DNA of 64,000 nt from Nitrosopumilaceae archaeon (GTDB lineage Archaea > Thermoproteota > Nitrososphaeria > Nitrososphaerales > Nitrosopumilaceae): NCBI GenBank assembly GCA_035631875.1, contig DASQHX010000009.1, forward strand, positions 301,281-365,280, written 5' to 3'. Shown here piece after piece: positions 1 to 64,000 of the stretch. The number at the start of each line of letters is the position of its first letter. Positions within the stretch are counted from its first letter, which is position 1. Both the position numbers and the translations under genes were made by a program. Below the pieces are notes generated by a model. That model made no database searches, had not been told where the DNA came from, and saw only the letters and a list, made by a program, of their open reading frames with translations.

Positions 1-282
1 TTCACCAACTTTTAGGCTACGTTCAATGTTTACTCTGTCTCCTGATTTTATCATTCCTAGATTTGTTTTTTTCAAAGTTTCACCAATCATTTCAAATTCA
101 GTTTGTTTTTTTGAAACATGTGTAGCAGTAAGGCAGACTCCATTTATTGCAACACTATCACCTATACGAAGGCCTTTTGTAAGATTTCCTAAATCTATTG
201 TTATTTTTGCTGCACTACGATTTTGTGTTTTAATAGCAAATTTCGTAACAATTCCCCGTCCCTCAATTATACCAGTAAACAC
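1..282 (-). CDS. ribE: Riboflavin synthase (alpha-type), C-terminus beyond the window
   Basis: Catalyses dismutation of two 6,7-dimethyl-8-ribityllumazine to riboflavin. The visible 94 codons begin GTG TTT ACT GGT and read (M)FTGIIEGRGIV, the hallmark N-terminus of the bacterial-type synthase, followed by the GDSVAINGVCLT barrel signature near residues 50-60. Only the first of the two family barrels is inside the window; the frame is open to base 1, so this is a window-edge partial and not a broken gene. Start chosen as GTG at 282 because the family begins with MFTGI. The archaeal lumazine-synthase-like RibC type is excluded by this motif. Confidence 0.88.
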   Translation of the reverse strand, partial: MFTGIIEGRGIVTKFAIKTQNRSAAKITIDLGNLTKGLRIGDSVAINGVCLTATHVSKKQTEFEMIGETLKKTNLGMIKSGDRVNIERSLKVGE

Positions 283-315
283 TTGATTGATTGTGGTTAT
301 TAGATATAAAATGAT

Positions 316-1179
316 TTAGACTGGGATGTTTACGGATTCAAGTAATGTTTTTGCTCTCTTGAAATGAACTTCATCAATCATTTTTCCTTCTACTTTAGTT
401 GCCCCTTTGTTTTTCTTTGTAGATTCTATATATGCCTGACATACCTTCTTTGCCCACTCTATTTCTGCTTGAGTTGGATAGAATATTTTATGTGCTGTAG
501 GAATTTGATTAGGATGAATAATGCTTTTTCCTACATAACCAAGATTTCGTCCAATTATACAGTCTTCTTCTAGACCATTCTCATCATTAAGATCTTGCCA
601 AATTGCATCTATCACGTGTTTTCCTGCAGCTCTTGCATCTATAGGAATTTTTGCTCTTGCATATTTTGCACCTTCTGGTTGTTTTGTATACTCAATACCA
701 AGATCGTTTAGTAAATCAAACACACCAAAGACAAGAGCAGATACTCTATTACTTGATGACGCTATAGAATATGTATTTACAACTCCTTCCGCAGATTCTA
801 TTGATGGTATGATTTCAATTGGTTTTAGTTTATGTTTTTTTTCTAAACTAACAAGTGTTTTTATGATTTTTTTTAATTCAGCTATGTTGTTTACTTTGGG
901 AATAACTATACCATCAATTCCTTTTTGAATTATCTTTGATAAATCTTGTGGAATGATTCCAGAAGCAGGTGAGTTTGTTCTTACATAAACTTCAGCTTTG
1001 TATTCAAAACGTTTACTGAGGGCTTCTTTGATTAGGTTTCTAGCAGATTCTTTTTCTTCGTTAGGGACTGAATCTTCTAAATCAAAACATATGATATCAG
1101 CTGAAAGAGTTTTGGCCTTTTCTAAAAATCTAGAATTATTACCGGGTACAAAAATAAGACTGCGTAAGAGTCTTGCCAT
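316..1179 (-). CDS. HpcH/HpaI aldolase / CitE-like CoA-ester lyase
   Basis: 287-residue protein of the HpcH/HpaI (CitE, malyl-/citramalyl-CoA lyase) TIM-barrel family. N-terminal RSLIFVPGNNSRFLEKA and CFDLEDSVP, then VYVRTNSP (substrate Arg region), IPSIESAEGV (acidic metal ligand) and GVFDLLNDLG are the expected motifs in order. Length fits a stand-alone CitE/malyl-CoA lyase. The substrate cannot be told from the sequence; cleavage or condensation of a 3-hydroxyacyl-CoA such as malyl-, citramalyl- or citryl-CoA is likely. It lies 13 bases downstream of the oxidoreductase gene and is probably co-transcribed with it. Start ATG at 1179. Confidence 0.82.
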   Translation of the reverse strand: MARLLRSLIFVPGNNSRFLEKAKTLSADIICFDLEDSVPNEEKESARNLIKEALSKRFEYKAEVYVRTNSPASGIIPQDLSKIIQKGIDGIVIPKVNNIAELKKIIKTLVSLEKKHKLKPIEIIPSIESAEGVVNTYSIASSSNRVSALVFGVFDLLNDLGIEYTKQPEGAKYARAKIPIDARAAGKHVIDAIWQDLNDENGLEEDCIIGRNLGYVGKSIIHPNQIPTAHKIFYPTQAEIEWAKKVCQAYIESTKKNKGATKVEGKMIDEVHFKRAKTLLESVNIPV

Positions 1180-1192
1180 ACAGAGATTAGAT

Positions 1193-2242
1193 CTATGGTT
1201 TCATTAAGATTTTGCCAACAAGGCCTTTACCCGTTAACATTTTTGTATGAGCCTCGGCAGCATTTTCAAAGCTAAACACAGAATCTATTGTAGCCTTGAT
1301 TTTCTTTTTACCCATCCAGTACAAACCCTGTTCTAATTCTGCTTTGGTTCCTTGTGTTGAACCAAGAATATTAGTTCCCTTAAAGAAGATATGTCGTAAA
1401 TCAGTCTTTGCGTCATAACCTGTGGTTGCACCACATGTTACTAGCGTTCCACCATATTTTAACAAGGTAAGTTGTGCATTCCAATGAGTTTGACCAATGT
1501 GATCAAATGTAATATCTATGCCGCCAAATGGCTTTGCAATTTGTCTGACTTCTTTGCTCCAATCCTCTTTTCTGTGATCTACTGCAAAATCAGCGCCAAT
1601 CTGTTTTAGCTTGTCTAACTTGTCTCCGCTCGCTGTAGAAATTACTGTACAATTGTAGAGTTTTGCAATTTGTATTCCAAAGCTACCAACACCAGAACCA
1701 CCACCCATAATTAAGACAGTTTGTCCTGGTCGTATCTTTGCTCTTCCAACCAACATATGCCATGCTGTTAGTAATGTCATCGATGCAGCTGCTGCTTCAT
1801 CAAAGCTTACACCATCAGGAATTTTTGCAACGTTTACTTCAGGAAGATGAGTTATTTCTGAAAAAGCTCCCCATAATGGACCTGTTTGAAATCCCCAAAT
1901 TGTTCTTTGAACACAATCAAATTCACGACCATCAGTACATGCTTCACATACTCTACACGACATGTTAGAGTGTGAAACAACTCTATCTCCAACTTTGAAA
2001 TTCTTTACGTCTTCGCCAACTGCAATTACTTCACCAGCTGCATCAGAACCTGAAATATGAGGTAATGGTACTGGAACAGGCATTCCCCTCATTCCCCAAA
2101 TATCATTATAATTTAATGCTGTAGATTTTACTTTGAAAACTACTTCGTTTGATTTCGGTTTTGGATCATCTACATCTTTAACTTGTAAGATGGATTTGTA
2201 ATCATCATTTGGAGCATACTTTTCATAAACTACTGCTTTCAT
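1193..2242 (-). CDS. MDR-superfamily zinc-type alcohol dehydrogenase / enoyl-CoA reductase-like oxidoreductase
   Basis: 349-residue medium-chain dehydrogenase/reductase. The GroES-like N-terminal half carries the structural-zinc lobe with four Cys (CRVCEACTDGREFDC, about residues 96-110). The Rossmann half has the GGGSGVG dinucleotide motif near residue 181. At the usual GHE catalytic-zinc site the protein reads HISGSDAAGEV, so at least part of the catalytic zinc site is absent, as in reductase-type MDRs such as acryloyl- or crotonyl-CoA reductases. Pairing with a CoA-ester lyase suggests acyl-CoA metabolism, possibly in the 3-hydroxypropionate/4-hydroxybutyrate carbon fixation context, but that is inference. 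Confidence 0.8.
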   Translation of the reverse strand: MKAVVYEKYAPNDDYKSILQVKDVDDPKPKSNEVVFKVKSTALNYNDIWGMRGMPVPVPLPHISGSDAAGEVIAVGEDVKNFKVGDRVVSHSNMSCRVCEACTDGREFDCVQRTIWGFQTGPLWGAFSEITHLPEVNVAKIPDGVSFDEAAAASMTLLTAWHMLVGRAKIRPGQTVLIMGGGSGVGSFGIQIAKLYNCTVISTASGDKLDKLKQIGADFAVDHRKEDWSKEVRQIAKPFGGIDITFDHIGQTHWNAQLTLLKYGGTLVTCGATTGYDAKTDLRHIFFKGTNILGSTQGTKAELEQGLYWMGKKKIKATIDSVFSFENAAEAHTKMLTGKGLVGKILMKP

Positions 2243-2286
2243 AGATGGTTTCGACTAATTTACCCCTAATATATTTTCCCTAGTAC

Positions 2287-2565
2287 CTATAGGCGATTTA
2301 TTTTAAAATCACGTTTCGGTTGTTGAATTGATTGTAAAATTTGTTTTAATTGATCGTCTGTAATTTGTGTATTTAATTTTCTCTGTGATGCCATACCGAT
2401 AAGATAGTTTTCAACCATAGAAGCAAGTTCTGGTTTTACCATTCTTACATTAGTTAAACGTAATCTTGCTTGTGGTGAGAGAATAGTTCTAAGTGCTTGA
2501 TCCTTCATTGATGCAACTTCTGCATCACTGGGCCTTCTCTCATCACTTTGATTTGGATCGCTCAT
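2287..2565 (-). CDS. DNA-binding protein of the PDCD5 (TFAR19) family
   Basis: 92-residue basic helical protein. The core LSPQARLRLTNVRMVKP followed by VENYLIGMASQ is the archaeal/eukaryal PDCD5 signature. The family is a small three-helix-bundle protein usually annotated as a DNA-binding protein; its role in archaea is not settled. It starts 7 bases downstream of the eS19 stop, so it belongs to the RNase P component 4 - eS19 - PDCD5 unit, a linkage that fits a translation or housekeeping operon. Confidence 0.9.
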   Translation of the reverse strand: MSDPNQSDERRPSDAEVASMKDQALRTILSPQARLRLTNVRMVKPELASMVENYLIGMASQRKLNTQITDDQLKQILQSIQQPKRDFKINRL

Positions 2566-2572
2566 AAGACCA

Positions 2573-3025
2573 CTAGGAATATTTCTTTAAGCTTGGATTC
2601 TTTGTAATTAACTCGTTTAAGATTTCAGTAGATACTCTGTCAATTTTTTTCATTCCTTCATGTGAAACTGTCCTACCTTTTCCTTCTACTTTGTCAAGGT
2701 ATCCCAATTTTTCTAAATTGTGAATAGCTGTTCTAATTATTGCTCCACCTGCATCTCTGTGATGAGCTCCCCCATATCCTACTGCTTTAGCTCCACCATA
2801 CATTCCTCTCAAATCTTTTACACCTACTGGACCATGAAGATATATTTTCCTAAGAAGCGATGCACATCTAGTATACCACCAATCATTTTTTTGTGGAGGC
2901 TTTTCTGCATGTGCTCCTGTTTTTACAAATGGAACCCAAGTTGGGATAGCAATATCTTCTCCTTTTAGAATCTCCGATAATTTGTTGATCAATACATCTG
3001 CTGGTACATCATATGCCTTTGCCAT
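2573..3025 (-). CDS. rps19e: Small ribosomal subunit protein eS19 (S19e)
   Basis: 150-residue archaeal/eukaryal ribosomal protein eS19 of the small subunit, needed for late 18S/16S maturation in relatives. Starts MAKAYDVPADVLINKL; contains the family blocks WWYTRCASLLRKIYLHGPVG and GGAKAVGYGGAHHRDAGG, then the C-terminal VEGKGRTVSHEGMKKID. Full length for the family. Second gene of the rnp4-eS19-PDCD5 unit, 31 bases after rnp4. Confidence 0.96.
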   Translation of the reverse strand: MAKAYDVPADVLINKLSEILKGEDIAIPTWVPFVKTGAHAEKPPQKNDWWYTRCASLLRKIYLHGPVGVKDLRGMYGGAKAVGYGGAHHRDAGGAIIRTAIHNLEKLGYLDKVEGKGRTVSHEGMKKIDRVSTEILNELITKNPSLKKYS

Positions 3026-3056
3026 AAAATTGAAAATTTCAAGTTCGTCTTATAAA

Positions 3057-3428
3057 TCATTGACCTTTTGTAATTGATTTTTGGATGATCTTTCTATAGG
3101 TGTGATTACAAAATCCACAAGTAATACGAATTGATTTTACAGATGACCTTCCTATCCTAATTCTTGCATTTACTCCAGGAGCAGTGAATTTTTTACATTT
3201 TTTACAAAAATTAATTCGTATTTCATATGGCATTCTAATTCGATATTTTGTGCTTAGTTTTTTTGCAATACTAGCTTGTCTCTGAGCTAGTTTAGGATTT
3301 GTTCGTGCGTTTGATATAGCATGTTTAATTAGAATTTGCATCCTTTCTAACGCTATTTGTCGTAGTGCTGGCTTCATGTTAGTTAAATAAATATCAGTTC
3401 TCTTAAAATACATCTTGCTTTCGCTCAT
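3057..3428 (-). CDS. rnp4: Ribonuclease P protein component 4 (Rpr2/Rpp21)
   Basis: 123-residue protein component of archaeal RNase P, which removes 5' leaders from pre-tRNA with the catalytic RNA. The helical N-terminus (LERMQILIKHA) is followed by a zinc ribbon with FCKKCKKF and CGFCNH, the four-Cys site of the Rpr2 family. The ATG at 3428 makes it overlap the divergent nep1 start by 14 bases; an internal ATG at 3413 (MYFKRTD) would remove the overlap and is a real alternative. First gene of the eS19/PDCD5 unit. Confidence 0.92.
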   Translation of the reverse strand: MSESKMYFKRTDIYLTNMKPALRQIALERMQILIKHAISNARTNPKLAQRQASIAKKLSTKYRIRMPYEIRINFCKKCKKFTAPGVNARIRIGRSSVKSIRITCGFCNHTYRKIIQKSITKGQ

Positions 3429-4086
3429 ACTAGTCGAATCTGCTTTGGAATTAGTTCCAAAGGAGCTACAAAATCATAATTCTGTAATAGCATATAGTAA
3501 AAGGGTAAACAAAAAACCGTCCGAAGTAATTTTAGATGTATCTTGGCATTTTGCAGCAATGAAAGGGATCAAAAATGAGATAAAACGGGGTAGACCCGAT
3601 TTAATTCATTTTTGTCTATTAGAAGCTTGTAGCATTCCATTATATTTTGAAAATAAGCTTAGAATCTATGTACATACAATAGATGATAAAGTAATTTTTT
3701 TGGGAGAGAATGTGCGTCTACCAAAATCTTATCATAGATTTGTTGGATTAATTGAAAAGCTATACTCCACTGGAATAATAGAAGAAAGTGGAAAGAAACT
3801 TTTAGAAATAAAAAAAATGGATTTTGGCAAATTAATTGACAAGATTGCCCCAAAAGAAATAATTGGTCTTTCTGAAAAAGGAGCTTCAAGTTCATATGAA
3901 AAACTTGCAAAAACAATCACTAAAGATTCATGTATTGTAATTGGGGGATTCCCTAAAGGCCATTTTTCAGATCAAATAGTAAAAAAGATCAACAATCTTG
4001 TTTCAGTAGATAAAAATCCTCTTGAAGCTCATGTAATCATTTCTCGTATATTATATGAATATGAAAAAGAATTATTATGTAGCTAA
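3415..4086 (+). CDS. nep1: Nep1/Emg1: 16S rRNA pseudouridine N1-methyltransferase
   Basis: 223-residue SPOUT-class methyltransferase that N1-methylates a pseudouridine in the small-subunit rRNA and helps ribosome assembly. Key blocks: LILVESALELVPKEL at the start, SWHFAAMK, RGRPDLIHFCLL (substrate-binding loop), and the SAM-binding knot GGFPKGHFSD near residues 180-190. The only start that keeps the LSLILVESALELVP segment is TTG at 3415; there is no upstream ATG. It is head-to-head with rnp4, so the two promoters must lie inside each other's coding DNA. A tRNA-Gly gene follows 17 bases later on the same strand. Confidence 0.93.
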   Translation: MLSLILVESALELVPKELQNHNSVIAYSKRVNKKPSEVILDVSWHFAAMKGIKNEIKRGRPDLIHFCLLEACSIPLYFENKLRIYVHTIDDKVIFLGENVRLPKSYHRFVGLIEKLYSTGIIEESGKKLLEIKKMDFGKLIDKIAPKEIIGLSEKGASSSYEKLAKTITKDSCIVIGGFPKGHFSDQIVKKINNLVSVDKNPLEAHVIISRILYEYEKELLCS

Positions 4087-4103
4087 AAGATTGGCAGTGT
4101 TAA

Positions 4104-4177
4104 GCGGTCGTAGTATAGTTTGGTTAGTACACTGGCCTTCCAAGCCCGTTACCCGGGTTCAAATCCCGGCGACCGCA
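4104..4177 (+). tRNA. tRNA-Gly (anticodon UCC)
   Basis: Folds as a cloverleaf: acceptor GCGGTCG paired with CGACCGC, discriminator A; short D stem GTA/TAC; anticodon loop CTTCCAA giving anticodon UCC (reads GGA); 4-base variable loop; T arm CCGGG-TTCAAAT-CCCGG. No intron and no encoded CCA. The anticodon stem CTGGC/GCCCG has one U-C mismatch (28-42) among five pairs, which is tolerable but unusual. Confidence 0.95.
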
Positions 4178-4192
4178 TTGTTTCATATTTTA

Positions 4193-5341
4193 TCAAGAAA
4201 TAACTCCTATAGACAGTAGATATTGAATTTCATTTGTAAACGTGTTATCATCTATCAATCCTTCGTACCACCATTCTGCATTATTTTTAAACCATTCAGG
4301 AATTTTACTAGAGCTATTTTTTCCAGTATCAGAGACCATTCCTTCTTGTATGAAAAACTCTATTACTTTATGAAAGTCTGAATTTGGAATGTATTGGTGT
4401 GACCATAAACTTGCTGTCCTTTTAAGCCAAGCTGGCAGTATTTTTACTTCAGCATTAGAAGTCTGATTTTGATTTTCAAAGATATAAAACCACGCAATAC
4501 CTGGTTTTGTGTTGTTTACTAAATGCCCTGTTAATGTAACATTAGTATCAGAAGAAGAAAATATTGGATCAGCCATGTTTGTACCTCGTAACGATATTCT
4601 GATTCCATTAACATATTGTTGATAATCTTGTTGACTGAGTACATTTAGAGAAAATGTACCGTTGAATGTTTCTGATGGGTAAATTTGGGAAATGATTAAT
4701 TTCCCTCCTTCATTTTCTACAAGTTTTTCTGCAAATTGTTCTTGAAGAGGATTAATTATTTTATGAGATCCATCTGCATATGAATAATCAATATTTCCAT
4801 CAGGTGATTTGTTGCAGACATCCTGTTTCCATTTGTCAGATGATTTTATTGCATCAATCATAAGCTGTCCATGTAAAAGCTCATGGTAAAGAATAACCAA
4901 GTTTTCTACTTGATGTACTCTGGGATCTATGCCGGTACCATTAGTGAGAAGATCAGGATTTAATCTCAAGTCATTGTTGCAATCATTAGTTACTTTTCCT
5001 TCTTGTGTAGTAATTTGACACTGCCAAGTATATGTCCCTCCTGTAATTAGATCACCTTGATGAGCTTGAGTCTCATCAAATCGTGCAAGTCTAGTCTTAA
5101 TCACATTTACGACAAGATTGTTGGTATCAGTAGAGTTACATGGAAAAGTTACAACAAGAGGCTTATCAAATGTGCTTAACACGTCACTCACGTTCTTTTT
5201 TTGAATATTCAGTTTTGTAAACTCGGCAAGTAACTGATTGTATAAATCCTGTTCTCTTTTTGTCGGAAGGTCATAAATTCCAAATGCAGGAATCAAGTTT
5301 GCAAGTAAAAATACCATAATAACAAGTGCTATGTATCTCAA
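4193..5341 (-). CDS. Exported HExxH-motif metalloprotease-like protein with C-terminal thaumarchaeal repeat domain
   Basis: 382 residues with a clear signal peptide (hydrophobic stretch of residues 3-21). A central LVILYHELLHGQL segment gives the zinc-protease pattern HELLH near residue 153, and N/T-rich extracellular-type sequence surrounds it. The C-terminus IPEWFKNNAEWWYEGLIDD, followed by an IQYLLSIGV segment, is a repeat-type domain I associate with exported thaumarchaeal proteins; an IPAWLKRTASLW-like half copy (LPAWLKRTASLWSH) precedes it. Proteolytic activity is inferred only from the motif; a third zinc ligand was not identified. Starts ATG at 5341, 26 bases below the next upstream gene. 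Confidence 0.65.
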   Translation of the reverse strand: MRYIALVIMVFLLANLIPAFGIYDLPTKREQDLYNQLLAEFTKLNIQKKNVSDVLSTFDKPLVVTFPCNSTDTNNLVVNVIKTRLARFDETQAHQGDLITGGTYTWQCQITTQEGKVTNDCNNDLRLNPDLLTNGTGIDPRVHQVENLVILYHELLHGQLMIDAIKSSDKWKQDVCNKSPDGNIDYSYADGSHKIINPLQEQFAEKLVENEGGKLIISQIYPSETFNGTFSLNVLSQQDYQQYVNGIRISLRGTNMADPIFSSSDTNVTLTGHLVNNTKPGIAWFYIFENQNQTSNAEVKILPAWLKRTASLWSHQYIPNSDFHKVIEFFIQEGMVSDTGKNSSSKIPEWFKNNAEWWYEGLIDDNTFTNEIQYLLSIGVIS

Positions 5342-5367
5342 CTAAACAACGAATTCCTTATTATTAA

Positions 5368-6495
5368 TTAAGAATTAGGGCTAAGTTGAATTTGGTTTTT
5401 CAATTCATCCCAAGCAGGTTTTAGATTTTTATCTACATCAATTAATCCCATATTGCAAAGTAACGCTGCAGTATTGTTTAACACTATATCATTACCAAAA
5501 CCCACTGGAGATTGATTTAATGAGTTGTAACATGTCTCTACAGGTCTGTCATATTGTCTATACCAAGTTAGAAACTCAAATTGAGAAGTATTTTTTCTGT
5601 AAAAATCATATACTATTTTCATGAATTTTACTTGATCATCTGTTGTTCCATTAATGGATTTTGCTGTACTCCAGCCAACCTCAACTAGGGCAATTTTTTT
5701 ACCTCCTGCAAGATCTATCATTTTTTGCAAGTTTTTACCTTCTACTTCAGGACTTTGCGATTCATATCCTGTTGAGTCTATTGGATAATATGAATAGGCA
5801 ACAAAATCTCCTTGGTTAAGTTTGCCAACAATATCTGTTTGATATTGATTTAATACTGAATTAAGTGAGAACCAATTTCCAAACTTGACATCTGGATGTT
5901 TTGCTTTAAGCTTGGAATAAACCCCATCAAAGAACTGAGCATAATTTTGAATATCGTTAGGATGATCTCTAAAGTATCCATCAACATCGCCGCCAATTAT
6001 GACGTGATCTACTATGTAATATCTAGATAAGACTGCATCAAGAGTTTGTACAGTTTCATCTTGAAGTTTCTGATCAAACTGTGGTTTACCCATCCAACTT
6101 GGAAATGGACCTAGGACACGATCATTAATTACGGAAAAATAAAGTGTTACATTGAGATTTTGTTCTCTGTTTAAACCCATTAGAATATCTGAGGTTTTCC
6201 AGTTGTACTGTCCTTGTTGTGGCTCTATATTTGGCCAAATAAGATAGACGTTACTTCTTCCAATTCCTGTTGATGCAGCTTGTTGATACGCACTTTGTAT
6301 TTCTGCAAGAGTTGGAGTTTGTGTTGGAGGCATTATAACCAAACCAAGTTTGATGTTATGCGATATAGCTGGTTGAATTGGTGGTAGAACTGGTGTAGGT
6401 TGTGATTGTGGTACTATCCATAGTAATACTATAGCGATTATTATAGCTGCAGTTCCTCCAGCTATTGCACCACGTAGAATTTTTTTATTCAACAA
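5368..6495 (-). CDS. Membrane-anchored TIM-barrel glycoside-hydrolase-like protein
   Basis: 375 residues. An N-terminal membrane anchor (about residues 8-28) and a Pro-rich linker precede a barrel-like domain: LIWPNIEPQQGQYNW (typical of clan-A glycosidases), VTLYFSVIND, HVIIGGDVDGYFRD, VKFGNWFSL, FVAYSYYPID, IALVEVGWSTA and FLTWYRQYDRP. The EVGWST segment supplies the likely nucleophile Glu. Where related barrels usually carry a G-N-E acid/base motif this protein reads GGDVDGY, so activity may be altered or lost. Adjacent to another exported protein with the same orientation. Could act on surface glycans, but no substrate is evident. Confidence 0.6.
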   Translation of the reverse strand: MLNKKILRGAIAGGTAAIIIAIVLLWIVPQSQPTPVLPPIQPAISHNIKLGLVIMPPTQTPTLAEIQSAYQQAASTGIGRSNVYLIWPNIEPQQGQYNWKTSDILMGLNREQNLNVTLYFSVINDRVLGPFPSWMGKPQFDQKLQDETVQTLDAVLSRYYIVDHVIIGGDVDGYFRDHPNDIQNYAQFFDGVYSKLKAKHPDVKFGNWFSLNSVLNQYQTDIVGKLNQGDFVAYSYYPIDSTGYESQSPEVEGKNLQKMIDLAGGKKIALVEVGWSTAKSINGTTDDQVKFMKIVYDFYRKNTSQFEFLTWYRQYDRPVETCYNSLNQSPVGFGNDIVLNNTAALLCNMGLIDVDKNLKPAWDELKNQIQLSPNS

Positions 6496-6537
6496 TAGTT
6501 TCAGTAATTGAAGATGCTAAAAGAGTTTGGAATCGTT

Positions 6538-9195
6538 CTATCCTGATGTACAGCCGCTGTATCCACATTCTATACAGACATTACATCCTTCTGCAAAGAC
6601 CAAGTTGTTTTTGCATGTTGGACATAGTCTTTCTTCTATCTGTTCTTGGGTAAGTGGAACTTGTGGGGATTGTACTGATGTTTCTGGAATCTTTATCTGC
6701 AATGCTTTTTCGGTTTGTGCTTTTAGATATGGATTTGTGACATTTTTTGCAACATAATCTGTTACATACTGACTTGGAGTTACTTGGAATATTTTTTGTA
6801 CATTATCACCAGTCATATGTAAGACTTGTTCATGTCTCGAACCATCTCTATATATCGTGATTCCTTTGAGTCCAAGCTCATGTGCTATTAGATATGCTGC
6901 TTTGATATCTTCAGCAGTCACATCATATGGCATGTTAATTGTCTTTGCAATGGCATTTCCAATCCACTTTTGCCACACAGCTTGTGCCATAAGGTGATCA
7001 GCCCAGTGTATGTCCATTGCTGTAACAAATATTTTCTGCATCCATTCTGGAATTTCTGGAATTCCTTTCAGTGAACCATAGTTATTTGCGATTTTTTCTA
7101 GTATTTGATCGTTGTATAGTCCATGTTCTTTGAGAACTTCTTCAAAGATTTTGTTTGTGTAAAAGAATCTTCCAACAGTTACACGTTTTTCAAATGCTAA
7201 AGCAAACATTGGTTCCATTCCATTTGAGCAATCACCAATCATTGATAAAGTACCCGTAGGAGCTACTGTAGTTGTCAGTACGTTTCTAATACCATGCTTT
7301 TGGATCTTGCTAATTAATGCATCCCAATCATACGAGCGACCATTCTTTGGTTTTTCGTAATATCCTGCCACAGGTATTTTTCCTTCAGGAAATTCTGTTT
7401 TTTCACATAATGGAAATGCGCCTCGTGTTTTTGCCAAGGCTACACTTTCTTCCATGGAATAGTAAGTTAATGCTTCAGCAAGTTTTTCTTGGAATTCGTA
7501 ACCTTCTTGTGAATTATACGGAATTCGTAGCTTAAAGAGAAGATCTGCAACCCCCATGACACCAAGTCCAATTCTGCGTGAATCCTTTGATGCCTTATCG
7601 ATCTCAGGAATTGGATAATTGTTAACATCTATAACATTATCCAAGAATCTTGTTGTCTTTCGAATTGTCTCTTCATATCTTTGCCAATCAAATTCATATT
7701 GTCCATCAGCTTTTCGTTTAACATAGTTTGCCAGATTGATAGATCCCAGATTGCATGATTCATATGGATACAAACTTTGTTCTCCACAAGGATTTGTAGC
7801 TCGTATTGGTCCACCTCTAGCTTTTGCAAATACATTGTATTTGTTGATAAGATCAAAGAAGATTAGACCGGGTTCAGCACTTTTCCAAGCTGAAAGTGCA
7901 ATTAGATCAATTAGTTGGTGTGCATTTATTTCTCGTACTGGTGAGTTATCACGTGGACTTCGAAGAGTATATTTTCCATCTTTTGAATTTACAAGTGCAT
8001 CCCAGAAATCTTCCCATACCCCAACACTTACGTTAAAGTTTTCTAAAACGCCTGGTTTTGTTTTTGCAGTAACAAATTTTTCAATATCAGGATGCCATGA
8101 TTCGATAATTCCCATGTTTGCACCTCTTCGTTTCCCTCCTTGTTTAACAACTTCAGTTACTGTGTTTATAATATTCATAAATGACACAGGACCAGAGGCA
8201 ACGCCAGATGTAGATGCTACCATATCTCCTTCTTCTCTAAGATCAGAATAGTTGATGCCTACTCCTCCACCAGATTTGAAAATTAATGCTGCATCTGAAG
8301 ACGATTTCATTATTTTCTCCATATCATCAGGCATGGCAAGCACAAAGCAAGCTGAGAGCTGACCCAGTCTACCACCCGCATTCATCATAGTGGGAGAATT
8401 TGGTAGAAAGTCTTGTGAGACCATTAGATCATAATATTCTGAGATTCTCTCTGCATATTGATCAAATTTTCTTGCTGCAAGCATGGTAAGAAATTCTTTT
8501 ATGCCTACTTTCATCTGACCATGCTTGGCCAAGTCTGTGTAGTGAATGATTAATGACCTAAAATGCCATTTGTTAAGAAGATACTTGCCAATCTTGAATT
8601 TGTAATCAAAGTCATCGAGTTTATCAAGATATCGTGAAGCTTCCTCTATGTTTTGTGTATTTCCTCCTTCTACTGCAAATATGGTAGAATCCTTTAGTAG
8701 ATCTCCAATTCCAACCAAAATTGCTACTCGTTCAAACATCTCTCCTGGACTTTCAATTATTGTTCCCTTGTTATTGCGCATCAGGTATCGTGATGCCAAA
8801 ACTCTCAGGCAGTTAAGATCAAACTTCTTTGCTACACTATCAAGAGATTTGGAATCAAGAACCTTCATTTTTTCTTCTCGAAGTTTTCTTCGTTCGTGTC
8901 TGTAAAGTATATAGGCTTTGGCAATTTCACCAAGTCCTTCATCTATTAAAGTAGATTCAACCATATCTTGTACGTCTTCCACGCTTGGTGCACCAGTAGC
9001 AGAATAACCTTGATTAACAAGTTTCTCCATTACTCGATCTGCCAATTTATCAGCCAAGCTGTGTTCTGGTCTACCACAAGCAACTAAAGCCTTGTATACT
9101 GCGTTTGAAATTTTGTCCTTCTGGAAATTTAACACTCGACCGTCGCGTTTTTTTACTTCAATGATCGAGTTCTCTATTTGTGAAAAATCTGTCAA
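6538..9195 (-). CDS. nrdJ: Adenosylcobalamin-dependent (class II) ribonucleoside-diphosphate reductase
   Basis: 885 residues; reduces ribonucleotides to deoxyribonucleotides using a cobalamin-generated thiyl radical. The order is N-terminal ATP-cone (IIEVKKRDGRVLNFQKDKI..., residues 12-100), the reductase barrel with MNAGGRLGQLSACFVLAMP, GGGVGINYSDLR, NPCGEQ and TVAPTGTLSMIGDCSNG, and a C-terminal CPTC...CNVC-type cysteine segment for re-reduction. Start is TTG at 9195: no in-frame ATG lies upstream before a stop, and a GGGGAG stretch 5 bases upstream can serve as a ribosome site. A decayed second copy of its first 18 codons lies at 9361-9414. Confidence 0.95.
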   Translation of the reverse strand: MTDFSQIENSIIEVKKRDGRVLNFQKDKISNAVYKALVACGRPEHSLADKLADRVMEKLVNQGYSATGAPSVEDVQDMVESTLIDEGLGEIAKAYILYRHERRKLREEKMKVLDSKSLDSVAKKFDLNCLRVLASRYLMRNNKGTIIESPGEMFERVAILVGIGDLLKDSTIFAVEGGNTQNIEEASRYLDKLDDFDYKFKIGKYLLNKWHFRSLIIHYTDLAKHGQMKVGIKEFLTMLAARKFDQYAERISEYYDLMVSQDFLPNSPTMMNAGGRLGQLSACFVLAMPDDMEKIMKSSSDAALIFKSGGGVGINYSDLREEGDMVASTSGVASGPVSFMNIINTVTEVVKQGGKRRGANMGIIESWHPDIEKFVTAKTKPGVLENFNVSVGVWEDFWDALVNSKDGKYTLRSPRDNSPVREINAHQLIDLIALSAWKSAEPGLIFFDLINKYNVFAKARGGPIRATNPCGEQSLYPYESCNLGSINLANYVKRKADGQYEFDWQRYEETIRKTTRFLDNVIDVNNYPIPEIDKASKDSRRIGLGVMGVADLLFKLRIPYNSQEGYEFQEKLAEALTYYSMEESVALAKTRGAFPLCEKTEFPEGKIPVAGYYEKPKNGRSYDWDALISKIQKHGIRNVLTTTVAPTGTLSMIGDCSNGMEPMFALAFEKRVTVGRFFYTNKIFEEVLKEHGLYNDQILEKIANNYGSLKGIPEIPEWMQKIFVTAMDIHWADHLMAQAVWQKWIGNAIAKTINMPYDVTAEDIKAAYLIAHELGLKGITIYRDGSRHEQVLHMTGDNVQKIFQVTPSQYVTDYVAKNVTNPYLKAQTEKALQIKIPETSVQSPQVPLTQEQIEERLCPTCKNNLVFAEGCNVCIECGYSGCTSG

Positions 9196-9224
9196 ATGAC
9201 TCCCCGCAGACCTAAGAAAAGGGA

Positions 9225-9235
9225 GTTAAATAAAG
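9225..9235 (-). promoter_or_regulatory. Candidate TATA box for nrdJ
   Basis: On the minus strand CTTTATTTAAC, centred about 35 bases before the TTG start, which would leave a leader of roughly 9 bases containing the GGGGAG ribosome-site-like stretch at 9200-9205. Confidence 0.4.
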
Positions 9236-9320
9236 ATTGAGGCAAAAAATATTTTTCCAAAGATCGACTTTGGATCAACTTTATTGACACCATTACTATT
9301 TTCATAGTTTTAGATCTGTA

Positions 9321-9336
9321 TAGAACCCAAATAAAT
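9321..9336 (-). repeat. Direct repeat copy 1 in nrdJ spacer
   Basis: Plus-strand TAGAACCCAAATAAAT, identical to 9507-9522. Similarity continues on both sides (AGTTTTAGATC... before, TTCAA...GATC after). Lies 126 bases upstream of the nrdJ start. Confidence 0.75.
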
Positions 9337-9360
9337 CTTCAAGAAGATCCACATTCATAT

Positions 9361-9414
9361 ATCGCGTTTTTTAACTTCAATGATCGAATTTTCTATCTAT
9401 AAAAAATCTGTTAG
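9361..9414 (-). pseudogene. Decayed fragment of nrdJ 5' end (18 codons)
   Basis: Aligned with nrdJ codons 1-18 (9142-9195) without gaps, 45 of 54 bases match. It reads LTDFL*IENSIIEVKKRD: the start TTG became CTA, codon 6 CAA became TAG, and the match ends after KKRD, followed by a stop. Most remaining differences are synonymous, so the copy was probably coding when duplicated. Same strand as nrdJ and 219 bases upstream of the nrdJ start. Confidence 0.85.
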
Positions 9415-9436
9415 TATTTCTACATCACGGACTAGG

Positions 9437-9473
9437 CAAGAAGCCACTTATGTACACATATGGAAGCTTCTTG
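9437..9473. repeat. Nested inverted repeat upstream of nrdJ
   Basis: Outer arms CAAGAAGC (9437-9444) and GCTTCTTG (9466-9473) are perfect complements. Inside, TATGT (9449-9453) and ACATA (9456-9460) form a second dyad, and CCA/TGG a third short one. Could be an operator for the HTH protein encoded just upstream or an RNA hairpin in the transcript; no T-run follows. Confidence 0.6.
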
Positions 9474-9506
9474 TAGTCTCCTGTAGCCCTAGTTTTTAGA
9501 TCGTCA

Positions 9507-9522
9507 TAGAACCCAAATAAAT
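9507..9522 (-). repeat. Direct repeat copy 2 in nrdJ spacer
   Basis: Identical 16 bases to 9321-9336. Lies 93 bases upstream of the decayed nrdJ start (9414), compared with 126 for copy 1 and the real start, which fits two diverged copies of the same promoter segment. Confidence 0.75.
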
Positions 9523-9630
9523 TTTCAAAAAATTGATCTAAATTTCAGGTAAATAAGATTATATTCTATAATTTTTTAAAAAATGTTATTCATAAATATT
9601 AATAAGATCTATTCAATGTTTAAGGAAATT

Positions 9631-11724
9631 TTAGGCAAGTATGTATGGTGATTTGCAAGTAGGACATTTGTCAGTAAGTTTTTCTTCCTTTAGGCCACAA
9701 TTACTACAAATATGCACCTTTCGTATTGGCCTGAATGAACTTACAAGTTCACTTGTTTTTTCTATAGCCTTTTTTATTATTGCTGCATCTGCGTTATCTG
9801 GGATTTTTAATTGTACTAGCAATCCACCATTAAGAGCTTTTGACATGTGATTAGCCTCAACAATTTTATCTGTTTTTAGATTCATTCCTTCTATTTCTGG
9901 AGCATTTAGTACTATTCCTTCAGAATATGATTCGCCTTCTACGTATTGGAGAACAGACATCTTACCATATTTTTCCCCATCCAAGGCTGAAAATCGTGCT
10001 GCCGCATCGCTTTCAGTCATAGATATGGTAACATTATCACCCATCTCTTTTCCTTTCTTGGTTGCTACTTCCATTGCTGTTGCTATAACTTTAGAGAATA
10101 TTTCTTGTCCAGCTTTGTTATTTTCATATCCAAGTATTCCAAACACTGCCTCCTTTAAGCCGATCAGATTAACTACTAAGGTAACTGAGCCCTTTTGCAT
10201 GTATTGGGTATTATTTGCAAGAATTGGATTAAGTCCGCGTCTAGTTAGATCTGATATTTCCTTCTTCCTAAGTGACATTGCTGCAAGTGCAGGCTTCATC
10301 AAGAGTGCAAGACGTGCTCTAAAGTATGTTTCATCTTTATTGGATTCAAATGCAAGTCTAGGCATATTAATTGAAAGTGACTGAAGGTTAATTGTAGTTC
10401 CAGTAGTTTTTGCATCTCCTCGTAAGATTCCTTTATTTGATACAATACCCTTTGAAAAGCTTACACGCCCTCCTAGTGCAATAATTTCAGAGAGTATATC
10501 GGAAAACTCGCTAACTTTGCCTTTTTCATAGTCTATTATAATACCAATTGAAGGAGTGGGTGTTGATTTTACATATTTTTTGTAACTTTCAAGTATTACA
10601 CCTATTAATTTTGAATCACTTCCAAGTGAGATTCTAAAGGAAGCAAGTGTACCATTTTTACTGTATCTTGGAGCAGTTGATGTTGCTGCAAATGCACTTG
10701 TAATCTTTTCTTCTACTTCACCAAGATTTTTTGAATATTTTTGCAAAATTGTTACTAATCCATCCATTATCACTTCCTGTGATGCTTCTCTAAACAATAA
10801 TGAAGTGAGTAACGATAATGATGTAGCAAGTTCATCTAATGTATTTATTGGAGGCACCCTAGTTACTCCAAGGAATTTTCCTCGAAGATCTATACCGTCT
10901 TCTAAGAGTTCTTTGATGTTTACAAATACTGTATCTGGTAAAAGTGACCATATTCCAGTATTTGTTATATGAATATCTCCTGAAAGATGTGAATCAGCAA
11001 CATCTTTTGGTAGTGTGTTTAGAACCAGATGTTCTCCAAAGACTGTTTGACCAGTCTTAAAGAGGAGACCCTCTACACCATTATGAATACCATCCACGTT
11101 TGTTATCATTTCATGAATGTCATATGCAGGAAGCCCAAACCTAGCAAGTTTATGCCTATAATCCTCATGTCCTTGCTCTAAAAGGACAGAATTTACCATT
11201 TCACGTATCAATGAGGCAGTAAGGTATGAAGTTTGGAATTTGTAGATACGGTTTTCTACCTCTTCAGTTATTTTTTGGGCAAGTTCAAGTGGAAGGCTAC
11301 CTTCACGTACAAGAGACTGGATTATCTTATGTGAGTTAAACTCCTCTATTGATTCATGTGAGGTTCTGACATACATCTTGCCACTCTCTATTATAGAGCG
11401 TTCTTCAATTTGTCTAGCAAGACTTAGGACTAGTTTTCCTAAATTTGTAATAGTGTAACGTCTTTCTGATTTATTCAGAGCCACTAGAGATTGTCTTAGT
11501 AGTTTTCTTAAGTGGTATGCAAATTTACCACTTTCTTTTTTTGATTTAAATCCAGCAAGAGATTTTAATTCTGAATAAGTAAGAGGTCCTTTTGAATTTA
11601 GGATACGTAAAATATCGATCCTGTTCGGGCTTGCCATTACCGAAAAGATCATTCTTACACGTTTTGATGCTGATTGTAAAATACCTCCTCGCTTTTGCTC
11701 ACCAAAGTCCTCACTCAGTTCCAT
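9631..11724 (-). CDS. HTH / ATP-cone / NrdD-like protein, catalytically dead; putative nucleotide-sensing regulator
   Basis: 697 residues in three parts. (1) Residues 20-110: ArsR-like winged helix (MASPNRIDILRILNSKGPLT, FAYHLRKLLRQSLV). (2) Residues 115-200: ATP-cone (YVRTSHESIEEFNSHKI...). (3) From about 205: class III RNR (NrdD)-like fold, with SHLSGDIHITNTG matching the NrdD GDIHxHDL block, ending in a zinc ribbon with Cys673, 676, 687 and 690. These four are the only cysteines, so the thiyl Cys and the NrdD N-C motif are absent, and no glycyl-radical RxxGY motif follows the zinc ribbon. It therefore cannot be a normal reductase. Position upstream of nrdJ suggests a regulator, comparable in logic to bacterial NrdR; that role is inference. 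ATG start at 11724. Confidence 0.75.
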   Translation of the reverse strand: MELSEDFGEQKRGGILQSASKRVRMIFSVMASPNRIDILRILNSKGPLTYSELKSLAGFKSKKESGKFAYHLRKLLRQSLVALNKSERRYTITNLGKLVLSLARQIEERSIIESGKMYVRTSHESIEEFNSHKIIQSLVREGSLPLELAQKITEEVENRIYKFQTSYLTASLIREMVNSVLLEQGHEDYRHKLARFGLPAYDIHEMITNVDGIHNGVEGLLFKTGQTVFGEHLVLNTLPKDVADSHLSGDIHITNTGIWSLLPDTVFVNIKELLEDGIDLRGKFLGVTRVPPINTLDELATSLSLLTSLLFREASQEVIMDGLVTILQKYSKNLGEVEEKITSAFAATSTAPRYSKNGTLASFRISLGSDSKLIGVILESYKKYVKSTPTPSIGIIIDYEKGKVSEFSDILSEIIALGGRVSFSKGIVSNKGILRGDAKTTGTTINLQSLSINMPRLAFESNKDETYFRARLALLMKPALAAMSLRKKEISDLTRRGLNPILANNTQYMQKGSVTLVVNLIGLKEAVFGILGYENNKAGQEIFSKVIATAMEVATKKGKEMGDNVTISMTESDAAARFSALDGEKYGKMSVLQYVEGESYSEGIVLNAPEIEGMNLKTDKIVEANHMSKALNGGLLVQLKIPDNADAAIIKKAIEKTSELVSSFRPIRKVHICSNCGLKEEKLTDKCPTCKSPYILA

Positions 11725-11791
11725 GGCATGTCTAGATAGTATCGGTAAATAAGATTTGTGACTAAATTGATCCTTAAACTAGTATTTTTGA

Positions 11792-11953
11792 TCAGTTTTT
11801 CTGTACATCTACTGTAAACTCAGAAGATGAAAGTGTTTGCCCACAAGAAGGACATTTATTGTTGTATGGTCTGATAACTTCTTTAACAGATTTTAACATG
11901 CGCATATTTGCAATTTTAGCACCGCATTTTCCGCATACAACATCAACTGACAT
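11792..11953 (-). CDS. Small zinc-ribbon protein (53 aa)
   Basis: 53-codon frame: MSVDVVCGKCGAKIANMRML, then a linker, then NNKCPSCGQTLSS. Two CxxC pairs (CGKC and CPSC) about 26 residues apart make a classical zinc ribbon. Function unknown; small ribbons like this are often transcription or translation accessory proteins. Lies between the NrdD-like gene and the DUF35/thiolase pair, all on the minus strand. Confidence 0.75.
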   Translation of the reverse strand: MSVDVVCGKCGAKIANMRMLKSVKEVIRPYNNKCPSCGQTLSSSEFTVDVQKN

Positions 11954-12023
11954 GCGATCAGTTTCAGATAAAATTATAAAAGAACTGTTTTGTGTTTTTT
12001 TTAATCAGTTTAATAAATTTGAT

Positions 12024-12398
12024 TTACAGTTTTTCAATCAACATTCCACGTTCATCATATCCAACAATTCTTACTCTTGTTCCAAGTGGAAGATCTGCGG
12101 GGGACTGTATATCTGACATAAATCCTGAAATTCGAAGATCTATACCATCTAGATTCATTACCACCCAAGCATATGGAACGTATTTTTCATATCCGTCTGG
12201 TGGAACCGTTATTATGGTATAGGTTACAACTGAGCCTTTTCCCTCAATGAATATATTTTCAAATCCCTTATTTCCACAATTTTGGCAGAAATAGGTGGTA
12301 ACTAGGTGTAAATGTCCACATTTTGTGCATTTTCGGGCAAGAACCTTACCTTCCTTGGCACTATTGATGAATTCTTCTTTTGTTAACAATTTATACAC
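12024..12398 (-). CDS. DUF35 / OB-fold zinc-ribbon protein, thiolase partner
   Basis: About 124 residues. A rubredoxin-like zinc ribbon (KCTKCGHLHL and YFCQNCGNKGF) is followed by an OB-fold (GKGSVVTYTIITVPPDGYEKY...DLRISGFM). This family forms complexes with thiolases and hydratases and binds acyl-CoA. The frame is open back to an ATG at 12440, but that would overlap the thiolase by 50 bases. GTG at 12398 (8-base overlap with the thiolase stop) or TTG at 12389 fits better, because the conserved part begins LLTKEEFINSAKEGK. Translationally coupled to the thiolase. Confidence 0.85.
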   Translation of the reverse strand: MYKLLTKEEFINSAKEGKVLARKCTKCGHLHLVTTYFCQNCGNKGFENIFIEGKGSVVTYTIITVPPDGYEKYVPYAWVVMNLDGIDLRISGFMSDIQSPADLPLGTRVRIVGYDERGMLIEKL

Positions 12399-13545
12399 TT
12401 TTGAATATGTGAACAGCGCAGCTTGCACCTGTTGCGCCAAAGTTATGTGTTAAACCGATTTTAGCATCTTTTATTGTTCTTTCTCCAGCTTTTCCTGTTA
12501 ACTGATCAAAGACTTCAACTACTTGTCCAATTCCAGTAGCACCAATTGGGTGTCCTTTTGATTTTAATCCTCCTGATGGATTAATTGGTATAGCTCCATT
12601 TAGTCTGGTCATTCCTTGTCGTACAGCTTCAACTGCTTTTCCTTTTTCAAAAAATCCCAAGTCTTCAGTATCAACTAGTTCTGCAATTGTAAAACAATCA
12701 TGTACTTCAGCAAAATCAATATCCTTTGGTATTATTCCCGCCATCTTGTATGCAGCTTGAGCAGCAATCTTTGTACTTGGAATTGTTGTAATGTGTTCTC
12801 TTCCTTGTAATGCTGCAGGAGATCCTCCCCTCCCTGACCCCACGACTTGGATGTAATTTTTTGTATGCTCTTTTGCAAATTTTTCGCTGCATATAATCAC
12901 TGCACTAGCTCCGTCTGAAAATGGACAGCAATCATATAATTTAAGTGGGCTTGCAACAACAGCAGATTTCATAACATCATCAATTGTAATTTTTTTTCTC
13001 AGATGTGCTTTTGGATTTAGCAAACCGTTATCGTGATTTTTTATTGCGACCATTGCAAGATCTTCTTCTGTTGCTTTGAATTCAGCTAGATAAGCTCTTG
13101 CCATTGATGCAAAGAGTCCTGGAAATGACGCACCTGCTCCTCCTTCATAAAAAAAATCAGAGCAATATGAAAAATATGTTGTAGTCCATTCTGTACCTGT
13201 ATGAGTTACTTTTTCTACTCCTGTTGCTAAGACTGCATCATAAAATCCAGCTGCAACATTTGCATAAGCTTCTCGAAATGAAACAGATCCACTCCCACAT
13301 GCTGATTCAATTGATAAAGACGGAACTTCTGGAATACCAAGATCACTCATAATAACTGGCCCCAAGTGAACCTGTTTATCGGCTATACCAAATACATTAG
13401 AAATGTAACCTGCCTGAATTTCTTTTGGTTCTATTCCTGCACTCTCAATAGCATCAACTGATGCCTGAATTGCTATGTCTGTAATGCTATCTTGTAATTT
13501 ACCATATTTTGTGCTGCCTGCACCAATAACACAAACCTTTTCCAC
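12391..13545 (-). CDS. Archaeal thiolase (acetyl-CoA C-acetyltransferase / SCP2-thiolase family)
   Basis: 384 residues. Catalytic Cys83 in SIESACGSGS, the HDCFTIAELV block replacing the usual His region, NPSGGLKSKGHPIGATG, and C-terminal THNFGATGASCAVH give the full thiolase pattern. Such thiolases cleave acetoacetyl-CoA to two acetyl-CoA; in thaumarchaeal carbon fixation this closes the 3-hydroxypropionate/4-hydroxybutyrate cycle. Whether this paralogue does so cannot be decided here. It overlaps the DUF35 gene, its usual structural partner. Start ATG at 13545. Confidence 0.88.
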   Translation of the reverse strand: MEKVCVIGAGSTKYGKLQDSITDIAIQASVDAIESAGIEPKEIQAGYISNVFGIADKQVHLGPVIMSDLGIPEVPSLSIESACGSGSVSFREAYANVAAGFYDAVLATGVEKVTHTGTEWTTTYFSYCSDFFYEGGAGASFPGLFASMARAYLAEFKATEEDLAMVAIKNHDNGLLNPKAHLRKKITIDDVMKSAVVASPLKLYDCCPFSDGASAVIICSEKFAKEHTKNYIQVVGSGRGGSPAALQGREHITTIPSTKIAAQAAYKMAGIIPKDIDFAEVHDCFTIAELVDTEDLGFFEKGKAVEAVRQGMTRLNGAIPINPSGGLKSKGHPIGATGIGQVVEVFDQLTGKAGERTIKDAKIGLTHNFGATGASCAVHIFKSV

Positions 13546-13608
13546 AAATCTCGCTGACTAGATTCCCTATAAAAATTCTTCATTAATGTTCAATTACAAG
13601 ATCATGTT

Positions 13609-14085
13609 ATGATAGTGATGCAAGGAAAAAAAAATTCTCAGATTCAGATCTCAGTAAAGAGAAAAACAGTAGATTCAAGAAACTCTGTCAAAATTAATGA
13701 AAGAAAAATTGTAAAGATGAAAAATGAGATTAAACAATATTATGATAAAAACGGATATCTTTCTTGGTCTGCAAGAAAAAAGAAATACATCATACTTGGA
13801 ACAAATTCTCCAGTAAATGGATTGGTTGAATGTCCTCAGTGTCATATTGGAAAGCTTATGGTAATACGTTCTCGTACAACAAAAAAAAGATTCATTGGAT
13901 GTTCAAATTATTATAATGGATGTAGAGCATCATCACCACTTATACAAAGAGGAATGCTTTGTACAACTAAAATTTTATGTAAGTTTTGTTCTTGGCCAAT
14001 TGTTCTTTTTAGATATTCTAGAAAACAAAAATGGATAAGACAGTGTGCAAATATAAAATGCAAAACAAGAGAAATTAAATCTTAA
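13609..14085 (+). CDS. Topoisomerase-type C4 zinc-finger protein
   Basis: 158 residues. A Lys-rich N-terminal segment (1-45) is followed by two C4 zinc fingers: ECPQCHIGKLMVIRS...FIGCSNYYNGC (about residues 74-104) and LCKFCSWPIVLFR...RQCANIKC (about 122-152). The first is typical of the C-terminal fingers of type IA topoisomerases, so the protein probably binds single-stranded nucleic acid. No catalytic topoisomerase domain is present. The stop overlaps the convergent nitrilase gene by 11 bases. Confidence 0.72.
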   Translation: MIVMQGKKNSQIQISVKRKTVDSRNSVKINERKIVKMKNEIKQYYDKNGYLSWSARKKKYIILGTNSPVNGLVECPQCHIGKLMVIRSRTTKKRFIGCSNYYNGCRASSPLIQRGMLCTTKILCKFCSWPIVLFRYSRKQKWIRQCANIKCKTREIKS

Positions 14086-14884
14086 AATCTGTATAGATAT
14101 CTGTTCTTCTATTTTGTAAGAGCGGTAAATTTTTTCTTACCTGACGCACTCTGTCAAGTGAAATGTCAACAATCCCAATTCCTTCTCTTTTTTTCATATC
14201 CAATAATATTTTTCCATATGGATCAACTACCACGCTTCGTCCACAGTACATGTTACCAACTTGATCGGGTGAAATAAGATAACAGCCATTTTCAATTGCA
14301 CGCGTTTTGTTTATAGTTATCCAATGTTCCTCTTTCATCGTACCTTTTACCCATGCAGATGGTGCTACAAGAATTTCTGAACCAGCAGATGCAAGTGTTC
14401 TAGACATTTCAGGAAATCGCAAGTCATAGCAAATCATCATTCCCATCTTCCCTATTGTTGTTCTAGTTGGTTTTACAATTTTAGATCCAGCATAAAGCTT
14501 GTTAGATTCTTTAAAACCAAGTGCGTCATAAAGGTGAATTTTTCTGTATTTTGATAATACCTTGCCATTTTTATCAATAAGAAAAGTGGTATCGTATACA
14601 CGATCAATTTTTGGACTTTTTTCATAAAATGTTCCTATTACTTGAATAGAATTTTGTCTTGCAGATTTTGAAATTGAATGAACGAATTCTCCATTGATTG
14701 TTTCAGCTAAACTTGCAAGCTCTTTTGGAGATTGAGAGGCTGTTGTATAGAACATCATAAATTCTGGAAATGCACATAGTTTTGCTCCACGTTTTGCAGC
14801 TTTGTTTATGTAACCAAGAATTTTTTTTAGATTTTTTTTCTTATCAATATCTGCTTTTAATTGTACAAGTGCAACTTTTGTCAT
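14075..14884 (-). CDS. Carbon-nitrogen hydrolase (nitrilase superfamily, Nit2/omega-amidase-like)
   Basis: 269 residues with the full nitrilase catalytic triad: Glu41 (CAFPEFMMF), Lys115 (KYRKIHLYD) and Cys152 (MMICYDLRFPE). Family members hydrolyse amides such as omega-amides or deaminated glutathione; the exact substrate is not evident. Length is normal. Start ATG at 14884 (MTKVALVQLKA is the typical N-terminus). Confidence 0.87.
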   Translation of the reverse strand: MTKVALVQLKADIDKKKNLKKILGYINKAAKRGAKLCAFPEFMMFYTTASQSPKELASLAETINGEFVHSISKSARQNSIQVIGTFYEKSPKIDRVYDTTFLIDKNGKVLSKYRKIHLYDALGFKESNKLYAGSKIVKPTRTTIGKMGMMICYDLRFPEMSRTLASAGSEILVAPSAWVKGTMKEEHWITINKTRAIENGCYLISPDQVGNMYCGRSVVVDPYGKILLDMKKREGIGIVDISLDRVRQVRKNLPLLQNRRTDIYTDFKI

Positions 14885-14919
14885 AAATTTTGTATAGAGA
14901 GTTAAAATAAAAATGTAGT

Positions 14920-15096
14920 TTAAAGAGGATTTCCAGCCATATACCAGTTTTCTTTAGGGTTTTCCTCAAAGACCACAATGACATGATTTTCTTTGGTCTT
15001 GAGAATTTCTACTGCAGATTTTGTTATTGCTTTAGCAAAATCCTCTTTTTGTTTTTGTGTTCTGCCAGGATACATTGAAATAGTAATTAATGGCAT
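14920..15096 (-). CDS. 4-oxalocrotonate tautomerase-family protein (58 aa)
   Basis: 58-codon frame beginning MPLITISMYPGRTQKQKED and containing ENHVIVVFEENPKENWYMAG. Pro2, which becomes the catalytic N-terminal proline after Met removal, and the downstream FEE...NW block are typical of the small tautomerases. Physiological substrate unknown. Upstream of the nitrilase gene in the same orientation, separated by 35 bases, so possibly co-transcribed. Confidence 0.85.
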   Translation of the reverse strand: MPLITISMYPGRTQKQKEDFAKAITKSAVEILKTKENHVIVVFEENPKENWYMAGNPL

Positions 15097-15159
15097 GTGT
15101 TTTTATTAAGTCAAGTAGAATTTATTCCTTGATATATCACGATATAAAATAGTGATCTT

Positions 15160-15399
15160 ATGAAACTTGGTTACGTTGTTCTGATAGTTGGTGTAGTCAT
15201 GTTGATTGTTGGCAATTTTCTTGGAAACGCATTGTTAAACTCTATATTTACAAATAATCCAAATCACTCACATCTAATCAATGATGTAAATCAGGAACTA
15301 CTATCTCTGAGTTATTCACTCTTAATAATGAGTAAATTGGGAATAGCAGTTCTAGTATTGGGAGGAATTATTTTCATCAAAGATAGAATCAGGAAATAA
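15160..15399 (+). CDS. Small membrane protein, two transmembrane helices
   Basis: 79 residues; hydrophobic helices at about residues 5-28 and 50-72 with a polar, N/H-containing loop between, and a basic C-terminus (KDRIRK). No family recognised. Upstream, a TATA-like GATATAAAAT (15141-15150) sits between the inverted arms ATCAC (15136-15140) and GTGAT (15152-15156), so a repressor site over the promoter is possible. Convergent with the rhomboid gene, 5 bases apart. Confidence 0.6.
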   Translation: MKLGYVVLIVGVVMLIVGNFLGNALLNSIFTNNPNHSHLINDVNQELLSLSYSLLIMSKLGIAVLVLGGIIFIKDRIRK

Positions 15400-15404
15400 G
15401 AAAC

Positions 15405-16136
15405 TTACTTGTAGTCTTTCCATCCGTATCTTGTTCCATACGTGAATTCTGAGCTGTGTGTTTTTTTGTAAAGAAAACCTGTCAGCAAACCTACCAAAAA
15501 TCCACCTATATGGGCAAAAAAGGCAACACCAGAACCACTTGAACCAACAAATGCTGGTAAGACGTTTTGAAATATGAACCAAAATGGAAGATACCACTTT
15601 ACTGAAATACGAATGATTCTAGTGAAAAACCCAAAGAACATCAAAGTTACTACTTTTGCATTAGGATATATCACAAGATATGCTCCAAGTACACCAGAAA
15701 TTGCTCCTGATGCACCTAATGCAGGAGCAACACTTGATGGATCAGATAATATGTGTACAAAATCTGCAACTATTCCCCAGAATAGATACAATGCAAGAAA
15801 TTTTCCTCTTCCAAATCTGTATTCAATGTTATCACCAAAGATATACAAAAATAACATGTTTCCTCCTATATGTAAAATCCCTGCATGGAGAAACATTGAA
15901 CTGAAAATTGATGATATTACACCATAATTTTTGTCAATTAATCCATGAGTTACTTCTGACGGGACAGTACCATAGTTAAGAAAAATTTGTTCTGCATTCT
16001 GATTTGTAAACTCGTAGAATTGTCCTATAACAGAAATCTCCCAAAAAAATACAATTACATTTATTGCAATAAGTGTCCAAGTAACATAAGGTTTGTAACC
16101 TACGGGTTTTGGGTTTTCATCACGTAATGGAATCAT
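15405..16136 (-). CDS. Rhomboid-family intramembrane serine protease
   Basis: 243 residues, six or so membrane helices. Catalytic Ser143 in ALGASGAISG and His209 in FFAHIGGFLVG form the rhomboid dyad; Asn93 in HIGGNMLFL is the oxyanion residue. N-terminal MIPLRDENP is common in bacterial and archaeal rhomboids. Active site complete, so probably an active membrane protease. Close to many exported, C-terminally anchored proteins; a role in processing PEFG-CTERM proteins is speculative. Confidence 0.92.
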   Translation of the reverse strand: MIPLRDENPKPVGYKPYVTWTLIAINVIVFFWEISVIGQFYEFTNQNAEQIFLNYGTVPSEVTHGLIDKNYGVISSIFSSMFLHAGILHIGGNMLFLYIFGDNIEYRFGRGKFLALYLFWGIVADFVHILSDPSSVAPALGASGAISGVLGAYLVIYPNAKVVTLMFFGFFTRIIRISVKWYLPFWFIFQNVLPAFVGSSGSGVAFFAHIGGFLVGLLTGFLYKKTHSSEFTYGTRYGWKDYK

Positions 16137-16207
16137 GGAATAATAAACTAACTTTTATTTTGTATAATAATATTTGTAGAATTTCAAATTTTATACAGAA
16201 ATTATTT

Positions 16208-17677
16208 CTATTGTAACCTAGTTTTTGCAGTGACTGCTACCACGCTAACTATGGCAATTACAAGAACTAGTGATGCAATTGAACCAAATTCTGGTACTTT
16301 TGCAGTGTTATTTTGTATAGTGTCACTTGTAACTGTAGATGGGATAACAAGATCTCCTCTACCTATTCCTATTCTACTTGTGTCAGGTAGACCATTGTTA
16401 ATTATAGATTTTACGTTAATTTCTACTCTATAGATTCCATTGCTTGGCAAGTTTAACGATTGAGTATCAATGCCCCCTTTTGCTGTAAGACTTGTCTCAG
16501 AAAGTGCTGTATTACCATCACTATCTAATATTTTGAGGTCATAGTTTACATCTCCAGTTACTTGTTGCTCTGTAAAGGCATCAAAAAATGTCAGTTTAAG
16601 ATTATTTTGTGTATTTGCAGTAATCTGTGTAGGAGACCAACCAAGATTAATTCCCCATCCACCAAAATCAGTTAGCACACTAGAAGAAGTCTTGACGTTT
16701 GCAACTGCTGGTGCAAGTTGAAAATCCATAGTGTTTGTTCCAGGAGGCATAGTTTTTGCGATATTTTGAATATCAATTTTGTTTAACAAAATATGCGCTA
16801 TTACAGTATCACCTAAAGAATATGGATCTACAATTAGTCGTCTTCCAGTGATCGGATCCCCATTTACACTTGCAACATATGTTGGAGTACTTGTAAATTC
16901 TTTGAATGATTTTGGAATATGAATCTCTTCATGTACAAAGATAGGACGATCTTGGAATCTAGTCGTATTCCAATCAAATGGCATAGAATATGAAATTTGT
17001 AATTTTGATGGATCGAAGCTAAAATCGTTATTGATTTTGTCATAGTATGAAATTATTTCAGAGTTGTAGTTATTGTTGTTATATGTTATAGTGTGATTTG
17101 AAATATCTCCAACACTTAGGTAAGAATCAAATTTTGGAGCAGTATCAGGTGTAAAAAGGTTATTCAAAAAATCAATCGTCTGCAATTCCAAATGAATGTG
17201 ATATAGTCCTCCTTCTTTTAGTATAGGTGCCAGTACGTTAATTGGTCCACCACTCTGTGACATCCACGAATTTAATACAGGATCTTGATCAGCTTGTATA
17301 GTCCATTGCCCTATGGTATCAGTTGGAGTAATCTTAAGAGTTATTGTTCCTGTACTGGTGGAGAAAAGATCTCGCATCAAAAGTTGATTGCCTTTTGTTA
17401 TCTCAATCCAGAGTGAATATTTTTGAACTGTCTCATTTGTATTTGCATCAAATATTCTAAGGAACATGGTCTTGTCCTGATTAACATTTGAGGTAATAAT
17501 AGGCGGAGTAAGTTTAATGAAAACTTGAATTTTTTTATTTCCAACTGTTGCAGGTGGAAGATTTTCCATTGTAAAGCCATCTCCATAAACATGATGTAAA
17601 GTCATAGATCCTAAGATAGAAAAAAGTGCAAGAGCAAAAATTGCAGATAGGATACCCTTAGACAGATATGACTTCAT
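16208..17677 (-). CDS. Exported PEFG-CTERM surface protein (paralogue of the 27838 gene)
   Basis: 489 residues: signal peptide, a DGFTMENLPPATVGNKKIQV segment, beta-rich Ig-like extracellular domains, and a C-terminal VPEFGSIASLVLVIAIVSVV helix with a basic tail, i.e. a PEFG-CTERM sorting/anchoring signal. The protein at 27838 shares the N-terminal LPP...GN block, the YYDxIN...FD segment, a PFDW/LFDW motif, the IPKSF/IPKTF block and the GWSP/SWDP block, so the two are paralogues. ATG at 17677 is chosen over TTG 17683 because a TATA box lies 26 bases before it. Its tail DNA nearly matches that of the 18963 gene. Confidence 0.75.
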   Translation of the reverse strand: MKSYLSKGILSAIFALALFSILGSMTLHHVYGDGFTMENLPPATVGNKKIQVFIKLTPPIITSNVNQDKTMFLRIFDANTNETVQKYSLWIEITKGNQLLMRDLFSTSTGTITLKITPTDTIGQWTIQADQDPVLNSWMSQSGGPINVLAPILKEGGLYHIHLELQTIDFLNNLFTPDTAPKFDSYLSVGDISNHTITYNNNNYNSEIISYYDKINNDFSFDPSKLQISYSMPFDWNTTRFQDRPIFVHEEIHIPKSFKEFTSTPTYVASVNGDPITGRRLIVDPYSLGDTVIAHILLNKIDIQNIAKTMPPGTNTMDFQLAPAVANVKTSSSVLTDFGGWGINLGWSPTQITANTQNNLKLTFFDAFTEQQVTGDVNYDLKILDSDGNTALSETSLTAKGGIDTQSLNLPSNGIYRVEINVKSIINNGLPDTSRIGIGRGDLVIPSTVTSDTIQNNTAKVPEFGSIASLVLVIAIVSVVAVTAKTRLQ

Positions 17678-17698
17678 TAACAAACCTCTATACAGATC

Positions 17699-17707
17699 AT
17701 ATTTAAT
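17699..17707 (-). promoter_or_regulatory. TATA box of the PEFG-CTERM gene at 16208-17677
   Basis: ATATTTAAT on the plus strand (ATTAAATAT on the coding strand), centred 26 bases before ATG 17677, which predicts a leaderless transcript and decides the start. Confidence 0.5.
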
Positions 17708-17761
17708 TCTTAAGGATAATTCTCATTACCATTAAATTAATGATAAATAAGAGAATCACTA

Positions 17762-18892
17762 ATGAAAAAATGGACAAAAATTTGTTTTATTATTAGTATT
17801 TTTGCAGTTGGTTCAGCTTTTTATTTTATATTGAATTTTAATAATTTTGGTGCAGAAAATTTTGCTTTTGCACAAAGCTCATCAATAACTATAATCACTT
17901 TAACAAATAATAACGTTTTACTTGGTGGTGCTGAATATTCCATCACACCAAATCCATTAGGAAGTTCTGGAACTTTTACTATAAAAGACAATTCTGTATT
18001 GGACTCTGAAAAAGACAAAGATGGAATTATCACCATAACTGGCATAAAAAATGGAAACTATACAATTTCTCAAATCAACGCACCAACAGGATATGATTTT
18101 GACAAGCTTTCAAAAACAATACAAGTAAAAGATTCATCTGCAGTTTCAACATTTACTAATATTTCTTCTGGAACCAGTTTGGTAACAAGCAATCCTGTAA
18201 ACAACATAACGTATACAGCAAAATTTGAATGCGGTTCAATTAATGCTGATGAAGGACCTCTAAGACCTGGTCATTACGATACAGATCTTAGCATTTTTAA
18301 CAAGCAAAACTATCAAGTTTCAATATTATGGAATGCTGTATTAAATGACGGACCAAATTCTAATGCCATTTTAAAAAATCTAAATTCTGAAACATCAACT
18401 GCTCTTACTTGTCAAGATATTAGAAAACTACTTGGAACCAATAATGAAAATTTTGTTGAGGGTTTTGTGATAATTAACGTACCATTGGATTCAACATTAC
18501 AACCAGAAAAAGGAATAACATTACAAAACCTATCAGGTGATCAAATTAATCTTCTTAATGTTCAAGTATTTTACACCGCTAATGCACTTGCAACACTTCC
18601 ACATGAAGTAATAGTGGATAAGATCTCATTTTACATAATTCAAGACAATACAGGTAAGATTCCAAAAGAAATGATTCGTAAAACACTAGATATTTCGATA
18701 CCATCAAGTATCAATGAATTATCAAATACTGAAACCAAGGTAAAGAATATTCTTGCGCAAAAGTATAATCTTACTGATAATGATCTAGGAATGATATCAG
18801 TTAGAATACAAAGTATTTCAGTTGGAGTTGGTACTCTCATAGATGATCATGCCATATCATTAATTACAATACAGCCCCAAACAAGCTCCTAA
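17762..18892 (+). CDS. Exported protein with SpaA/prealbumin-like domain
   Basis: 376 residues with a signal peptide (about 1-38). Residues 42-135 read as a Cna-B/SpaA-type beta-sandwich: LTNNNVLLGGAEYSITPNP ... GIKNGNYTISQINAPTGYDF is the typical prealbumin-fold pattern seen in surface adhesins. The remaining 240 residues (from TYTAKFECGSINADEGPLRP) are not recognised. No C-terminal anchor, so secreted or retained by partners. Divergent from the PEFG-CTERM gene upstream. Confidence 0.65.
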   Translation: MKKWTKICFIISIFAVGSAFYFILNFNNFGAENFAFAQSSSITIITLTNNNVLLGGAEYSITPNPLGSSGTFTIKDNSVLDSEKDKDGIITITGIKNGNYTISQINAPTGYDFDKLSKTIQVKDSSAVSTFTNISSGTSLVTSNPVNNITYTAKFECGSINADEGPLRPGHYDTDLSIFNKQNYQVSILWNAVLNDGPNSNAILKNLNSETSTALTCQDIRKLLGTNNENFVEGFVIINVPLDSTLQPEKGITLQNLSGDQINLLNVQVFYTANALATLPHEVIVDKISFYIIQDNTGKIPKEMIRKTLDISIPSSINELSNTETKVKNILAQKYNLTDNDLGMISVRIQSISVGVGTLIDDHAISLITIQPQTSS

Positions 18893-18940
18893 ATCAGATC
18901 TAGAATTCTATTATAAAAGTAATGTTAGATATTATAAAAA

Positions 18941-19033
18941 TAATAAAAAGAAAATGAGAGATTTAGAGTTTTAGGAATCCTCTAGTCTTTGCAGTTACTG
19001 CTACCACGCTAACTATTGCAATTACAAGAACTA
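18941..19033. repeat. 93-base perfect direct repeat, copy 1 (plastocyanin 3' end and downstream)
   Basis: Bases 18941-19033 are identical to 19612-19704. The unit spans the 22 bases after the stop codon and the last ~71 bases of both cupredoxin genes, i.e. the hydrophobic PEFG-CTERM helix. Identity at synonymous and non-coding positions points to recent duplication or gene conversion. Confidence 0.92.
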
Positions 19034-19511
19034 GTGATGCAATTGAACCAAATTCTGGTAACATTGTACTGTTAGTCGTACTGTTAATTGTAGTTGTTGA
19101 ATTGTTTGTTTGTGTACTAGATGCTCCCACTATGACTTGACCAGTCATCCATGGATGAATTTCGTCAAAATAGTTGATTGCTCCTATATCAGCAGTTGTA
19201 AATGTGTGAGAAAATGTCTGTCCAGGTGAAAGGTATTGACTGTCAAATACAGAACCAGTAGTATTATCGTTTTGTTTTCCACTTGTTACTGTGTGAGGTG
19301 ATCCTGTACCTGTGTCTGTCCATGTAACTGTATCACCTGGTGACACTTGTACTGGATTTGGTGTAAAACAGTCATTTGTTGCTGCACAAGCTTGATTACT
19401 GATATTACCTTTTACTACGGTGAAAGTATTTGCAAATGCGGATGGGGTAAATGCCACAATACCAACTAGAGTCAAAACAACAAGGAATGAACCTATTGTT
19501 TTTGACTTCAT
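18963..19511 (-). CDS. Plastocyanin-like PEFG-CTERM protein lacking the copper cysteine
   Basis: 182 residues: signal peptide, blue-copper fold, N/T linker, LPEFG-type C-terminal anchor. Cupredoxin landmarks are present (PVQVSPGDTVTWTDTG, SPHTVTSG with His73, IHPWMTGQV with His119 and Met122), but the loop reads INYFDEIHPWM: Asp116 stands where the neighbour has Cys118 (FNYYCQLHPWM). A normal type 1 copper site cannot form. An extra Cys pair (42, 48) is shared with the neighbour. Otherwise intact, so either a redox-silent paralogue or one binding a different metal. Leaderless: TATA 25 bases before the ATG. Confidence 0.88.
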   Translation of the reverse strand: MKSKTIGSFLVVLTLVGIVAFTPSAFANTFTVVKGNISNQACAATNDCFTPNPVQVSPGDTVTWTDTGTGSPHTVTSGKQNDNTTGSVFDSQYLSPGQTFSHTFTTADIGAINYFDEIHPWMTGQVIVGASSTQTNNSTTTINSTTNSTMLPEFGSIASLVLVIAIVSVVAVTAKTRGFLKL

Positions 19512-19531
19512 GGATATGCTATTTATTCAAG

Positions 19532-19541
19532 TGATAAAAAA
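19532..19541 (-). promoter_or_regulatory. TATA box of cupredoxin gene at 18963-19511
   Basis: TTTTTATCAC-type AT-rich element on the minus strand about 25 bases before ATG 19511; similar in position and flanks to the element before the 19634-20182 gene. Confidence 0.5.
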
Positions 19542-19611
19542 GTATTTGTATTTCTGGTGATTATGTCTATTTCTTGTCGTAAATATGAATAATCTTTACG
19601 ATGACTGATAT

Positions 19612-19704
19612 TAATAAAAAGAAAATGAGAGATTTAGAGTTTTAGGAATCCTCTAGTCTTTGCAGTTACTGCTACCACGCTAACTATTGCAATTACAAGA
19701 ACTA
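19612..19704. repeat. 93-base perfect direct repeat, copy 2
   Basis: Second copy of the unit at 18941-19033. A third, diverged copy of its PEFG-coding part occurs at 16227-16296 (68 of 70 bases identical to 18991-19060). Confidence 0.92.
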
Positions 19705-20182
19705 ATGATGCGACTGGACCAAATTCTGGGACTGCATTATTGTTTGTTGCGTTAGGTGTTTCAGTTGGTGCCGGTGTTGTTGAAGCTGCTGCTACAGTTA
19801 CAACTCCTACCATCCAAGGATGAAGTTGGCAATAGTAGTTGAATGTTCCAGCATCTGCGAATGTATGTGAAAATGTTGTTCCTGGTTTGAAAGTACTAAA
19901 ACCAGTGTCAAAGACAGAACCAGTTGTATTATCATTTGGACCATTTCCACTTGATACAGTATGTAATTGTGCATCAGTATTTGTCCATGTGACTGTACCA
20001 CCTACGTCTACAGATACATTACCTGGTTGAAAACAATCTGTTGTACATGATCCAGAACTTCCAGCTCCTTTTTTTACTGTAACACTAGCTGTTGATTGAG
20101 CAAAGGCTGATGGAGCAAATGCCACAATACCAACTACTAAGGTTACAATAACGAACAGTGAACCTATTAGTTTTGAGTTCAT
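19634..20182 (-). CDS. Plastocyanin-like blue copper protein with PEFG-CTERM anchor
   Basis: 182 residues, exported. All type 1 copper ligands are present: His74 (AQLHTVSSG), Cys118, His121 and Met124 (YYCQLHPWMVG). Signal peptide ends AFAPSAFA; C-terminal VPEFGPVASLVLVIAIVS anchors it outside the membrane. Such small copper proteins are thought to replace cytochromes c as electron carriers in ammonia-oxidising archaea; its partner is unknown. Promoter TATA lies inside the end of the upstream gene, 28 bases before the ATG. Confidence 0.9.
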   Translation of the reverse strand: MNSKLIGSLFVIVTLVVGIVAFAPSAFAQSTASVTVKKGAGSSGSCTTDCFQPGNVSVDVGGTVTWTNTDAQLHTVSSGNGPNDNTTGSVFDTGFSTFKPGTTFSHTFADAGTFNYYCQLHPWMVGVVTVAAASTTPAPTETPNATNNNAVPEFGPVASLVLVIAIVSVVAVTAKTRGFLKL

Positions 20183-20204
20183 GGATCCTGCTAATTCTAA
20201 GCCA

Positions 20205-21242
20205 CTATAAAAACGTGTTTGCTTTTCTCATTATTTTTGCAATTGCCCAAGAGGAATAGATTGCACCTAGACCCGCAAATATCAAAACTGTTGCAGATGT
20301 TGTAATCATAATAAACTGAGTATTACCTGTAACAATTGAGATTAATGTCAAAGATAACACTCCCGAAATTGTTGTAATTATAATTTTTGGATTTAGTTTT
20401 TTGGTTTCTCTAACGGATTTAATGGCAAGACCTGCAGGCCAAAGATAAGTTGCACCAATCAATGATGATGCCATTATTCCTGATGATATAACTGAAAGAT
20501 TGTTATTTCCAATTGTTGAGAATTTTGCCATTTGAAGAATTCCAAGAAGAGGCGATATTCCTGCTCTCACAGTTTCTTGCAAAAGAGGGTGTGTTCTTTC
20601 CGCATCAGCTACTGTTGGACTAAATGAATAGTAAACAGTATTGAATGCATTAAGAAAACTTGAACCAGCTACAGTTGTCATGATTGTATTGTCTCTATAT
20701 TCTCTTAAGAATTGTACTTGCGGTGCAAGCTCTGATCCATACGCTGCAGTTGCTATGAGACAACCGCTTTTTGGCTGAACCGGTTGTGTTGGTTGAGATG
20801 GCTGTGTAGGTTGAGAACTACCAGCAGTAATAGAGAATGTTGCCGTTTCTGGTGGAATTGGTTGGAACAAAATTCCTTCTACACTAACAGTAATTTGGTA
20901 GTCTCCTGCATCTTGAAATTGATATGGAATGCTGACAGCACCTTCTTCTCCAACATGTGTAATGGGAATTCCAAAAACTTGGTTTTGTCCTTTTGTTACT
21001 GTAACTCTATAGTCAATGTGTGGTTGAATCGCATTTGTTTGTTTGTTTATGAAACTGATTTTAAGTTTGGTCTGGTCTCCTGGATTTGGATTTGCAGGAT
21101 CTGTAGAAAATCCAACTTTTATGGTTCCACCACTTGTTAGTTTGATTTGTTGTGATGATATTTGCCCAAATACAGGCAAGATTAAGAGCGGTAACAAAAC
21201 TAACACCAAAGACAATTTTAGTAATTTATTATAAAAAATCAA
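20205..21242 (-). CDS. CFI-box membrane protein with exported Ig-like domain
   Basis: 345 residues: signal peptide; an Ig-like domain (about 35-140, including VGFSTDPANPNPGDQTKLKI); a Q/P/T-rich linker of repeated QPTQP; the CFI-box motif CLIATAAYGSELAPQVQFLR; then two or three membrane helices. The CFI-box module is found in many archaeal and bacterial exported proteins and is of unknown function. Start overlaps the stop of the upstream gene by 4 bases (coupled translation), so the two products may act together. Confidence 0.75.
   Translation of the reverse strand: MIFYNKLLKLSLVLVLLPLLILPVFGQISSQQIKLTSGGTIKVGFSTDPANPNPGDQTKLKISFINKQTNAIQPHIDYRVTVTKGQNQVFGIPITHVGEEGAVSIPYQFQDAGDYQITVSVEGILFQPIPPETATFSITAGSSQPTQPSQPTQPVQPKSGCLIATAAYGSELAPQVQFLREYRDNTIMTTVAGSSFLNAFNTVYYSFSPTVADAERTHPLLQETVRAGISPLLGILQMAKFSTIGNNNLSVISSGIMASSLIGATYLWPAGLAIKSVRETKKLNPKIIITTISGVLSLTLISIVTGNTQFIMITTSATVLIFAGLGAIYSSWAIAKIMRKANTFL
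20206..20214 (-). promoter_or_regulatory. TATA box of blue copper gene 19634-20182
   Basis: Minus-strand TTTTTATAG centred about 28 bases before ATG 20182; leaderless transcript predicted. The element begins inside the last codons of the upstream CFI-box gene, so the copper gene can be expressed separately. Confidence 0.5.
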
Positions 21243-21940
21243 ATTTTTTCACCTTTACGAGAAATAGCAAATACTGCAATAACTATTCCAGCTACACCTA
21301 TACCAATTCCTGCCATGCTTATCATGTACAATCTATCAGTAGTGTCCTTTACATCTTGAAAGGATTTTCCAACGTTTGCTACATTTTGTGCAGCTGAATT
21401 TGCACTGCTTTTTGCATCTTCAATATCACTTGTTAGTTGATTGATAATTGTGCTAACTTGTCCCATATTGGAAGTATCTGCGGAACCAGATGATGGAAAA
21501 TTAAGAATATCTACGCTTGCAACATCATCTAGCGGTATTTCGGTATCAATACTTTGATCTTCTATAGTACCTTTCATAATAAGACTATAAGTTCCAACTC
21601 GAGTTGGAATCAATGGAGAAACATACTGCCCATCAGCTGTATTATCAGGAACAAAATCTAATTGTTTTGTAACTGAACCATATTTTATTGAGATTTGCAT
21701 GTTGGCTAATGCGTTGATGACAGGTTTAGCGCTGTCCCCACTGCCTTTTTTCACTATAACTATAGGTGCATTTATCAATCCATTATACACCGGCTCGTTC
21801 TGCCAGCCAATTGTTACAAGATAATTACCAAATACTTTGGTAATATGTGCTGATGCTGGTTTTACTGCAAAGGGAGAAATTGAAAGTATTAATAAAATCA
21901 GGATAGAGATAGATGCAAGAGTTAGAATTCTTGTTTTCAT
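21239..21940 (-). CDS. Exported membrane-anchored protein, unknown function
   Basis: 233 residues: signal peptide (1-31); a beta-rich domain starting AHITKVFGNYLVTIGWQNEP and continuing to about residue 145; a coiled-coil-like segment (about 155-200, STIINQLTSDIEDAKSSANS); a C-terminal membrane helix with a GEKI tail. The domain has an immediate His after the signal peptide, as in small copper-carrier domains, but no known metal site could be read. Overlaps the CFI-box gene by 4 bases. Confidence 0.6.
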   Translation of the reverse strand: MKTRILTLASISILILLILSISPFAVKPASAHITKVFGNYLVTIGWQNEPVYNGLINAPIVIVKKGSGDSAKPVINALANMQISIKYGSVTKQLDFVPDNTADGQYVSPLIPTRVGTYSLIMKGTIEDQSIDTEIPLDDVASVDILNFPSSGSADTSNMGQVSTIINQLTSDIEDAKSSANSAAQNVANVGKSFQDVKDTTDRLYMISMAGIGIGVAGIVIAVFAISRKGEKI

Positions 21941-21966
21941 TTAGCTTAAAGTAAATGATCTGATAT

Positions 21967-22908
21967 TTATTGTCTTAACTTTATGGATCTAAATCTTGTT
22001 ATCGCTATAACACCTACTATAGAAATTATTACCAATAATGCTGGCATTGGAAATTCTGGTACTGTTGTAGATGAGCCCGGATTATTATAACCAGGTGTTA
22101 CTTGATAGCCCTCTTGTATATTATAAGCAGAAATAAGAGCCGGATGAAGATCTTTATGGACATCCATCATTATGGTATTTGCATCAGCTTTGCTATTTAG
22201 ATCCTGTAATAGTTTTGTAAATGCCGCTGATACTTTTGCATTTCCGTCAGATTTATCTGGATTCTTTGCAGCAAGGTCATTAAACAAGTTTTGTGCTGAG
22301 GTTGCAAGACCTATTGAATTTTCATATTTATTCTGATCAACTACAGTACTGGTCATGACCATACTGCCTCCTGATATGTTATCACCCATTTTCATTTGGG
22401 ACATATCATTTAGATCAACAGTTGCATTTATTGCGTCACCATATTTTTCTAATGTCTCCTTAAGCACTAAAGTTACAGCTAATGCTTGTACAGTTGAGTT
22501 ATTTAGCTTGTCCTTGTCAACTCGTACTGGTATAGATTCATCTAGATAACCATTAAGTTTTGATACGTCATCATTTACCATATTCTGGTTTCCGGCTTTT
22601 CTAGCATCATCAAGAGTTGCATTAATAGTAGTTGGAATCTCTGTTTGTAACAAAGTATTTCTCTCTCCCATTTCTCTTGTGTCATTTACATTCCAATACT
22701 CTCCTAATGCATCAGAATAGTAATCAATTGCAGCCGTATCACCAACATGCTTTGCAACTATACTTACTTCAGTTTTGATTTCTGCTACTTTGGCAAGCCA
22801 AGATGCACTCTCATCTCCACCAAAATTATGTGCGTATGCAGGATGAGTATATATCAATCCAGAAGAGATTATACCAGCTAGTAATAATGCTATGACCTTT
22901 TTATTCAC
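21967..22908 (-). CDS. Exported PEF-CTERM-type helical protein
   Basis: 313 residues from GTG 22908: a signal peptide (NKKVIALLLAGIISSGLIY...YAHNFG), an alpha-helical extracellular domain rich in charged and Asn residues, then VPEFPMPALLVIISIVGVIA with a basic tail as membrane-sorting signal. Frame extends back to an ATG at 22986, but the added residues (FYFYTMVFDICTRKY...) spoil the signal peptide, and a TATA box 27 bases before the GTG supports the shorter form. Function unknown; it is divergent from the CopC-CopD gene. Confidence 0.68.
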   Translation of the reverse strand: MNKKVIALLLAGIISSGLIYTHPAYAHNFGGDESASWLAKVAEIKTEVSIVAKHVGDTAAIDYYSDALGEYWNVNDTREMGERNTLLQTEIPTTINATLDDARKAGNQNMVNDDVSKLNGYLDESIPVRVDKDKLNNSTVQALAVTLVLKETLEKYGDAINATVDLNDMSQMKMGDNISGGSMVMTSTVVDQNKYENSIGLATSAQNLFNDLAAKNPDKSDGNAKVSAAFTKLLQDLNSKADANTIMMDVHKDLHPALISAYNIQEGYQVTPGYNNPGSSTTVPEFPMPALLVIISIVGVIAITRFRSIKLRQ

Positions 22909-22928
22909 ATTTTGCTGATCGTTCTCTT

Positions 22929-22939
22929 TGTTTAAATAT
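22929..22939 (-). promoter_or_regulatory. TATA box deciding the GTG start at 22908
   Basis: ATATTTAAAC-type element on the minus strand, centred about 22935, 27 bases before GTG 22908. Confidence 0.5.
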
Positions 22940-23062
22940 TTTCTAGTACAAATGTCGAACACCATAGTATAAAAATAAAAAATCATTTCTAAACTTCATT
23001 TTATAATATTTCTACATAAAAATTCTAATTCAATTGTTTGTTAAGAATCTTAGTAAGAGCCA

Positions 23063-23072
23063 TATAGTAAAA
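23063..23072 (+). promoter_or_regulatory. TATA box of the CopC-CopD gene
   Basis: TATAGTAAAA centred 27 bases before ATG 23094; predicts a leaderless transcript and supports ATG 23094 over TTG 23088. Confidence 0.5.
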
Positions 23073-23093
23073 TCAGCTTAATAGTCATTGTAC

Positions 23094-26054
23094 ATGACAA
23101 AGTTTAATGGCAAATTATCATTTCAAATTATTTTAATCATTGTAATTATATCATCGATAATCTTTGCAATTCCAAATATTCCTAATTCTTATGCGCATGC
23201 TTTTGTAACGAAAAGTGATCCTGCTCAAGGACAATCATTGGCTACTCAACCGTCTAAAATTGATGTATACTTTAGTGATCCTGTAGATATTAGGTATAGC
23301 CAGCTAAAAGTTTTGGATTCTGATGGAAATGAGATACAAGAAAAAGATCAGCACTACATTGATAATGATCAAACTACATTAAGTGTATCATTACCTTCTG
23401 GACTTAAAGATGGAATTTATACCATTACTACCAAAGTTCTTGATCAAACAGATGGTCATGTAACTGAAGATGCTATAGTTTTTGCTATAGGTCAAGCAGT
23501 ACCACAAAATTTTGTTAATCCTACTAGTAGCAATTATCAAGAGATCTCCATCCCTGAAGCAATCACAAGATTTCCTGCGCTAGTTGGTCAGGTCATGGTA
23601 GTTGGTATTTCATTTGCCACATTGTGGTTATGGAAACCATTATCAAGAATTCAGTGGTTAGAAACCTCTCTAACAGAAAGTAGAATCAAAATTGATGTAA
23701 GTATGATGAAACTAGCAGTAATTGGTTCCGTTATAATATTATCATCTGGCTTTGCCATGATTGCTGTTCAAGCTTATTCAATTAATGCAGGAATTCTGGA
23801 TGCAATTTCTACAAAATTTGGAAACATATGGGTAATCAGAATGATCTCATCAGTTACATTGCTTGTATTATCTTTTGTAATATTACAGAAAATAAAAAAA
23901 TCAAATTTCATCGTATCCAGAGTACATGTTTTAGGATTATTTGGGATGGGCTTAGTAGTACTTGCAACTACAAGTTTAATCAGCCACGGTGCAGCTACTG
24001 GAAAAATATTACCACTAATACTAGATTTCATACATAATGTAGTAGCTTCTCTTTGGATTGGTGGAATTTTCTATATTGCATTCATTGTAATGCCAAAACT
24101 AAAACTTGTCAATGAAAATGTTGGCGTATCTACCATATCAATTTTGATCCCTAGGTTTTCAATTATAGCAATAACAATTCTTGGTGCAATAGTAATTACT
24201 GGTCCATTTCTGCTATATTCTCTTGAAAATAATCTTGCCTTAACCTTAGCATCGACATATGGCAAAATATTGATTGTAAAACTCTCTCTTGCTGCAGCTA
24301 TGATAGCTATAGGAGCATATAATCAGATGATCATACACAAGCAAGCATTCAACACAACTAACAGTTTAACTACAAAAAATAGAACAGTAACTACACAAAA
24401 TGTAAATGATACAAAATCTATTTTATCTAAATTTACTAATAGTGCAAAAATTGAATCACTAATAGGCATAGCTTTGATTGCTTCTGTTGCTGTACTTGTT
24501 GACTCTGGTGTTCCATCAAGTGAATTTCAAAATCAGTTACAATCAATACAAGATCAAAATATTTTTGCACTAGCGACACTCGATAATACAATCACTGATC
24601 AGAAGTTTTCAGAAACAAAATTTGTAGAAAATGGCAGTAGAATAATTTTAACAATTAATCCATTTTTTACAGGCAATAATGATTTTAAAATTTCATTTTT
24701 AGATTCAAACAAAAATCCAATAGATATGAAATCAGTACAATTGAGATTAACCCAAGTCGATAAGGGAATAGGTCCAATCACGATAAACGCACAGCAAGTT
24801 TCTACAGGAATATTTTCTGTAAACACTGCATTTGGATTCCCAGGACATTGGAATGCACGAATAGAGGGAATTCAAAATAAGGAAAATTCACTCAATCTTG
24901 TTGCGTCTTATGATGACTTACTTGTGAAACCAAATTTGTCTAGTCTAACAGTCAATATTAAAGAATTCAAAATGCCTGAAAACAATAGCCGACCTTTGTA
25001 TCCTGCGTATGATAATAGTAGAAATGTAGTTTGGATAGGCGACAATAATAGTAAAATATTTGAGTTTGATCTAAATTCAAAAAAATTCATTGAACATAAA
25101 ATTAATGGTATTAACATTATATCAGCTATAACATTAGATTCTCAACATAAAATATGGTACACAGATCCAATATCAAAAATAATTGGAAATTATGATCCAA
25201 GTAATAACTCTAATCAAATCTATAAAATTCCAAGTCAAGGCACTATTTCTGGAATTACCATAGATGATTCTGATAATGTTTGGTTAATTGATGCATCTAA
25301 TGATAAAGTGTTGAAATTCAATCCAATAACAAAGAACTTTACTTCAATAAACTTGGAGAATGGTTCTCAACCTTTAGGGATTACCATGGAAAAATCATCA
25401 GGACAAATATGGATTGCCGAAGGAGGAATCGGAAAGATAGCAAGTATAGATCCTAATAATTATAAAATTAATGAATATGCTCCAACAGAAAATAATGTTA
25501 TACTTGCTACTCCTACAGGTATAATTTCAGATCCTGTAACAGGTAACATTTACGTTTCAGAACATGATGGCTATGCAGTATCGGTTTTTAATCCACTTTT
25601 AAAGACCTTCAAAAAAATCACCTTAGACTTAGAGAAGTCAGATTTGCCACTTGGAATGGTTTTTGATAATTATCATAATCTTTGGGTTGCACAACATACG
25701 TTGGATAAAATCGCTGTAATGGATCCTAGAACTGGTGAATTCCGTGAGTTTGACATACCAACGAAAAATACATGGGTTCAGTGGTTAACTGTAGATTCAC
25801 AAGGCAACATAGTCATGGCAGAATACATGAGTGGTTCACTTGGAATTATATCAACAAATGTGAATCCTGCATTAACACAAGACAATTCTCAAACAAATAA
25901 CTTACCTGCAGGAATTCCACGTCTGGGCTTCAGCTATGCAGACATGGTAGCTCCTTCAATGGCAGGATTGCTAATAGTTGTTGCTTTCTTTTATTCAAAA
26001 AGTGTTACAGATCTAAAGAACAGTATAAGACAAATAAAGAAAAATACAGATTAA
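23094..26054 (+). CDS. CopC-CopD copper protein fused to a seven-bladed-type beta-propeller
   Basis: 986 residues in three parts. (1) After the signal peptide, a CopC domain (AHAFVTKSDPAQGQSL ... TDGHVTEDAIVFAIG, residues 36-140) with an N-terminal His and the DGH copper motif. (2) A CopD-type membrane domain with about eight helices (155-420), e.g. LIPRFSIIAITILG. (3) From about residue 625, repeated NxxWxxD / GxIxxxD blades (NVVWIGDNNSKIFEFDL, KIWYTDPISKIIGNYD, NVWLIDASNDKVLKF, QIWIAEGGIGKIASID) typical of the virginiamycin-lyase/NHL propellers, and a final helix at the C-terminus. Probably copper uptake or delivery across the membrane; the propeller's role is unknown. Confidence 0.83.
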   Translation: MTKFNGKLSFQIILIIVIISSIIFAIPNIPNSYAHAFVTKSDPAQGQSLATQPSKIDVYFSDPVDIRYSQLKVLDSDGNEIQEKDQHYIDNDQTTLSVSLPSGLKDGIYTITTKVLDQTDGHVTEDAIVFAIGQAVPQNFVNPTSSNYQEISIPEAITRFPALVGQVMVVGISFATLWLWKPLSRIQWLETSLTESRIKIDVSMMKLAVIGSVIILSSGFAMIAVQAYSINAGILDAISTKFGNIWVIRMISSVTLLVLSFVILQKIKKSNFIVSRVHVLGLFGMGLVVLATTSLISHGAATGKILPLILDFIHNVVASLWIGGIFYIAFIVMPKLKLVNENVGVSTISILIPRFSIIAITILGAIVITGPFLLYSLENNLALTLASTYGKILIVKLSLAAAMIAIGAYNQMIIHKQAFNTTNSLTTKNRTVTTQNVNDTKSILSKFTNSAKIESLIGIALIASVAVLVDSGVPSSEFQNQLQSIQDQNIFALATLDNTITDQKFSETKFVENGSRIILTINPFFTGNNDFKISFLDSNKNPIDMKSVQLRLTQVDKGIGPITINAQQVSTGIFSVNTAFGFPGHWNARIEGIQNKENSLNLVASYDDLLVKPNLSSLTVNIKEFKMPENNSRPLYPAYDNSRNVVWIGDNNSKIFEFDLNSKKFIEHKINGINIISAITLDSQHKIWYTDPISKIIGNYDPSNNSNQIYKIPSQGTISGITIDDSDNVWLIDASNDKVLKFNPITKNFTSINLENGSQPLGITMEKSSGQIWIAEGGIGKIASIDPNNYKINEYAPTENNVILATPTGIISDPVTGNIYVSEHDGYAVSVFNPLLKTFKKITLDLEKSDLPLGMVFDNYHNLWVAQHTLDKIAVMDPRTGEFREFDIPTKNTWVQWLTVDSQGNIVMAEYMSGSLGIISTNVNPALTQDNSQTNNLPAGIPRLGFSYADMVAPSMAGLLIVVAFFYSKSVTDLKNSIRQIKKNTD

Positions 26055-26097
26055 CAAATATAATTTCATTAATACTAGTTCTACTTTTGTACCAGTT

Positions 26098-26107
26098 CAT
26101 TTAAATT
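26098..26107 (+). promoter_or_regulatory. TATA box before GTG 26129
   Basis: CATTTAAATT, centred about 26 bases before GTG 26129; supports a leaderless GTG start. Confidence 0.45.
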
Positions 26108-26128
26108 TCTGAAAAGCTAATTTTAATC

Positions 26129-26521
26129 GTGTTCAGATATAGTGAGATGTTAGAAAATAAATCCACTCTACTTAGCATAGTGATGTTTGTGGTAGTTGGA
26201 CTTTTAGCTATACCTGTTGTACTACCTCACATATCTCATCAATTCCAAGTTTTCCACATACTACTTCATTTTGCAGGGATTAGTTTTGCAGTTTTTCTGA
26301 GTATTATTTCTGCTCTTGCATATTCAAAGAATAGAACTAGAAGACTTTTGTTTACTATGATTGCATTTTCTTTGTTTGTTGTATCAGAATCATTTTCTGT
26401 AATAGATGCGGCATGGCAATATACTTACTATCTTGGAGAATTCTCAGCAGCTGAATTAGGACATATTTTGATGATCGGTACACTAGGAATGTTTGCATTA
26501 AGTGTATTTAGGAGAGATTGA
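26129..26521 (+). CDS. Four-helix membrane protein
   Basis: 130 residues, four predicted helices (about 15-34, 41-62, 70-90, 107-126), short loops, no recognised motif. Starts GTG; a leaderless transcript would begin at this codon. The next start (TTG 26523) lies 1 base after its stop, so it is coupled to a winged-helix regulator: a membrane-protein / regulator pair, perhaps a sensor with its DNA-binding partner. Lies directly after the copper gene. Confidence 0.6.
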   Translation: MFRYSEMLENKSTLLSIVMFVVVGLLAIPVVLPHISHQFQVFHILLHFAGISFAVFLSIISALAYSKNRTRRLLFTMIAFSLFVVSESFSVIDAAWQYTYYLGEFSAAELGHILMIGTLGMFALSVFRRD

Positions 26522-26522
26522 A

Positions 26523-27020
26523 TTGGATAGAAGTTTACAGTTAATTGACATTATTGAAAAAAATCCTGGAATAAAATTCCGTGAGATAATGAGAGAAACA
26601 GGTATGAAAAATGGTGTACTAAGCTACCATACAAGAAAATTAGAAAAAATCGGAGTTGTAAAAGTGGAAAGAGGTCCTAGACAAACTAGATTTTATCCCC
26701 TTGGTATTACAGGTGAAGAATCTATTCTGATAAGAAATCTAAGACAAGAGACTCCAAGACAGATTTTGTTGTCATTACTTGATGAAAAAATGCTTTCATT
26801 TAACAAGATAGTAGAAAAAGTAAGAAAATCACCCTCAACAGTCTCAATTTATCTTAGTCAACTCATCGAAAACAATATTGTAGAAATCAAAATTATTGAA
26901 TCAAAAAAAATCTTTTACATAAAAGATGTAGAAATAGTTCAAAATGCAATTAACAAATATCATCCAACGTTAATTGAAAAATCAGCAGATCGTCTTGCAG
27001 ATATTTTCAATTCTCTTTAG
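26523..27020 (+). CDS. Tandem winged-helix transcription regulator
   Basis: 165 residues with two wHTH domains: IIEKNPGIKFREIMRETGMK...VLSYHTRKLEKIGVV (1-70) and TPRQILLSLLDEKML...STVSIYLSQLIENNIV (80-150). The layout resembles archaeal regulators of the ArsR/MarR-like two-wHTH class. TTG at 26523 chosen; GTG 26502 is possible but would overlap the membrane gene by 20 bases. The target is unknown; the linked membrane protein and the copper gene upstream are the obvious candidates. Confidence 0.75.
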   Translation: MDRSLQLIDIIEKNPGIKFREIMRETGMKNGVLSYHTRKLEKIGVVKVERGPRQTRFYPLGITGEESILIRNLRQETPRQILLSLLDEKMLSFNKIVEKVRKSPSTVSIYLSQLIENNIVEIKIIESKKIFYIKDVEIVQNAINKYHPTLIEKSADRLADIFNSL

Positions 27021-27048
27021 GTACTATATTTCATATTCTAGAAAGGAA

Positions 27049-27075
27049 CTAAGATGTTCGTAAAGGACATCTTAG
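27049..27075. repeat. Perfect 9-base inverted repeat after the regulator gene
   Basis: CTAAGATGT (27049-27057) and ACATCTTAG (27067-27075) separated by 9 bases. Not followed by a T-run, so an operator or RNA-processing hairpin is as likely as a terminator. It lies 28 bases after the stop of the wHTH gene and about 130 bases before the next start. Confidence 0.55.
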
Positions 27076-27175
27076 AATCCTTATGAAGTCACTTCTTGTT
27101 TGTAAATTTATTTTATAAAAAACGTGGTACAATCATAGAATGTACTATAGTTCATTTGACGAATATACCAAATTG

Positions 27176-27187
27176 GTAAAATAATAA
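27176..27187 (+). promoter_or_regulatory. TATA box of the 27208 gene
   Basis: GTAAAATAATAAA-type element centred 26 bases before ATG 27208; leaderless transcript predicted. Confidence 0.45.
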
Positions 27188-27207
27188 ATTGATTTTTCTC
27201 ATGAGTA

Positions 27208-27711
27208 ATGAAGAATAAAAAACTTCTAAGCACAATTCTAGGAATAGCAATTGTGGCCGCAATTGGATTTGGGTTAAATCCAATGCAAAAAATAACTTCT
27301 GTACATGCAGATACTGCACAAATTAATCCAATGCCAAATGAGCAATGGTTCAGTTTGAACGGAATAACTCTAAAATCGGGAGAATTTCTAGACTTGGTAG
27401 ATACAACTCCATTTATGACTACCAAAGGTCATGTTGCAGCATACCTACCATGTGACAAACAAGGCAACACACCAATAACATATCTACAGGGAGTAGTTGA
27501 TGTTGGTGTAAATACACTAACTCCTGTGGATAAGGAGTACCTCCCACAGCTATCTACTCCAGGAAAGAATTGTCTATATCACTTTGACATAGGCACATCT
27601 GAGGGTGCAACTGACTTTGCCATAATAAACAGTGGCAAGCAACCAGTTCACTTTGAAGATAGAAACACCTTAACATTCTCTAGTACAGAAGGATTTATCG
27701 GTGGCGGATAA
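27208..27711 (+). CDS. Small exported protein, unknown function
   Basis: 167 residues: signal peptide (about 1-36), then a compact beta-rich domain with two Cys (CDKQGN and GKNCLYHF) likely to form a disulfide, the segment GHVAAYLPCDKQGN, and a Gly-rich end. No C-terminal anchor. Family not recognised. Stands alone between a TATA box and a terminator-like hairpin, so probably a monocistronic, possibly abundant product. Confidence 0.6.
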   Translation: MKNKKLLSTILGIAIVAAIGFGLNPMQKITSVHADTAQINPMPNEQWFSLNGITLKSGEFLDLVDTTPFMTTKGHVAAYLPCDKQGNTPITYLQGVVDVGVNTLTPVDKEYLPQLSTPGKNCLYHFDIGTSEGATDFAIINSGKQPVHFEDRNTLTFSSTEGFIGGG

Positions 27712-27717
27712 AAATAC

Positions 27718-27738
27718 TTCACCGCTTTTTTAGGTGAA
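27718..27738 (+). terminator. Hairpin with T-rich tail after the 27208 gene
   Basis: TTCACC (27718-27723) pairs with GGTGAA (27733-27738) around a T-rich loop, followed by runs of T within 20 bases. A plausible intrinsic-type terminator; archaeal termination mostly needs only the T-run. Confidence 0.5.
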
Positions 27739-27837
27739 CTTCATTTTTTATTTTTTCAATTTTAAAGCCAAACGTAACAATTTGGGAATCAACTTTAGTG
27801 TTTATTTATAGTAATGAAATCAATCATAGTATAGAAT

Positions 27838-29217
27838 ATGATATCTTTGTATACAAAATATTTTCTACTTTTAATTTTTTTCGGATCTTCTGGTCTTTTA
27901 TTTTTATCAGCTTACGGCGATGGCCTTGCAAGTGAAACTTTACCACCTGAAATGATTGGAAACATAAATGTGACTTTGTCAATTGCCTCTACACCATTTT
28001 CTATAGATGACTATCACACAGGCACAGAAATGAACTTCTTTGTAATTGATGTATCTAATCAACAACCACTTCCTGATGTCACAGTTTCAATATCTGCATT
28101 CAAAGGTGACAAAGCTCTTTTTGGTCATATTTTTAAAAGTGATAGCGGAAATTTTCTAATATTTGCATACCCACAAGAATCTGGAGATATTTCAATTAAT
28201 GAACAAGGGGCAGTTTTTTCTGGCTTGCTTGATCAGCATAGTGGCAAGTATGACATAAAGGGTCCAATCTTTAATTCTGGTGGATTATACAGATTCAAAA
28301 TTAACGTATTAACAATTGGTTCATACGACAATCAAATTAGCAAATCATACAACGCAGCTATATCTATTCCAGAAACTAACCAATACCAAATTCATGACAA
28401 AGATTACGGTAATCAAAATGTTACAATGATTGCATACTATGATCAGATTAATAATTTCCATTATGATTCAGAAAAAAAATCAATAAACTTTGCAATGCTA
28501 TTTGATTGGTCAGAGGGAAATATCAATAATGTATCAGTTGTTCATCAAGAGCTCAAGATTCCAAAAACATTTGGAGATTTTCTAGTTACAAAATATAATG
28601 CCTATGTCAATGGAATCAAACTACCTGATAATGCTATTACAATAGATGATTATTCATCTGATGACAGAATAGTTCATCTAATATTATACAAGCAAGAACT
28701 AGCAAATTTGGCGATAAAACAGCAATCTTCCAAATCAGAAATGGATTATTCCTTAATGCCAAGTAATGAAACTGGCTTTCCCATAGTACAATTTACAAGA
28801 AATGCACAGTTCAAGATTAGTTTAAGTTGGGATCCACCAAAGATCACAGCTGGATCTGATACTAAATTCAACTTTAAAATTCTGGATCCTTATCTCGTAA
28901 ATCAGACAGTTAGTGATATAGGCTATGATTTTTCATTAATTGCAAATCATAAAGCAATCTTTCAGAAATCTGGCGTGACAGCTGAGACAGGTAATAATAC
29001 CATTACAGCACCCATTCCAGCAAATGCTACAGGTCCAATCACAATAGCATTTGAGAACATAAAGGGAAATAGCTTTGCAGGCGCAGAAATGTCATCAGTT
29101 ATTTCAAATCCTACACGAGTGCCTGAATTTCCAATTAGTTCATTGATAGTTCTTTTTGCGATATTTGTAATTGCAATCTCATTTTCGAAATTCACAAAAT
29201 TTAGAGTTATGTACTAA
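27838..29217 (+). CDS. Exported surface protein with PEF-CTERM-type anchor (paralogue of the 16208 gene)
   Basis: 459 residues: signal peptide ending near SAYG, the block ASETLPPEMIGNINVTLSI, long beta-rich regions, and a C-terminal VPEFPISSLIVLFAIFVIA helix with a basic tail. Shared blocks with the 16208 gene product (LPP...GN; IAYYDQIN...F; LFDW; LKIPKTF; SWDPPKITA) show a paralogue pair standing at the two ends of the copper/secretome island. Function unknown, perhaps a surface or cell-envelope component. Confidence 0.72.
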   Translation: MISLYTKYFLLLIFFGSSGLLFLSAYGDGLASETLPPEMIGNINVTLSIASTPFSIDDYHTGTEMNFFVIDVSNQQPLPDVTVSISAFKGDKALFGHIFKSDSGNFLIFAYPQESGDISINEQGAVFSGLLDQHSGKYDIKGPIFNSGGLYRFKINVLTIGSYDNQISKSYNAAISIPETNQYQIHDKDYGNQNVTMIAYYDQINNFHYDSEKKSINFAMLFDWSEGNINNVSVVHQELKIPKTFGDFLVTKYNAYVNGIKLPDNAITIDDYSSDDRIVHLILYKQELANLAIKQQSSKSEMDYSLMPSNETGFPIVQFTRNAQFKISLSWDPPKITAGSDTKFNFKILDPYLVNQTVSDIGYDFSLIANHKAIFQKSGVTAETGNNTITAPIPANATGPITIAFENIKGNSFAGAEMSSVISNPTRVPEFPISSLIVLFAIFVIAISFSKFTKFRVMY

Positions 29218-30058
29218 GTGAATTATTTTCATTTGTTAATATTTTTGTTGAAAACAAACCAGCATGTTTTGCTATCAATGTTCCTACAAACATTGCAACC
29301 ATTAGCATAACTATAGCTCCCGATGGAGCCAGATTGAAATAATAAGATGTTGTTATTCCAGCAACTACTGCAGTTACTGATAGAGAGATTGAAATAATGA
29401 TTGTTTTTTTGAATCCTTTCCCCATCATTATACTGGTTATGTTTGGTAACACTATGAGTGCAGATATCAATAAAATTCCAACCAATCGCATTGTTGCAAT
29501 TACAGTAACTGCTGCCAAAGCTACGAAGAGATAATTTAGTTTTTCAATAGGTATCCCATGAACTTTTGCCTGTTCTTCATCGAATGTAAAATGTATCATT
29601 GGTTTTCTAATTACAATCAATGTCACAATTACACCACAGCTTACTGCTAAAATTGTTAGTGTGTCTTGCGTACTTGTTAACAAGATACTTCCAAACAGAA
29701 AGCTGAAAAGATCAATAGTAAACCCATGTGATGCACTAATGAGTAATACGCCTATAGCAAAGCCTGATGATAATAAAACTGCAATGGCAGCATCTCCTGA
29801 TATTTTGGTACTCTTTCTTAGTTTTGTCATACCAAGAGCAGCTGAAACAGAAACAGCAAATGCGGTCCAAATTGGATATATGTTAAGAAAGAATCCAAGG
29901 GCAATACCACCAAATGCCACATGAGAGAGAGCATCACCAAATAAAGAGTATCTTTTCAATACCAAAAAAAGGCCTATAATTGAACAGGTAATTGATACTA
30001 TTACACCTGTAAGCAGAGCTCTTTGCATAAAACCATACGACAAGATATCCAAATTCAT
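29207..30058 (-). CDS. Zn/Mn-type ABC transporter permease (cluster 1)
   Basis: 283 residues, about eight membrane helices, ABC-3 (ZnuB/MntB/TroC) family: LVLKRYSLFGDALSHVAFGGIALGF at the start and VVLPNITSIM-type block later. Last gene of the binding protein - ATPase - permease unit; starts 5 bases after the ATPase stop (30064). Its 3' end overlaps the convergent surface-protein gene by 11 bases. The metal cannot be read from the permease. Confidence 0.9.
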   Translation of the reverse strand: MNLDILSYGFMQRALLTGVIVSITCSIIGLFLVLKRYSLFGDALSHVAFGGIALGFFLNIYPIWTAFAVSVSAALGMTKLRKSTKISGDAAIAVLLSSGFAIGVLLISASHGFTIDLFSFLFGSILLTSTQDTLTILAVSCGVIVTLIVIRKPMIHFTFDEEQAKVHGIPIEKLNYLFVALAAVTVIATMRLVGILLISALIVLPNITSIMMGKGFKKTIIISISLSVTAVVAGITTSYYFNLAPSGAIVMLMVAMFVGTLIAKHAGLFSTKILTNENNSLST

Positions 30059-30063
30059 TTAAA

Positions 30064-30867
30064 TCACATATCGTGTTTGTGCATGTGCATCTGCATTGCG
30101 GATTCTGAATACGTTTTGAGTAGATCTTTGTTTGCAAAAAATTCTTCTTTCTCACCATGAAAGAACAAGTCTCTATTCATACATGCTACTCTAGTTGCCA
30201 AATCCGAAATTGCAGTAAGATCATGTGAAGACCACACTATGGTGATCTTGTTTTCCTTGTTTATTTTTCTAAGTACTGAATAGAATTTGTTTTGTACTTC
30301 CATGTCTACTCCAGTTACAGGTTCATCTAATATCATCAACAACGGTTCTTTGACAAGAGCTTTTGCAATGAAAGCTCGTTGTTGTTCACCTCCTGATAGT
30401 TCGCTAATTCTTCTATCTTTGAATGATTCTAATCCTACAATCTTTAGTGCTTCTTCTATTTTTTCATTATCTTTGATAGATGTTTGAAATATTCTGTTCC
30501 AACAGCATCCACAACTTTGCATTAAGGCAGCACCTATAGCTAACTTTTTTCGTGATAAAATTCCCATTGCAACAATATCAGAAACAGTTGCTGGAAAGTT
30601 TGGTTCAAAATTTACTTTTTGTGGAACATAACCTATCATTGATAGTAATGTAGTGTATTGATTTCCTTCATATCCAAATAATTTGATTTTGCCTTGATAA
30701 TTTTGCAATCCAAGAATAGCTCTAAACAGAGTGGTTTTACCTGCGCCATTTGGTCCAACAATACCTAGTAGATCTCCCTCTTGAACACTAAAACTGATCT
30801 TGTTTACTGCTAGAGCTCCATTATGACCTACCGAAACATTCTCCACTTCTAATGCATTCATTGACAT
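30064..30867 (-). CDS. Zn/Mn-type ABC transporter ATPase (cluster 1)
   Basis: 267 residues, ZnuC-like. Walker A GPNGAGKTT (about residue 40), signature LSGGEQQRA, Walker B LLMILDEP, and the switch His in WSSHD. An insert between the Q-loop and the signature contains three Cys in SCGCCW, unusual for the family and possibly metal-binding. Overlaps the binding-protein gene by 10 bases. Confidence 0.9.
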   Translation of the reverse strand: MSMNALEVENVSVGHNGALAVNKISFSVQEGDLLGIVGPNGAGKTTLFRAILGLQNYQGKIKLFGYEGNQYTTLLSMIGYVPQKVNFEPNFPATVSDIVAMGILSRKKLAIGAALMQSCGCCWNRIFQTSIKDNEKIEEALKIVGLESFKDRRISELSGGEQQRAFIAKALVKEPLLMILDEPVTGVDMEVQNKFYSVLRKINKENKITIVWSSHDLTAISDLATRVACMNRDLFFHGEKEEFFANKDLLKTYSESAMQMHMHKHDM

Positions 30868-31835
30868 TCTAGCGCAATTTTGAGATTATGCAGGTTTTGA
30901 TACCACTTGTCTAGGTATGTCTTTCCTTCTTGTTGTTCAGTTTGATTTATGCCTTCAAGAGGGCTTAGTACCAAAACCTGTGCACCTACTTCATTAGCTA
31001 ATGTATTAGCAAGTCTAGGATCAACCAAATCCTCAGAAAATATTACTTTGACATCTTTGTCTTTTGCAATTTGGACTACCTTTTGAATATCCTGTGGTGG
31101 AACATCTGCTTCCGGTGCCATTCCACTTATCCAGACATCATGTACACCATATCTATTTGTAAAATAATGATATGCATTATGAAATGATACAAAAGTATCT
31201 TTTTTACAGTTTGATAATCCAGATTTTATGCTGTTATCCAGTGCAACTAACTTTGCAATGTATGCATTTGCATTATCCTCATAATATTTAGCATTTATAG
31301 GATCTGCTTTTTCCATAGCATTTTTTATATTTGTGACTTCTTGTTCTGCAAGTATTGGATCGTTCCACACATGTGGATCCATTCCTCCCTGAGCTAGAAT
31401 TTGTTTGTCGTCTTCAGCAGAATCAGCTTTCAAGAGAGTGATACCTTCCGTAGCCTTGACAAATGTCATGTTTGAAAATTCTTCAGATGACATGAAATTT
31501 GAAATGTATGCTTCCATGCCAGCACCATTATAAATGAAAAGTTTTGTTCCTTTTAATTCTTGAATCTGTTGTATACTGGGTTCCCATTCATGTGGTTCAG
31601 TTCCAATTGGAAGAAAGCTGGAAACATCGGCCTTGTCACCTGCTACATTTTTTGTAAATTCATATAATGGAAAAAATGATGCTGCTACTTTGAGCTTTTC
31701 AGGTGTTTGTATATTCAGTGCTGAGTTTTGTGTTGTTGATTGCAGAAGACTGGCATTCATTGATACAGCTATAATTGCAATTATGACAGACGCAATTATC
31801 CCGCCAATTATTACTGCACTCTTGCCTGACTTCAT
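30858..31835 (-). CDS. Zn/Mn-type ABC transporter binding protein (cluster 1)
   Basis: 325 residues, ZnuA-like, membrane-tethered through an N-terminal helix (MKSGKSAVIIGG...). The three His of a Zn-type site are recognisable (EPHEWEP, DPHVWND, SFHNAYHYF), with an acidic fourth ligand in SEDLVDPR. The His-rich loop of many ZnuA proteins is absent. First gene of the cluster, transcribed away from the NikR-like gene. Confidence 0.9.
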   Translation of the reverse strand: MKSGKSAVIIGGIIASVIIAIIAVSMNASLLQSTTQNSALNIQTPEKLKVAASFFPLYEFTKNVAGDKADVSSFLPIGTEPHEWEPSIQQIQELKGTKLFIYNGAGMEAYISNFMSSEEFSNMTFVKATEGITLLKADSAEDDKQILAQGGMDPHVWNDPILAEQEVTNIKNAMEKADPINAKYYEDNANAYIAKLVALDNSIKSGLSNCKKDTFVSFHNAYHYFTNRYGVHDVWISGMAPEADVPPQDIQKVVQIAKDKDVKVIFSEDLVDPRLANTLANEVGAQVLVLSPLEGINQTEQQEGKTYLDKWYQNLHNLKIALECQ

Positions 31836-31904
31836 ACAAAATCATAAATATTATTAACTTATAATCTTTTTTATATTAAAAATAACTACATATTCTCATA
31901 AAAC

Positions 31905-31947
31905 TTAATAATTTATTCATAATAACTTTATATATAATTATTAATTA
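31905..31947 (+). repeat. 43-base AT-rich element, copy 1 (nikR promoter)
   Basis: 37 of 43 bases match 35164-35206. Begins TTAATAATTT and ends ATTATTAATTA, so its outer parts are themselves nearly inverted. It ends 10 bases before the NikR-like ATG and contains its TATA box (CTTTATATATAA, about 31926-31937), giving a leaderless start at 31957. Fits an operator over the promoter. Confidence 0.7.
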
Positions 31948-31956
31948 AAAATTTAC

Positions 31957-32340
31957 ATGGGAATTATCAGCATATCACTAAATGATAATATCTTGAAAGA
32001 GATGGATCAACTCCAAAAAGAGTTTGGATTTACTGGAAGATCTGAATTGATAAGAGCCGGAATAAGGATGCTTCTAACAGACAAAATAGACAAAGAAAAA
32101 CAGACAGGTGATATTGGTTGTATTCTTACAGTTACACATGAGGAAGACGATGAAGAGTCTGTAACCAAAATAAAACACAGATTTGAAAACATAATTCAGA
32201 CACATCTTCATTGTAAGATAAGAAACGATAAGTGTTTAGAATTGTTCATACTCAACGGTAAAGCAACAAAGGTTAATGAAATGTCACGAGAGTTCCAAGC
32301 AAGTGACAAGATGGAACATGTGAAATTAACTATTACCTGA
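31957..32340 (+). CDS. NikR-like ribbon-helix-helix metal regulator with altered metal site
   Basis: 127 residues: N-terminal RHH (ISISLNDNILKEMDQLQ, FTGRSELIRAGIRMLL) and a C-terminal ACT-type domain. Aligned to Escherichia coli NikR, the nickel ligands His76, His87, His89, Cys95 correspond to His74, His85, Lys87 and Cys93. So one of the four square-planar ligands is replaced by Lys, with His83 and Cys86 nearby. It lies between two Zn/Mn-type importers, so a metal other than Ni, or a different site, is likely. Start ATG 31957, TATA about 26 bases before. Confidence 0.8.
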   Translation: MGIISISLNDNILKEMDQLQKEFGFTGRSELIRAGIRMLLTDKIDKEKQTGDIGCILTVTHEEDDEESVTKIKHRFENIIQTHLHCKIRNDKCLELFILNGKATKVNEMSREFQASDKMEHVKLTIT

Positions 32341-32464
32341 TTCCAATTCAGAAATTTAATTAATTTCATGAGGATTTCGAAATAGTTTTATGCCAATTGT
32401 AACTGTCCTTAGATCTTTTATTTTGAGTTATAAAAAATCTGTAGATATATTTTACATTGATCTC

Positions 32465-33340
32465 TCACTGGGAATTAGTCTGATAAACTTCCCTAGGTTT
32501 AATTCTTTGATAAATGAACCTAACAAACAAATAAAAAATAAACACTTCGCTTGTTATGAAAAAGCTTACCGGATATGGCTCATAAAATGAAATAAAGAGA
32601 CCCAGCCACGTTGCCATTAGAGCAATAACTATAGAAATTATTATAACTCGCTGTGGTCGTTTTGCTAATCGTTGAGCAGTTGCCGCTGGCGTGACCATTA
32701 ATGAAAAAATAAGAAGGACACCTACCACCTGAACAGCGATCGATGCTGCAATTGCAACCAAAAGCATGAAAACTATGCCAAGCAAAAGAACAGGCATTCC
32801 TTTTGCTTCTGCCACTTCCTCATCAAGTGATGCGAATAAAAGCGGTCGATATACAACCGCAATTGCAGCTAAAATTATCGAACCAGCAACAAGTGTTAGA
32901 AAGGCATCACTGCTACTAATGCCCAATATTTCTCCAAACAAGATAGAATATGCCTCAGTCGCATAACCAGTATAGAGGCTGATGAATAATACGCCCATGC
33001 CTAACATGAATGCAAGAACTATACCGATCTGAGTGTCACGATGGGCAGCACGAGGACCAAGTATGGCCATCACAAAACCGCTGGCACTTGTAGACAACAG
33101 AAGACCAAAAACAGGTCTGATTCCAAATAATACGGCTCCTGCTGCACCGGCAAAACCAATGTGAGCAAGTGCATGGGCTGCAAACGATGAACGACGTAAC
33201 ACAACAAAGTAACCGACAATGCCTGCTATGATTGCGACTATTGTTCCTGCTTCAAATGCATGTTGCATAAACTCGAACTGAAACATTTGTTGCAGGTCAG
33301 CAAGTAAATTAATGCTAAAGGTAGCACTATTCATGACCAT
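32465..33340 (-). CDS. Zn/Mn-type ABC transporter permease (cluster 2)
   Basis: 291 residues from ATG 33340 (a second ATG lies at 33334). ABC-3 family with the VVLRRSSFAAHALAHIGFAGAA block and eight or so helices. Overlaps the upstream ATPase stop (33327) by 14 bases. Richer in G+C than the rest of the window: a hand count gave 29 of 60 in 33001-33060, against 18 of 60 at 30121-30180. Confidence 0.87.
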   Translation of the reverse strand: MVMNSATFSINLLADLQQMFQFEFMQHAFEAGTIVAIIAGIVGYFVVLRRSSFAAHALAHIGFAGAAGAVLFGIRPVFGLLLSTSASGFVMAILGPRAAHRDTQIGIVLAFMLGMGVLFISLYTGYATEAYSILFGEILGISSSDAFLTLVAGSIILAAIAVVYRPLLFASLDEEVAEAKGMPVLLLGIVFMLLVAIAASIAVQVVGVLLIFSLMVTPAATAQRLAKRPQRVIIISIVIALMATWLGLFISFYEPYPVSFFITSEVFIFYLFVRFIYQRIKPREVYQTNSQ

Positions 33341-34121
33341 GGCTGTCCTCAATACCTATAATCGCAATATTGCCCTTGGAATCATTCAGTACTTCAATTG
33401 GAACCCCGTACAAAGCTGTAAGAGACTCTGACGTCAAAACTTCTTTCGGTTTTCCGGTTGCCAGCTTGCCATTGGCAATATACACCACTTTATCGAGAAA
33501 TGGTAAAAGAGGATTAATGTTATGAGCTATCAGTAATGCTGTTACATTACGCGATCTAACCACGTTATTGACAAGCTGCAACAATTCTTTCTCGCGCCTC
33601 ATGTCAAGATTCGACAATGGTTCATCAAGCAATAATATATCAGGATTGCTTACTAATGCCTCTGCTAGAAATATCCTCTGTAGTTCTCCACCTGACAATG
33701 TACTGAGGGAACGATGTGCCAACTCTCTCGCTCCAACAGCTTCCAGCGCATCAAAAGCAGCTTTGCGGTCTTTTTGGGAAAAAAGGTTAAAACCCCACTG
33801 CTTGCCGGAAAAACCTAGTCGCACTAATTCGAGAGATTCAATATTAGTTTCGCTGTCAATTGTGTGACGCTGGGGCACATAACCAATCTGTGTATTTCCA
33901 CGCTTAGGAGGGGCATTGAATATTTTGATAGTGCCGTTAACTGGTTGCTGTAATCCGAGTAGTAAACGAAATAGAGTTGTCTTACCTGCTCCGTTAGGAC
34001 CAATAATTGCCACAAACTCACCGCGATCAATGTCAAAACTGGCGTCACTCCAGACGGTCTTATCTTGATAACCAGCTACTGCATGTTCAGCTGTAATGAT
34101 CTTGGAATGTGATGTGCTCAT
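33327..34121 (-). CDS. Zn/Mn-type ABC transporter ATPase (cluster 2)
   Basis: 264 residues with Walker A GPNGAGKTT, signature LSGGELQRI, Walker B ILLLDEPLSN and the switch His in LIAHN. Typical of ZnuC/MntB-like ATPases. No Cys insert, unlike the cluster 1 ATPase. Three bases after the binding-protein stop. Mostly higher GC than neighbouring genes. Confidence 0.9.
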   Translation of the reverse strand: MSTSHSKIITAEHAVAGYQDKTVWSDASFDIDRGEFVAIIGPNGAGKTTLFRLLLGLQQPVNGTIKIFNAPPKRGNTQIGYVPQRHTIDSETNIESLELVRLGFSGKQWGFNLFSQKDRKAAFDALEAVGARELAHRSLSTLSGGELQRIFLAEALVSNPDILLLDEPLSNLDMRREKELLQLVNNVVRSRNVTALLIAHNINPLLPFLDKVVYIANGKLATGKPKEVLTSESLTALYGVPIEVLNDSKGNIAIIGIEDSHGHE

Positions 34122-34124
34122 CCG

Positions 34125-35093
34125 TCATTTTCCAAGGGCTTGTGCATTAAGTGCGTTTTGAAGAGAGAGCAATTCTCCATTCATCCAATCTTGGAATGTA
34201 ACATCTGATGGCTGTATTGTTTCTGTTACACCAACAATCGGAATACCTTCTTTAGCGGCAAGTGCCTTGATACTTTGCGTGAGCGGTGTTACGGTTTGTT
34301 CATTGTAGACCAACACGGTCACATTTCCACCCTGGCCTTGAAGCAGCTGCTGAAATTGTACAACACTCTGTGCCGGCGGATCGTTTCCTTCAGCAACAGC
34401 TTTCATAAATTCAGGAGGAGATACGAGGTCAAGACCCGCAGCGTTTGCAAGATACTCAAAGATGTTCTCTGTAGATGCTACTTGTGTACCATGGAATTGC
34501 TGCTTGATCTCGTTGATTCTATTGTTATAGTGTCCAAGTGATGCATTCAAGTTAGCATACTGCTGTGTATAATATGCGGCATTTGTTGGATCGATAGAAA
34601 CAAGATCTGAGTACATCTTATTCAGAGTTTCATTCACATAAGTAGGACCATACCAAAAATGTGGATTATCGCCCTGTTTTTTTCCAAGAAGATCTGCAAC
34701 GTTCAAAACTTTTTGATTTGGATTATTACTTGCCGAAATAATTTTTAGAGCCCAGTCATCATATCCGGCTCCGTTGACAATGACAAAATCAGCAGTTGAA
34801 ATTGCTCTTGCATTAGCGGCGTTGCTTGAGTATTCATGAGGATCAGCATTAGGATCTGAAACAATGCTCAACACTTGGACATGTGTTCCGCCAAGCTGAG
34901 ATATTAAACTGCCCCAAAAATTTTCAGCTGCAACTATTTGTATCGTTGATGTTGAACTCGGACTGACAGGTGGTATTGTACTTTGCGTGTTTTGTTGTTG
35001 GAAAATATTAGTACTTGTCAAAACAACAGCAGCTATAAGGATTGCAGCTGCAATTACCCCACCTATTACTCCTATTTTTTGTCCAGATTTCAC
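34125..35093 (-). CDS. Zn/Mn-type ABC transporter binding protein (cluster 2)
   Basis: 322 residues. N-terminal tether MKSGQKIGVIGGVIAAAILIAA, then the fold with His ligands in ADPHEYSS and DNPHFWYG; at the third ligand site, where ZnuA has His, it reads STENIFEYL (Glu). A fourth ligand may be in YNEQT. The His/His/Glu pattern hints at a different metal preference (for example Mn), but this is inference. 32 of 60 bases in 34321-34380 are G or C. First gene of cluster 2. Confidence 0.88.
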   Translation of the reverse strand: MKSGQKIGVIGGVIAAAILIAAVVLTSTNIFQQQNTQSTIPPVSPSSTSTIQIVAAENFWGSLISQLGGTHVQVLSIVSDPNADPHEYSSNAANARAISTADFVIVNGAGYDDWALKIISASNNPNQKVLNVADLLGKKQGDNPHFWYGPTYVNETLNKMYSDLVSIDPTNAAYYTQQYANLNASLGHYNNRINEIKQQFHGTQVASTENIFEYLANAAGLDLVSPPEFMKAVAEGNDPPAQSVVQFQQLLQGQGGNVTVLVYNEQTVTPLTQSIKALAAKEGIPIVGVTETIQPSDVTFQDWMNGELLSLQNALNAQALGK

Positions 35094-35163
35094 TTTAGAG
35101 GATAGTATGTTATTAACATATAATCATTTTGTTATTAAAATTAAATCAATAAATTGTTATGAT

Positions 35164-35206
35164 TTAATAATTTAAGCATATTATCTTTATATACAATTAA
35201 TAATTA
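35164..35206. repeat. 43-base AT-rich element, copy 2 (upstream of cluster 2 binding protein)
   Basis: 37 of 43 bases match 31905-31947. Lies about 70 bases before the binding-protein ATG (35093) on the minus side and about 85 bases before the TPR gene on the plus side. Probably the same operator or a relic of a duplicated nikR promoter. Confidence 0.7.
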
Positions 35207-35292
35207 TCAGGAATTAGTCAGTCTAATTGTAAAATGCCTAAAATATGTACATCAACATATTCGAGGATAGTAATCAGGGTCTTTTATAAAAA

Positions 35293-36342
35293 ATGAATAA
35301 AAATAAAAAAACATACATTATTTTTTTACATGATAAAGCAGTACATTTCACAAGCATCGGAAATCACAAAAAAGCGATTCAACAATATAATAAAATTCTA
35401 AAAATAGACCCAAATGATTTTGAATCTCTAGTTAACAAAGCAACTACATTATCTGAATTAGGAAAATTTCAAGATGCCTTAAAATATTATGACATGGCAG
35501 AAAAAATAAATCCTTGCGACTTTGATGTTCTTTACAACAAAGCAACAACTTTGTATGATGCTGGAATTTACCTTGATGCTATTTCATACTTTAACAAGGC
35601 ATTAAAAGTAAAACCCCAAAGCATAGTAGCTCTATGCAACAAGGCTAATGCATTAACTGCACTCGGAAAACATGATGAGTCTATAAATACATACGATAAG
35701 GCCTTGAGAATTTCTCCAGATGATCCAATAATTCTAAACAATAAAGGAATTGTATACGCTGGACAAAAAAATCACAAAAAAGCCATTTTCTGTTTTGACA
35801 AAGCATCTAGGATAAAACCTAATGATGTTGATTCGCTTTGCAATAAAGGAAATTCCTTATCAGAATTACAGAAATATCGAGAAGCAACCGACTGTTTTAA
35901 AAAAGCTCTTAAAATCAATCCTGAAGATTTTGATGCATCTATGCGATTAGGAATGACTCTTAATGAAATAAACAAGCCAAAAAAAGCCATACCTTATTTT
36001 AACAAAGTTCTAAAACATGATCCAAAGAATACAGATGTTATCATAAACAAGGGAATTTCTTATCACATTTTAGGCAGATACATAAAGGCACTTGAATATT
36101 TTGACAAGGCATTAAAATATGATAATCATGATGCAAATGCACTTTATCACAAAGCCCGTAGCCTTGCAATACAGGAAAATGATAAAGAAACATTAGATGT
36201 TTTAAAATTAGCATTTGACGAATATGAGAAACATCATGAACATAATGACAAAGAAGAAGAAATTTTTAAAGATCGAGTCAGAAAGGACAAATCATTTCTT
36301 AGGCTATTCAACAACACTACATTTCAAAAACTTGTCAAATAA
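35293..36342 (+). CDS. Tetratricopeptide-repeat protein
   Basis: 349 residues with about eight or nine TPR units of 34 residues, e.g. GNHKKAIQQYNKILKIDPND, GKFQDALKYYDMAEKINPCD, GIYLDAISYFNKALKVKP, GRYIKALEYFDKALKYD. No signal peptide or other domain. A protein-protein scaffold of unknown partner. The C-terminal 50 residues are charged. Sits in a monocistronic position with the AT-rich element about 85 bases upstream. Confidence 0.85.
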   Translation: MNKNKKTYIIFLHDKAVHFTSIGNHKKAIQQYNKILKIDPNDFESLVNKATTLSELGKFQDALKYYDMAEKINPCDFDVLYNKATTLYDAGIYLDAISYFNKALKVKPQSIVALCNKANALTALGKHDESINTYDKALRISPDDPIILNNKGIVYAGQKNHKKAIFCFDKASRIKPNDVDSLCNKGNSLSELQKYREATDCFKKALKINPEDFDASMRLGMTLNEINKPKKAIPYFNKVLKHDPKNTDVIINKGISYHILGRYIKALEYFDKALKYDNHDANALYHKARSLAIQENDKETLDVLKLAFDEYEKHHEHNDKEEEIFKDRVRKDKSFLRLFNNTTFQKLVK

Positions 36343-36433
36343 TTATCTGCAAAATTGTACTGCTATTTTGTATTTTGTAATATTATATTGGAGATAAGTT
36401 AAAGTTTCTTGATGCAATGTAAAAAAAATTATA

Positions 36434-36721
36434 TTATTGATTTAAGATTTTCACAAAATCTGCTATAGATTTATGATATGAAAATTCCTCTAGTTGTTTG
36501 TTGATTTTTTCTACAATAACATTATGAGCATTACCATACAAATCCTTTAGTATTTCACTAAGGTATTCAGGATGATCAAAGCAATCTGGAAGATAACATT
36601 GATATTTTTTATGTAGATCATGAACAACCTTATCATATGTTTCTTTTCCAATTTCAAGCAAGGTTGTTTCTATAACAAGACTGACTAATGCCTTTTTTAC
36701 TAGATCATTATCATATGTCAA
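36434..36721 (-). CDS. Small helical protein, unknown (possibly NitrOD5-type)
   Basis: 95 residues, alpha-helical, with the motif YQCYLPDCFDHPEYL (two Cys, Pro, acidic residues) near residues 45-60. Resembles small thaumarchaeal proteins sometimes labelled NitrOD5 output domains, but I cannot confirm that. No signal peptide. Convergent with the TPR gene. Confidence 0.55.
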   Translation of the reverse strand: MTYDNDLVKKALVSLVIETTLLEIGKETYDKVVHDLHKKYQCYLPDCFDHPEYLSEILKDLYGNAHNVIVEKINKQLEEFSYHKSIADFVKILNQ

Positions 36722-36796
36722 CTTCTAATACAACCCATTGTCAATTTTTGACCTGTTAAAGTTTACTTGTAACATATTTCCTTAAATTTTAATGAA

Positions 36797-37729
36797 TTAA
36801 AATCCATTTTCATTTAAAATAAGGGCAAGAAGTGCAGCACGTGTATCTTTACCATATTCAGCCTGTTTGAAGTATTTTGCTTGTTTTGTAGAATCCAAAT
36901 CATGTGAAATCTCATCTAGACGTGGTAATGGATGCATTATTATGACATCGTCTTTCATTTTCTTTAACATATCAGGCACAATCTTGTAGCTACCCTTAAC
37001 TTTGGCATATTCTTCAGCATCAGCAAATCTTTCTTTTTGTATTCTTGTAACATAAAGAACATCAAATTCATCTAGATTTTCTTCTAGATCTGTTGATTCT
37101 TTGTAAGGCAATCGTTTTTTAATTTCATAAGTAGAATCAGCACGAATTTTTAATGCTGTTGGGGAAATAAGATGTACATCAACTTTGTAGTTACCAAGTG
37201 CATAGAGTAATGAATATACTGTTCTGCCATATTTTAGATCGCCAACAATTCCTATTTTCAGACCGTCAATTCGTTTTTTCTCTTTCCAAATTGTATAAAG
37301 ATCCAATATTGCTTGAGTAGGATGTTCTTCTGTTCCACTTCCTGCGTTTATCATTGGTTTTTCTGAAACTTCTGCTGCAAACCTACTAGATCCATCAAGC
37401 TGATGTCGCAGTACAAGAACATCAGAATAAAGTGACATTATCTTTACAGTATCAGCAAGGCTCTCACCTTTCTTGGTGGAAGAAGATGAAGCATCAGCTA
37501 TGCCTATTGATGTACCACCTAATGATGCCATTGCAGCTTCAAAGCTTAATCTAGTTCTGGTACTTGGTTCAAAGAAAAGATATCCCAAGGTTTTTCCTCT
37601 AGCAAGTTCGCGACGCTCACTTGGATTCATTTTAATTATTTTATCAGTAGCATCAAAGATTGTCTCAAATTTTTTCTTGTCAAAATCACGGATTGAGACA
37701 ATATCTTTTTGGAAAAAAGAATTGCTCAT
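36797..37729 (-). CDS. pyrB: Aspartate carbamoyltransferase, catalytic chain
   Basis: 310 residues; transfers the carbamoyl group of carbamoyl phosphate to aspartate, first committed step of pyrimidine synthesis. The carbamoyl-phosphate site FEPSTRTRLSFE, the SSSTKKGESLADTVK loop, and the aspartate site HPLPRLDEI are intact. Normal length. Start ATG 37729, divergent from pyrI only 18 bases away. Confidence 0.96.
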   Translation of the reverse strand: MSNSFFQKDIVSIRDFDKKKFETIFDATDKIIKMNPSERRELARGKTLGYLFFEPSTRTRLSFEAAMASLGGTSIGIADASSSSTKKGESLADTVKIMSLYSDVLVLRHQLDGSSRFAAEVSEKPMINAGSGTEEHPTQAILDLYTIWKEKKRIDGLKIGIVGDLKYGRTVYSLLYALGNYKVDVHLISPTALKIRADSTYEIKKRLPYKESTDLEENLDEFDVLYVTRIQKERFADAEEYAKVKGSYKIVPDMLKKMKDDVIIMHPLPRLDEISHDLDSTKQAKYFKQAEYGKDTRAALLALILNENGF

Positions 37730-37747
37730 TCTCGTTCAATAATATAT

Positions 37748-38233
37748 ATGAGTACTATACAAAGTATTCCAATGTCAGAGTCTGATCTTATAGTAAGACG
37801 AATCAAGAATGGTACTGTAATTGATCACATTGAGGCAGGAAAGGGTCTCAAAGTTCTAAATGCACTTGAGATAGATGGAAAGGACGGCAATGTCATTACA
37901 CTAGCACTAAATGTTCCTAGCTCAAAGGTTGCAAAAAAAGACATCATAAAAGTTGAGAATAGATTTCTAAAAGATGGTGATACCAACAAGCTTGCACTGA
38001 TTGCACCAAAAGCTACTGTAAATATCATCAAAGACTACAAACTGGTCGAAAAAAGGCGAGTAACTCTTCCAAATGAGATTGAGCGAATATTCAGATGTTC
38101 AAATCCAGATTGTATAACAAATAGTGGCGAAGACATTGAGCCTATAATGGATGTAGTTGATAAAACTGGTCTTGTTCTTAGATGCAGATATTGCACAAGA
38201 ACTCTAGATGTAAACGAATTAAAATATTATTAA
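37748..38233 (+). CDS. pyrI: Aspartate carbamoyltransferase, regulatory chain
   Basis: 161 residues from ATG 37748 (another ATG at 37772, MSESDLIVRRI, is also possible). The nucleotide-binding domain (RRIKNGTVIDHIEAGKGLKVL) is followed by the zinc domain with CSNPDC and CRYC, which binds the catalytic trimers. An upstream in-frame start at 37709 would overlap pyrB and is unlikely. Divergent from pyrB, whereas these genes are commonly adjacent in one operon. Confidence 0.95.
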   Translation: MSTIQSIPMSESDLIVRRIKNGTVIDHIEAGKGLKVLNALEIDGKDGNVITLALNVPSSKVAKKDIIKVENRFLKDGDTNKLALIAPKATVNIIKDYKLVEKRRVTLPNEIERIFRCSNPDCITNSGEDIEPIMDVVDKTGLVLRCRYCTRTLDVNELKYY

Positions 38234-38251
38234 TTAATTCAAAATATAGAA

Positions 38252-40285
38252 TTATTTTTTGACTTTGGTTTTTTCTTTTATTTCTAATTCGTATTGATCA
38301 TAAGTAAACTTGCGAGTAGTTCCAAATGGTCTAAATGCTCTACCGTTTCCATGATAAAATTTGGAGAAAAATTCCACATAAACTAATCTTGCTCCCTGAA
38401 TGCCAGGCTCAAAAACTCCAATTATTATATTGAATATGTGACCAATAAAGAGAATCATTGTTCCAAGAACAATAAACGGTATTGAGTGATGTAGTGTTTT
38501 TATGAAAATGAAATCAATTACATCAGCTAGTATTACTGAAGCTAGTAAAATTCCAACAATTCTTGTGTAAGAAAGTATGTGACTGACTATGGACGGTAAC
38601 TCCATAATAGCTCTTGGACCTTCTCCAACAAACATTAAACCAATTCCACCCAAAAGTAATCCTACGTAACCAATTCCCTCTACATGGTGAATTGGATTGA
38701 TGTGTCCATGATGCATTAATGCCAATCCTGTCATCACAACACCCCAGCCAAATACCAACCAGCCAACTTTACCAATGGCATGTTTCTTTTCACCCTCTCT
38801 TAGACTATTGAGAATTCCAAGAATTAGGCCAAATGTCACCATGCCTAGACCGATATATCCACTGATTAGCAAAAGTCTACGTAATCCTATAATTGGATTA
38901 AAGATTGCCCCACTGGCAGGAAGAATTTGCATACCAAGTGCCGTATTTATATAATTAAACAGATAGCCATTGAGATGAAATCCAAAGTACAAATTGAATG
39001 TGAATCCTAAAATAATTCCAATAATAGCACCCGGAGTCATTGCCTTTGCCAATTTGACCATCTGTCTGGGTTTCAATATAGTAAGTGCAAACTTTCTCAA
39101 AGGCTTTGGCATGATGTTAAGATTACGTTTTCCACCCTCTACTCTTCTGATTACCCATCTGCAAACAAGGAGGATAAAAAGACAATAGCCTGCATCCCCT
39201 ACCATCATGCCATAAAAAACCGGAAATATAAGACCGAAAATTAACGTAGGATCAAATTCTTTGCCTTGCGGTAAAGAATAGAATCTAATAAAAGCTTCAA
39301 ACAACTTGAATCTTTTTGGATTTGCAAATAGTGTTGGTGGATTTGCTTCAGTCTCTAATTCATAAACAATTGTTCCTATGGCATGTTTGTCTAGATTAGC
39401 TTTAACTGATTCTAGTTTTGATTTTGGAATCCATCCTTCTAGAGCAAAAGATTCAGATGTTACTCCTAGATTGTCAATGACTTCAAGTTTTCTGTTTTCT
39501 ATTTCAAGTTGCTCTTCTATACAGACAATATTTGCATAGTGTTCTTTTGAAATCTCGCCTAGTTGTATATCAATTTCTTTTAATTTTTGATTCAATTCAT
39601 TGAGAACAGTTCCTAATGATTGTTTTAATTGAACCGCTGTTCCATTGAGTTTTGGTACAGCTTCAAGTTTGACATTATACTCTTGAACAGCAGTAGCAAG
39701 GGCATGAGGAGGAAAGTTAGGAAATGTAATAAGAACAATGCGGGTAATTTCTTTTTCTTCTTTAGAATAAAGAAAAACATCTAGATTATTTGCTTCTAAT
39801 GCTTTCTTAAAAGATGGAAATTGTTTTGAATCTAAACGACCAAAGTAAGAGTGTCCTAATACTAACTGGAGCACATTGAAATCTTCTGGGAAAAATGAAA
39901 ACTCTTCAACAAGTTTCCTGTTATTTTCAGTCTCATTTATCTTAGTTAGGAGATTTTCTTTTTCTCTTTCTAGTGAAGCTATTTTGGAATCTAAATCGAT
40001 TGATTTTGCCGCTTGCATCAAGTTGTCAATTGTTGGAAAACGTTGACAACTTGAAACTGGATTAGGAGGTAGAATTGTTTTGAATGCTTTAACTCTAAGG
40101 AGTTGATCTGAGACTTGTCTGTAAAGGTCATTATCACGTTCATTTTTGAGCATAGAAGCTACGTCTTTAGATAATGGTTCCAATTGTACTATGCCCATAT
40201 CATGTAAAACAGAAATTACAACTTGTCTATCTTTTCTTAAACCAAGTACTGCCATCATAGTCATTGGGACAGGCTTGAGTACCAT
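38252..40285 (-). CDS. atpI: A-type ATP synthase subunit I (a-subunit)
   Basis: 677 residues: a coiled-coil N-terminal cytoplasmic half (about 1-330) and a C-terminal membrane half of seven to eight helices, including FPVFYGMMVGDAGYCLF and GIGYVGLLLGGIGLMFVGEGP. Forms the proton half-channels against the K ring and the stator. Last gene of the operon; overlaps subunit H by 1 base. Confidence 0.94.
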   Translation of the reverse strand: MVLKPVPMTMMAVLGLRKDRQVVISVLHDMGIVQLEPLSKDVASMLKNERDNDLYRQVSDQLLRVKAFKTILPPNPVSSCQRFPTIDNLMQAAKSIDLDSKIASLEREKENLLTKINETENNRKLVEEFSFFPEDFNVLQLVLGHSYFGRLDSKQFPSFKKALEANNLDVFLYSKEEKEITRIVLITFPNFPPHALATAVQEYNVKLEAVPKLNGTAVQLKQSLGTVLNELNQKLKEIDIQLGEISKEHYANIVCIEEQLEIENRKLEVIDNLGVTSESFALEGWIPKSKLESVKANLDKHAIGTIVYELETEANPPTLFANPKRFKLFEAFIRFYSLPQGKEFDPTLIFGLIFPVFYGMMVGDAGYCLFILLVCRWVIRRVEGGKRNLNIMPKPLRKFALTILKPRQMVKLAKAMTPGAIIGIILGFTFNLYFGFHLNGYLFNYINTALGMQILPASGAIFNPIIGLRRLLLISGYIGLGMVTFGLILGILNSLREGEKKHAIGKVGWLVFGWGVVMTGLALMHHGHINPIHHVEGIGYVGLLLGGIGLMFVGEGPRAIMELPSIVSHILSYTRIVGILLASVILADVIDFIFIKTLHHSIPFIVLGTMILFIGHIFNIIIGVFEPGIQGARLVYVEFFSKFYHGNGRAFRPFGTTRKFTYDQYELEIKEKTKVKK

Positions 40286-40611
40286 TATTCTACACCTTTT
40301 AATAAAATATCTAGAATTCCATGAATAGTTTTTTCGTCTATTTGTGATGATATGGTTTTTGATTTTATTTTTGCTTCTTCAATAATTTTTTTTACTTCAA
40401 TTTCAGCATTTTTTCTTGCTTGATCAATACTTGTTTCAACTAATTTTTCTCCTTGTACCTTTGCTGCTGCAATAGCCTTGTCAGCATCAATTTGAAAAGA
40501 TTTGATATCTTCTGCTACTTTTTTCTTAAAATTTTGAACTTCTGCCCATGCTTTTTCTTCGCCTTCCTTAATTTGTTTAAGAGAATGAACGTATTTTTCT
40601 TGAGTTGACAT
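40285..40611 (-). CDS. ahaH: A-type ATP synthase subunit H (peripheral stalk)
   Basis: 108 residues, almost entirely a long charged coiled coil (KQIKEGEEKAWAEVQNFKKK ... AEIEVKKIIEEAK), as expected for the peripheral stalk partner of subunit E. Starts 1 base after the stop of a small frame at 40613 and overlaps atpI by 1 base. Confidence 0.85.
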   Translation of the reverse strand: MSTQEKYVHSLKQIKEGEEKAWAEVQNFKKKVAEDIKSFQIDADKAIAAAKVQGEKLVETSIDQARKNAEIEVKKIIEEAKIKSKTISSQIDEKTIHGILDILLKGVE

Positions 40612-40612
40612 G

Positions 40613-40741
40613 TTATACTCCTAAGAAATGCTTTCCTGCATACAGTACTATAGTAATTGTTCCAAGGATATTTCCAATTTTAAATGCCCTCATAATCAAA
40701 TAGAATTTTCTTTGTTGTGGATTTGCAAAATTAACTGGCAA
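40613..40741 (-). CDS. Candidate small membrane protein inside the ATP synthase operon (42 aa)
   Basis: 42-codon frame from TTG 40741 (PVNFANPQQRKFYLIMRAFK, then IGNILGTITIVLYAGKHFLGV) that fills the 120-base gap between subunit D and subunit H. It overlaps the D stop by 11 bases and its stop precedes the H start by 1 base: the operon-like spacing of a real gene. One membrane helix. An internal ATG at 40693 would give only 26 residues. Could be an accessory subunit. No homology checked. Confidence 0.5.
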   Translation of the reverse strand: MPVNFANPQQRKFYLIMRAFKIGNILGTITIVLYAGKHFLGV

Positions 40742-41399
40742 GTATTTCTTTCTCCCTTTGAATATTTTCTTGTTCTCTTTCACCCATCTTGCGTTTTACT
40801 GTCTTTAACATGATGAATGTATCACGTTCCATCTCAGCTAGTCTGAATATGATGAATTTAACAGCACCCTGCAATCTTGGAATGAAAACGTTTTCTATTG
40901 CATTAGATTTTCGTTTTGTCTTTTCAATCTCATATAGAAGCTTTCGTAATGTGGTTTCTTTTTCTGCAACGTCAAGCACCATTTTGTGAACATTTTGAAA
41001 TGCCTTTATTGCTTCATTAATTGAAGGAGGAAGTTCCAATATATGCTCAATGATGGCAGTATTACTTTTTCCACCTTGTAATTTTGGTATACTAACTCCC
41101 ATTACATTTTTTACTTGAATTTGCAATTTACTTATTTGTGGAATCTTCATTGCTTCATTTTCTAGTCTCATCGTGCCTGCAAGCATCTCTGCTAATCTGA
41201 TACTTTGGTAGCCTTTTACCAATTCAGATTGTAAACCACTTCTTAAGGCAGCAGCAGTTTTGCTTGCATTAAAAAATTCCAGAATTAATGCTTGACGTTT
41301 TAGTTTCAGTAACTTTAATCCTTTTTTAGCAACAACAATTCTTCGCTTGGTACGAATGTATTCAAGACGAGTTGGACGAATGTTAATTACTGATGGCAA
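40731..41399 (-). CDS. atpD: A-type ATP synthase subunit D (central stalk)
   Basis: 222 residues of two long helices, the rotor shaft: RPTRLEYIRTKRRIVVAKKG and the C-terminal VFIPRLQGAVKFIIFRLAEM block are the typical subunit D features. Start ATG 41399, 3 bases after the B stop. Confidence 0.94.
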   Translation of the reverse strand: MPSVINIRPTRLEYIRTKRRIVVAKKGLKLLKLKRQALILEFFNASKTAAALRSGLQSELVKGYQSIRLAEMLAGTMRLENEAMKIPQISKLQIQVKNVMGVSIPKLQGGKSNTAIIEHILELPPSINEAIKAFQNVHKMVLDVAEKETTLRKLLYEIEKTKRKSNAIENVFIPRLQGAVKFIIFRLAEMERDTFIMLKTVKRKMGEREQENIQREKEILAS

Positions 41400-41402
41400 A
41401 GT

Positions 41403-42794
41403 CTATGCACCACCCTTTGTGGTTCTTTTCCCGTACTTTGCAATAAATTCTGGTTTAATACGATTCATTTCTGAGTCAGATAGTTCGCTAAGTAATTCCC
41501 AGCCGATGTCTAGAGTTTGTTCAATTGAACGGTTTTCATCCATTCCTTGATTGACAAATTTTCTCTCAAAGTTGTTAGCAACCTTTAGGAATTTCTTATC
41601 TAAATCACTTAGAGCTTCCTCACCAACTATAGCTGCAAGCGATCTTGCATCTTTACCTTGTGCATATGCTGCATAAAGTTGGTCTGCTAGACCTCGATGA
41701 TCTTCTCTTGTATTTCCTTTTCCAATACCTTGATTCATCAAACGTGAAAGACTTGTTAAGACATCTACTGGTGGATGAATGTCTGCCCTATGCAAATCTC
41801 TACTCATTACTATCTGACCTTCCGTAATGTAACCAGTAAGATCTGGTATAGGATGTGTAATATCATCAGCTGGCATCGTAAGTATAGGAATTTGTGTTAC
41901 GGAACCATGTCGTCCCTTTATCTTTCCAGCTCTTTCATAAAGAGAGGATAGGTCCGTATACATGTATCCTGGATATCCTCTTCTTCCTGGAACTTCTTCA
42001 CGTGCTGCAGCAATTTCTCTTAATGCTTCACAATAGTTTGTCATATCGGTAATAATTACAAGAACATGCATGTCTCGCTCATAAGCAAGAAATTCTGCTG
42101 TTGTTAAAGCAAGTCTAGGAGTAAGTATACGTTCCATCGAAGGATCAGATGACAGATTCAAAAACAGTGCAGTTCTTCCAAGAGCTCCACTTTCTTCAAA
42201 TTGTTTTATGAAAAAATTTGATTCTTCACTTGTAATTCCTATTGCAGCAAACACAACGGAAAAGTTTTCAGAACCACCAAGAACTTTGGCCTGTCTTGCA
42301 ATCTGTGCAGCAAGTAAATTATGTGGAAGACCAGAGCCAGAAAATATTGGAAGCTTTTGACCTCTTACAAGAGTATTCATTCCATCAATGTTTGACATTC
42401 CTGTTTGGATGAATTCTGAAGGTTCCTCCCTGGCGTATGGGTTGATACCAGAACCTACAAGATCAACTTTTTGTTTAGATACTATTTTTGGTCCATTATC
42501 TCTAGGATTTCCTAATCCATCAAATACTCTTCCAAGCATTTCATCAGAAACTGACATCATAGCAGTCTCACCAGTGAATTTTGTTGAAGTTCCAGATGTG
42601 GTCATGCCAAGTGTTGGACCAAAGACCTGAACCACAGCCAAACCTTGTCTAGTATCAAGGACTTGTCCTTGTCGTCGCTCACCGTTGGGAAGTTTTATCT
42701 CAACCATTTCGCCATAAGCTGCATTATCTACGCCTTCTACAAATATCAGTGGACCTGCAATTTTTGATAGTGTCTTGAATGCTACACCAGACAT
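41403..42794 (-). CDS. atpB: A-type ATP synthase subunit B (regulatory)
   Basis: 463 residues. Nucleotide-domain signatures [18 protein letters not shown] (degenerate P-loop, non-catalytic) and [20 protein letters not shown] are family hallmarks. Alternates with subunit A in the A3B3 head. Directly adjacent to the A stop (no spacer). Confidence 0.96.
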
Positions 42795-44561
42795 CTATGT
42801 AGTCACCTCAATCATTAGAGTATTGAATTCTTTTTCCATAGTAGTCATTGTATTCTTAACCAGCTGTTCTACTTCATCTTCTTTAGTCCATTTTATTCTT
42901 GAAATCATTTTTCTTGATTCTAGCGCACCAATCTTTGATGATGTTGCACCTTTCTTTATTGCATCACTTTCTTTTCTACCAAAATCTAAAATTGTTCTAA
43001 GTAAAAGATATTGTTTTTTAATTGATGTATAAGTATCGACTTCATCATAAGCACTTTGTTGTAGATAATCTTCTCTAATGGATCGTGCAGTATCCAAAAC
43101 TCCTTTTTCTGGTTCTGGTAATGCATCATAGCCTACTAATTGAACAATTTCTTGTAATTCTGATTCTCTTTGTAAAGTTTCTAGGGCTTCTTTTCTTAGT
43201 GCAACCCAATCTACTGCAACATTATTTTTGTACCATTCACCCATGTTATCAGCATACAATGAATAGCTTGTAAGCCAGTTGATAGATGGAAAGTGTCTTC
43301 TTGATGCCAAACTTGCATCCAAAGCCCAGAAAACTCTTGTAACTCTTAGTGTGTTTTGTGATACTGGTTCTGAAAAGTCTCCACCAGGAGGTGAAACTGC
43401 ACCAACCAAAGTCAAGGAGCCGACTCTTTCTTCTGGAGATATGACAATGGCTTTTCCGCCCCTTTCATAAAATTCTGCTAACCTTCTTCCAAGATATGCC
43501 GGATATCCTTCTTCACCTGGCATCTCTTCTAATCTTCCTGAAATTTCTCTTAGTGCTTCAGCCCATCTAGATGTACTATCTGCCATCAATGCTACACCAT
43601 ATCCCATATCACGATAGTATTCACCCATTGTAATTCCAGTATAGATACTAGCTTCACGTGCAGCCACTGGCATGTTTGAAGTATTAGCAACAAGAATTGT
43701 ACGTTCCATTAATGGACGCTTTGATTTAGGATCCTCTAGTTTTGGAAAAGTTGTAAGAACTTCGGTCATCTCGTTTCCTCTTTCTCCACAACCTACATAG
43801 ACAATGACGTTACTATCTGCCCATTTGGCAAGTTGTTGTTGGGTGACTGTTTTTCCACTTCCAAATGGTCCTGGAATTGCAGCAGTTCCACCTTTTGCAA
43901 CTGGGAAAAATGTATCCAATACACGTTGACCTGTAAGCAATGGTTCTTCTGGTGGAAGTTTACGCAGTACAGGCCTTGGTACACGAACAGTCCACCAACT
44001 TGAAAGACCAATTTCTACTTTGGAACTATTTGTTTGAACAGAACCTACAATTTCATTGACATTGTATTTTCCCTCAGATATTTCTGTGAGTTCACCTTCA
44101 ACATTATATGGAATCATTATTTTGTGCATTATCAATGGAGTTTCTTGAACTTCGCCAATAATTTCACCTGGAGAAACATGATCACCTTTTTTCTTTAATG
44201 GAACAAAATCCCATTTTTTTGTCTGATCAAGTGCAGGGATAATATTTCCTCTGCTGATAAAGTCTCCACTTTGTGCTCTTAGTACGTCAAGTGGTCTTTG
44301 AATACCATCATAAATTGAAGTTAGAAGTCCTGGTCCAAGCTGCATTGAGAGTGGACGTTTTGTGTTGATAACTTTTTCACCTGGTTTTAAGCCAGTTGTA
44401 TCTTCGTACACCTGAACTGTAGCCTTGTTACCTTCTAAACGGATTATTTCTCCTACTAGACCAAGTTCACCAATTCGTACGACATCAAACATTTGTGCAC
44501 CTTCAAGACCACTTGCTAAAACAACAGGTCCTGAAATTCTAGAAACTATTCCATCTGTCAT
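42795..44561 (-). CDS. atpA: A-type ATP synthase subunit A (catalytic)
   Basis: 588 residues; catalytic subunit. P-loop [12 protein letters not shown] near residue 230, [28 protein letters not shown], and the characteristic A-type bulge domain (about 100-200). No intein. 7 bases after subunit F. Confidence 0.97.
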
Positions 44562-44568
44562 CTCATCA

Positions 44569-44907
44569 TCAACTTCCTTGAATATTAACCCCCAATACCC
44601 TTTTTGCTAAAACGGATATTGACTCTTCTTGAATGTTTCCCTGTAGTGATGGCATGAATAACACCAATGGTTCTATAGATGCCTCTATCTTTGTTCGAAA
44701 TGTACTTGGAAGTAAGTTACGAACAAATTCGCTTACAATAATCAGACCAAACTTACCAGATAAAAAAAGTTCTTGCAATGTTTTGTTAGCATCATCCTTA
44801 CTGACAATAAATGTATCGTCCATTCCAAGAAGTCTATATCCAATGACTAGCTCACGCTCTCCTATTACCGCGATCCTTCCACTTGATTCTGTTTTTTGTT
44901 TAGACAT
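44569..44907 (-). CDS. atpF: A-type ATP synthase subunit F
   Basis: 112 residues with the typical RIAVIGERELVIGYRLLGM N-terminus (Rossmann-like) and GLIIVSEFVRNLLP. Part of the central rotor with D. Lies between C and A. Confidence 0.93.
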   Translation of the reverse strand: MSKQKTESSGRIAVIGERELVIGYRLLGMDDTFIVSKDDANKTLQELFLSGKFGLIIVSEFVRNLLPSTFRTKIEASIEPLVLFMPSLQGNIQEESISVLAKRVLGVNIQGS

Positions 44908-44909
44908 TT

Positions 44910-45977
44910 TTATTCACTTAGCAACATTGAGTTTATTTGTTCAGTTGATAAATTGTAACGTTTTCCATAAGCGATTCTTTTAATGTTTTCACGTTCATAT
45001 TCTGCATTAATTATAAAGTAAAACACTGTTCCAATAGAAAGTGCAATGTTTTTCAATTTTTTGACATACTGAATGTTTATGAATTTGTCAAGTGCCACTT
45101 CAAAATCAATTAAACTTTTTGTCTTCTTGTATTGTGTTAACGCATTGATTAGAGAAAAGCGATTTTCCACTCTTCCGGCAATTTCTGCAGAATCTTTTAC
45201 TCCATAGATATCTAATAGCTCATTCATTTGGATTCTTCCCCCGTCGATAAGATGTCTACTCACTAGTTCTTTATCCAAATTAGATTCTTTGCCTTTCATA
45301 AGATTTAGTATATTTTTCTTATCAATTTCTGCTCTGAAAAATTCCCTTATCATGCCTTCATCACCTTGGAAGAATTTTAGAGATTCAAGTAATGCTTTAT
45401 AATAAAATTTTTGTAATGCATACATCATAGGACCAAGATCACCACTTTTTTGGTATTCTTCCAAGTGTTGCATTAAGATCGGACCATAGTTGTATTTCAC
45501 AAGTTGATTTACTACACCATCTACACCTGTTTGTGAGAGAATGATTTTCATCTCATCATGGGTAATATTACCTGCAGAAATTCCTGCTGGTACGTTACGA
45601 CTAGAGACTAGGAATGATTCTGTCTCAGTAATTGTTTTGCCCATACTTTTTGAAGAAAGTATCAATTCAATATTGTAGATATCCCATTTTGATAAATAGG
45701 CCCTAACTGCAGATTTTCCATTAAACGGTGTTGCATCTAATGCAATTTTATTGATTTGAACAAGATATCGGTTCAATGCAACTTCTAAAATTTCTGAAGG
45801 TTGGTAAACAGATGCAGCTTTTTCAATCTCTGGTCCATACCATGTTGACTCTAGGATTTTTGCCATCTCAACGTCATCTTTTGCTTTTGACAAATTCTGC
45901 ATCATATCTTTAGTAAGAAAATTCATTGATATTGCTTGCAATCTACCAAACGAAGATGCATATTGTGAGGTTCCCAT
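44910..45977 (-). CDS. atpC: A-type ATP synthase subunit C
   Basis: 355 residues, all-helical; TSQYASSFGRLQAISMNFLT start and the EFFRAEIDKKNILNLMKGK block are the family pattern. Links the rotor shaft to the K ring. Overlaps the E stop by 1 base. Confidence 0.92.
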   Translation of the reverse strand: MGTSQYASSFGRLQAISMNFLTKDMMQNLSKAKDDVEMAKILESTWYGPEIEKAASVYQPSEILEVALNRYLVQINKIALDATPFNGKSAVRAYLSKWDIYNIELILSSKSMGKTITETESFLVSSRNVPAGISAGNITHDEMKIILSQTGVDGVVNQLVKYNYGPILMQHLEEYQKSGDLGPMMYALQKFYYKALLESLKFFQGDEGMIREFFRAEIDKKNILNLMKGKESNLDKELVSRHLIDGGRIQMNELLDIYGVKDSAEIAGRVENRFSLINALTQYKKTKSLIDFEVALDKFINIQYVKKLKNIALSIGTVFYFIINAEYERENIKRIAYGKRYNLSTEQINSMLLSE

Positions 45978-46531
45978 TATGTTCTCTCCGTAAGAAAACC
46001 TTTTACTTCATCTTCATGAGTTCGTAAAAGTTCTTCAAATGTTAGATCTATTTCCTTTGTTCCATCATTATTTTCTGCGATTATTCCACCCAAAGTTTGA
46101 ATTGTTGAACCAATGGTGATCCCCATTTCTTTTAAAAACGAACGGTCTTCTTCACTGCAATGAACTGTAATTTTTTGACCTAATTTTTTTCTTGATGTAT
46201 TTACCATGGTCTCTAATGTTTTTCTGTACTGTGATGATCTAACATAGTTCTTGATTTCTTGTTTGATGACATCAAATGCAGATTCCAGGTTTTCATTAAT
46301 AGCATCGAACATGATTTTTTTTGCTTGTAATCTAGCTGACTCTATTATTCTCGCTAATTCTCTTTCGGATTTTAATTTCGCCTCATTTGCAAAATGTTCC
46401 CGTATTTCTTTAATTTGTGCATCTCTTTGGTTTTGTATAGCAGTTCCTTTCTCATCTAGTTCTTTGCTAAGTTTTGCAAGATCCCTTTGTTTCCTATTCT
46501 CTATCTCAAGGAGAAAGGTCTCTATGCTCAT
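45977..46531 (-). CDS. atpE: A-type ATP synthase subunit E (peripheral stalk)
   Basis: 184 residues. N-terminal charged coiled coil (IENRKQRDLAKLSKEL ... ANEAKLKSEREL) and a globular C-terminal GGIIAENNDGTKEIDLTFEE block. Second gene of the operon, after K. Confidence 0.9.
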   Translation of the reverse strand: MSIETFLLEIENRKQRDLAKLSKELDEKGTAIQNQRDAQIKEIREHFANEAKLKSERELARIIESARLQAKKIMFDAINENLESAFDVIKQEIKNYVRSSQYRKTLETMVNTSRKKLGQKITVHCSEEDRSFLKEMGITIGSTIQTLGGIIAENNDGTKEIDLTFEELLRTHEDEVKGFLTERT

Positions 46532-46543
46532 TACAAATTCTCA

Positions 46544-46885
46544 CTACAGTATACCAAGTAACAGAATGATTCCTAGCACAAATCCGATGATCCAGAGTGT
46601 TTCAGGAATGACAAAGAAGAATAACACCTGACCAAATTTTTCTGGTTTCTCAGCTATGATACCCATTCCAGCAGCACCAATTCCTTGTTGTGCATTACCA
46701 GTACCTATCAAACCTCCAGCTATAGCAATTGCAGCTGCAATTGCTAGCAAAGGCTTTGTTAAACCTGAACTTGTAGCTGCGGATTGTGCAAATGCTGGAG
46801 TTGTAAAGAATGTAGAAAGTGCGATCGTTATACCTGCAACTATTATAATAGCGGATAATTTTGAACGTTTGTTCAGCATCATCAT
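46544..46885 (-). CDS. atpK: A-type ATP synthase subunit K (proteolipid)
   Basis: 113 residues: a signal-peptide-like N-terminal extension (up to AFAQ, residue 34) and two helices with GTGNAQQGIG and VIPETLWIIG; Glu95 is the proton-carrying residue. First gene of the operon. Leaderless: TATA element 24 bases before ATG 46885. Confidence 0.92.
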   Translation of the reverse strand: MMMLNKRSKLSAIIIVAGITIALSTFFTTPAFAQSAATSSGLTKPLLAIAAAIAIAGGLIGTGNAQQGIGAAGMGIIAEKPEKFGQVLFFFVIPETLWIIGFVLGIILLLGIL

Positions 46886-46904
46886 GTATGGCTCATTTAG
46901 CGAG

Positions 46905-46914
46905 GTTATATTAA
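46905..46914 (-). promoter_or_regulatory. TATA box of the ATP synthase operon
   Basis: Minus-strand TTAATATAAC centred about 46909, 24 bases before ATG 46885. No other promoter-like element is seen between the operon genes, which are packed with overlaps or short gaps. Confidence 0.5.
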
Positions 46915-47056
46915 TCTAATTTTTACAATGGTCGATCTATTTTTTTAAAAAAATATTACTTTTCAATCAAAGATTGGATCTAAAATCAAGATGAATCAAA
47001 GTTCTAGAAAGTTACCATTCCAGATTTGGAATATATACAAAAAATCAAATAAGAGA

Positions 47057-47833
47057 TTATTGTTCCGTGGGAAGATCCGATCTATTTCCCCATTCTCCCC
47101 ATGAACCAACATATACTTTGACGTTTTTGAATCCGAGTTTTTTAAGAGCCAAAAATGAGTTTGCTGCCCTATATCCACCTTGACAGTATGTCACTATTTC
47201 GTCATCTTTGGATAATTTGTAGAGCTTGGAAAGAGATTCATTTTTTTTCATGGTGCCATCTTCCTCTACGTTAAGAGTCCAATCGATGTTTATTGCATTT
47301 GGGATATGACCTTTTCTTGCAGCTCTAATTACTGTACCGTTGAACTCTCCTTGTGCTCTTGCATCAACAAGCTTTATTTTATTTAGATTTTTTTTAATAT
47401 ATTCAAATCCAGCAAATACATTTTTGTTAACTTTGCCAGAGAATTTGTCTGGTTTGAATCCATTTGTTTTAATTTCAATAGGAAATCCAAGACTTTTCCA
47501 TTTTTTTATCCCTCCATCTAACATGAAAGCTTTTTTATGTGAAAAATAAGTCAAAAGCCATACTCCTCTAGATGCACTCATTCCAGAAACATCATCATAG
47601 AATACAACTGTTTTTTCTTTTGTAACGCCTAGAATTGAGAGAAGTTTTCTCATTTGCATGTTAAATGCTTTCATGCCATCTTTACTAGTATCAAACCAAT
47701 GATAGTAAAAAAAATCCAAGTTAACTGCTCTAGGTACATGTCCTTCAGAATAATCCTTGTACGATCTTGCATCAATTAGAATCAATTTTGGATCATCAAG
47801 CACTTTGAGAACATCCTTTGCGTTAATCAACAT
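47057..47833 (-). CDS. Thiosulfate sulfurtransferase / mercaptopyruvate sulfurtransferase (two rhodanese domains)
   Basis: 258 residues, two rhodanese domains. The C-terminal one has the catalytic Cys217 in TYCQGGYRA; the N-terminal one is inactive, with Asp81 (FYDDVSGMSA) at the loop. N-terminal motif SEGHVPRAVNLDFF is typical. Transfers sulfane sulfur to cyanide or thiols. Expressed independently of the ATP synthase operon that follows. Confidence 0.9.
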   Translation of the reverse strand: MLINAKDVLKVLDDPKLILIDARSYKDYSEGHVPRAVNLDFFYYHWFDTSKDGMKAFNMQMRKLLSILGVTKEKTVVFYDDVSGMSASRGVWLLTYFSHKKAFMLDGGIKKWKSLGFPIEIKTNGFKPDKFSGKVNKNVFAGFEYIKKNLNKIKLVDARAQGEFNGTVIRAARKGHIPNAINIDWTLNVEEDGTMKKNESLSKLYKLSKDDEIVTYCQGGYRAANSFLALKKLGFKNVKVYVGSWGEWGNRSDLPTEQ

Positions 47834-48160
47834 AAATTAGTTGTAAACTAGGTGATGTAAATTCATTAAGATTGTATTACAATTTACGAGTGCATAATCT
47901 ACTTAAATATAAATAACAGAAAAATTTCCTTTATGAAAAACTAAACTTTGTGTTGTAACTAATACTACAAAGGTTCCAACATAATATGAAAAATACAAAA
48001 AAGTATTAAATTATTCTAATATTCTGGAAAAACGTATATTGTTATATTTGGGCATATCAAGATATTAACACGTTATGAACATTACAGGTCATTATTTTTT
48101 TAAATCAAATAATCGAATCTCAACTAAAACAGAGTATGTTAACCTAAAGAAGTCTAAACT
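47834..48160. other. 327-base intergenic region, no gene found
   Basis: Very AT-rich. TATA-like stretches at about 47909-47917 (TTAAATATA) and before the 48161 gene (about 48098, TTTTTAAAT). No frame longer than a few codons with plausible coding bias, no hairpin noted. Confidence 0.5.
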
Positions 48161-48838
48161 ATGAAACAAAAAATGCCAAATCCACAATTATCGGTTTTTC
48201 AGACCTTCAAGACTAAAGGTAAAGAGCTTACAGGAGAAGCAATACGTCAAAGAGGAATAGTGATGCATCTTGCTCTTGAAACTATTCCTACCAAAAAAAC
48301 AAGAACTGCCATAGCTCATAAACTTGCTGAAAGAAACGGAACAACTTGGCAAAACATCTATTCTGGAATTTTTAGGGACTTGGATGAAATTTTGCTTCCT
48401 CTTAAAATTGTAGAAGAAGCGGGAAGATTACCGATAAAACGGGGACCAAAAGCACTACAAGAAGAAGGTGTACCATATTATCAATTAACTGAAGGTGGTT
48501 TACTTGTTGCAGCATCTCTTGAAGAGATGGAAAATGAAAGAGAAAAAATAATTGAATATTTTTTTGAAAAGAATTCTAATTCAAAAGATAAAGATTTCAA
48601 AAAATCTATGCTATTACTTTTAAATGTTGCACCAATCTTTGTTTCTTCAATACTTAGAAAATACGTGGAAGCATATAGTATTGGAAAGATAGATCATTTA
48701 ATTCCATTTGATGCAAATAGTGTTAGAGACGCTCTTGATGAAGCAATAATAATTCAGAGGGAACTTTTGGAAGGGTTTGCCTCATTAGCAAATTCAGATA
48801 AAGAACCAATAATTAATTTCCTTAAGAGCGTAGGCTAA
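48161..48838 (+). CDS. Protein of unknown function (helical, HTH-like)
   Basis: 225 residues, no signal peptide. N-terminal half (IPTKKTRTAIAHKLAERNG ... WQNIYSGIFRDLDEIL, YYQLTEGGLLVAASL) looks like a winged-helix domain with a wing at about residue 90-105; the C-terminal half is helical with a hydrophobic segment (SMLLLLNVAPIFVSSIL). A DNA-binding regulator is plausible but not established. Confidence 0.55.
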   Translation: MKQKMPNPQLSVFQTFKTKGKELTGEAIRQRGIVMHLALETIPTKKTRTAIAHKLAERNGTTWQNIYSGIFRDLDEILLPLKIVEEAGRLPIKRGPKALQEEGVPYYQLTEGGLLVAASLEEMENEREKIIEYFFEKNSNSKDKDFKKSMLLLLNVAPIFVSSILRKYVEAYSIGKIDHLIPFDANSVRDALDEAIIIQRELLEGFASLANSDKEPIINFLKSVG

Positions 48839-48957
48839 TCCGTTTAACATTAAAATCCTTTCCCAAAAGAGCTTGATAATATTGATAGATTTATCTAATA
48901 CTATTATGGATGGTCATTTCCTATTGGCTACATACTACAATGTCATGGGAAAAGTAA

Positions 48958-49533
48958 ATGTCAAGTGATTTAGTCAGAACAGTAGTTTATTTAATAGAAT
49001 CAGGAAAAGGAGATGTGGGTAGACTAAACTATATTTTAAATGCGCTTCAAGATGGAAAACCTCTCTTTGTATCTGATAAAAAATATTTAGATACACTAAT
49101 TTCAACATACGTAGATTCCGCTAAAAGACGTGAAATTGGAATATCATCAGACAATGAATTAATAAATGAATTACGAAATGAATTAAACAGAGTAAATGAA
49201 AGACTCGCAAGATTAGAAAAAAGAGGATATAAAAAACACATTGGCAGAAAGGCAATTTTCTTTTTTGTGACATTTTTTGTTAGCTGGCATGCTATCGTTC
49301 AGATTATCAATAAGATATCAGATGGTACCACGATGATCTATCAGAATACACAAGATCTCAGCTCCTATGTTTTTCCATTGTACCAATTAAAAATCGTAAT
49401 TCCCTCTCAATTTGTTACATGGGTGGATCTTGGAATCTTGTACATATGGGCTGGTATGATGATTGCATGGATTATTCTTGGCTTCATTTATTTGGTAAAA
49501 TTTATCAGATCAAGATACAACCCAACAAAATAA
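48958..49533 (+). CDS. Coiled-coil membrane protein, unknown function
   Basis: 191 residues: soluble N-terminus with a coiled coil (LINELRNELNRVNERLARLE, about 62-85), then two membrane helices (about 97-118 and 157-180) separated by a polar loop. No recognised family. Confidence 0.55.
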   Translation: MSSDLVRTVVYLIESGKGDVGRLNYILNALQDGKPLFVSDKKYLDTLISTYVDSAKRREIGISSDNELINELRNELNRVNERLARLEKRGYKKHIGRKAIFFFVTFFVSWHAIVQIINKISDGTTMIYQNTQDLSSYVFPLYQLKIVIPSQFVTWVDLGILYIWAGMMIAWIILGFIYLVKFIRSRYNPTK

Positions 49534-49620
49534 TCTTTCTATTTATTTTAAAAAACAAATTTCAAGAATAAATCAATGGAAATCCAATTCTATATCCTAA
49601 GAATTGTTTGTAAATCAGTT

Positions 49621-50178
49621 TTATTGAGTAGAATTAAACCCAATTGAACCGGGTTGACCACTAAGGACAGTATTTGTATTATAAAATGCCTGACCCACAA
49701 TGCTCCATTTTGTATCATTTTTTTGTAGTGCAGACCAAAGTTCAGGATTATTACCAGTGTTTTCTAAAATAACTTTACCATCTAGTTGGTTTGTATAATG
49801 TTCTACAAGTGTATAATAGTTTGAACTTTGCAAAGCACCTTCAAGTCTTTCTCCAATTTGACCATGCCCTACCAAGATACCATTTTCGTATAGATCATAT
49901 GTTATTGCTTCCAAGATAACTGTAACATCATTTGGATTTAAAACATCAAATTTTGTATCTATGATTGATTCTTTATTAGTGAATGATAATACTGATGTTT
50001 TATTAACAGTGACAACAACTGGTTTTATTTCTGTAGATGCTGCCTTTAATCCTCCAGGAACCTGAGGATTTTCTTGAACAAAATTTTTTAGAAAACCAGA
50101 GCTGGGAAGTAATGCAACTACTACTGTTATTGCAATAAGTATACCAACTGCAGCACCAATCAATAATTTTTTGTCCAA
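49621..50178 (-). CDS. Membrane-anchored protein with LEA14/WHy-like domain
   Basis: 185 residues: N-terminal helix (5-26), then a beta-sandwich with the NPNDVTVILEAITYDLYENG block, typical of LEA-type 2 (WHy) domains. Extracytoplasmic; function unknown, stress or envelope role suspected for the family. Confidence 0.6.
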   Translation of the reverse strand: MDKKLLIGAAVGILIAITVVVALLPSSGFLKNFVQENPQVPGGLKAASTEIKPVVVTVNKTSVLSFTNKESIIDTKFDVLNPNDVTVILEAITYDLYENGILVGHGQIGERLEGALQSSNYYTLVEHYTNQLDGKVILENTGNNPELWSALQKNDTKWSIVGQAFYNTNTVLSGQPGSIGFNSTQ

Positions 50179-50254
50179 GTTTATTGATATGGTTTGTTCT
50201 TTACATAAATGTTAAGCGGCAAAGATTTTTAGTCAAAGTTTAGAAGGTAATTTT

Positions 50255-50569
50255 ATGCAATACCATCAAGCGATCAAGATAGGACAAGAAAGAGCAAGAA
50301 AATCTCAAATGAACCTATTTTCCCATGCAGGCTTTGCTATGCTTACACTCACAGTAAAAAAATCAGAAGGAAAATTTGTGCCTGTGGGCGAGCAGGAATT
50401 AGTTGCTGTTGTTCAAAAATCAGATGGTTGGATTACGGTAATAGTAGACGATGAAGGATATGCAAAGGCCCAATCCAAAACTTTGAACGAAGATGAGGCA
50501 AAGAAAATTATGAAAAAAGCAATTGTTGCAGGAATACCCGAATTTATCGGAAAAGTCAGGTTAGTGTAA
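50255..50569 (+). CDS. Small protein of unknown function
   Basis: 104 residues; [20 protein letters not shown], then a beta-rich middle with [20 protein letters not shown] and a helical [11 protein letters not shown] end. No family recognised. 3' end overlaps the convergent pyrH by 14 bases. Confidence 0.55.
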
Positions 50570-51233
50570 TTTCAGTTCCCTCAGGAGACCCTTTGATTGC
50601 TTTTTCTAAAGTTTTAACATCTGCCTTTATGATACGTGTTTTGATTTTGGATCGTTCAATTACTTTGAGTGCAACAATATCCATCAAGTCATAACCACCA
50701 GCAATGGATTCTTGGTGTACAAGCATATTACGAAGTTTTTTCAGATCTATTCGCTTGAATTTTTTTGCATTTTTATTCTTGTTCGGATCTGAATCATAGA
50801 CTCCGTCAACGTCAGTAGCATTCAAAAATATAGATGCTCTTACCTTTTCCGCAATAAGTGCTGCTGTTGCATTGGTACTCTGACCTGGATGTAAACCGCC
50901 AGTTATTACTATTAATCCACTATCTGCAGCGTGTGTAACTTCTTTTAGATTGGTGGGAGGATGTGGATATGCTTTATCCTGTATTGCATAGATCAAAAGT
51001 TTAGCATTTAGTCTTGATACTTCGATACCAAGTTCATCTAGGGTAGATTCATCCGCACCAGAAGATCTTGCATGTGTAATGTAATGTCTTGCAATTTTGC
51101 CCCCTCCTGCGATAATAATTGGTTGACAGATCTTTGATATTCTAACAAAAAATGTAGCATAATCCTTGAGTGTTTTTTCATCCTCCATTCCAAACAAGCT
51201 ACCAGACAATTTTATGACAATCCGTTTTCTCAT
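50556..51233 (-). CDS. pyrH: UMP kinase (archaeal type)
   Basis: 225 residues of the amino-acid-kinase fold: [53 protein letters not shown]. Phosphorylates UMP to UDP. Its start overlaps the HD phosphohydrolase stop by 4 bases, so pyrimidine phosphorylation and dNTP handling are co-expressed. Confidence 0.95.
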
Positions 51234-52480
51234 AATTTGTTTTCACCAAGGATGATCTGTGCTGCAATTTCAACCTTTTTTCTGTTTTTTTGTGCTGTAT
51301 AAACTCGTAAGATGTTCATAAATCCTGAAATTGCAGAAACAAGAGGTATCTCAGATATGGGGAGCTCATATGCTTCCTTAGAAAGTGTACTCTTTTTTGA
51401 TGTGAGTATTATTGACTCTGATTCTTTTTTTGAAGGTGTAAGAGGTATAGATGGAGTCATAGATACATCAATAAAAATTTCTGACTCGTCTACTTTTGAT
51501 TTTGTAGATATTTGTTTTTTTACATCCAATGTTTTTATTTTACCGATTAGATCATGATGTGCAAGAATTTTTTCAAAGACACATTTGAGTAGTCTACGTT
51601 CTTGGTAATCTTTTGCAAGCTCTCTCGCTCTTCTCAGATCAGAAGATTTTTCTGGAAGAGATATTAGTTTTGAAATTACAAATTCGTCAGTTAGTTTAAT
51701 GTAATTATCAAGATCAGTAGAAGTAAGATCAAGTTCATTATCTGCAAGACTCATTGATTCCAATAACATAACTTCAGCAGATCGCACAGTTTTGTGATAA
51801 TAAACAGCCTTAAACATTTGATATCTTGAAATCATCATAGATTCAAAAGAATAGAGTGCAGATTTATCAAGTGAAAGTTTTTTTTCATGTACATCTAGGG
51901 ATTGAATTATTCTTTTAAAATCAATTTTAGCATGTTCTGCGCCAGTAAAATATCCATCTCGTGGTAGATAATCCATCATATCAGCGCTAAGACCGCCAGA
52001 TATGATTTCATTCATAAATTGGTATTTAGAATTTCCAAAGGCAAGATTAGCTAGAAACTTCTTATCAAAACCAGATTTTGATAACAAATCTCCAATCTCA
52101 GTTTGTAGTATGATTTTTTTACCAATTTCTTCATGTGAAATTTTTTTTCTTTTTTGTAAAACTTCCTCAAATAAATGAGAGAAAGGTCCATGGCCGAGAT
52201 CATGTAAAAGACCTCCCATTCTTAGGTTTGCAACATCATCTGAATTCAAAAATCCTTTATCTTTGAGTACTGTTGCTGCTTGGCCTGCAACATGTGTTAC
52301 TCCAAGTGAATGTTCAAATCTAGAATGCTGTGCACCGGGATAGACCAGATGAGCACCTGCAAGTTGTCTAATTCTGCGTAATCTCTGAAAAATAGGACTG
52401 TCTATTATTTTGATTTCAGATTCGTAAATTCGTATAAAGTCATGAATTGGATCAACAATTTCTAGGTATTTTTTTGTCAT
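51230..52480 (-). CDS. HD-domain phosphohydrolase (dNTPase/SAMHD1-like)
   Basis: 416 residues. HD signature [17 protein letters not shown] followed by [18 protein letters not shown], and the [18 protein letters not shown] block, give the SAMHD1-like family used for dNTP or other nucleotide hydrolysis. Between tmk and pyrH (spacing 3 bases to tmk), so a nucleotide-pool role is likely. The precise substrate is not evident. Confidence 0.86.
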
Positions 52481-52483
52481 TTT

Positions 52484-53062
52484 TTATTTTATATATTTTA
52501 GAGCTATTTCCTTGACAGCCTTGTGTACTTGTTCTTGAGTTTGTGATGCATTTACTATTTTCCATCCAAACTTTTTTGCTAATGTTCTATAAGTATAAAT
52601 TATTTTTTTTGCAAATTCTTTGTCTTTTTCAAATTTATCACGTAGAGTTTTTTTACGTAAAAATGAATCTTTTGATTTTACATCAAGAAGAATTACCAGA
52701 TTTTCTTTTGGAAGACCTGAATCAAGATTTAAAAGCCATTTTAGATCTTGACCATTTGCCTTGCCATAGACTAAATTAGATTGATAATATCTATTCATTA
52801 TCAAAATATAATTTTTAGATAATGCATCTTGTATTTCTTTTAATTTTTCCCACCTGTTTGCAGCAAGTAAACAATGTATTACTTGGGGAGGAAATTTTCG
52901 TTTCCCACTAAGATAGTATTTGATTTCTTTTCCTATTTGTGTGGTATAATCAGGAAAGCTAAAAATTTTGCATTTTAATTTTTTTGCTTTCAAAAATTTT
53001 GCTAAAAGTTCGGATTGAGTTCTTTTTCCTGCTTGATCAAACCCTTCAATAACTATAATCAT
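52484..53062 (-). CDS. tmk: Thymidylate kinase
   Basis: 192 residues. P-loop region IVIEGFDQAGKRTQSELL (the family has EGxDxAGKST; here GKRT), MNRYYQSNLVYG, and the lid segment LRDKFEKDKEFAKKI. Makes dTDP from dTMP. First gene of the tmk-HD-pyrH unit. Length normal for archaea. Confidence 0.9.
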   Translation of the reverse strand: MIIVIEGFDQAGKRTQSELLAKFLKAKKLKCKIFSFPDYTTQIGKEIKYYLSGKRKFPPQVIHCLLAANRWEKLKEIQDALSKNYILIMNRYYQSNLVYGKANGQDLKWLLNLDSGLPKENLVILLDVKSKDSFLRKKTLRDKFEKDKEFAKKIIYTYRTLAKKFGWKIVNASQTQEQVHKAVKEIALKYIK

Positions 53063-53144
53063 TTGATTGTAATTAAATTATGAAGTAGATAAATTATGAA
53101 TCTACTATAAGGTTTATAACTAAAAAAGACTTTATTATATCAAA

Positions 53145-53528
53145 ATGGGCTTGGTACGTTATATGGCAAAAGAAGTCATGAAAGAAATAGGCAATAAATC
53201 CAGAGAATTTTATGAATTTGTACTTCCGCCAATAGATATACAGCTTGAAAATGATAACATCATAGTAACTGTTGATCTTCCAGGTTTTGACAAAAAGGAT
53301 ATCAAATTAAGAATACGTGGAAACATCCTTTCAATTAATGCAACACGAGAGACTGACCATGATGGAACAGTAATCTGGCATCAACGACCACATGCAATTG
53401 ATAAAAAAATCCGACTTCCAGTTGATGTAAATGAAGGTGAAGATCTTGAGGGTTCTGCAAAATACCACAACGGTGTTCTTACTCTAAAGATTCCAGTAAA
53501 ACACGGTAAAGATATTGCAATAGAATAA
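53145..53528 (+). CDS. Hsp20/alpha-crystallin small heat-shock protein
   Basis: 127 residues: short N-terminus then the alpha-crystallin domain (residues 25-125): IIVTVDLPGFDKKDIKLRI ... HNGVLTLKIPVK. ATP-independent holdase chaperone. TATA-like TTTATAAC lies about 29 bases before ATG 53145. Confidence 0.92.
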   Translation: MGLVRYMAKEVMKEIGNKSREFYEFVLPPIDIQLENDNIIVTVDLPGFDKKDIKLRIRGNILSINATRETDHDGTVIWHQRPHAIDKKIRLPVDVNEGEDLEGSAKYHNGVLTLKIPVKHGKDIAIE

Positions 53529-55043
53529 CTAATGTTTTTGCATTAAAACTGTTGTTAAAATTATAACTACGGAACCAATCATTCCAAGCTCTCCTACAAG
53601 TTGATTGTTTCCATAAAGTATTGTTGAGCCTACAAATACAGCTGCGGAAAGTATGCTTCCAGAAAACAAAATGTTTCTAGATGATTTTTTCGGTTGGTAT
53701 TGAGCAGTTCTTTTTTCTTCAAGATATTGTTTGAGTTCAGGTGCAATAGCAATTACATCATTGATTGATTTTACAAATTTACCAAACGAGATTTTCAGCT
53801 CTTCAATATATGCATCTTTAATGAGATTTTCTTCCTCCAATATATTTTGTAAAACATTGATGAACCTAAACTTGACTTTGTGAGTATGATAAATCCCTTC
53901 AAGTATAGATGCCATCCTCATGTAAAGCGCTAGATGCTTTGGGAGCTTAAATGGAAATCTGCTCATTGTCTTGTTTGCAAGATCCATTAGAGCTCTTACT
54001 TCCATTTTGTCTACTTTGGTTCCATGCATTGCCTGAATTGACATTGCGATTCCTTTTTCTATTACAGAACGATTGTAGCCAGGAAGCAGCATCCCAAGTT
54101 CATCCATTGCACTAACAGTTCGTGGAGGATCTTTTTCAACAAGAGATAGATACAGTCTGATTAGTTTGAGACGAGTTTCATTATCTAGTCTTCCTACCAT
54201 TCCAAAATCATACAGAATCAAAGAACCGTCATTAGCCACAGATATGTTGCCAGGATGGGGATCAGCATGAAAGATGTTATGGTGTAAAAGCATTGTAAAA
54301 AATACCTTGTGTACTTTAACCACAAGCTGTGCTCTGTCTAACCCAATCTCATCAAGTGCTTTTACATTGGTTATCTTTATTCCAGGAATGTATTCCATAG
54401 TAAGTACATGTTCTGTGGAATGATCATCTATTACAGAAGGAATTATTACTTTGGGATATGAACGAAAATTTCTTTTAATTGTCTTTAGATTCTGAGATTC
54501 AATTCTATAATCCATTTCCTCATGTATTGTTTCGATAAATTGTGCAAGCATTGCTTCTGCCGAATATCGTAGATTGGGATCTATAAACTTCATTGCAACA
54601 GGAATAATTTTTTTAAGAACCCTAATGTCTTCTTCCACAATTTTGTCAATATTTGGTCTTCTTACTTTTATAATTACGTCCTTTTCCTTAATTTTGGCAA
54701 GATATACTTGACCAAGTGAAGCACCGGAAACAACATTGGTGTTGACATAATCAAAGTTTTGTTCTAGTGGTCCAAGATCTTTTTCTATGATTGGTTTTAC
54801 TTGATCAAAAGGAGCAGCTGGTACATCGTCTTGAAGTTTTGCAAGCTCTTCCATATATGGTTGAGGTAAAATATCAGCTCTTGAAGAAAGCCATTGACCC
54901 AGTTTTATGTAAACAGGACCTAGTGACACAAAAGTATTGAGAACCTTGCGAGCATTTTTTTGATATCTTTCAACTTTGATATTTTTACCCTCTTTTCTAA
55001 CCCACTCTCTTCTATCTTTTCTTAGAATCAAAATAAGAGGCAA
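53529..55043 (-). CDS. ABC1/AarF/UbiB-family kinase-like protein
   Basis: 504 residues. LGQWLSSRADILP...YMEELAKLQDDVP is the family N-terminal KxGQ-like block; then GASLGQVYLAKIK (A-rich loop), HADPHPGNI and LILYDFGMVGRL (catalytic and metal-binding), and two C-terminal membrane helices. Family members support lipid-quinone or isoprenoid metabolism; atypical ATPase activity. Convergent with Hsp20. Confidence 0.88.
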   Translation of the reverse strand: MPLILILRKDRREWVRKEGKNIKVERYQKNARKVLNTFVSLGPVYIKLGQWLSSRADILPQPYMEELAKLQDDVPAAPFDQVKPIIEKDLGPLEQNFDYVNTNVVSGASLGQVYLAKIKEKDVIIKVRRPNIDKIVEEDIRVLKKIIPVAMKFIDPNLRYSAEAMLAQFIETIHEEMDYRIESQNLKTIKRNFRSYPKVIIPSVIDDHSTEHVLTMEYIPGIKITNVKALDEIGLDRAQLVVKVHKVFFTMLLHHNIFHADPHPGNISVANDGSLILYDFGMVGRLDNETRLKLIRLYLSLVEKDPPRTVSAMDELGMLLPGYNRSVIEKGIAMSIQAMHGTKVDKMEVRALMDLANKTMSRFPFKLPKHLALYMRMASILEGIYHTHKVKFRFINVLQNILEEENLIKDAYIEELKISFGKFVKSINDVIAIAPELKQYLEEKRTAQYQPKKSSRNILFSGSILSAAVFVGSTILYGNNQLVGELGMIGSVVIILTTVLMQKH

Positions 55044-55068
55044 TAGTTTGAAAAAAATCTTTATTGTT

Positions 55069-55491
55069 CTAAGTTTTGAAATAGTATATTCCTCCTAAAT
55101 TTTTAATCTTTTTAGTAAGAGAATATCCTATATAACCAAGTGCAACTGATGCCAAGAGACCTCCAAACAATGAGGTACCTTTTGCAAGCTTTGAATTATT
55201 TTGTATTTTGTATATTTGTGATGCAATTTGTTTTCCTCCAAAAAATGCCGATGCAAGACCAATCAAGACTTCAGGAGCATCTATTACAAGATGACCAAGC
55301 GGATCTTTGCGTGGATCAACCTCATCCATATGGACAAGATATTTATCGCCATATTCTCGTATGTGTAAATTACCATATCGATACTGTTTATTTGCACCAT
55401 TTTTTTGTCCCAGTTTTGTTTCTTCAGCATCTCCAAGCATAAAAGGTCTAATTTCTTTTGGGACCTCAATTTCATCCCAAGTCATGAACAA
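55069..55491 (-). CDS. Small protein of unknown function with two C-terminal helices
   Basis: 140 residues: a soluble N-terminus (DEIEVPKEIRPFMLGDAEET, IREYGDKYLVHMDEVDPRKD) and two hydrophobic segments (about 65-85 and 105-125). 25 bases before the UbiB-like gene, likely co-transcribed. No family recognised. Confidence 0.55.
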   Translation of the reverse strand: MFMTWDEIEVPKEIRPFMLGDAEETKLGQKNGANKQYRYGNLHIREYGDKYLVHMDEVDPRKDPLGHLVIDAPEVLIGLASAFFGGKQIASQIYKIQNNSKLAKGTSLFGGLLASVALGYIGYSLTKKIKNLGGIYYFKT

Positions 55492-55515
55492 AAATCATCC
55501 ATACTAAATATAACT

Positions 55516-57165
55516 TTAGCTTGAATTTTGAATTACTTTCTTTGTGATTGAAAGTTTGGCTTTCCGTACCTTGAATATAGCTCCCCCTATTCCAGCAGCT
55601 ATCGCGACAAGAATAATGAGTTGAAGTTGAGAATTGTCATTTGACTGAGGTGCTGGGTTTACCAAAGTTACGGTATCCTCTTGTGTTATTGCGTGTGGTT
55701 GCAAAAGTGAGTCTTTGTATGTCACAGTTACAACTACTTTGTTTTCTCCAAAAGTTGGATTACCTGTAAAATCAACTGGTATGTTAAATGGTGTAGGAGC
55801 ATCAATATCTATGTCTCCAATATACTGGACTGATTCTTTGATATTTGAATTATCAATTGGAACTATAGTTACAGTAGCAAATTGTCCCTTGATATTTCCT
55901 TGGTTCAAAATATTTCCAATAATGTTTTGCTTGCCACCAATATTCATTACATCTATTCCATAAACTGAGACATCTATCACTGGTCTGATGTATGTAGCAA
56001 AGCTCTGCTTTTCTATAACTGTAGAACCATCTTTTGTATATTGTATGTTCACGTCAAAGTTGACAGCTTGATTTGATATGCTTTGGTCAGCAAATACAGG
56101 AATATTTAATGTGGTCTTTTCCAGTGGATTTATTTCGTTTACGAACCACCTGGGATCCTGTAGAATCTTAAGATCTGAAGAGCTTGGTGCAAGTGTAATT
56201 GATATATCAGATATTTTTGATGGAGAAAGATTTTCTAATCCAAGAGTAAGATTTTGCATAACTCCCATCAAGAGATAAGAAGGGGTAGAGAGTTTGACAA
56301 CGAATGTTGAGCTTGCTGGTCCTACAATTAGGTCTACCAGTCTATTGGTTGTTACTTGATTTCCTTGCCCATCAAAGTATGTTACACCCAATGGTATGTG
56401 TAAGGTTTGACCCTCAACACTTTGTGGTACAAAAATATTAAATGAGAATGTGCTTGAGGACTGGGCAGCAACTGTTCCTATGTTCCAATGGTTTTGATCT
56501 ATTACGATATTTTGTAAACCAGATGATCCAGAGGAGTTTGATTGTGGATTGAGTGTAATGTCTATATTGTTAAGGCCTGCGGTACCGTCGTTTGAGACGT
56601 GAACCGTGATCTGGTTGTTTGATGCAGGCTGGATGAATTGATTTTCTGCTTTCATATTTAGAACACTTTTTCCTGTGACTTTAAAGTCAAAGTCAAAGTA
56701 GTTAGTGTGAGCCCCATTTTCCCTTACTCTAGAATAGGTTACCTGAACCGTTCCAGTATAGGAATTGACGCTTGTATTTTTATCTACATTAACAAAGAAT
56801 GTTAGGAAAAATGATGAACCGCTTGTTGCGACCTGAGTGTTGTCTGCCTCTATTAGACCTGCATTAGAATTGGCAACTGCCGGAGAAAATCCAACAGGCA
56901 AACTAAGTAGTCCCTTTATTCCTGCAATGTCCTCTGATCCTATATTTGAAAACACTATGGTAAGTGGTACATTCCTGTCTCCTGGTTGCACCTCAATTTT
57001 TCCTGAAGATGTGCCAAAATATGCGTCAAGAAATTTTATATCATTATAGGCATGTTCAAAAGGTGATACACCTGGTTCAATATGTTCTGGGGTAACTGCA
57101 TAGCTTGGAATTATTATTTGTCCTAATAGAAATATGATAGCTATAGCAATGGTTTTGTAGATCAA
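55516..57165 (-). CDS. Exported membrane-anchored protein with repeated Ig/NEW3-like domains
   Basis: 549 residues: signal peptide; several beta-sandwich repeats with the QNLTLGLENLSPSKISDISI-type pattern of S-layer/NEW3-like domains; C-terminal helix (about 517-535) with a basic tail. Overlaps the upstream ATPase gene by 4 bases (ATGA), so it is part of the ABC unit. Probably the extracytoplasmic accessory protein of that transporter. Confidence 0.68.
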   Translation of the reverse strand: MIYKTIAIAIIFLLGQIIIPSYAVTPEHIEPGVSPFEHAYNDIKFLDAYFGTSSGKIEVQPGDRNVPLTIVFSNIGSEDIAGIKGLLSLPVGFSPAVANSNAGLIEADNTQVATSGSSFFLTFFVNVDKNTSVNSYTGTVQVTYSRVRENGAHTNYFDFDFKVTGKSVLNMKAENQFIQPASNNQITVHVSNDGTAGLNNIDITLNPQSNSSGSSGLQNIVIDQNHWNIGTVAAQSSSTFSFNIFVPQSVEGQTLHIPLGVTYFDGQGNQVTTNRLVDLIVGPASSTFVVKLSTPSYLLMGVMQNLTLGLENLSPSKISDISITLAPSSSDLKILQDPRWFVNEINPLEKTTLNIPVFADQSISNQAVNFDVNIQYTKDGSTVIEKQSFATYIRPVIDVSVYGIDVMNIGGKQNIIGNILNQGNIKGQFATVTIVPIDNSNIKESVQYIGDIDIDAPTPFNIPVDFTGNPTFGENKVVVTVTYKDSLLQPHAITQEDTVTLVNPAPQSNDNSQLQLIILVAIAAGIGGAIFKVRKAKLSITKKVIQNSS

Positions 57166-57866
57166 TTTATTGTTGGAACCTCCATCATTTCATCATCGAC
57201 AATTCTTCCATCTTTAATTGTAATTATTTTATCAACGTCACCAAATTGTGGACGATCATGTGTTACTATTATGAAAGTATGTCCTAGTTTCCTATTAAGA
57301 GATTTCATTAACTGAACAGTTGTCTGTGCTGATAAGGAATCCAAATTTCCTGTTGGTTCATCAGCTAGAACTACTGTTGGTTTATTGATAAGAGATCTGC
57401 AAATAGCTACTCTTTGTGCTTGACCACCAGATACTTTGTTTGCATATTTGTTCATCTGATTTTCCAAGCCAACTGTCTTTAGCAATGACTTGGCTTCTTC
57501 AGTTGCGTTTGTATCTGTTCTTTGTATTTGTCTTGGAAGAATTACATTTTCTAGAACCGTTAAATCTGAAAGTAAATTTGAAAATTGAAAAATGAATCCA
57601 AGTTTGGAATTTCTAAATGATGAAATCTGGTTATCATTTAGATTAGAAGTATCTATTCCGTCGATGAGGACCTGACCATTTGTTGGTCTATCTAAAAGTC
57701 CAATCATGTTTAGTAGTGTTGATTTGCCAGAGCCTGAGCTACCCACAATTAAGATAAATTCGCCTTTTTTTACCGAAAATGAGACGTTTTTTAATGCATA
57801 AACAGCTGTTTCTGCTTCACCGAATATCTTGTCTACATTACGTACTTCTAGTACTGAATTAACCAA
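57162..57866 (-). CDS. ABC transporter ATPase (LolD/MacB type)
   Basis: 234 residues with Walker A VGSSGSGKST, Q-loop FIFQFSNLLSDL, signature VSGGQAQRV, Walker B VLADEPTGNLD, switch His in VTHDRP. The FIFQxxNLL and ADEPTGNLDS features are specific to the LolD/MacB group, pairing with FtsX-like permeases. Confidence 0.93.
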   Translation of the reverse strand: MVNSVLEVRNVDKIFGEAETAVYALKNVSFSVKKGEFILIVGSSGSGKSTLLNMIGLLDRPTNGQVLIDGIDTSNLNDNQISSFRNSKLGFIFQFSNLLSDLTVLENVILPRQIQRTDTNATEEAKSLLKTVGLENQMNKYANKVSGGQAQRVAICRSLINKPTVVLADEPTGNLDSLSAQTTVQLMKSLNRKLGHTFIIVTHDRPQFGDVDKIITIKDGRIVDDEMMEVPTIN

Positions 57867-59055
57867 ATCGCATTGCCTCCACGGGTTGTAGTTTTGTTGC
57901 CTTGTATGCAGGATAAATTGATGCCACTATAGCAAGTACAAATGCCAAAATGTCTGTCTGCAATATTCCAATCCAGTTGTAAGATACCTCTAAGGCCAAG
58001 CTGCCTTGAAATGTCAAATGTGTTTCTTTTGCATAAACGGTATATGCTACACCAAAAACTGTACCAAGACCAGCCCCAATGGCACCAATTACCATTCCTT
58101 GGAAGATGAATATTATCAGAATATCTTTTCTTCTAGAACCAATTGCTCTCATTATTCCAATCTCACGTGTCTTACTTGTGACTTGCATCATTTGTATGGT
58201 TACAACTGCAAAAGCAGATGACATCATGCCAAAGTATCCAACTAAATTAATTAATGCAATACCTGATCTGAATCCACTGAGTGTTTGTTCTGCAGATTCT
58301 TCAATTGTTTGAGCTTTAAAGTTGTCTGAACGAGTTGGAAATGCATTAAGAAAAAGATCCTTGACTACTTGATCTTTCGTTGGATCATTTAACCTAACCA
58401 TGATTGATTGTGTTTCATGTGGTCTACCCAATATTTCTCGCAAAGTGTCAATATTTATTAAGACACCTTGATCAGCACCAACATTACCAGCACTTTGTGT
58501 AATTCCTACTATGGTAAATCGTTTCAGTTGGTCAATACCATTTTTATCTTTAAATTTTAATTTTACACTATCACCAACATGTGGATATCCAAGATCTCGA
58601 TCTACTGAGGCTCCAAGAACAATAGAATTTCTTGAAGAAACATATTGTCCGTCTCCTCCAATTGTTTTATACAATGTTGATGCTTGCGTATCAAGAACCG
58701 GATCTACTCCAATTACTAGAACATTATAATCCCTAACTGTCTGTCCAGAACCTGTTGCGTTTATTGATGCATTAGATTCAAGTCTTGGCGTAGCAGCTTG
58801 TACATATGGAATTCTTTCAAGCCAGTTTACCAACATTTTGTCTGATTTTGTTATGAAATTCTCGTTTCTTGTAATATAGACATGTCCAAAATTGTAGTTT
58901 ATTTCATCACGTACAATTGCATTATACAAACCCTGAAAAATTACAGAATTTACCTGTACTACCAAAATGGCAATTGAGACTGCGAGACTTGCTGCAATTA
59001 GACTACCTTTACGTCTTGTAATAAAACGCAAGCCTACCTTGGCCCTATAATCCAT
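57859..59055 (-). CDS. FtsX/MacB-type ABC permease
   Basis: 398 residues: N-terminal helix (about 17-40), large extracytoplasmic MacB-type periplasmic-core domain (40-275), three C-terminal helices including FAVVTIQMMQVTSKTREIGIMRAIGSRR, the coupling motif of this family. First gene of the unit; overlaps the ATPase start by 8 bases. Substrate unknown; usually export or lipoprotein release. Confidence 0.9.
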   Translation of the reverse strand: MDYRAKVGLRFITRRKGSLIAASLAVSIAILVVQVNSVIFQGLYNAIVRDEINYNFGHVYITRNENFITKSDKMLVNWLERIPYVQAATPRLESNASINATGSGQTVRDYNVLVIGVDPVLDTQASTLYKTIGGDGQYVSSRNSIVLGASVDRDLGYPHVGDSVKLKFKDKNGIDQLKRFTIVGITQSAGNVGADQGVLINIDTLREILGRPHETQSIMVRLNDPTKDQVVKDLFLNAFPTRSDNFKAQTIEESAEQTLSGFRSGIALINLVGYFGMMSSAFAVVTIQMMQVTSKTREIGIMRAIGSRRKDILIIFIFQGMVIGAIGAGLGTVFGVAYTVYAKETHLTFQGSLALEVSYNWIGILQTDILAFVLAIVASIYPAYKATKLQPVEAMRFG

Positions 59056-59171
59056 ATAATTATTAAAATAGTCTGATATTTAATGGTTTAACCTAGTTCT
59101 CATTATAAATACGACAATTATATATTAAAGTTGTATGCTTTATACTAAATACATGGATAAGAGTAACATAT

Positions 59172-60077
59172 ATGGACAAAATTGACATACATATTCTCTC
59201 ATACCTACTGAATAATTGTCGAATGCCAGACAGACAAATAGGAAATAATGTAGGTATATCTGGTGGAGCTGTAAAATCAAGAATTCAAAAAATGTTAGAT
59301 AGAAAAATTATTGAAGAGTTTGCCCTAAAAATAGAACCACCTGTTTTGGGATATAGTGTTCTCTATTTTGTTGTAACAGGAACTGATTTGCAAGATATTT
59401 TAGATCAAGCTAAGCTAATTGGTGAACCATTTTTTGTAGTTCCATGTGTTGGAGGTGTGACTGTTTGCAGTATAGTTGTAAAAGGAGATCCAAATCAAAA
59501 AATGGAACTTGCAAAAAAAATATTGCAAGGCGTTAGGGTATTATCAATTTTTGAAGCAAAAAATCCTGGCATAAGATCGGATCTGACAAAGACTGATCTT
59601 GAAATTATAGAAATACTTCTACGAGATCCTAGATTAAAAATTGAAGATATTGCCAAGATAGCTAATCTTTCTACAAAAACTGTGACGCGTTCTCTTGATA
59701 AGCTACAAAATGATGAAGCAATACAGTTTACATTGTTATACAATCCTAAGGAAATGATAGGATACATACCATTTGCAATTCTTGTTGGGGTAGAAGGTAA
59801 TGTTAAAAAAACACTACAAAATTTAGAAAAAGAATTTGGAAAGACATTTTTACAAAAACCCTTTGTAAACATGAATCAGATTGTATTATTTTTTTATAGC
59901 GACAACATTTTCAAGCTTGATGAACTGACTCAGTTGGTACAAAAAATTGACGGAGTACATTCTGTAGATCTCTTCATACCAAAGAAGATTTCATTTCCAC
60001 AAAAATGGGTAATAGATAGTATCAATGAAGTAAAAACTTCAAAAAGACTCCATCTGTCATATCAGATACATTCATAA
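59172..60077 (+). CDS. Lrp/AsnC-like regulator with two HTH domains
   Basis: 301 residues: two winged-helix segments (DKIDIHILSYLLNNCRMPDR..., and LTKTDLEIIEILLRDPRLKIEDIAKIANLSTKTVTRSLDKL) with RAM-like halves between and after. Divergent from the MacB-like ABC permease across a 116-base gap, so it may control it. ATG 59172 chosen; the upstream ATG at 59153 is out of frame. Confidence 0.82.
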   Translation: MDKIDIHILSYLLNNCRMPDRQIGNNVGISGGAVKSRIQKMLDRKIIEEFALKIEPPVLGYSVLYFVVTGTDLQDILDQAKLIGEPFFVVPCVGGVTVCSIVVKGDPNQKMELAKKILQGVRVLSIFEAKNPGIRSDLTKTDLEIIEILLRDPRLKIEDIAKIANLSTKTVTRSLDKLQNDEAIQFTLLYNPKEMIGYIPFAILVGVEGNVKKTLQNLEKEFGKTFLQKPFVNMNQIVLFFYSDNIFKLDELTQLVQKIDGVHSVDLFIPKKISFPQKWVIDSINEVKTSKRLHLSYQIHS

Positions 60078-60104
60078 TTGATTTCAGATTCATGAGTGTC
60101 TACC

Positions 60105-60614
60105 ATGAAAAAGAAAATCTATGATGGCAAAGTTCTCTCATTGAGTCTCTATGATGTTTCAATTAACAAGCGTAAAGTGCGTCGAGAGGTAATTGAGCAT
60201 AGAGGTGCTGCTGCAATGCTTGCAATTGAAAACGGTAAGGTGATTTTAGTAAAACAGCACCGTTTTCCACTCGGTTATGTATTAGAGATTCCTGCAGGAA
60301 CATGTAACAAAGGGGAAAATCCACGAACATGCGCCTTCAGGGAATTAAAGGAAGAGACTGGTTATGAGGCAAAAAAGATGATTTCTCTGATAAAATATTA
60401 CCCATCAATAGGATACAATACCGAAGTCATTCACTGTTTTGTCGCATCCGGGATTAAAAAAACTGGTAAACTTAAGCTAGATGAGGATGAAATACTATCA
60501 GTAGTAAAAATTGATTTGAAGAAAGTAGTAAAAATGATCTTGTCTGGAAAAATTGTGGATTCTAAAACAATCTGTGCAGTTTTGGCATACAACATGAAGA
60601 AAAGATTAGTTTAA
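60105..60614 (+). CDS. Nudix hydrolase (ADP-ribose pyrophosphatase type)
   Basis: 169 residues from ATG 60105; GTG 60096 is also in frame. Nudix box GTCNKGENPRTCAFRELKEE followed by TGY, with RGAAAMLAIE and YPSIGYNTEVIHCFVA, the ADP-ribose/NADH-type layout. Hydrolyses nucleoside-diphosphate sugars. Lies 27 bases after the Lrp-like gene. Confidence 0.9.
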   Translation: MKKKIYDGKVLSLSLYDVSINKRKVRREVIEHRGAAAMLAIENGKVILVKQHRFPLGYVLEIPAGTCNKGENPRTCAFRELKEETGYEAKKMISLIKYYPSIGYNTEVIHCFVASGIKKTGKLKLDEDEILSVVKIDLKKVVKMILSGKIVDSKTICAVLAYNMKKRLV

Positions 60615-60638
60615 AATCATTTTTCTAAAAATTGTAGA

Positions 60639-61850
60639 TTATGTGACAATAATGTTTATTTTAAATAAAATTGAAGGCATGGCACATCTAGGAATTGAGT
60701 TTATACAGAGTGGATCACCTTGAGCAGTAAGTGTTGTAGTCCCAAGATTATGAGATTTATAAATTCCCTGAGCATCATTTATCACCATGATATTAACAAC
60801 CCTGCTTACAATATTTTGATCGTTTATATTGATATTCCAATTGTAATTATTTCCAAGCTTCAAAAGGAAGTTTTCACCGTTTTTGAGATAAATTTCTTGG
60901 TTGTTTTGCGCTAGTGTCACAATTTGATTTGAAGTTTGATCAGATTGAGAAGTTGGCTGTGTAGTGGATTGTGTCCATCCTCTTGCAAAAAGTTTTGTTG
61001 CAGTATCAGACTTTACACAGGCGGGGGAACCGTCTTCTGTTTTTATTACAAGTATAAGGTCAGAGTTACATTGAACACTATCTACACTTATTCCTGATAT
61101 GATTTGTTTTAGCGGAGTAGCAAGTGTGATTTGAGATACATTTGTTTTAGTGTAATTTTGTGATTCAAAAGCAATATCTGCTGAAGAAATAGAGCTTCTA
61201 GAGCCATATTGAGCATACACTTTGTACGTATTGTTAGATTTCCACAAACCGCCTCCAGCAGGTATGTTAGTTGAAAAATTATCACTAGATTCTGTCGCCA
61301 CATGATTAATTGCTATTGCGATTCCTTGGGGATTTGTTATCCAAACAGTAACTTGTTCATGAGGGATAAAATTTGAAACTTTGCCAGAAATTAATATTGA
61401 ATCACCATTTTGATATAATGATTTGTCAGTTGAGAAAGAAATTGTATCTATTGGTTGAATTGTTGAACCGCTCCCTACATTAACTACTCCTGTCATCCAT
61501 GGATGAAATAGGCAATAATATCCAAAGACTCCTGTTTTGTCAAACTTGTATGAAAACGATTTGCCAGCAGTAATCACACCACTATCGATTCTTCCATCAA
61601 ATCCAAGTGAAGTTGTACCTGTTGTTACTGTATGACTAGCAACATCATTGTTTTGCCAGGTTACTGTTTCATTTGTTTTTACATCAAGCACAGAAGGTGA
61701 TAAGGAAAAAGGTGTGTTTGTATTAGCTGCACCAAGTGGTATGATAACTTGAGTATCAGCAAATGAGGGATGCATAAAAATACTAATACCTATTGCCAAT
61801 ATCAAGCCTAAAATACAAAATCTTATCTCAACCAATTCTAGATAATTCAT
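60639..61850 (-). CDS. Exported cupredoxin protein with additional Ig-like domains
   Basis: 403 residues: signal peptide (about 10-32), an N-terminal cupredoxin (35-125) with His73 (ASHTVTTG), Cys113, His116 and Met119 (YYCLFHPWMTGV), all copper ligands present; then a second beta domain (130-230, DTISFSTDKSLYQNGDSILI), and an additional C-terminal region from about residue 230 (QCNSDLILVIKTEDGSPACV). No PEFG anchor. Related to the plastocyanins at 18963 and 19634 but outside the copper island. Confidence 0.82.
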   Translation of the reverse strand: MNYLELVEIRFCILGLILAIGISIFMHPSFADTQVIIPLGAANTNTPFSLSPSVLDVKTNETVTWQNNDVASHTVTTGTTSLGFDGRIDSGVITAGKSFSYKFDKTGVFGYYCLFHPWMTGVVNVGSGSTIQPIDTISFSTDKSLYQNGDSILISGKVSNFIPHEQVTVWITNPQGIAIAINHVATESSDNFSTNIPAGGGLWKSNNTYKVYAQYGSRSSISSADIAFESQNYTKTNVSQITLATPLKQIISGISVDSVQCNSDLILVIKTEDGSPACVKSDTATKLFARGWTQSTTQPTSQSDQTSNQIVTLAQNNQEIYLKNGENFLLKLGNNYNWNININDQNIVSRVVNIMVINDAQGIYKSHNLGTTTLTAQGDPLCINSIPRCAMPSILFKINIIVT

Positions 61851-61925
61851 CTTGATTTTATTTGAAGATTACTTACAAATCATTCGAATCAAAGATACGC
61901 AGTTACATCTTTATTTCAAATTAGC

Positions 61926-63119
61926 TTATGGCACTTGAGCTAATCCTATAATTGCTCTAGGAAACACATTTCTGCGTTGTTCTTCTGTCTTCAAATATTG
62001 TTCATAGCCTGTGACAGGTTGTAACGAGTTTTCATCCATAATCTTGTAATTTGATATCTTTGCTTTTTTGAATAGTTGTTCTAGATCATCTTTTGAAAAC
62101 CATTTTGAATAAACGCCTTTTGTTGTTCGAAGTATAGAATTATTTTGATCTTGTTTTGAATTTATTATTTCTCCAACAGTTTGCTTTACTTCTCTACCAT
62201 AGAATGTTTTTAATCCAAAATCTTTGAAGAGTTTTTTATTAAAAACTGAAACTATTATTGTACCATATGGCAAGGCCAATTTTTTCATTGCTTCTAATAA
62301 TTGTATTTGCAAATCCATGTTTTCCTGATTACCCAATGTTTGAAAAGTGCATACGATTACTTTGTGAGTCCGATCAAGTGCTTGTTGATTAAGATTAAAG
62401 TTTTGGATGATACCTGTGATTGGAAATATCCTTTTGTTTAGATATTGACCTAGTCCATATTTTTTTAGTAATCGTGTAGAATGTGATGTCATTTCTTCTG
62501 AATAATCAATACCAATAATATTGCGCAAATTCTTGTCATACATCTCATCATACGTGTAAAGTGCAGCAGTTTCCGAATTTCTTTTCAATTCCTTGCATGA
62601 GTTAATGCTAATCTTTGATCCTAACCATATGAGGTATCTACCTGGGCCAGAACCAGCATCAATAAAAGTAACTTCTTTGTTTTTCAATAAATTATCCAGA
62701 TAACTTGCTATGAAAATATCTTCAAATCGTTCGTAAGAGCGAGCTGACCATGCTGCATGTGTTGGATGAACTACATTTCTAAAGTATTGTTTTGCCATGT
62801 ATTTGCTAGCCAGTATTCCTTTGACTAGATCTTGTTCATTTTTAGAAAGTTGATTCATATGAAATTTATCTTTGATTCTTCGTTCTAAAATTCCTCTTGT
62901 ACAAATTTCTTTCCTTATTTTTGGTGGTAACAGATTTAGATAATCATTCTTAAAAGAATATGTTGAATTACATTTAGTACATTTAAGATCTAATTCTTCA
63001 TGTTCTAATAATGAATTTTTATTTTTGAATTTTAAAGGAAAACTGCACATTGGACACATTGCTATTAAATTTTTATGAGTATGTGATGTCATCATTTGTA
63101 GCTCAAGCAATATCATCAC
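61926..63119 (-). CDS. Class I SAM methyltransferase with N-terminal zinc ribbon
   Basis: 397 residues. Zinc ribbon MCPMCSFPLKF ... LKCTKCNSTY; then a Rossmann methyltransferase with VTFIDAGSGPGRYLIWLG (motif I) and later NIIGIDYSEEM, KVIVCTFQTLGNQ, PYGTIIVSVFN. Substrate unknown. The start is uncertain: GTG 63119 overlaps the upstream gene by 17 bases, while ATG 63095 (8 codons later) avoids that. Confidence 0.78.
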   Translation of the reverse strand: MMILLELQMMTSHTHKNLIAMCPMCSFPLKFKNKNSLLEHEELDLKCTKCNSTYSFKNDYLNLLPPKIRKEICTRGILERRIKDKFHMNQLSKNEQDLVKGILASKYMAKQYFRNVVHPTHAAWSARSYERFEDIFIASYLDNLLKNKEVTFIDAGSGPGRYLIWLGSKISINSCKELKRNSETAALYTYDEMYDKNLRNIIGIDYSEEMTSHSTRLLKKYGLGQYLNKRIFPITGIIQNFNLNQQALDRTHKVIVCTFQTLGNQENMDLQIQLLEAMKKLALPYGTIIVSVFNKKLFKDFGLKTFYGREVKQTVGEIINSKQDQNNSILRTTKGVYSKWFSKDDLEQLFKKAKISNYKIMDENSLQPVTGYEQYLKTEEQRRNVFPRAIIGLAQVP

Positions 63120-63870
63120 TATCTTTTTTTCTAGTAATTTTTTGTTTTGAGGAACCTTCTTCTTTTATGTAAGTGTCATAAGTATGAAATACTTGTTTTA
63201 TACTCTTCAAATATGTTTCAAAATTAGGAATTTTTATTGGTTCATAAAAATAGTTTGTGTGCACTTTGGTCAGATTATTTTTGGATAGTCCTACGCCTTC
63301 AAGTACATGAATGGGTTTACTATCAACCGAATGAACCCATCCAAGTGATCTGATTTTTTCTATAAATTCTTCAAAAAGAGTTAGCTCATTTGTAGCCATT
63401 CGCAAGATGAAATCATAGTTTTGACCTTCTCCCTGAACAAGGTCTATTGCTGTCACTATACCATATTCTCTGCTTATTTCAACTAAATTACCATACATCT
63501 CAGAGTATGGAATTACTCTTCGCTCAAAAAGTGGATTCTGCGATTTTATGAAAGTATACCATTGGTTATCAAATAATTTACTTGGATCTACTAGAATCCA
63601 CTTTATTTTATCGTCTTTCTTACTGTCTTCTGTGTTATTATGCTCTATAATGACGCCTTTTTTTATGAGTTCATCTACTCTGTTTTTAACATTATCACGT
63701 GAAAGAACATAACCGTATTTTTCAAGATCCTTGTTTGCTGTATCAGGAGTCGCACCACTTTGTAATACATGAAGAATAAGTAAATCAAGAGGGCCAATAC
63801 CGTTCTTGGTCATGTTTTTCACAGGCACTACATTGTCAGGACTATCTGTATTCCTACCTACCATGCTCAT
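63103..63870 (-). CDS. Winged-helix transcription regulator, unknown ligand
   Basis: 255 residues: N-terminal winged helix (PLDLLILHVLQSGATPDTAN ... VKNRVDELIKKGVI), C-terminal part with RAM/ACT-like composition. First gene of a two-gene unit with the methyltransferase, so it may control the modification pathway. No family recognised beyond wHTH. Confidence 0.65.
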   Translation of the reverse strand: MSMVGRNTDSPDNVVPVKNMTKNGIGPLDLLILHVLQSGATPDTANKDLEKYGYVLSRDNVKNRVDELIKKGVIIEHNNTEDSKKDDKIKWILVDPSKLFDNQWYTFIKSQNPLFERRVIPYSEMYGNLVEISREYGIVTAIDLVQGEGQNYDFILRMATNELTLFEEFIEKIRSLGWVHSVDSKPIHVLEGVGLSKNNLTKVHTNYFYEPIKIPNFETYLKSIKQVFHTYDTYIKEEGSSKQKITRKKDSDDIA

Positions 63871-64000
63871 AAACTGCTAAACTAATGTTAAAAATATTTA
63901 CTACACTTTTGTCACAAAAATGCTGAACCAGTGTTTTTACGCACGATGCTTTGCTCACAAAAGTACAATTCTCGGATTTTTTGTTGCAAAAAGTGTTCTA

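Follow-up and report, generated by a model that had tools for sequence, protein, structure and literature searches.

A catalytically dead ribonucleotide reductase most likely switches a ribonucleotide reductase gene on or off by nucleotide levels in ammonia-oxidising archaea and their relatives

Introduction

Ribonucleotide reductase (RNR) is the gatekeeper of DNA precursor supply. The closest described regulator of its transcription is the bacterial repressor NrdR, a protein of about 150 aa in which an N-terminal Zn ribbon is joined to an ATP-cone, and published accounts describe it as acting on DNA via the ATP/dATP occupancy of the ATP-cone (PMC9110341, PMC12176259). NrdR is described as rare in archaea, and RNR control in most archaea is thus presented as largely unknown (PMC9110341). 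Among the enzymes themselves, the nearest comparison is NrdD, the class III anaerobic RNR, for which the ATP-cone is reported to govern oligomer state and a HxHD motif to hold the substrate triphosphate (PMC11226230).

Here we analyse a gene carried on a 64,000-nucleotide stretch of DNA from a Nitrosopumilaceae archaeon (contig DASQHX010000009.1; this whole stretch is referred to as the window). An initial annotation had read its product as a dead reductase recruited to regulate the neighbouring nrdJ gene, and this proposal is supported by gene linkage, by the loss of catalytic motifs, by conservation of the winged helix and ATP-cone, by the absence of NrdR and by a common inverted repeat in the promoters. 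Our comparison goes beyond that proposal in two respects, in that class III nrdD, and not nrdJ alone, may be the target, and that the family, here called pseudo-NrdD, spans the phylum. The open-access literature yielded no description of such a family, subscription literature having been outside the search. For RNR control in globally abundant ammonia oxidisers, the analysis points to one concrete regulator together with its presumed target gene and a candidate operator.

Results

Domain architecture and fold

The pseudo-NrdD gene is present in a single copy in the window genome, and its product combines four parts.

9631-11724, minus strand: pseudo-NrdD regulator ORF, ATG start, 697 aa
11389-11667, minus strand: winged helix, residues 20-112 (DUF7347/HTH_20 over the Pfam gathering score)
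11161-11379, minus strand: ATP-cone, residues 116-188 (PF03477 profile match)
9745-11124, minus strand: NrdD-like core, residues 201-660 (PF13597; Foldseek match to class III RNRs)
9655-9708, minus strand: C-terminal Zn ribbon, Cys 673/676/687/690

The ArsR-like winged helix, ATP-cone, NrdD-like domain and C-terminal Zn ribbon named in the initial annotation were all recovered, through Pfam matches and the Zn-ribbon cysteines. The winged helix is matched by DUF7347 at residues 25-99 (E 2e-10, 41 bits against a cut-off of 27.6) and by HTH_20 at residues 29-81 (E 7e-8, 33 bits against a cut-off of 27), while the ATP-cone match to PF03477 (E 4e-9) and the NRDD match at residues 415-691 (E 2e-24) both lie over the Pfam gathering score. 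The NCBIfam equivalog model for NrdD, TIGR02487, scores the protein at 79 bits, far below its cut-off of 326. In the predicted structure the core is confident and has the class III RNR fold, its 36 best PDB chains by Foldseek all being NrdD (E 2e-19 to 2.5e-11). An active-site Cys or a glycyl radical, which would have spoken against the dead-reductase proposal, was not found. The winged helix is of low confidence in the structure model, and its assignment is based on the profile matches. For residues 1-204, AlphaFold gave a model of low quality (pLDDT 60) in which only the ATP-cone part had sensible matches, the nearest folds being NrdR and other RNR ATP-cones at weak E values (3e-3 or weaker).

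The KRDG position of the ATP-cone reads VRTS in pseudo-NrdD, and Arg120, Glu127 and Phe129 are invariant. We considered whether the altered KRDG signifies lost nucleotide binding and found the change not to be decisive; a VRTSSG-type ATP-cone start is also carried by some genuine NrdD of the Thermoproteota, and for this reason the ATP-cone of pseudo-NrdD is still compatible with nucleotide binding. Median identity to the window protein across Nitrososphaeria is 73% for the winged helix, 67% for the ATP-cone and 31% for the core. At the level of sequence, the winged helix and ATP-cone are far better conserved than the core, which is the opposite of what would be expected for an active catalyst. 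The closest named relatives are found in thaumarchaeal MAGs (95-99% identity), followed by Ca. Nitrosotalea-type genomes (82-87%).

Some loci depart from this architecture. Locus L073 (4018-6096, minus strand), from genus g9 of the window's family, encodes a member that has no Zn ribbon but retains the other three domains as well as the linkage to nrdJ, and pseudo-NrdD matches in several other g9 genomes likewise stop at residue 668-673. At locus L081 (genome G088) a frameshift or in-frame stop breaks the regulator gene, the 3' end of which is tandemly repeated in three copies in the spacer.

Loss of catalytic residues

Family members from Nitrososphaeria (56) and from other Thermoproteota (40) were aligned with 6 genuine NrdD of the same genomes. 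For the latter forty we use the working label Bathyarchaeia-like, which denotes non-Nitrososphaeria Thermoproteota members and is not based on taxonomy. Two positions in the window protein were assigned from this alignment.

10429-10431, minus strand: Gly432, aligned with the active-site CC position of genuine NrdD
10960-10971, minus strand: former HxHD substrate motif, now His-Ile-Thr-Asn, residues 252-255 (alignment with genuine NrdD)

The active-site CC, HxHD and RxxGY are each present in 6/6 genuine NrdD. The CC pair is kept by none of the 96 family members; Nitrososphaeria members have Gly at the active-site position in 55 of 56 cases and Ala in the other, and among the other Thermoproteota members (n=40) a Cys occurs at the second CC position in two and at the first in one. 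An intact HxHD is likewise found in 0/56 Nitrososphaeria and 0/40 other Thermoproteota members, and RxxG[YF] after the Zn ribbon in 0/96. In the window protein there is no RxxGY loop because the chain stops seven residues past the Zn ribbon, and Cys is limited to residues 673, 676, 687 and 690, all within that ribbon; the earlier statements that the only four cysteines are the Zn ones and that RxxGY is absent therefore hold on the 697-aa sequence. A few Bathyarchaeia-like members (L251, L265) retain a partial RVYG or RIYG, and L251, the one of the two that was aligned at the active site, has no Cys pair. On these alignments catalysis is excluded across the family, the thiyl Cys, the glycyl-radical loop and HxHD all being lost. 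No NrdG activase scores over the cut-off in the window genome (TIGR02495 model; best match 52 bits against 131), and an NrdG2-type activase is over the cut-off in each of six Bathyarchaeia-like genomes with a genuine NrdD.

Genomic linkage to RNR genes

The gene that follows pseudo-NrdD in the window encodes an RNR of a different class.

6538-9195, minus strand: nrdJ, the presumed target; class II RNR of 885 aa that has an ATP-cone of its own (TIGR02504, 738.6 bits, over the cut-off)

This nrdJ begins 435 bp downstream of the pseudo-NrdD gene on the same strand. The linkage to nrdJ that the initial annotation proposed to look for in other thaumarchaeal genomes is borne out, with pseudo-NrdD located directly upstream of nrdJ on the same strand in 43/47 sampled genera of the order; in two of the four genera without it the loci are cut by contig ends. 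The nrdJ gene is convergent in three f18 genera, and no NrdJ was found within the fetched stretch in families f16, f19 and f20. Could the adjacency simply reflect general synteny? The other window neighbours (thiolase-like, OB-fold-like and nitrilase-like genes) are kept in 16/17 same-family loci and in 0-1/21 loci outside families f1/f3, whereas nrdJ is kept in 21/21 of the latter, and general synteny was rejected on this basis.

The linked NrdJ proteins fall into several deep types, with identities to the window NrdJ of 62%, about 45% and 27-30%. Because these types lie beside the same regulator, the RNR gene was swapped in place while the regulator stayed. All profiled linked NrdJ types are B12-dependent RNRs. 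Such in-place replacement of the regulator-linked class II RNR gene by other NrdJ types occurred several times, at L096, L103, L098, L090 and other loci.

In five Bathyarchaeia-like loci (L241, L243, L244, L261 and L267) the regulator is followed by a genuine nrdD, which belongs to another RNR class; the same holds for a sixth locus, L263, which has a broken reading frame, and at L234 the downstream gene is nrdJ. No RNR neighbour is found for pseudo-NrdD in 33/40 Bathyarchaeia-like stretches. Between the pseudo-reductase and nrdD in L241, L261 and L267 lies a small glutaredoxin-like (NrdH-like) ORF with TSGCxRC, which suggests that it is the reductant of these class III RNRs.

Distribution of the family and of NrdR

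The family was searched within the Thermoproteota, in genomes that are mostly MAGs. Pseudo-NrdD is present in 275/300 sampled Nitrososphaeria genomes, making it near-universal in the class, and family profile matches occur in 237/300 Thermoproteota genomes, the weak ones of which may include genuine RNRs. The NrdR model TIGR00244 has no match over the cut-off in any of the 44 Nitrososphaeria genomes checked or in the window genome, and it does not match the pseudo-NrdD protein; an explanation through NrdR was rejected. NrdR is over the cut-off in 4/36 non-Nitrososphaeria genomes, all of family f23, where it lies directly upstream of nrdD and the pseudo-reductase is located elsewhere than beside nrdD. 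Within f23, an NrdR-like ORF directly upstream of nrdD is seen at loci L294-L297 and L310 (genomes G461, G495, G536, G396 and G300); these ORFs score over the NrdR cut-off in all four genomes searched and represent NrdR in archaea other than haloarchaea.

Candidate operator in RNR promoters

The spacer between pseudo-NrdD and nrdJ in the window contains the following elements.

9273-9289, minus strand: candidate nrdJ operator, TGTCAA-TAAAG-TTGATC (sequence motif in the promoter)
9226-9234, minus strand: probable nrdJ TATA box TTTATTTAA, inferred from a high-information block in aligned spacers
9257-9273, no strand assigned: second palindrome, CCAAAG-N5-CTTTGG, adjoining the candidate operator
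9295-9308, no strand assigned: third palindrome, ACTAT-GAAA-ATAGT; its conserved form across the family is CTATGA-N3-TCATAG

RNR promoters share a common inverted repeat with the consensus TTGTCAA-N6-TTGACAA, of which N5 variants are found in the window's family, and the candidate operator of the window lies upstream of the probable TATA box. The palindromes at 9257-9273 and 9295-9308 flank the candidate operator and are possibly extra binding sites. Of 54 non-redundant spacers taken from the window's family, 40 carry the pattern TGTnAA-N3-6-TT[GT]A, against 2.1 in shuffles (maximum 7), a count to be taken as footprint evidence because these spacers are related. In an unbiased ranking over 23 regulator-to-RNR spacers from other families, nrdD included, TGTCAA is the top hexamer (15 against 3.5 expected), with a score equalled by no hexamer in 400 shuffled sets. 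When one spacer per family is used, TGTCAA ranks second and the top score is not significant (P 0.16). The motif is present in 11/17 nrdJ-linked spacers against 2.8 expected and in 4/6 Bathyarchaeia-like nrdD spacers (7 sites against 1.1 expected, P < 0.001; this P value and the one for f18 below are guides only, because part of the sequences had been seen before the patterns were fixed), L243 and L244 having a pair of TGTCAA half-sites in the nrdD promoter.

Does the site depend on adjacency to the regulator gene? In f18, where nrdJ is convergent and its promoter distant from the regulator gene, the motif is present in 3/3 nrdJ promoters (P 0.002), L106 having a perfect TTGTCAA-CAGCTT-TTGACAA, and the unlinked f20 nrdJ promoters carry a variant, TGTnAA-N5/6-TTTAC, just upstream of the TATA box in 4/4. 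Homologues unlinked to nrdJ and without DNA binding would speak against the regulator first proposed; the non-adjacent f18 and f20 cases instead have a putative site in the nrdJ promoter. The motif was found in 0/6 nrdJ promoters of genomes without the pseudo-NrdD protein, shows no enrichment at the remaining unlinked RNR genes, those of Bathyarchaeia-like genomes (2/30 against 4.4 expected), and is not clearly enriched in family f3 (2/8). When the window genome was searched for the 16-base motif with one mismatch allowed, 49 matches were obtained, compared with 37 for the reversed control, so that the motif alone does not define a regulon.

The spacer also holds a decayed copy of the nrdJ 5' end (9118-9192 and 9337-9411, 75 nt, 76% identical), and an upstream 38-nt piece is duplicated (9308-9345 and 9494-9531, 87% identical). 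These decayed duplications probably account for the unusual length of the 435-bp spacer.

Discussion

How would a reductase that has lost catalysis act on the gene of a living one? We consider it probable that the pseudo-reductase is a nucleotide-sensing transcription regulator of RNR genes that works via the inverted repeat in their promoters. The architecture, the disappearance of three features needed for catalysis or substrate binding, the phylum-wide distribution, the linkage to RNR genes irrespective of class and the common promoter motif are computed, and it is DNA binding, ligand or nucleotide binding and the sign of regulation that we infer. A dimer of the regulator would bind the promoter inverted repeat through its N-terminal winged helices, and the nucleotide pool would be read by the ATP-cone, perhaps also by remnants of other reductase nucleotide sites. 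Nucleotide occupancy would then change the shape or oligomer of the regulator and hence its grip on DNA, such that RNR transcription would be set by the nucleotide pool. Repression at high dATP, by analogy with NrdR, is the simplest guess and only moderately more likely than activation, which has to be kept in view because in some families the site adjoins the TATA box, whereas in others it is found about 40 bp upstream. A bolder version, which we advance tentatively and lean slightly against, is that a class III RNR was converted whole into a sensor of the dNTP pool that controls whichever RNR class is present, in a large part of an archaeal phylum and without any involvement of bacterial NrdR, with the ATP-cone, and possibly remnants of the specificity site at the dimer interface and of the emptied active site, reading dNTP balance.

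An alternative hypothesis is that the protein is an allosteric subunit acting on the NrdJ or NrdD protein, in which the winged helix would serve dimerisation or protein interaction. A partner protein would be consistent with the gene adjacency and the RNR-like body, and the ATP-cone is described as an activity regulator in RNRs (PMC11226230). However, the same protein lies beside NrdJ types that are ~30% identical and beside class III NrdD, which is hard to reconcile with a specific partner; moreover, the helix-turn-helix is its most conserved part, the promoters have a motif in common, and the window NrdJ has an ATP-cone of its own, and we regard such a subunit as unlikely.

It is likewise improbable, in our judgement, that the protein is a DNA-binding regulator whose main targets lie elsewhere (e.g. 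replication or cell-cycle genes), RNR being an incidental or autoregulated neighbour and the TGTCAA repeat belonging to another factor. Against this stand the linkage to RNR genes of more than one class, which persisted when the RNR gene was replaced, and the occurrence of the site at nrdJ genes that are convergent or unlinked in genomes encoding the protein, although many Bathyarchaeia-like members are unlinked to RNR, their RNR promoters are without the motif, and motif-like sites are common in the genome. Hardly credible is an active but unusual reductase with a different radical site, for while the class III fold, Zn site and core are retained, the window protein has no Cys outside the Zn site, no glycyl loop and no HxHD, the window genome has no NrdG over the cut-off, and the cells keep NrdJ. 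If the nucleotide-sensing regulator is correct, an essential enzyme fold without catalysis became a gene switch for its own pathway, and that switch was kept while the enzyme it controlled was swapped between and within classes.

Among known systems, pseudo-NrdD is best read as a non-homologous archaeal counterpart of NrdR. In both, a DNA-binding domain is joined to an ATP-cone, a Zn ribbon is present, the gene lies beside RNR genes, the RNR class of the target is immaterial, and conserved sites are found in RNR promoters, here a TGTCAA-N5/6-TT-type repeat. The two differ in that the DNA-binding domain of NrdR is its N-terminal Zn ribbon, whereas pseudo-NrdD has a winged helix and additionally carries an entire, catalytically dead class III RNR body, about 460 aa long; it also has no TIGR00244 match and another candidate site, and its hosts are mostly archaea without NrdR. 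With NrdD (PF13597, TIGR02487) it shares the fold, the position of the ATP-cone and the C-terminal Zn site, but it is without the active-site CC, the glycyl-radical loop and HxHD and has gained a winged helix. That N-terminal domain is like those of ArsR-like winged-helix regulators (HTH_20, DUF7347), from which pseudo-NrdD differs in having no visible metal-binding ArsR architecture and in its fusion to an ATP-cone and pseudo-reductase. BirA, PutA and NadR are enzymes that double as transcription regulators of their own pathway, and they resemble the present case in that the body of a metabolic enzyme controls the transcription of its own pathway. Those enzymes have kept catalysis, however, whereas pseudo-NrdD is catalytically dead and the functional RNR may belong to another class.
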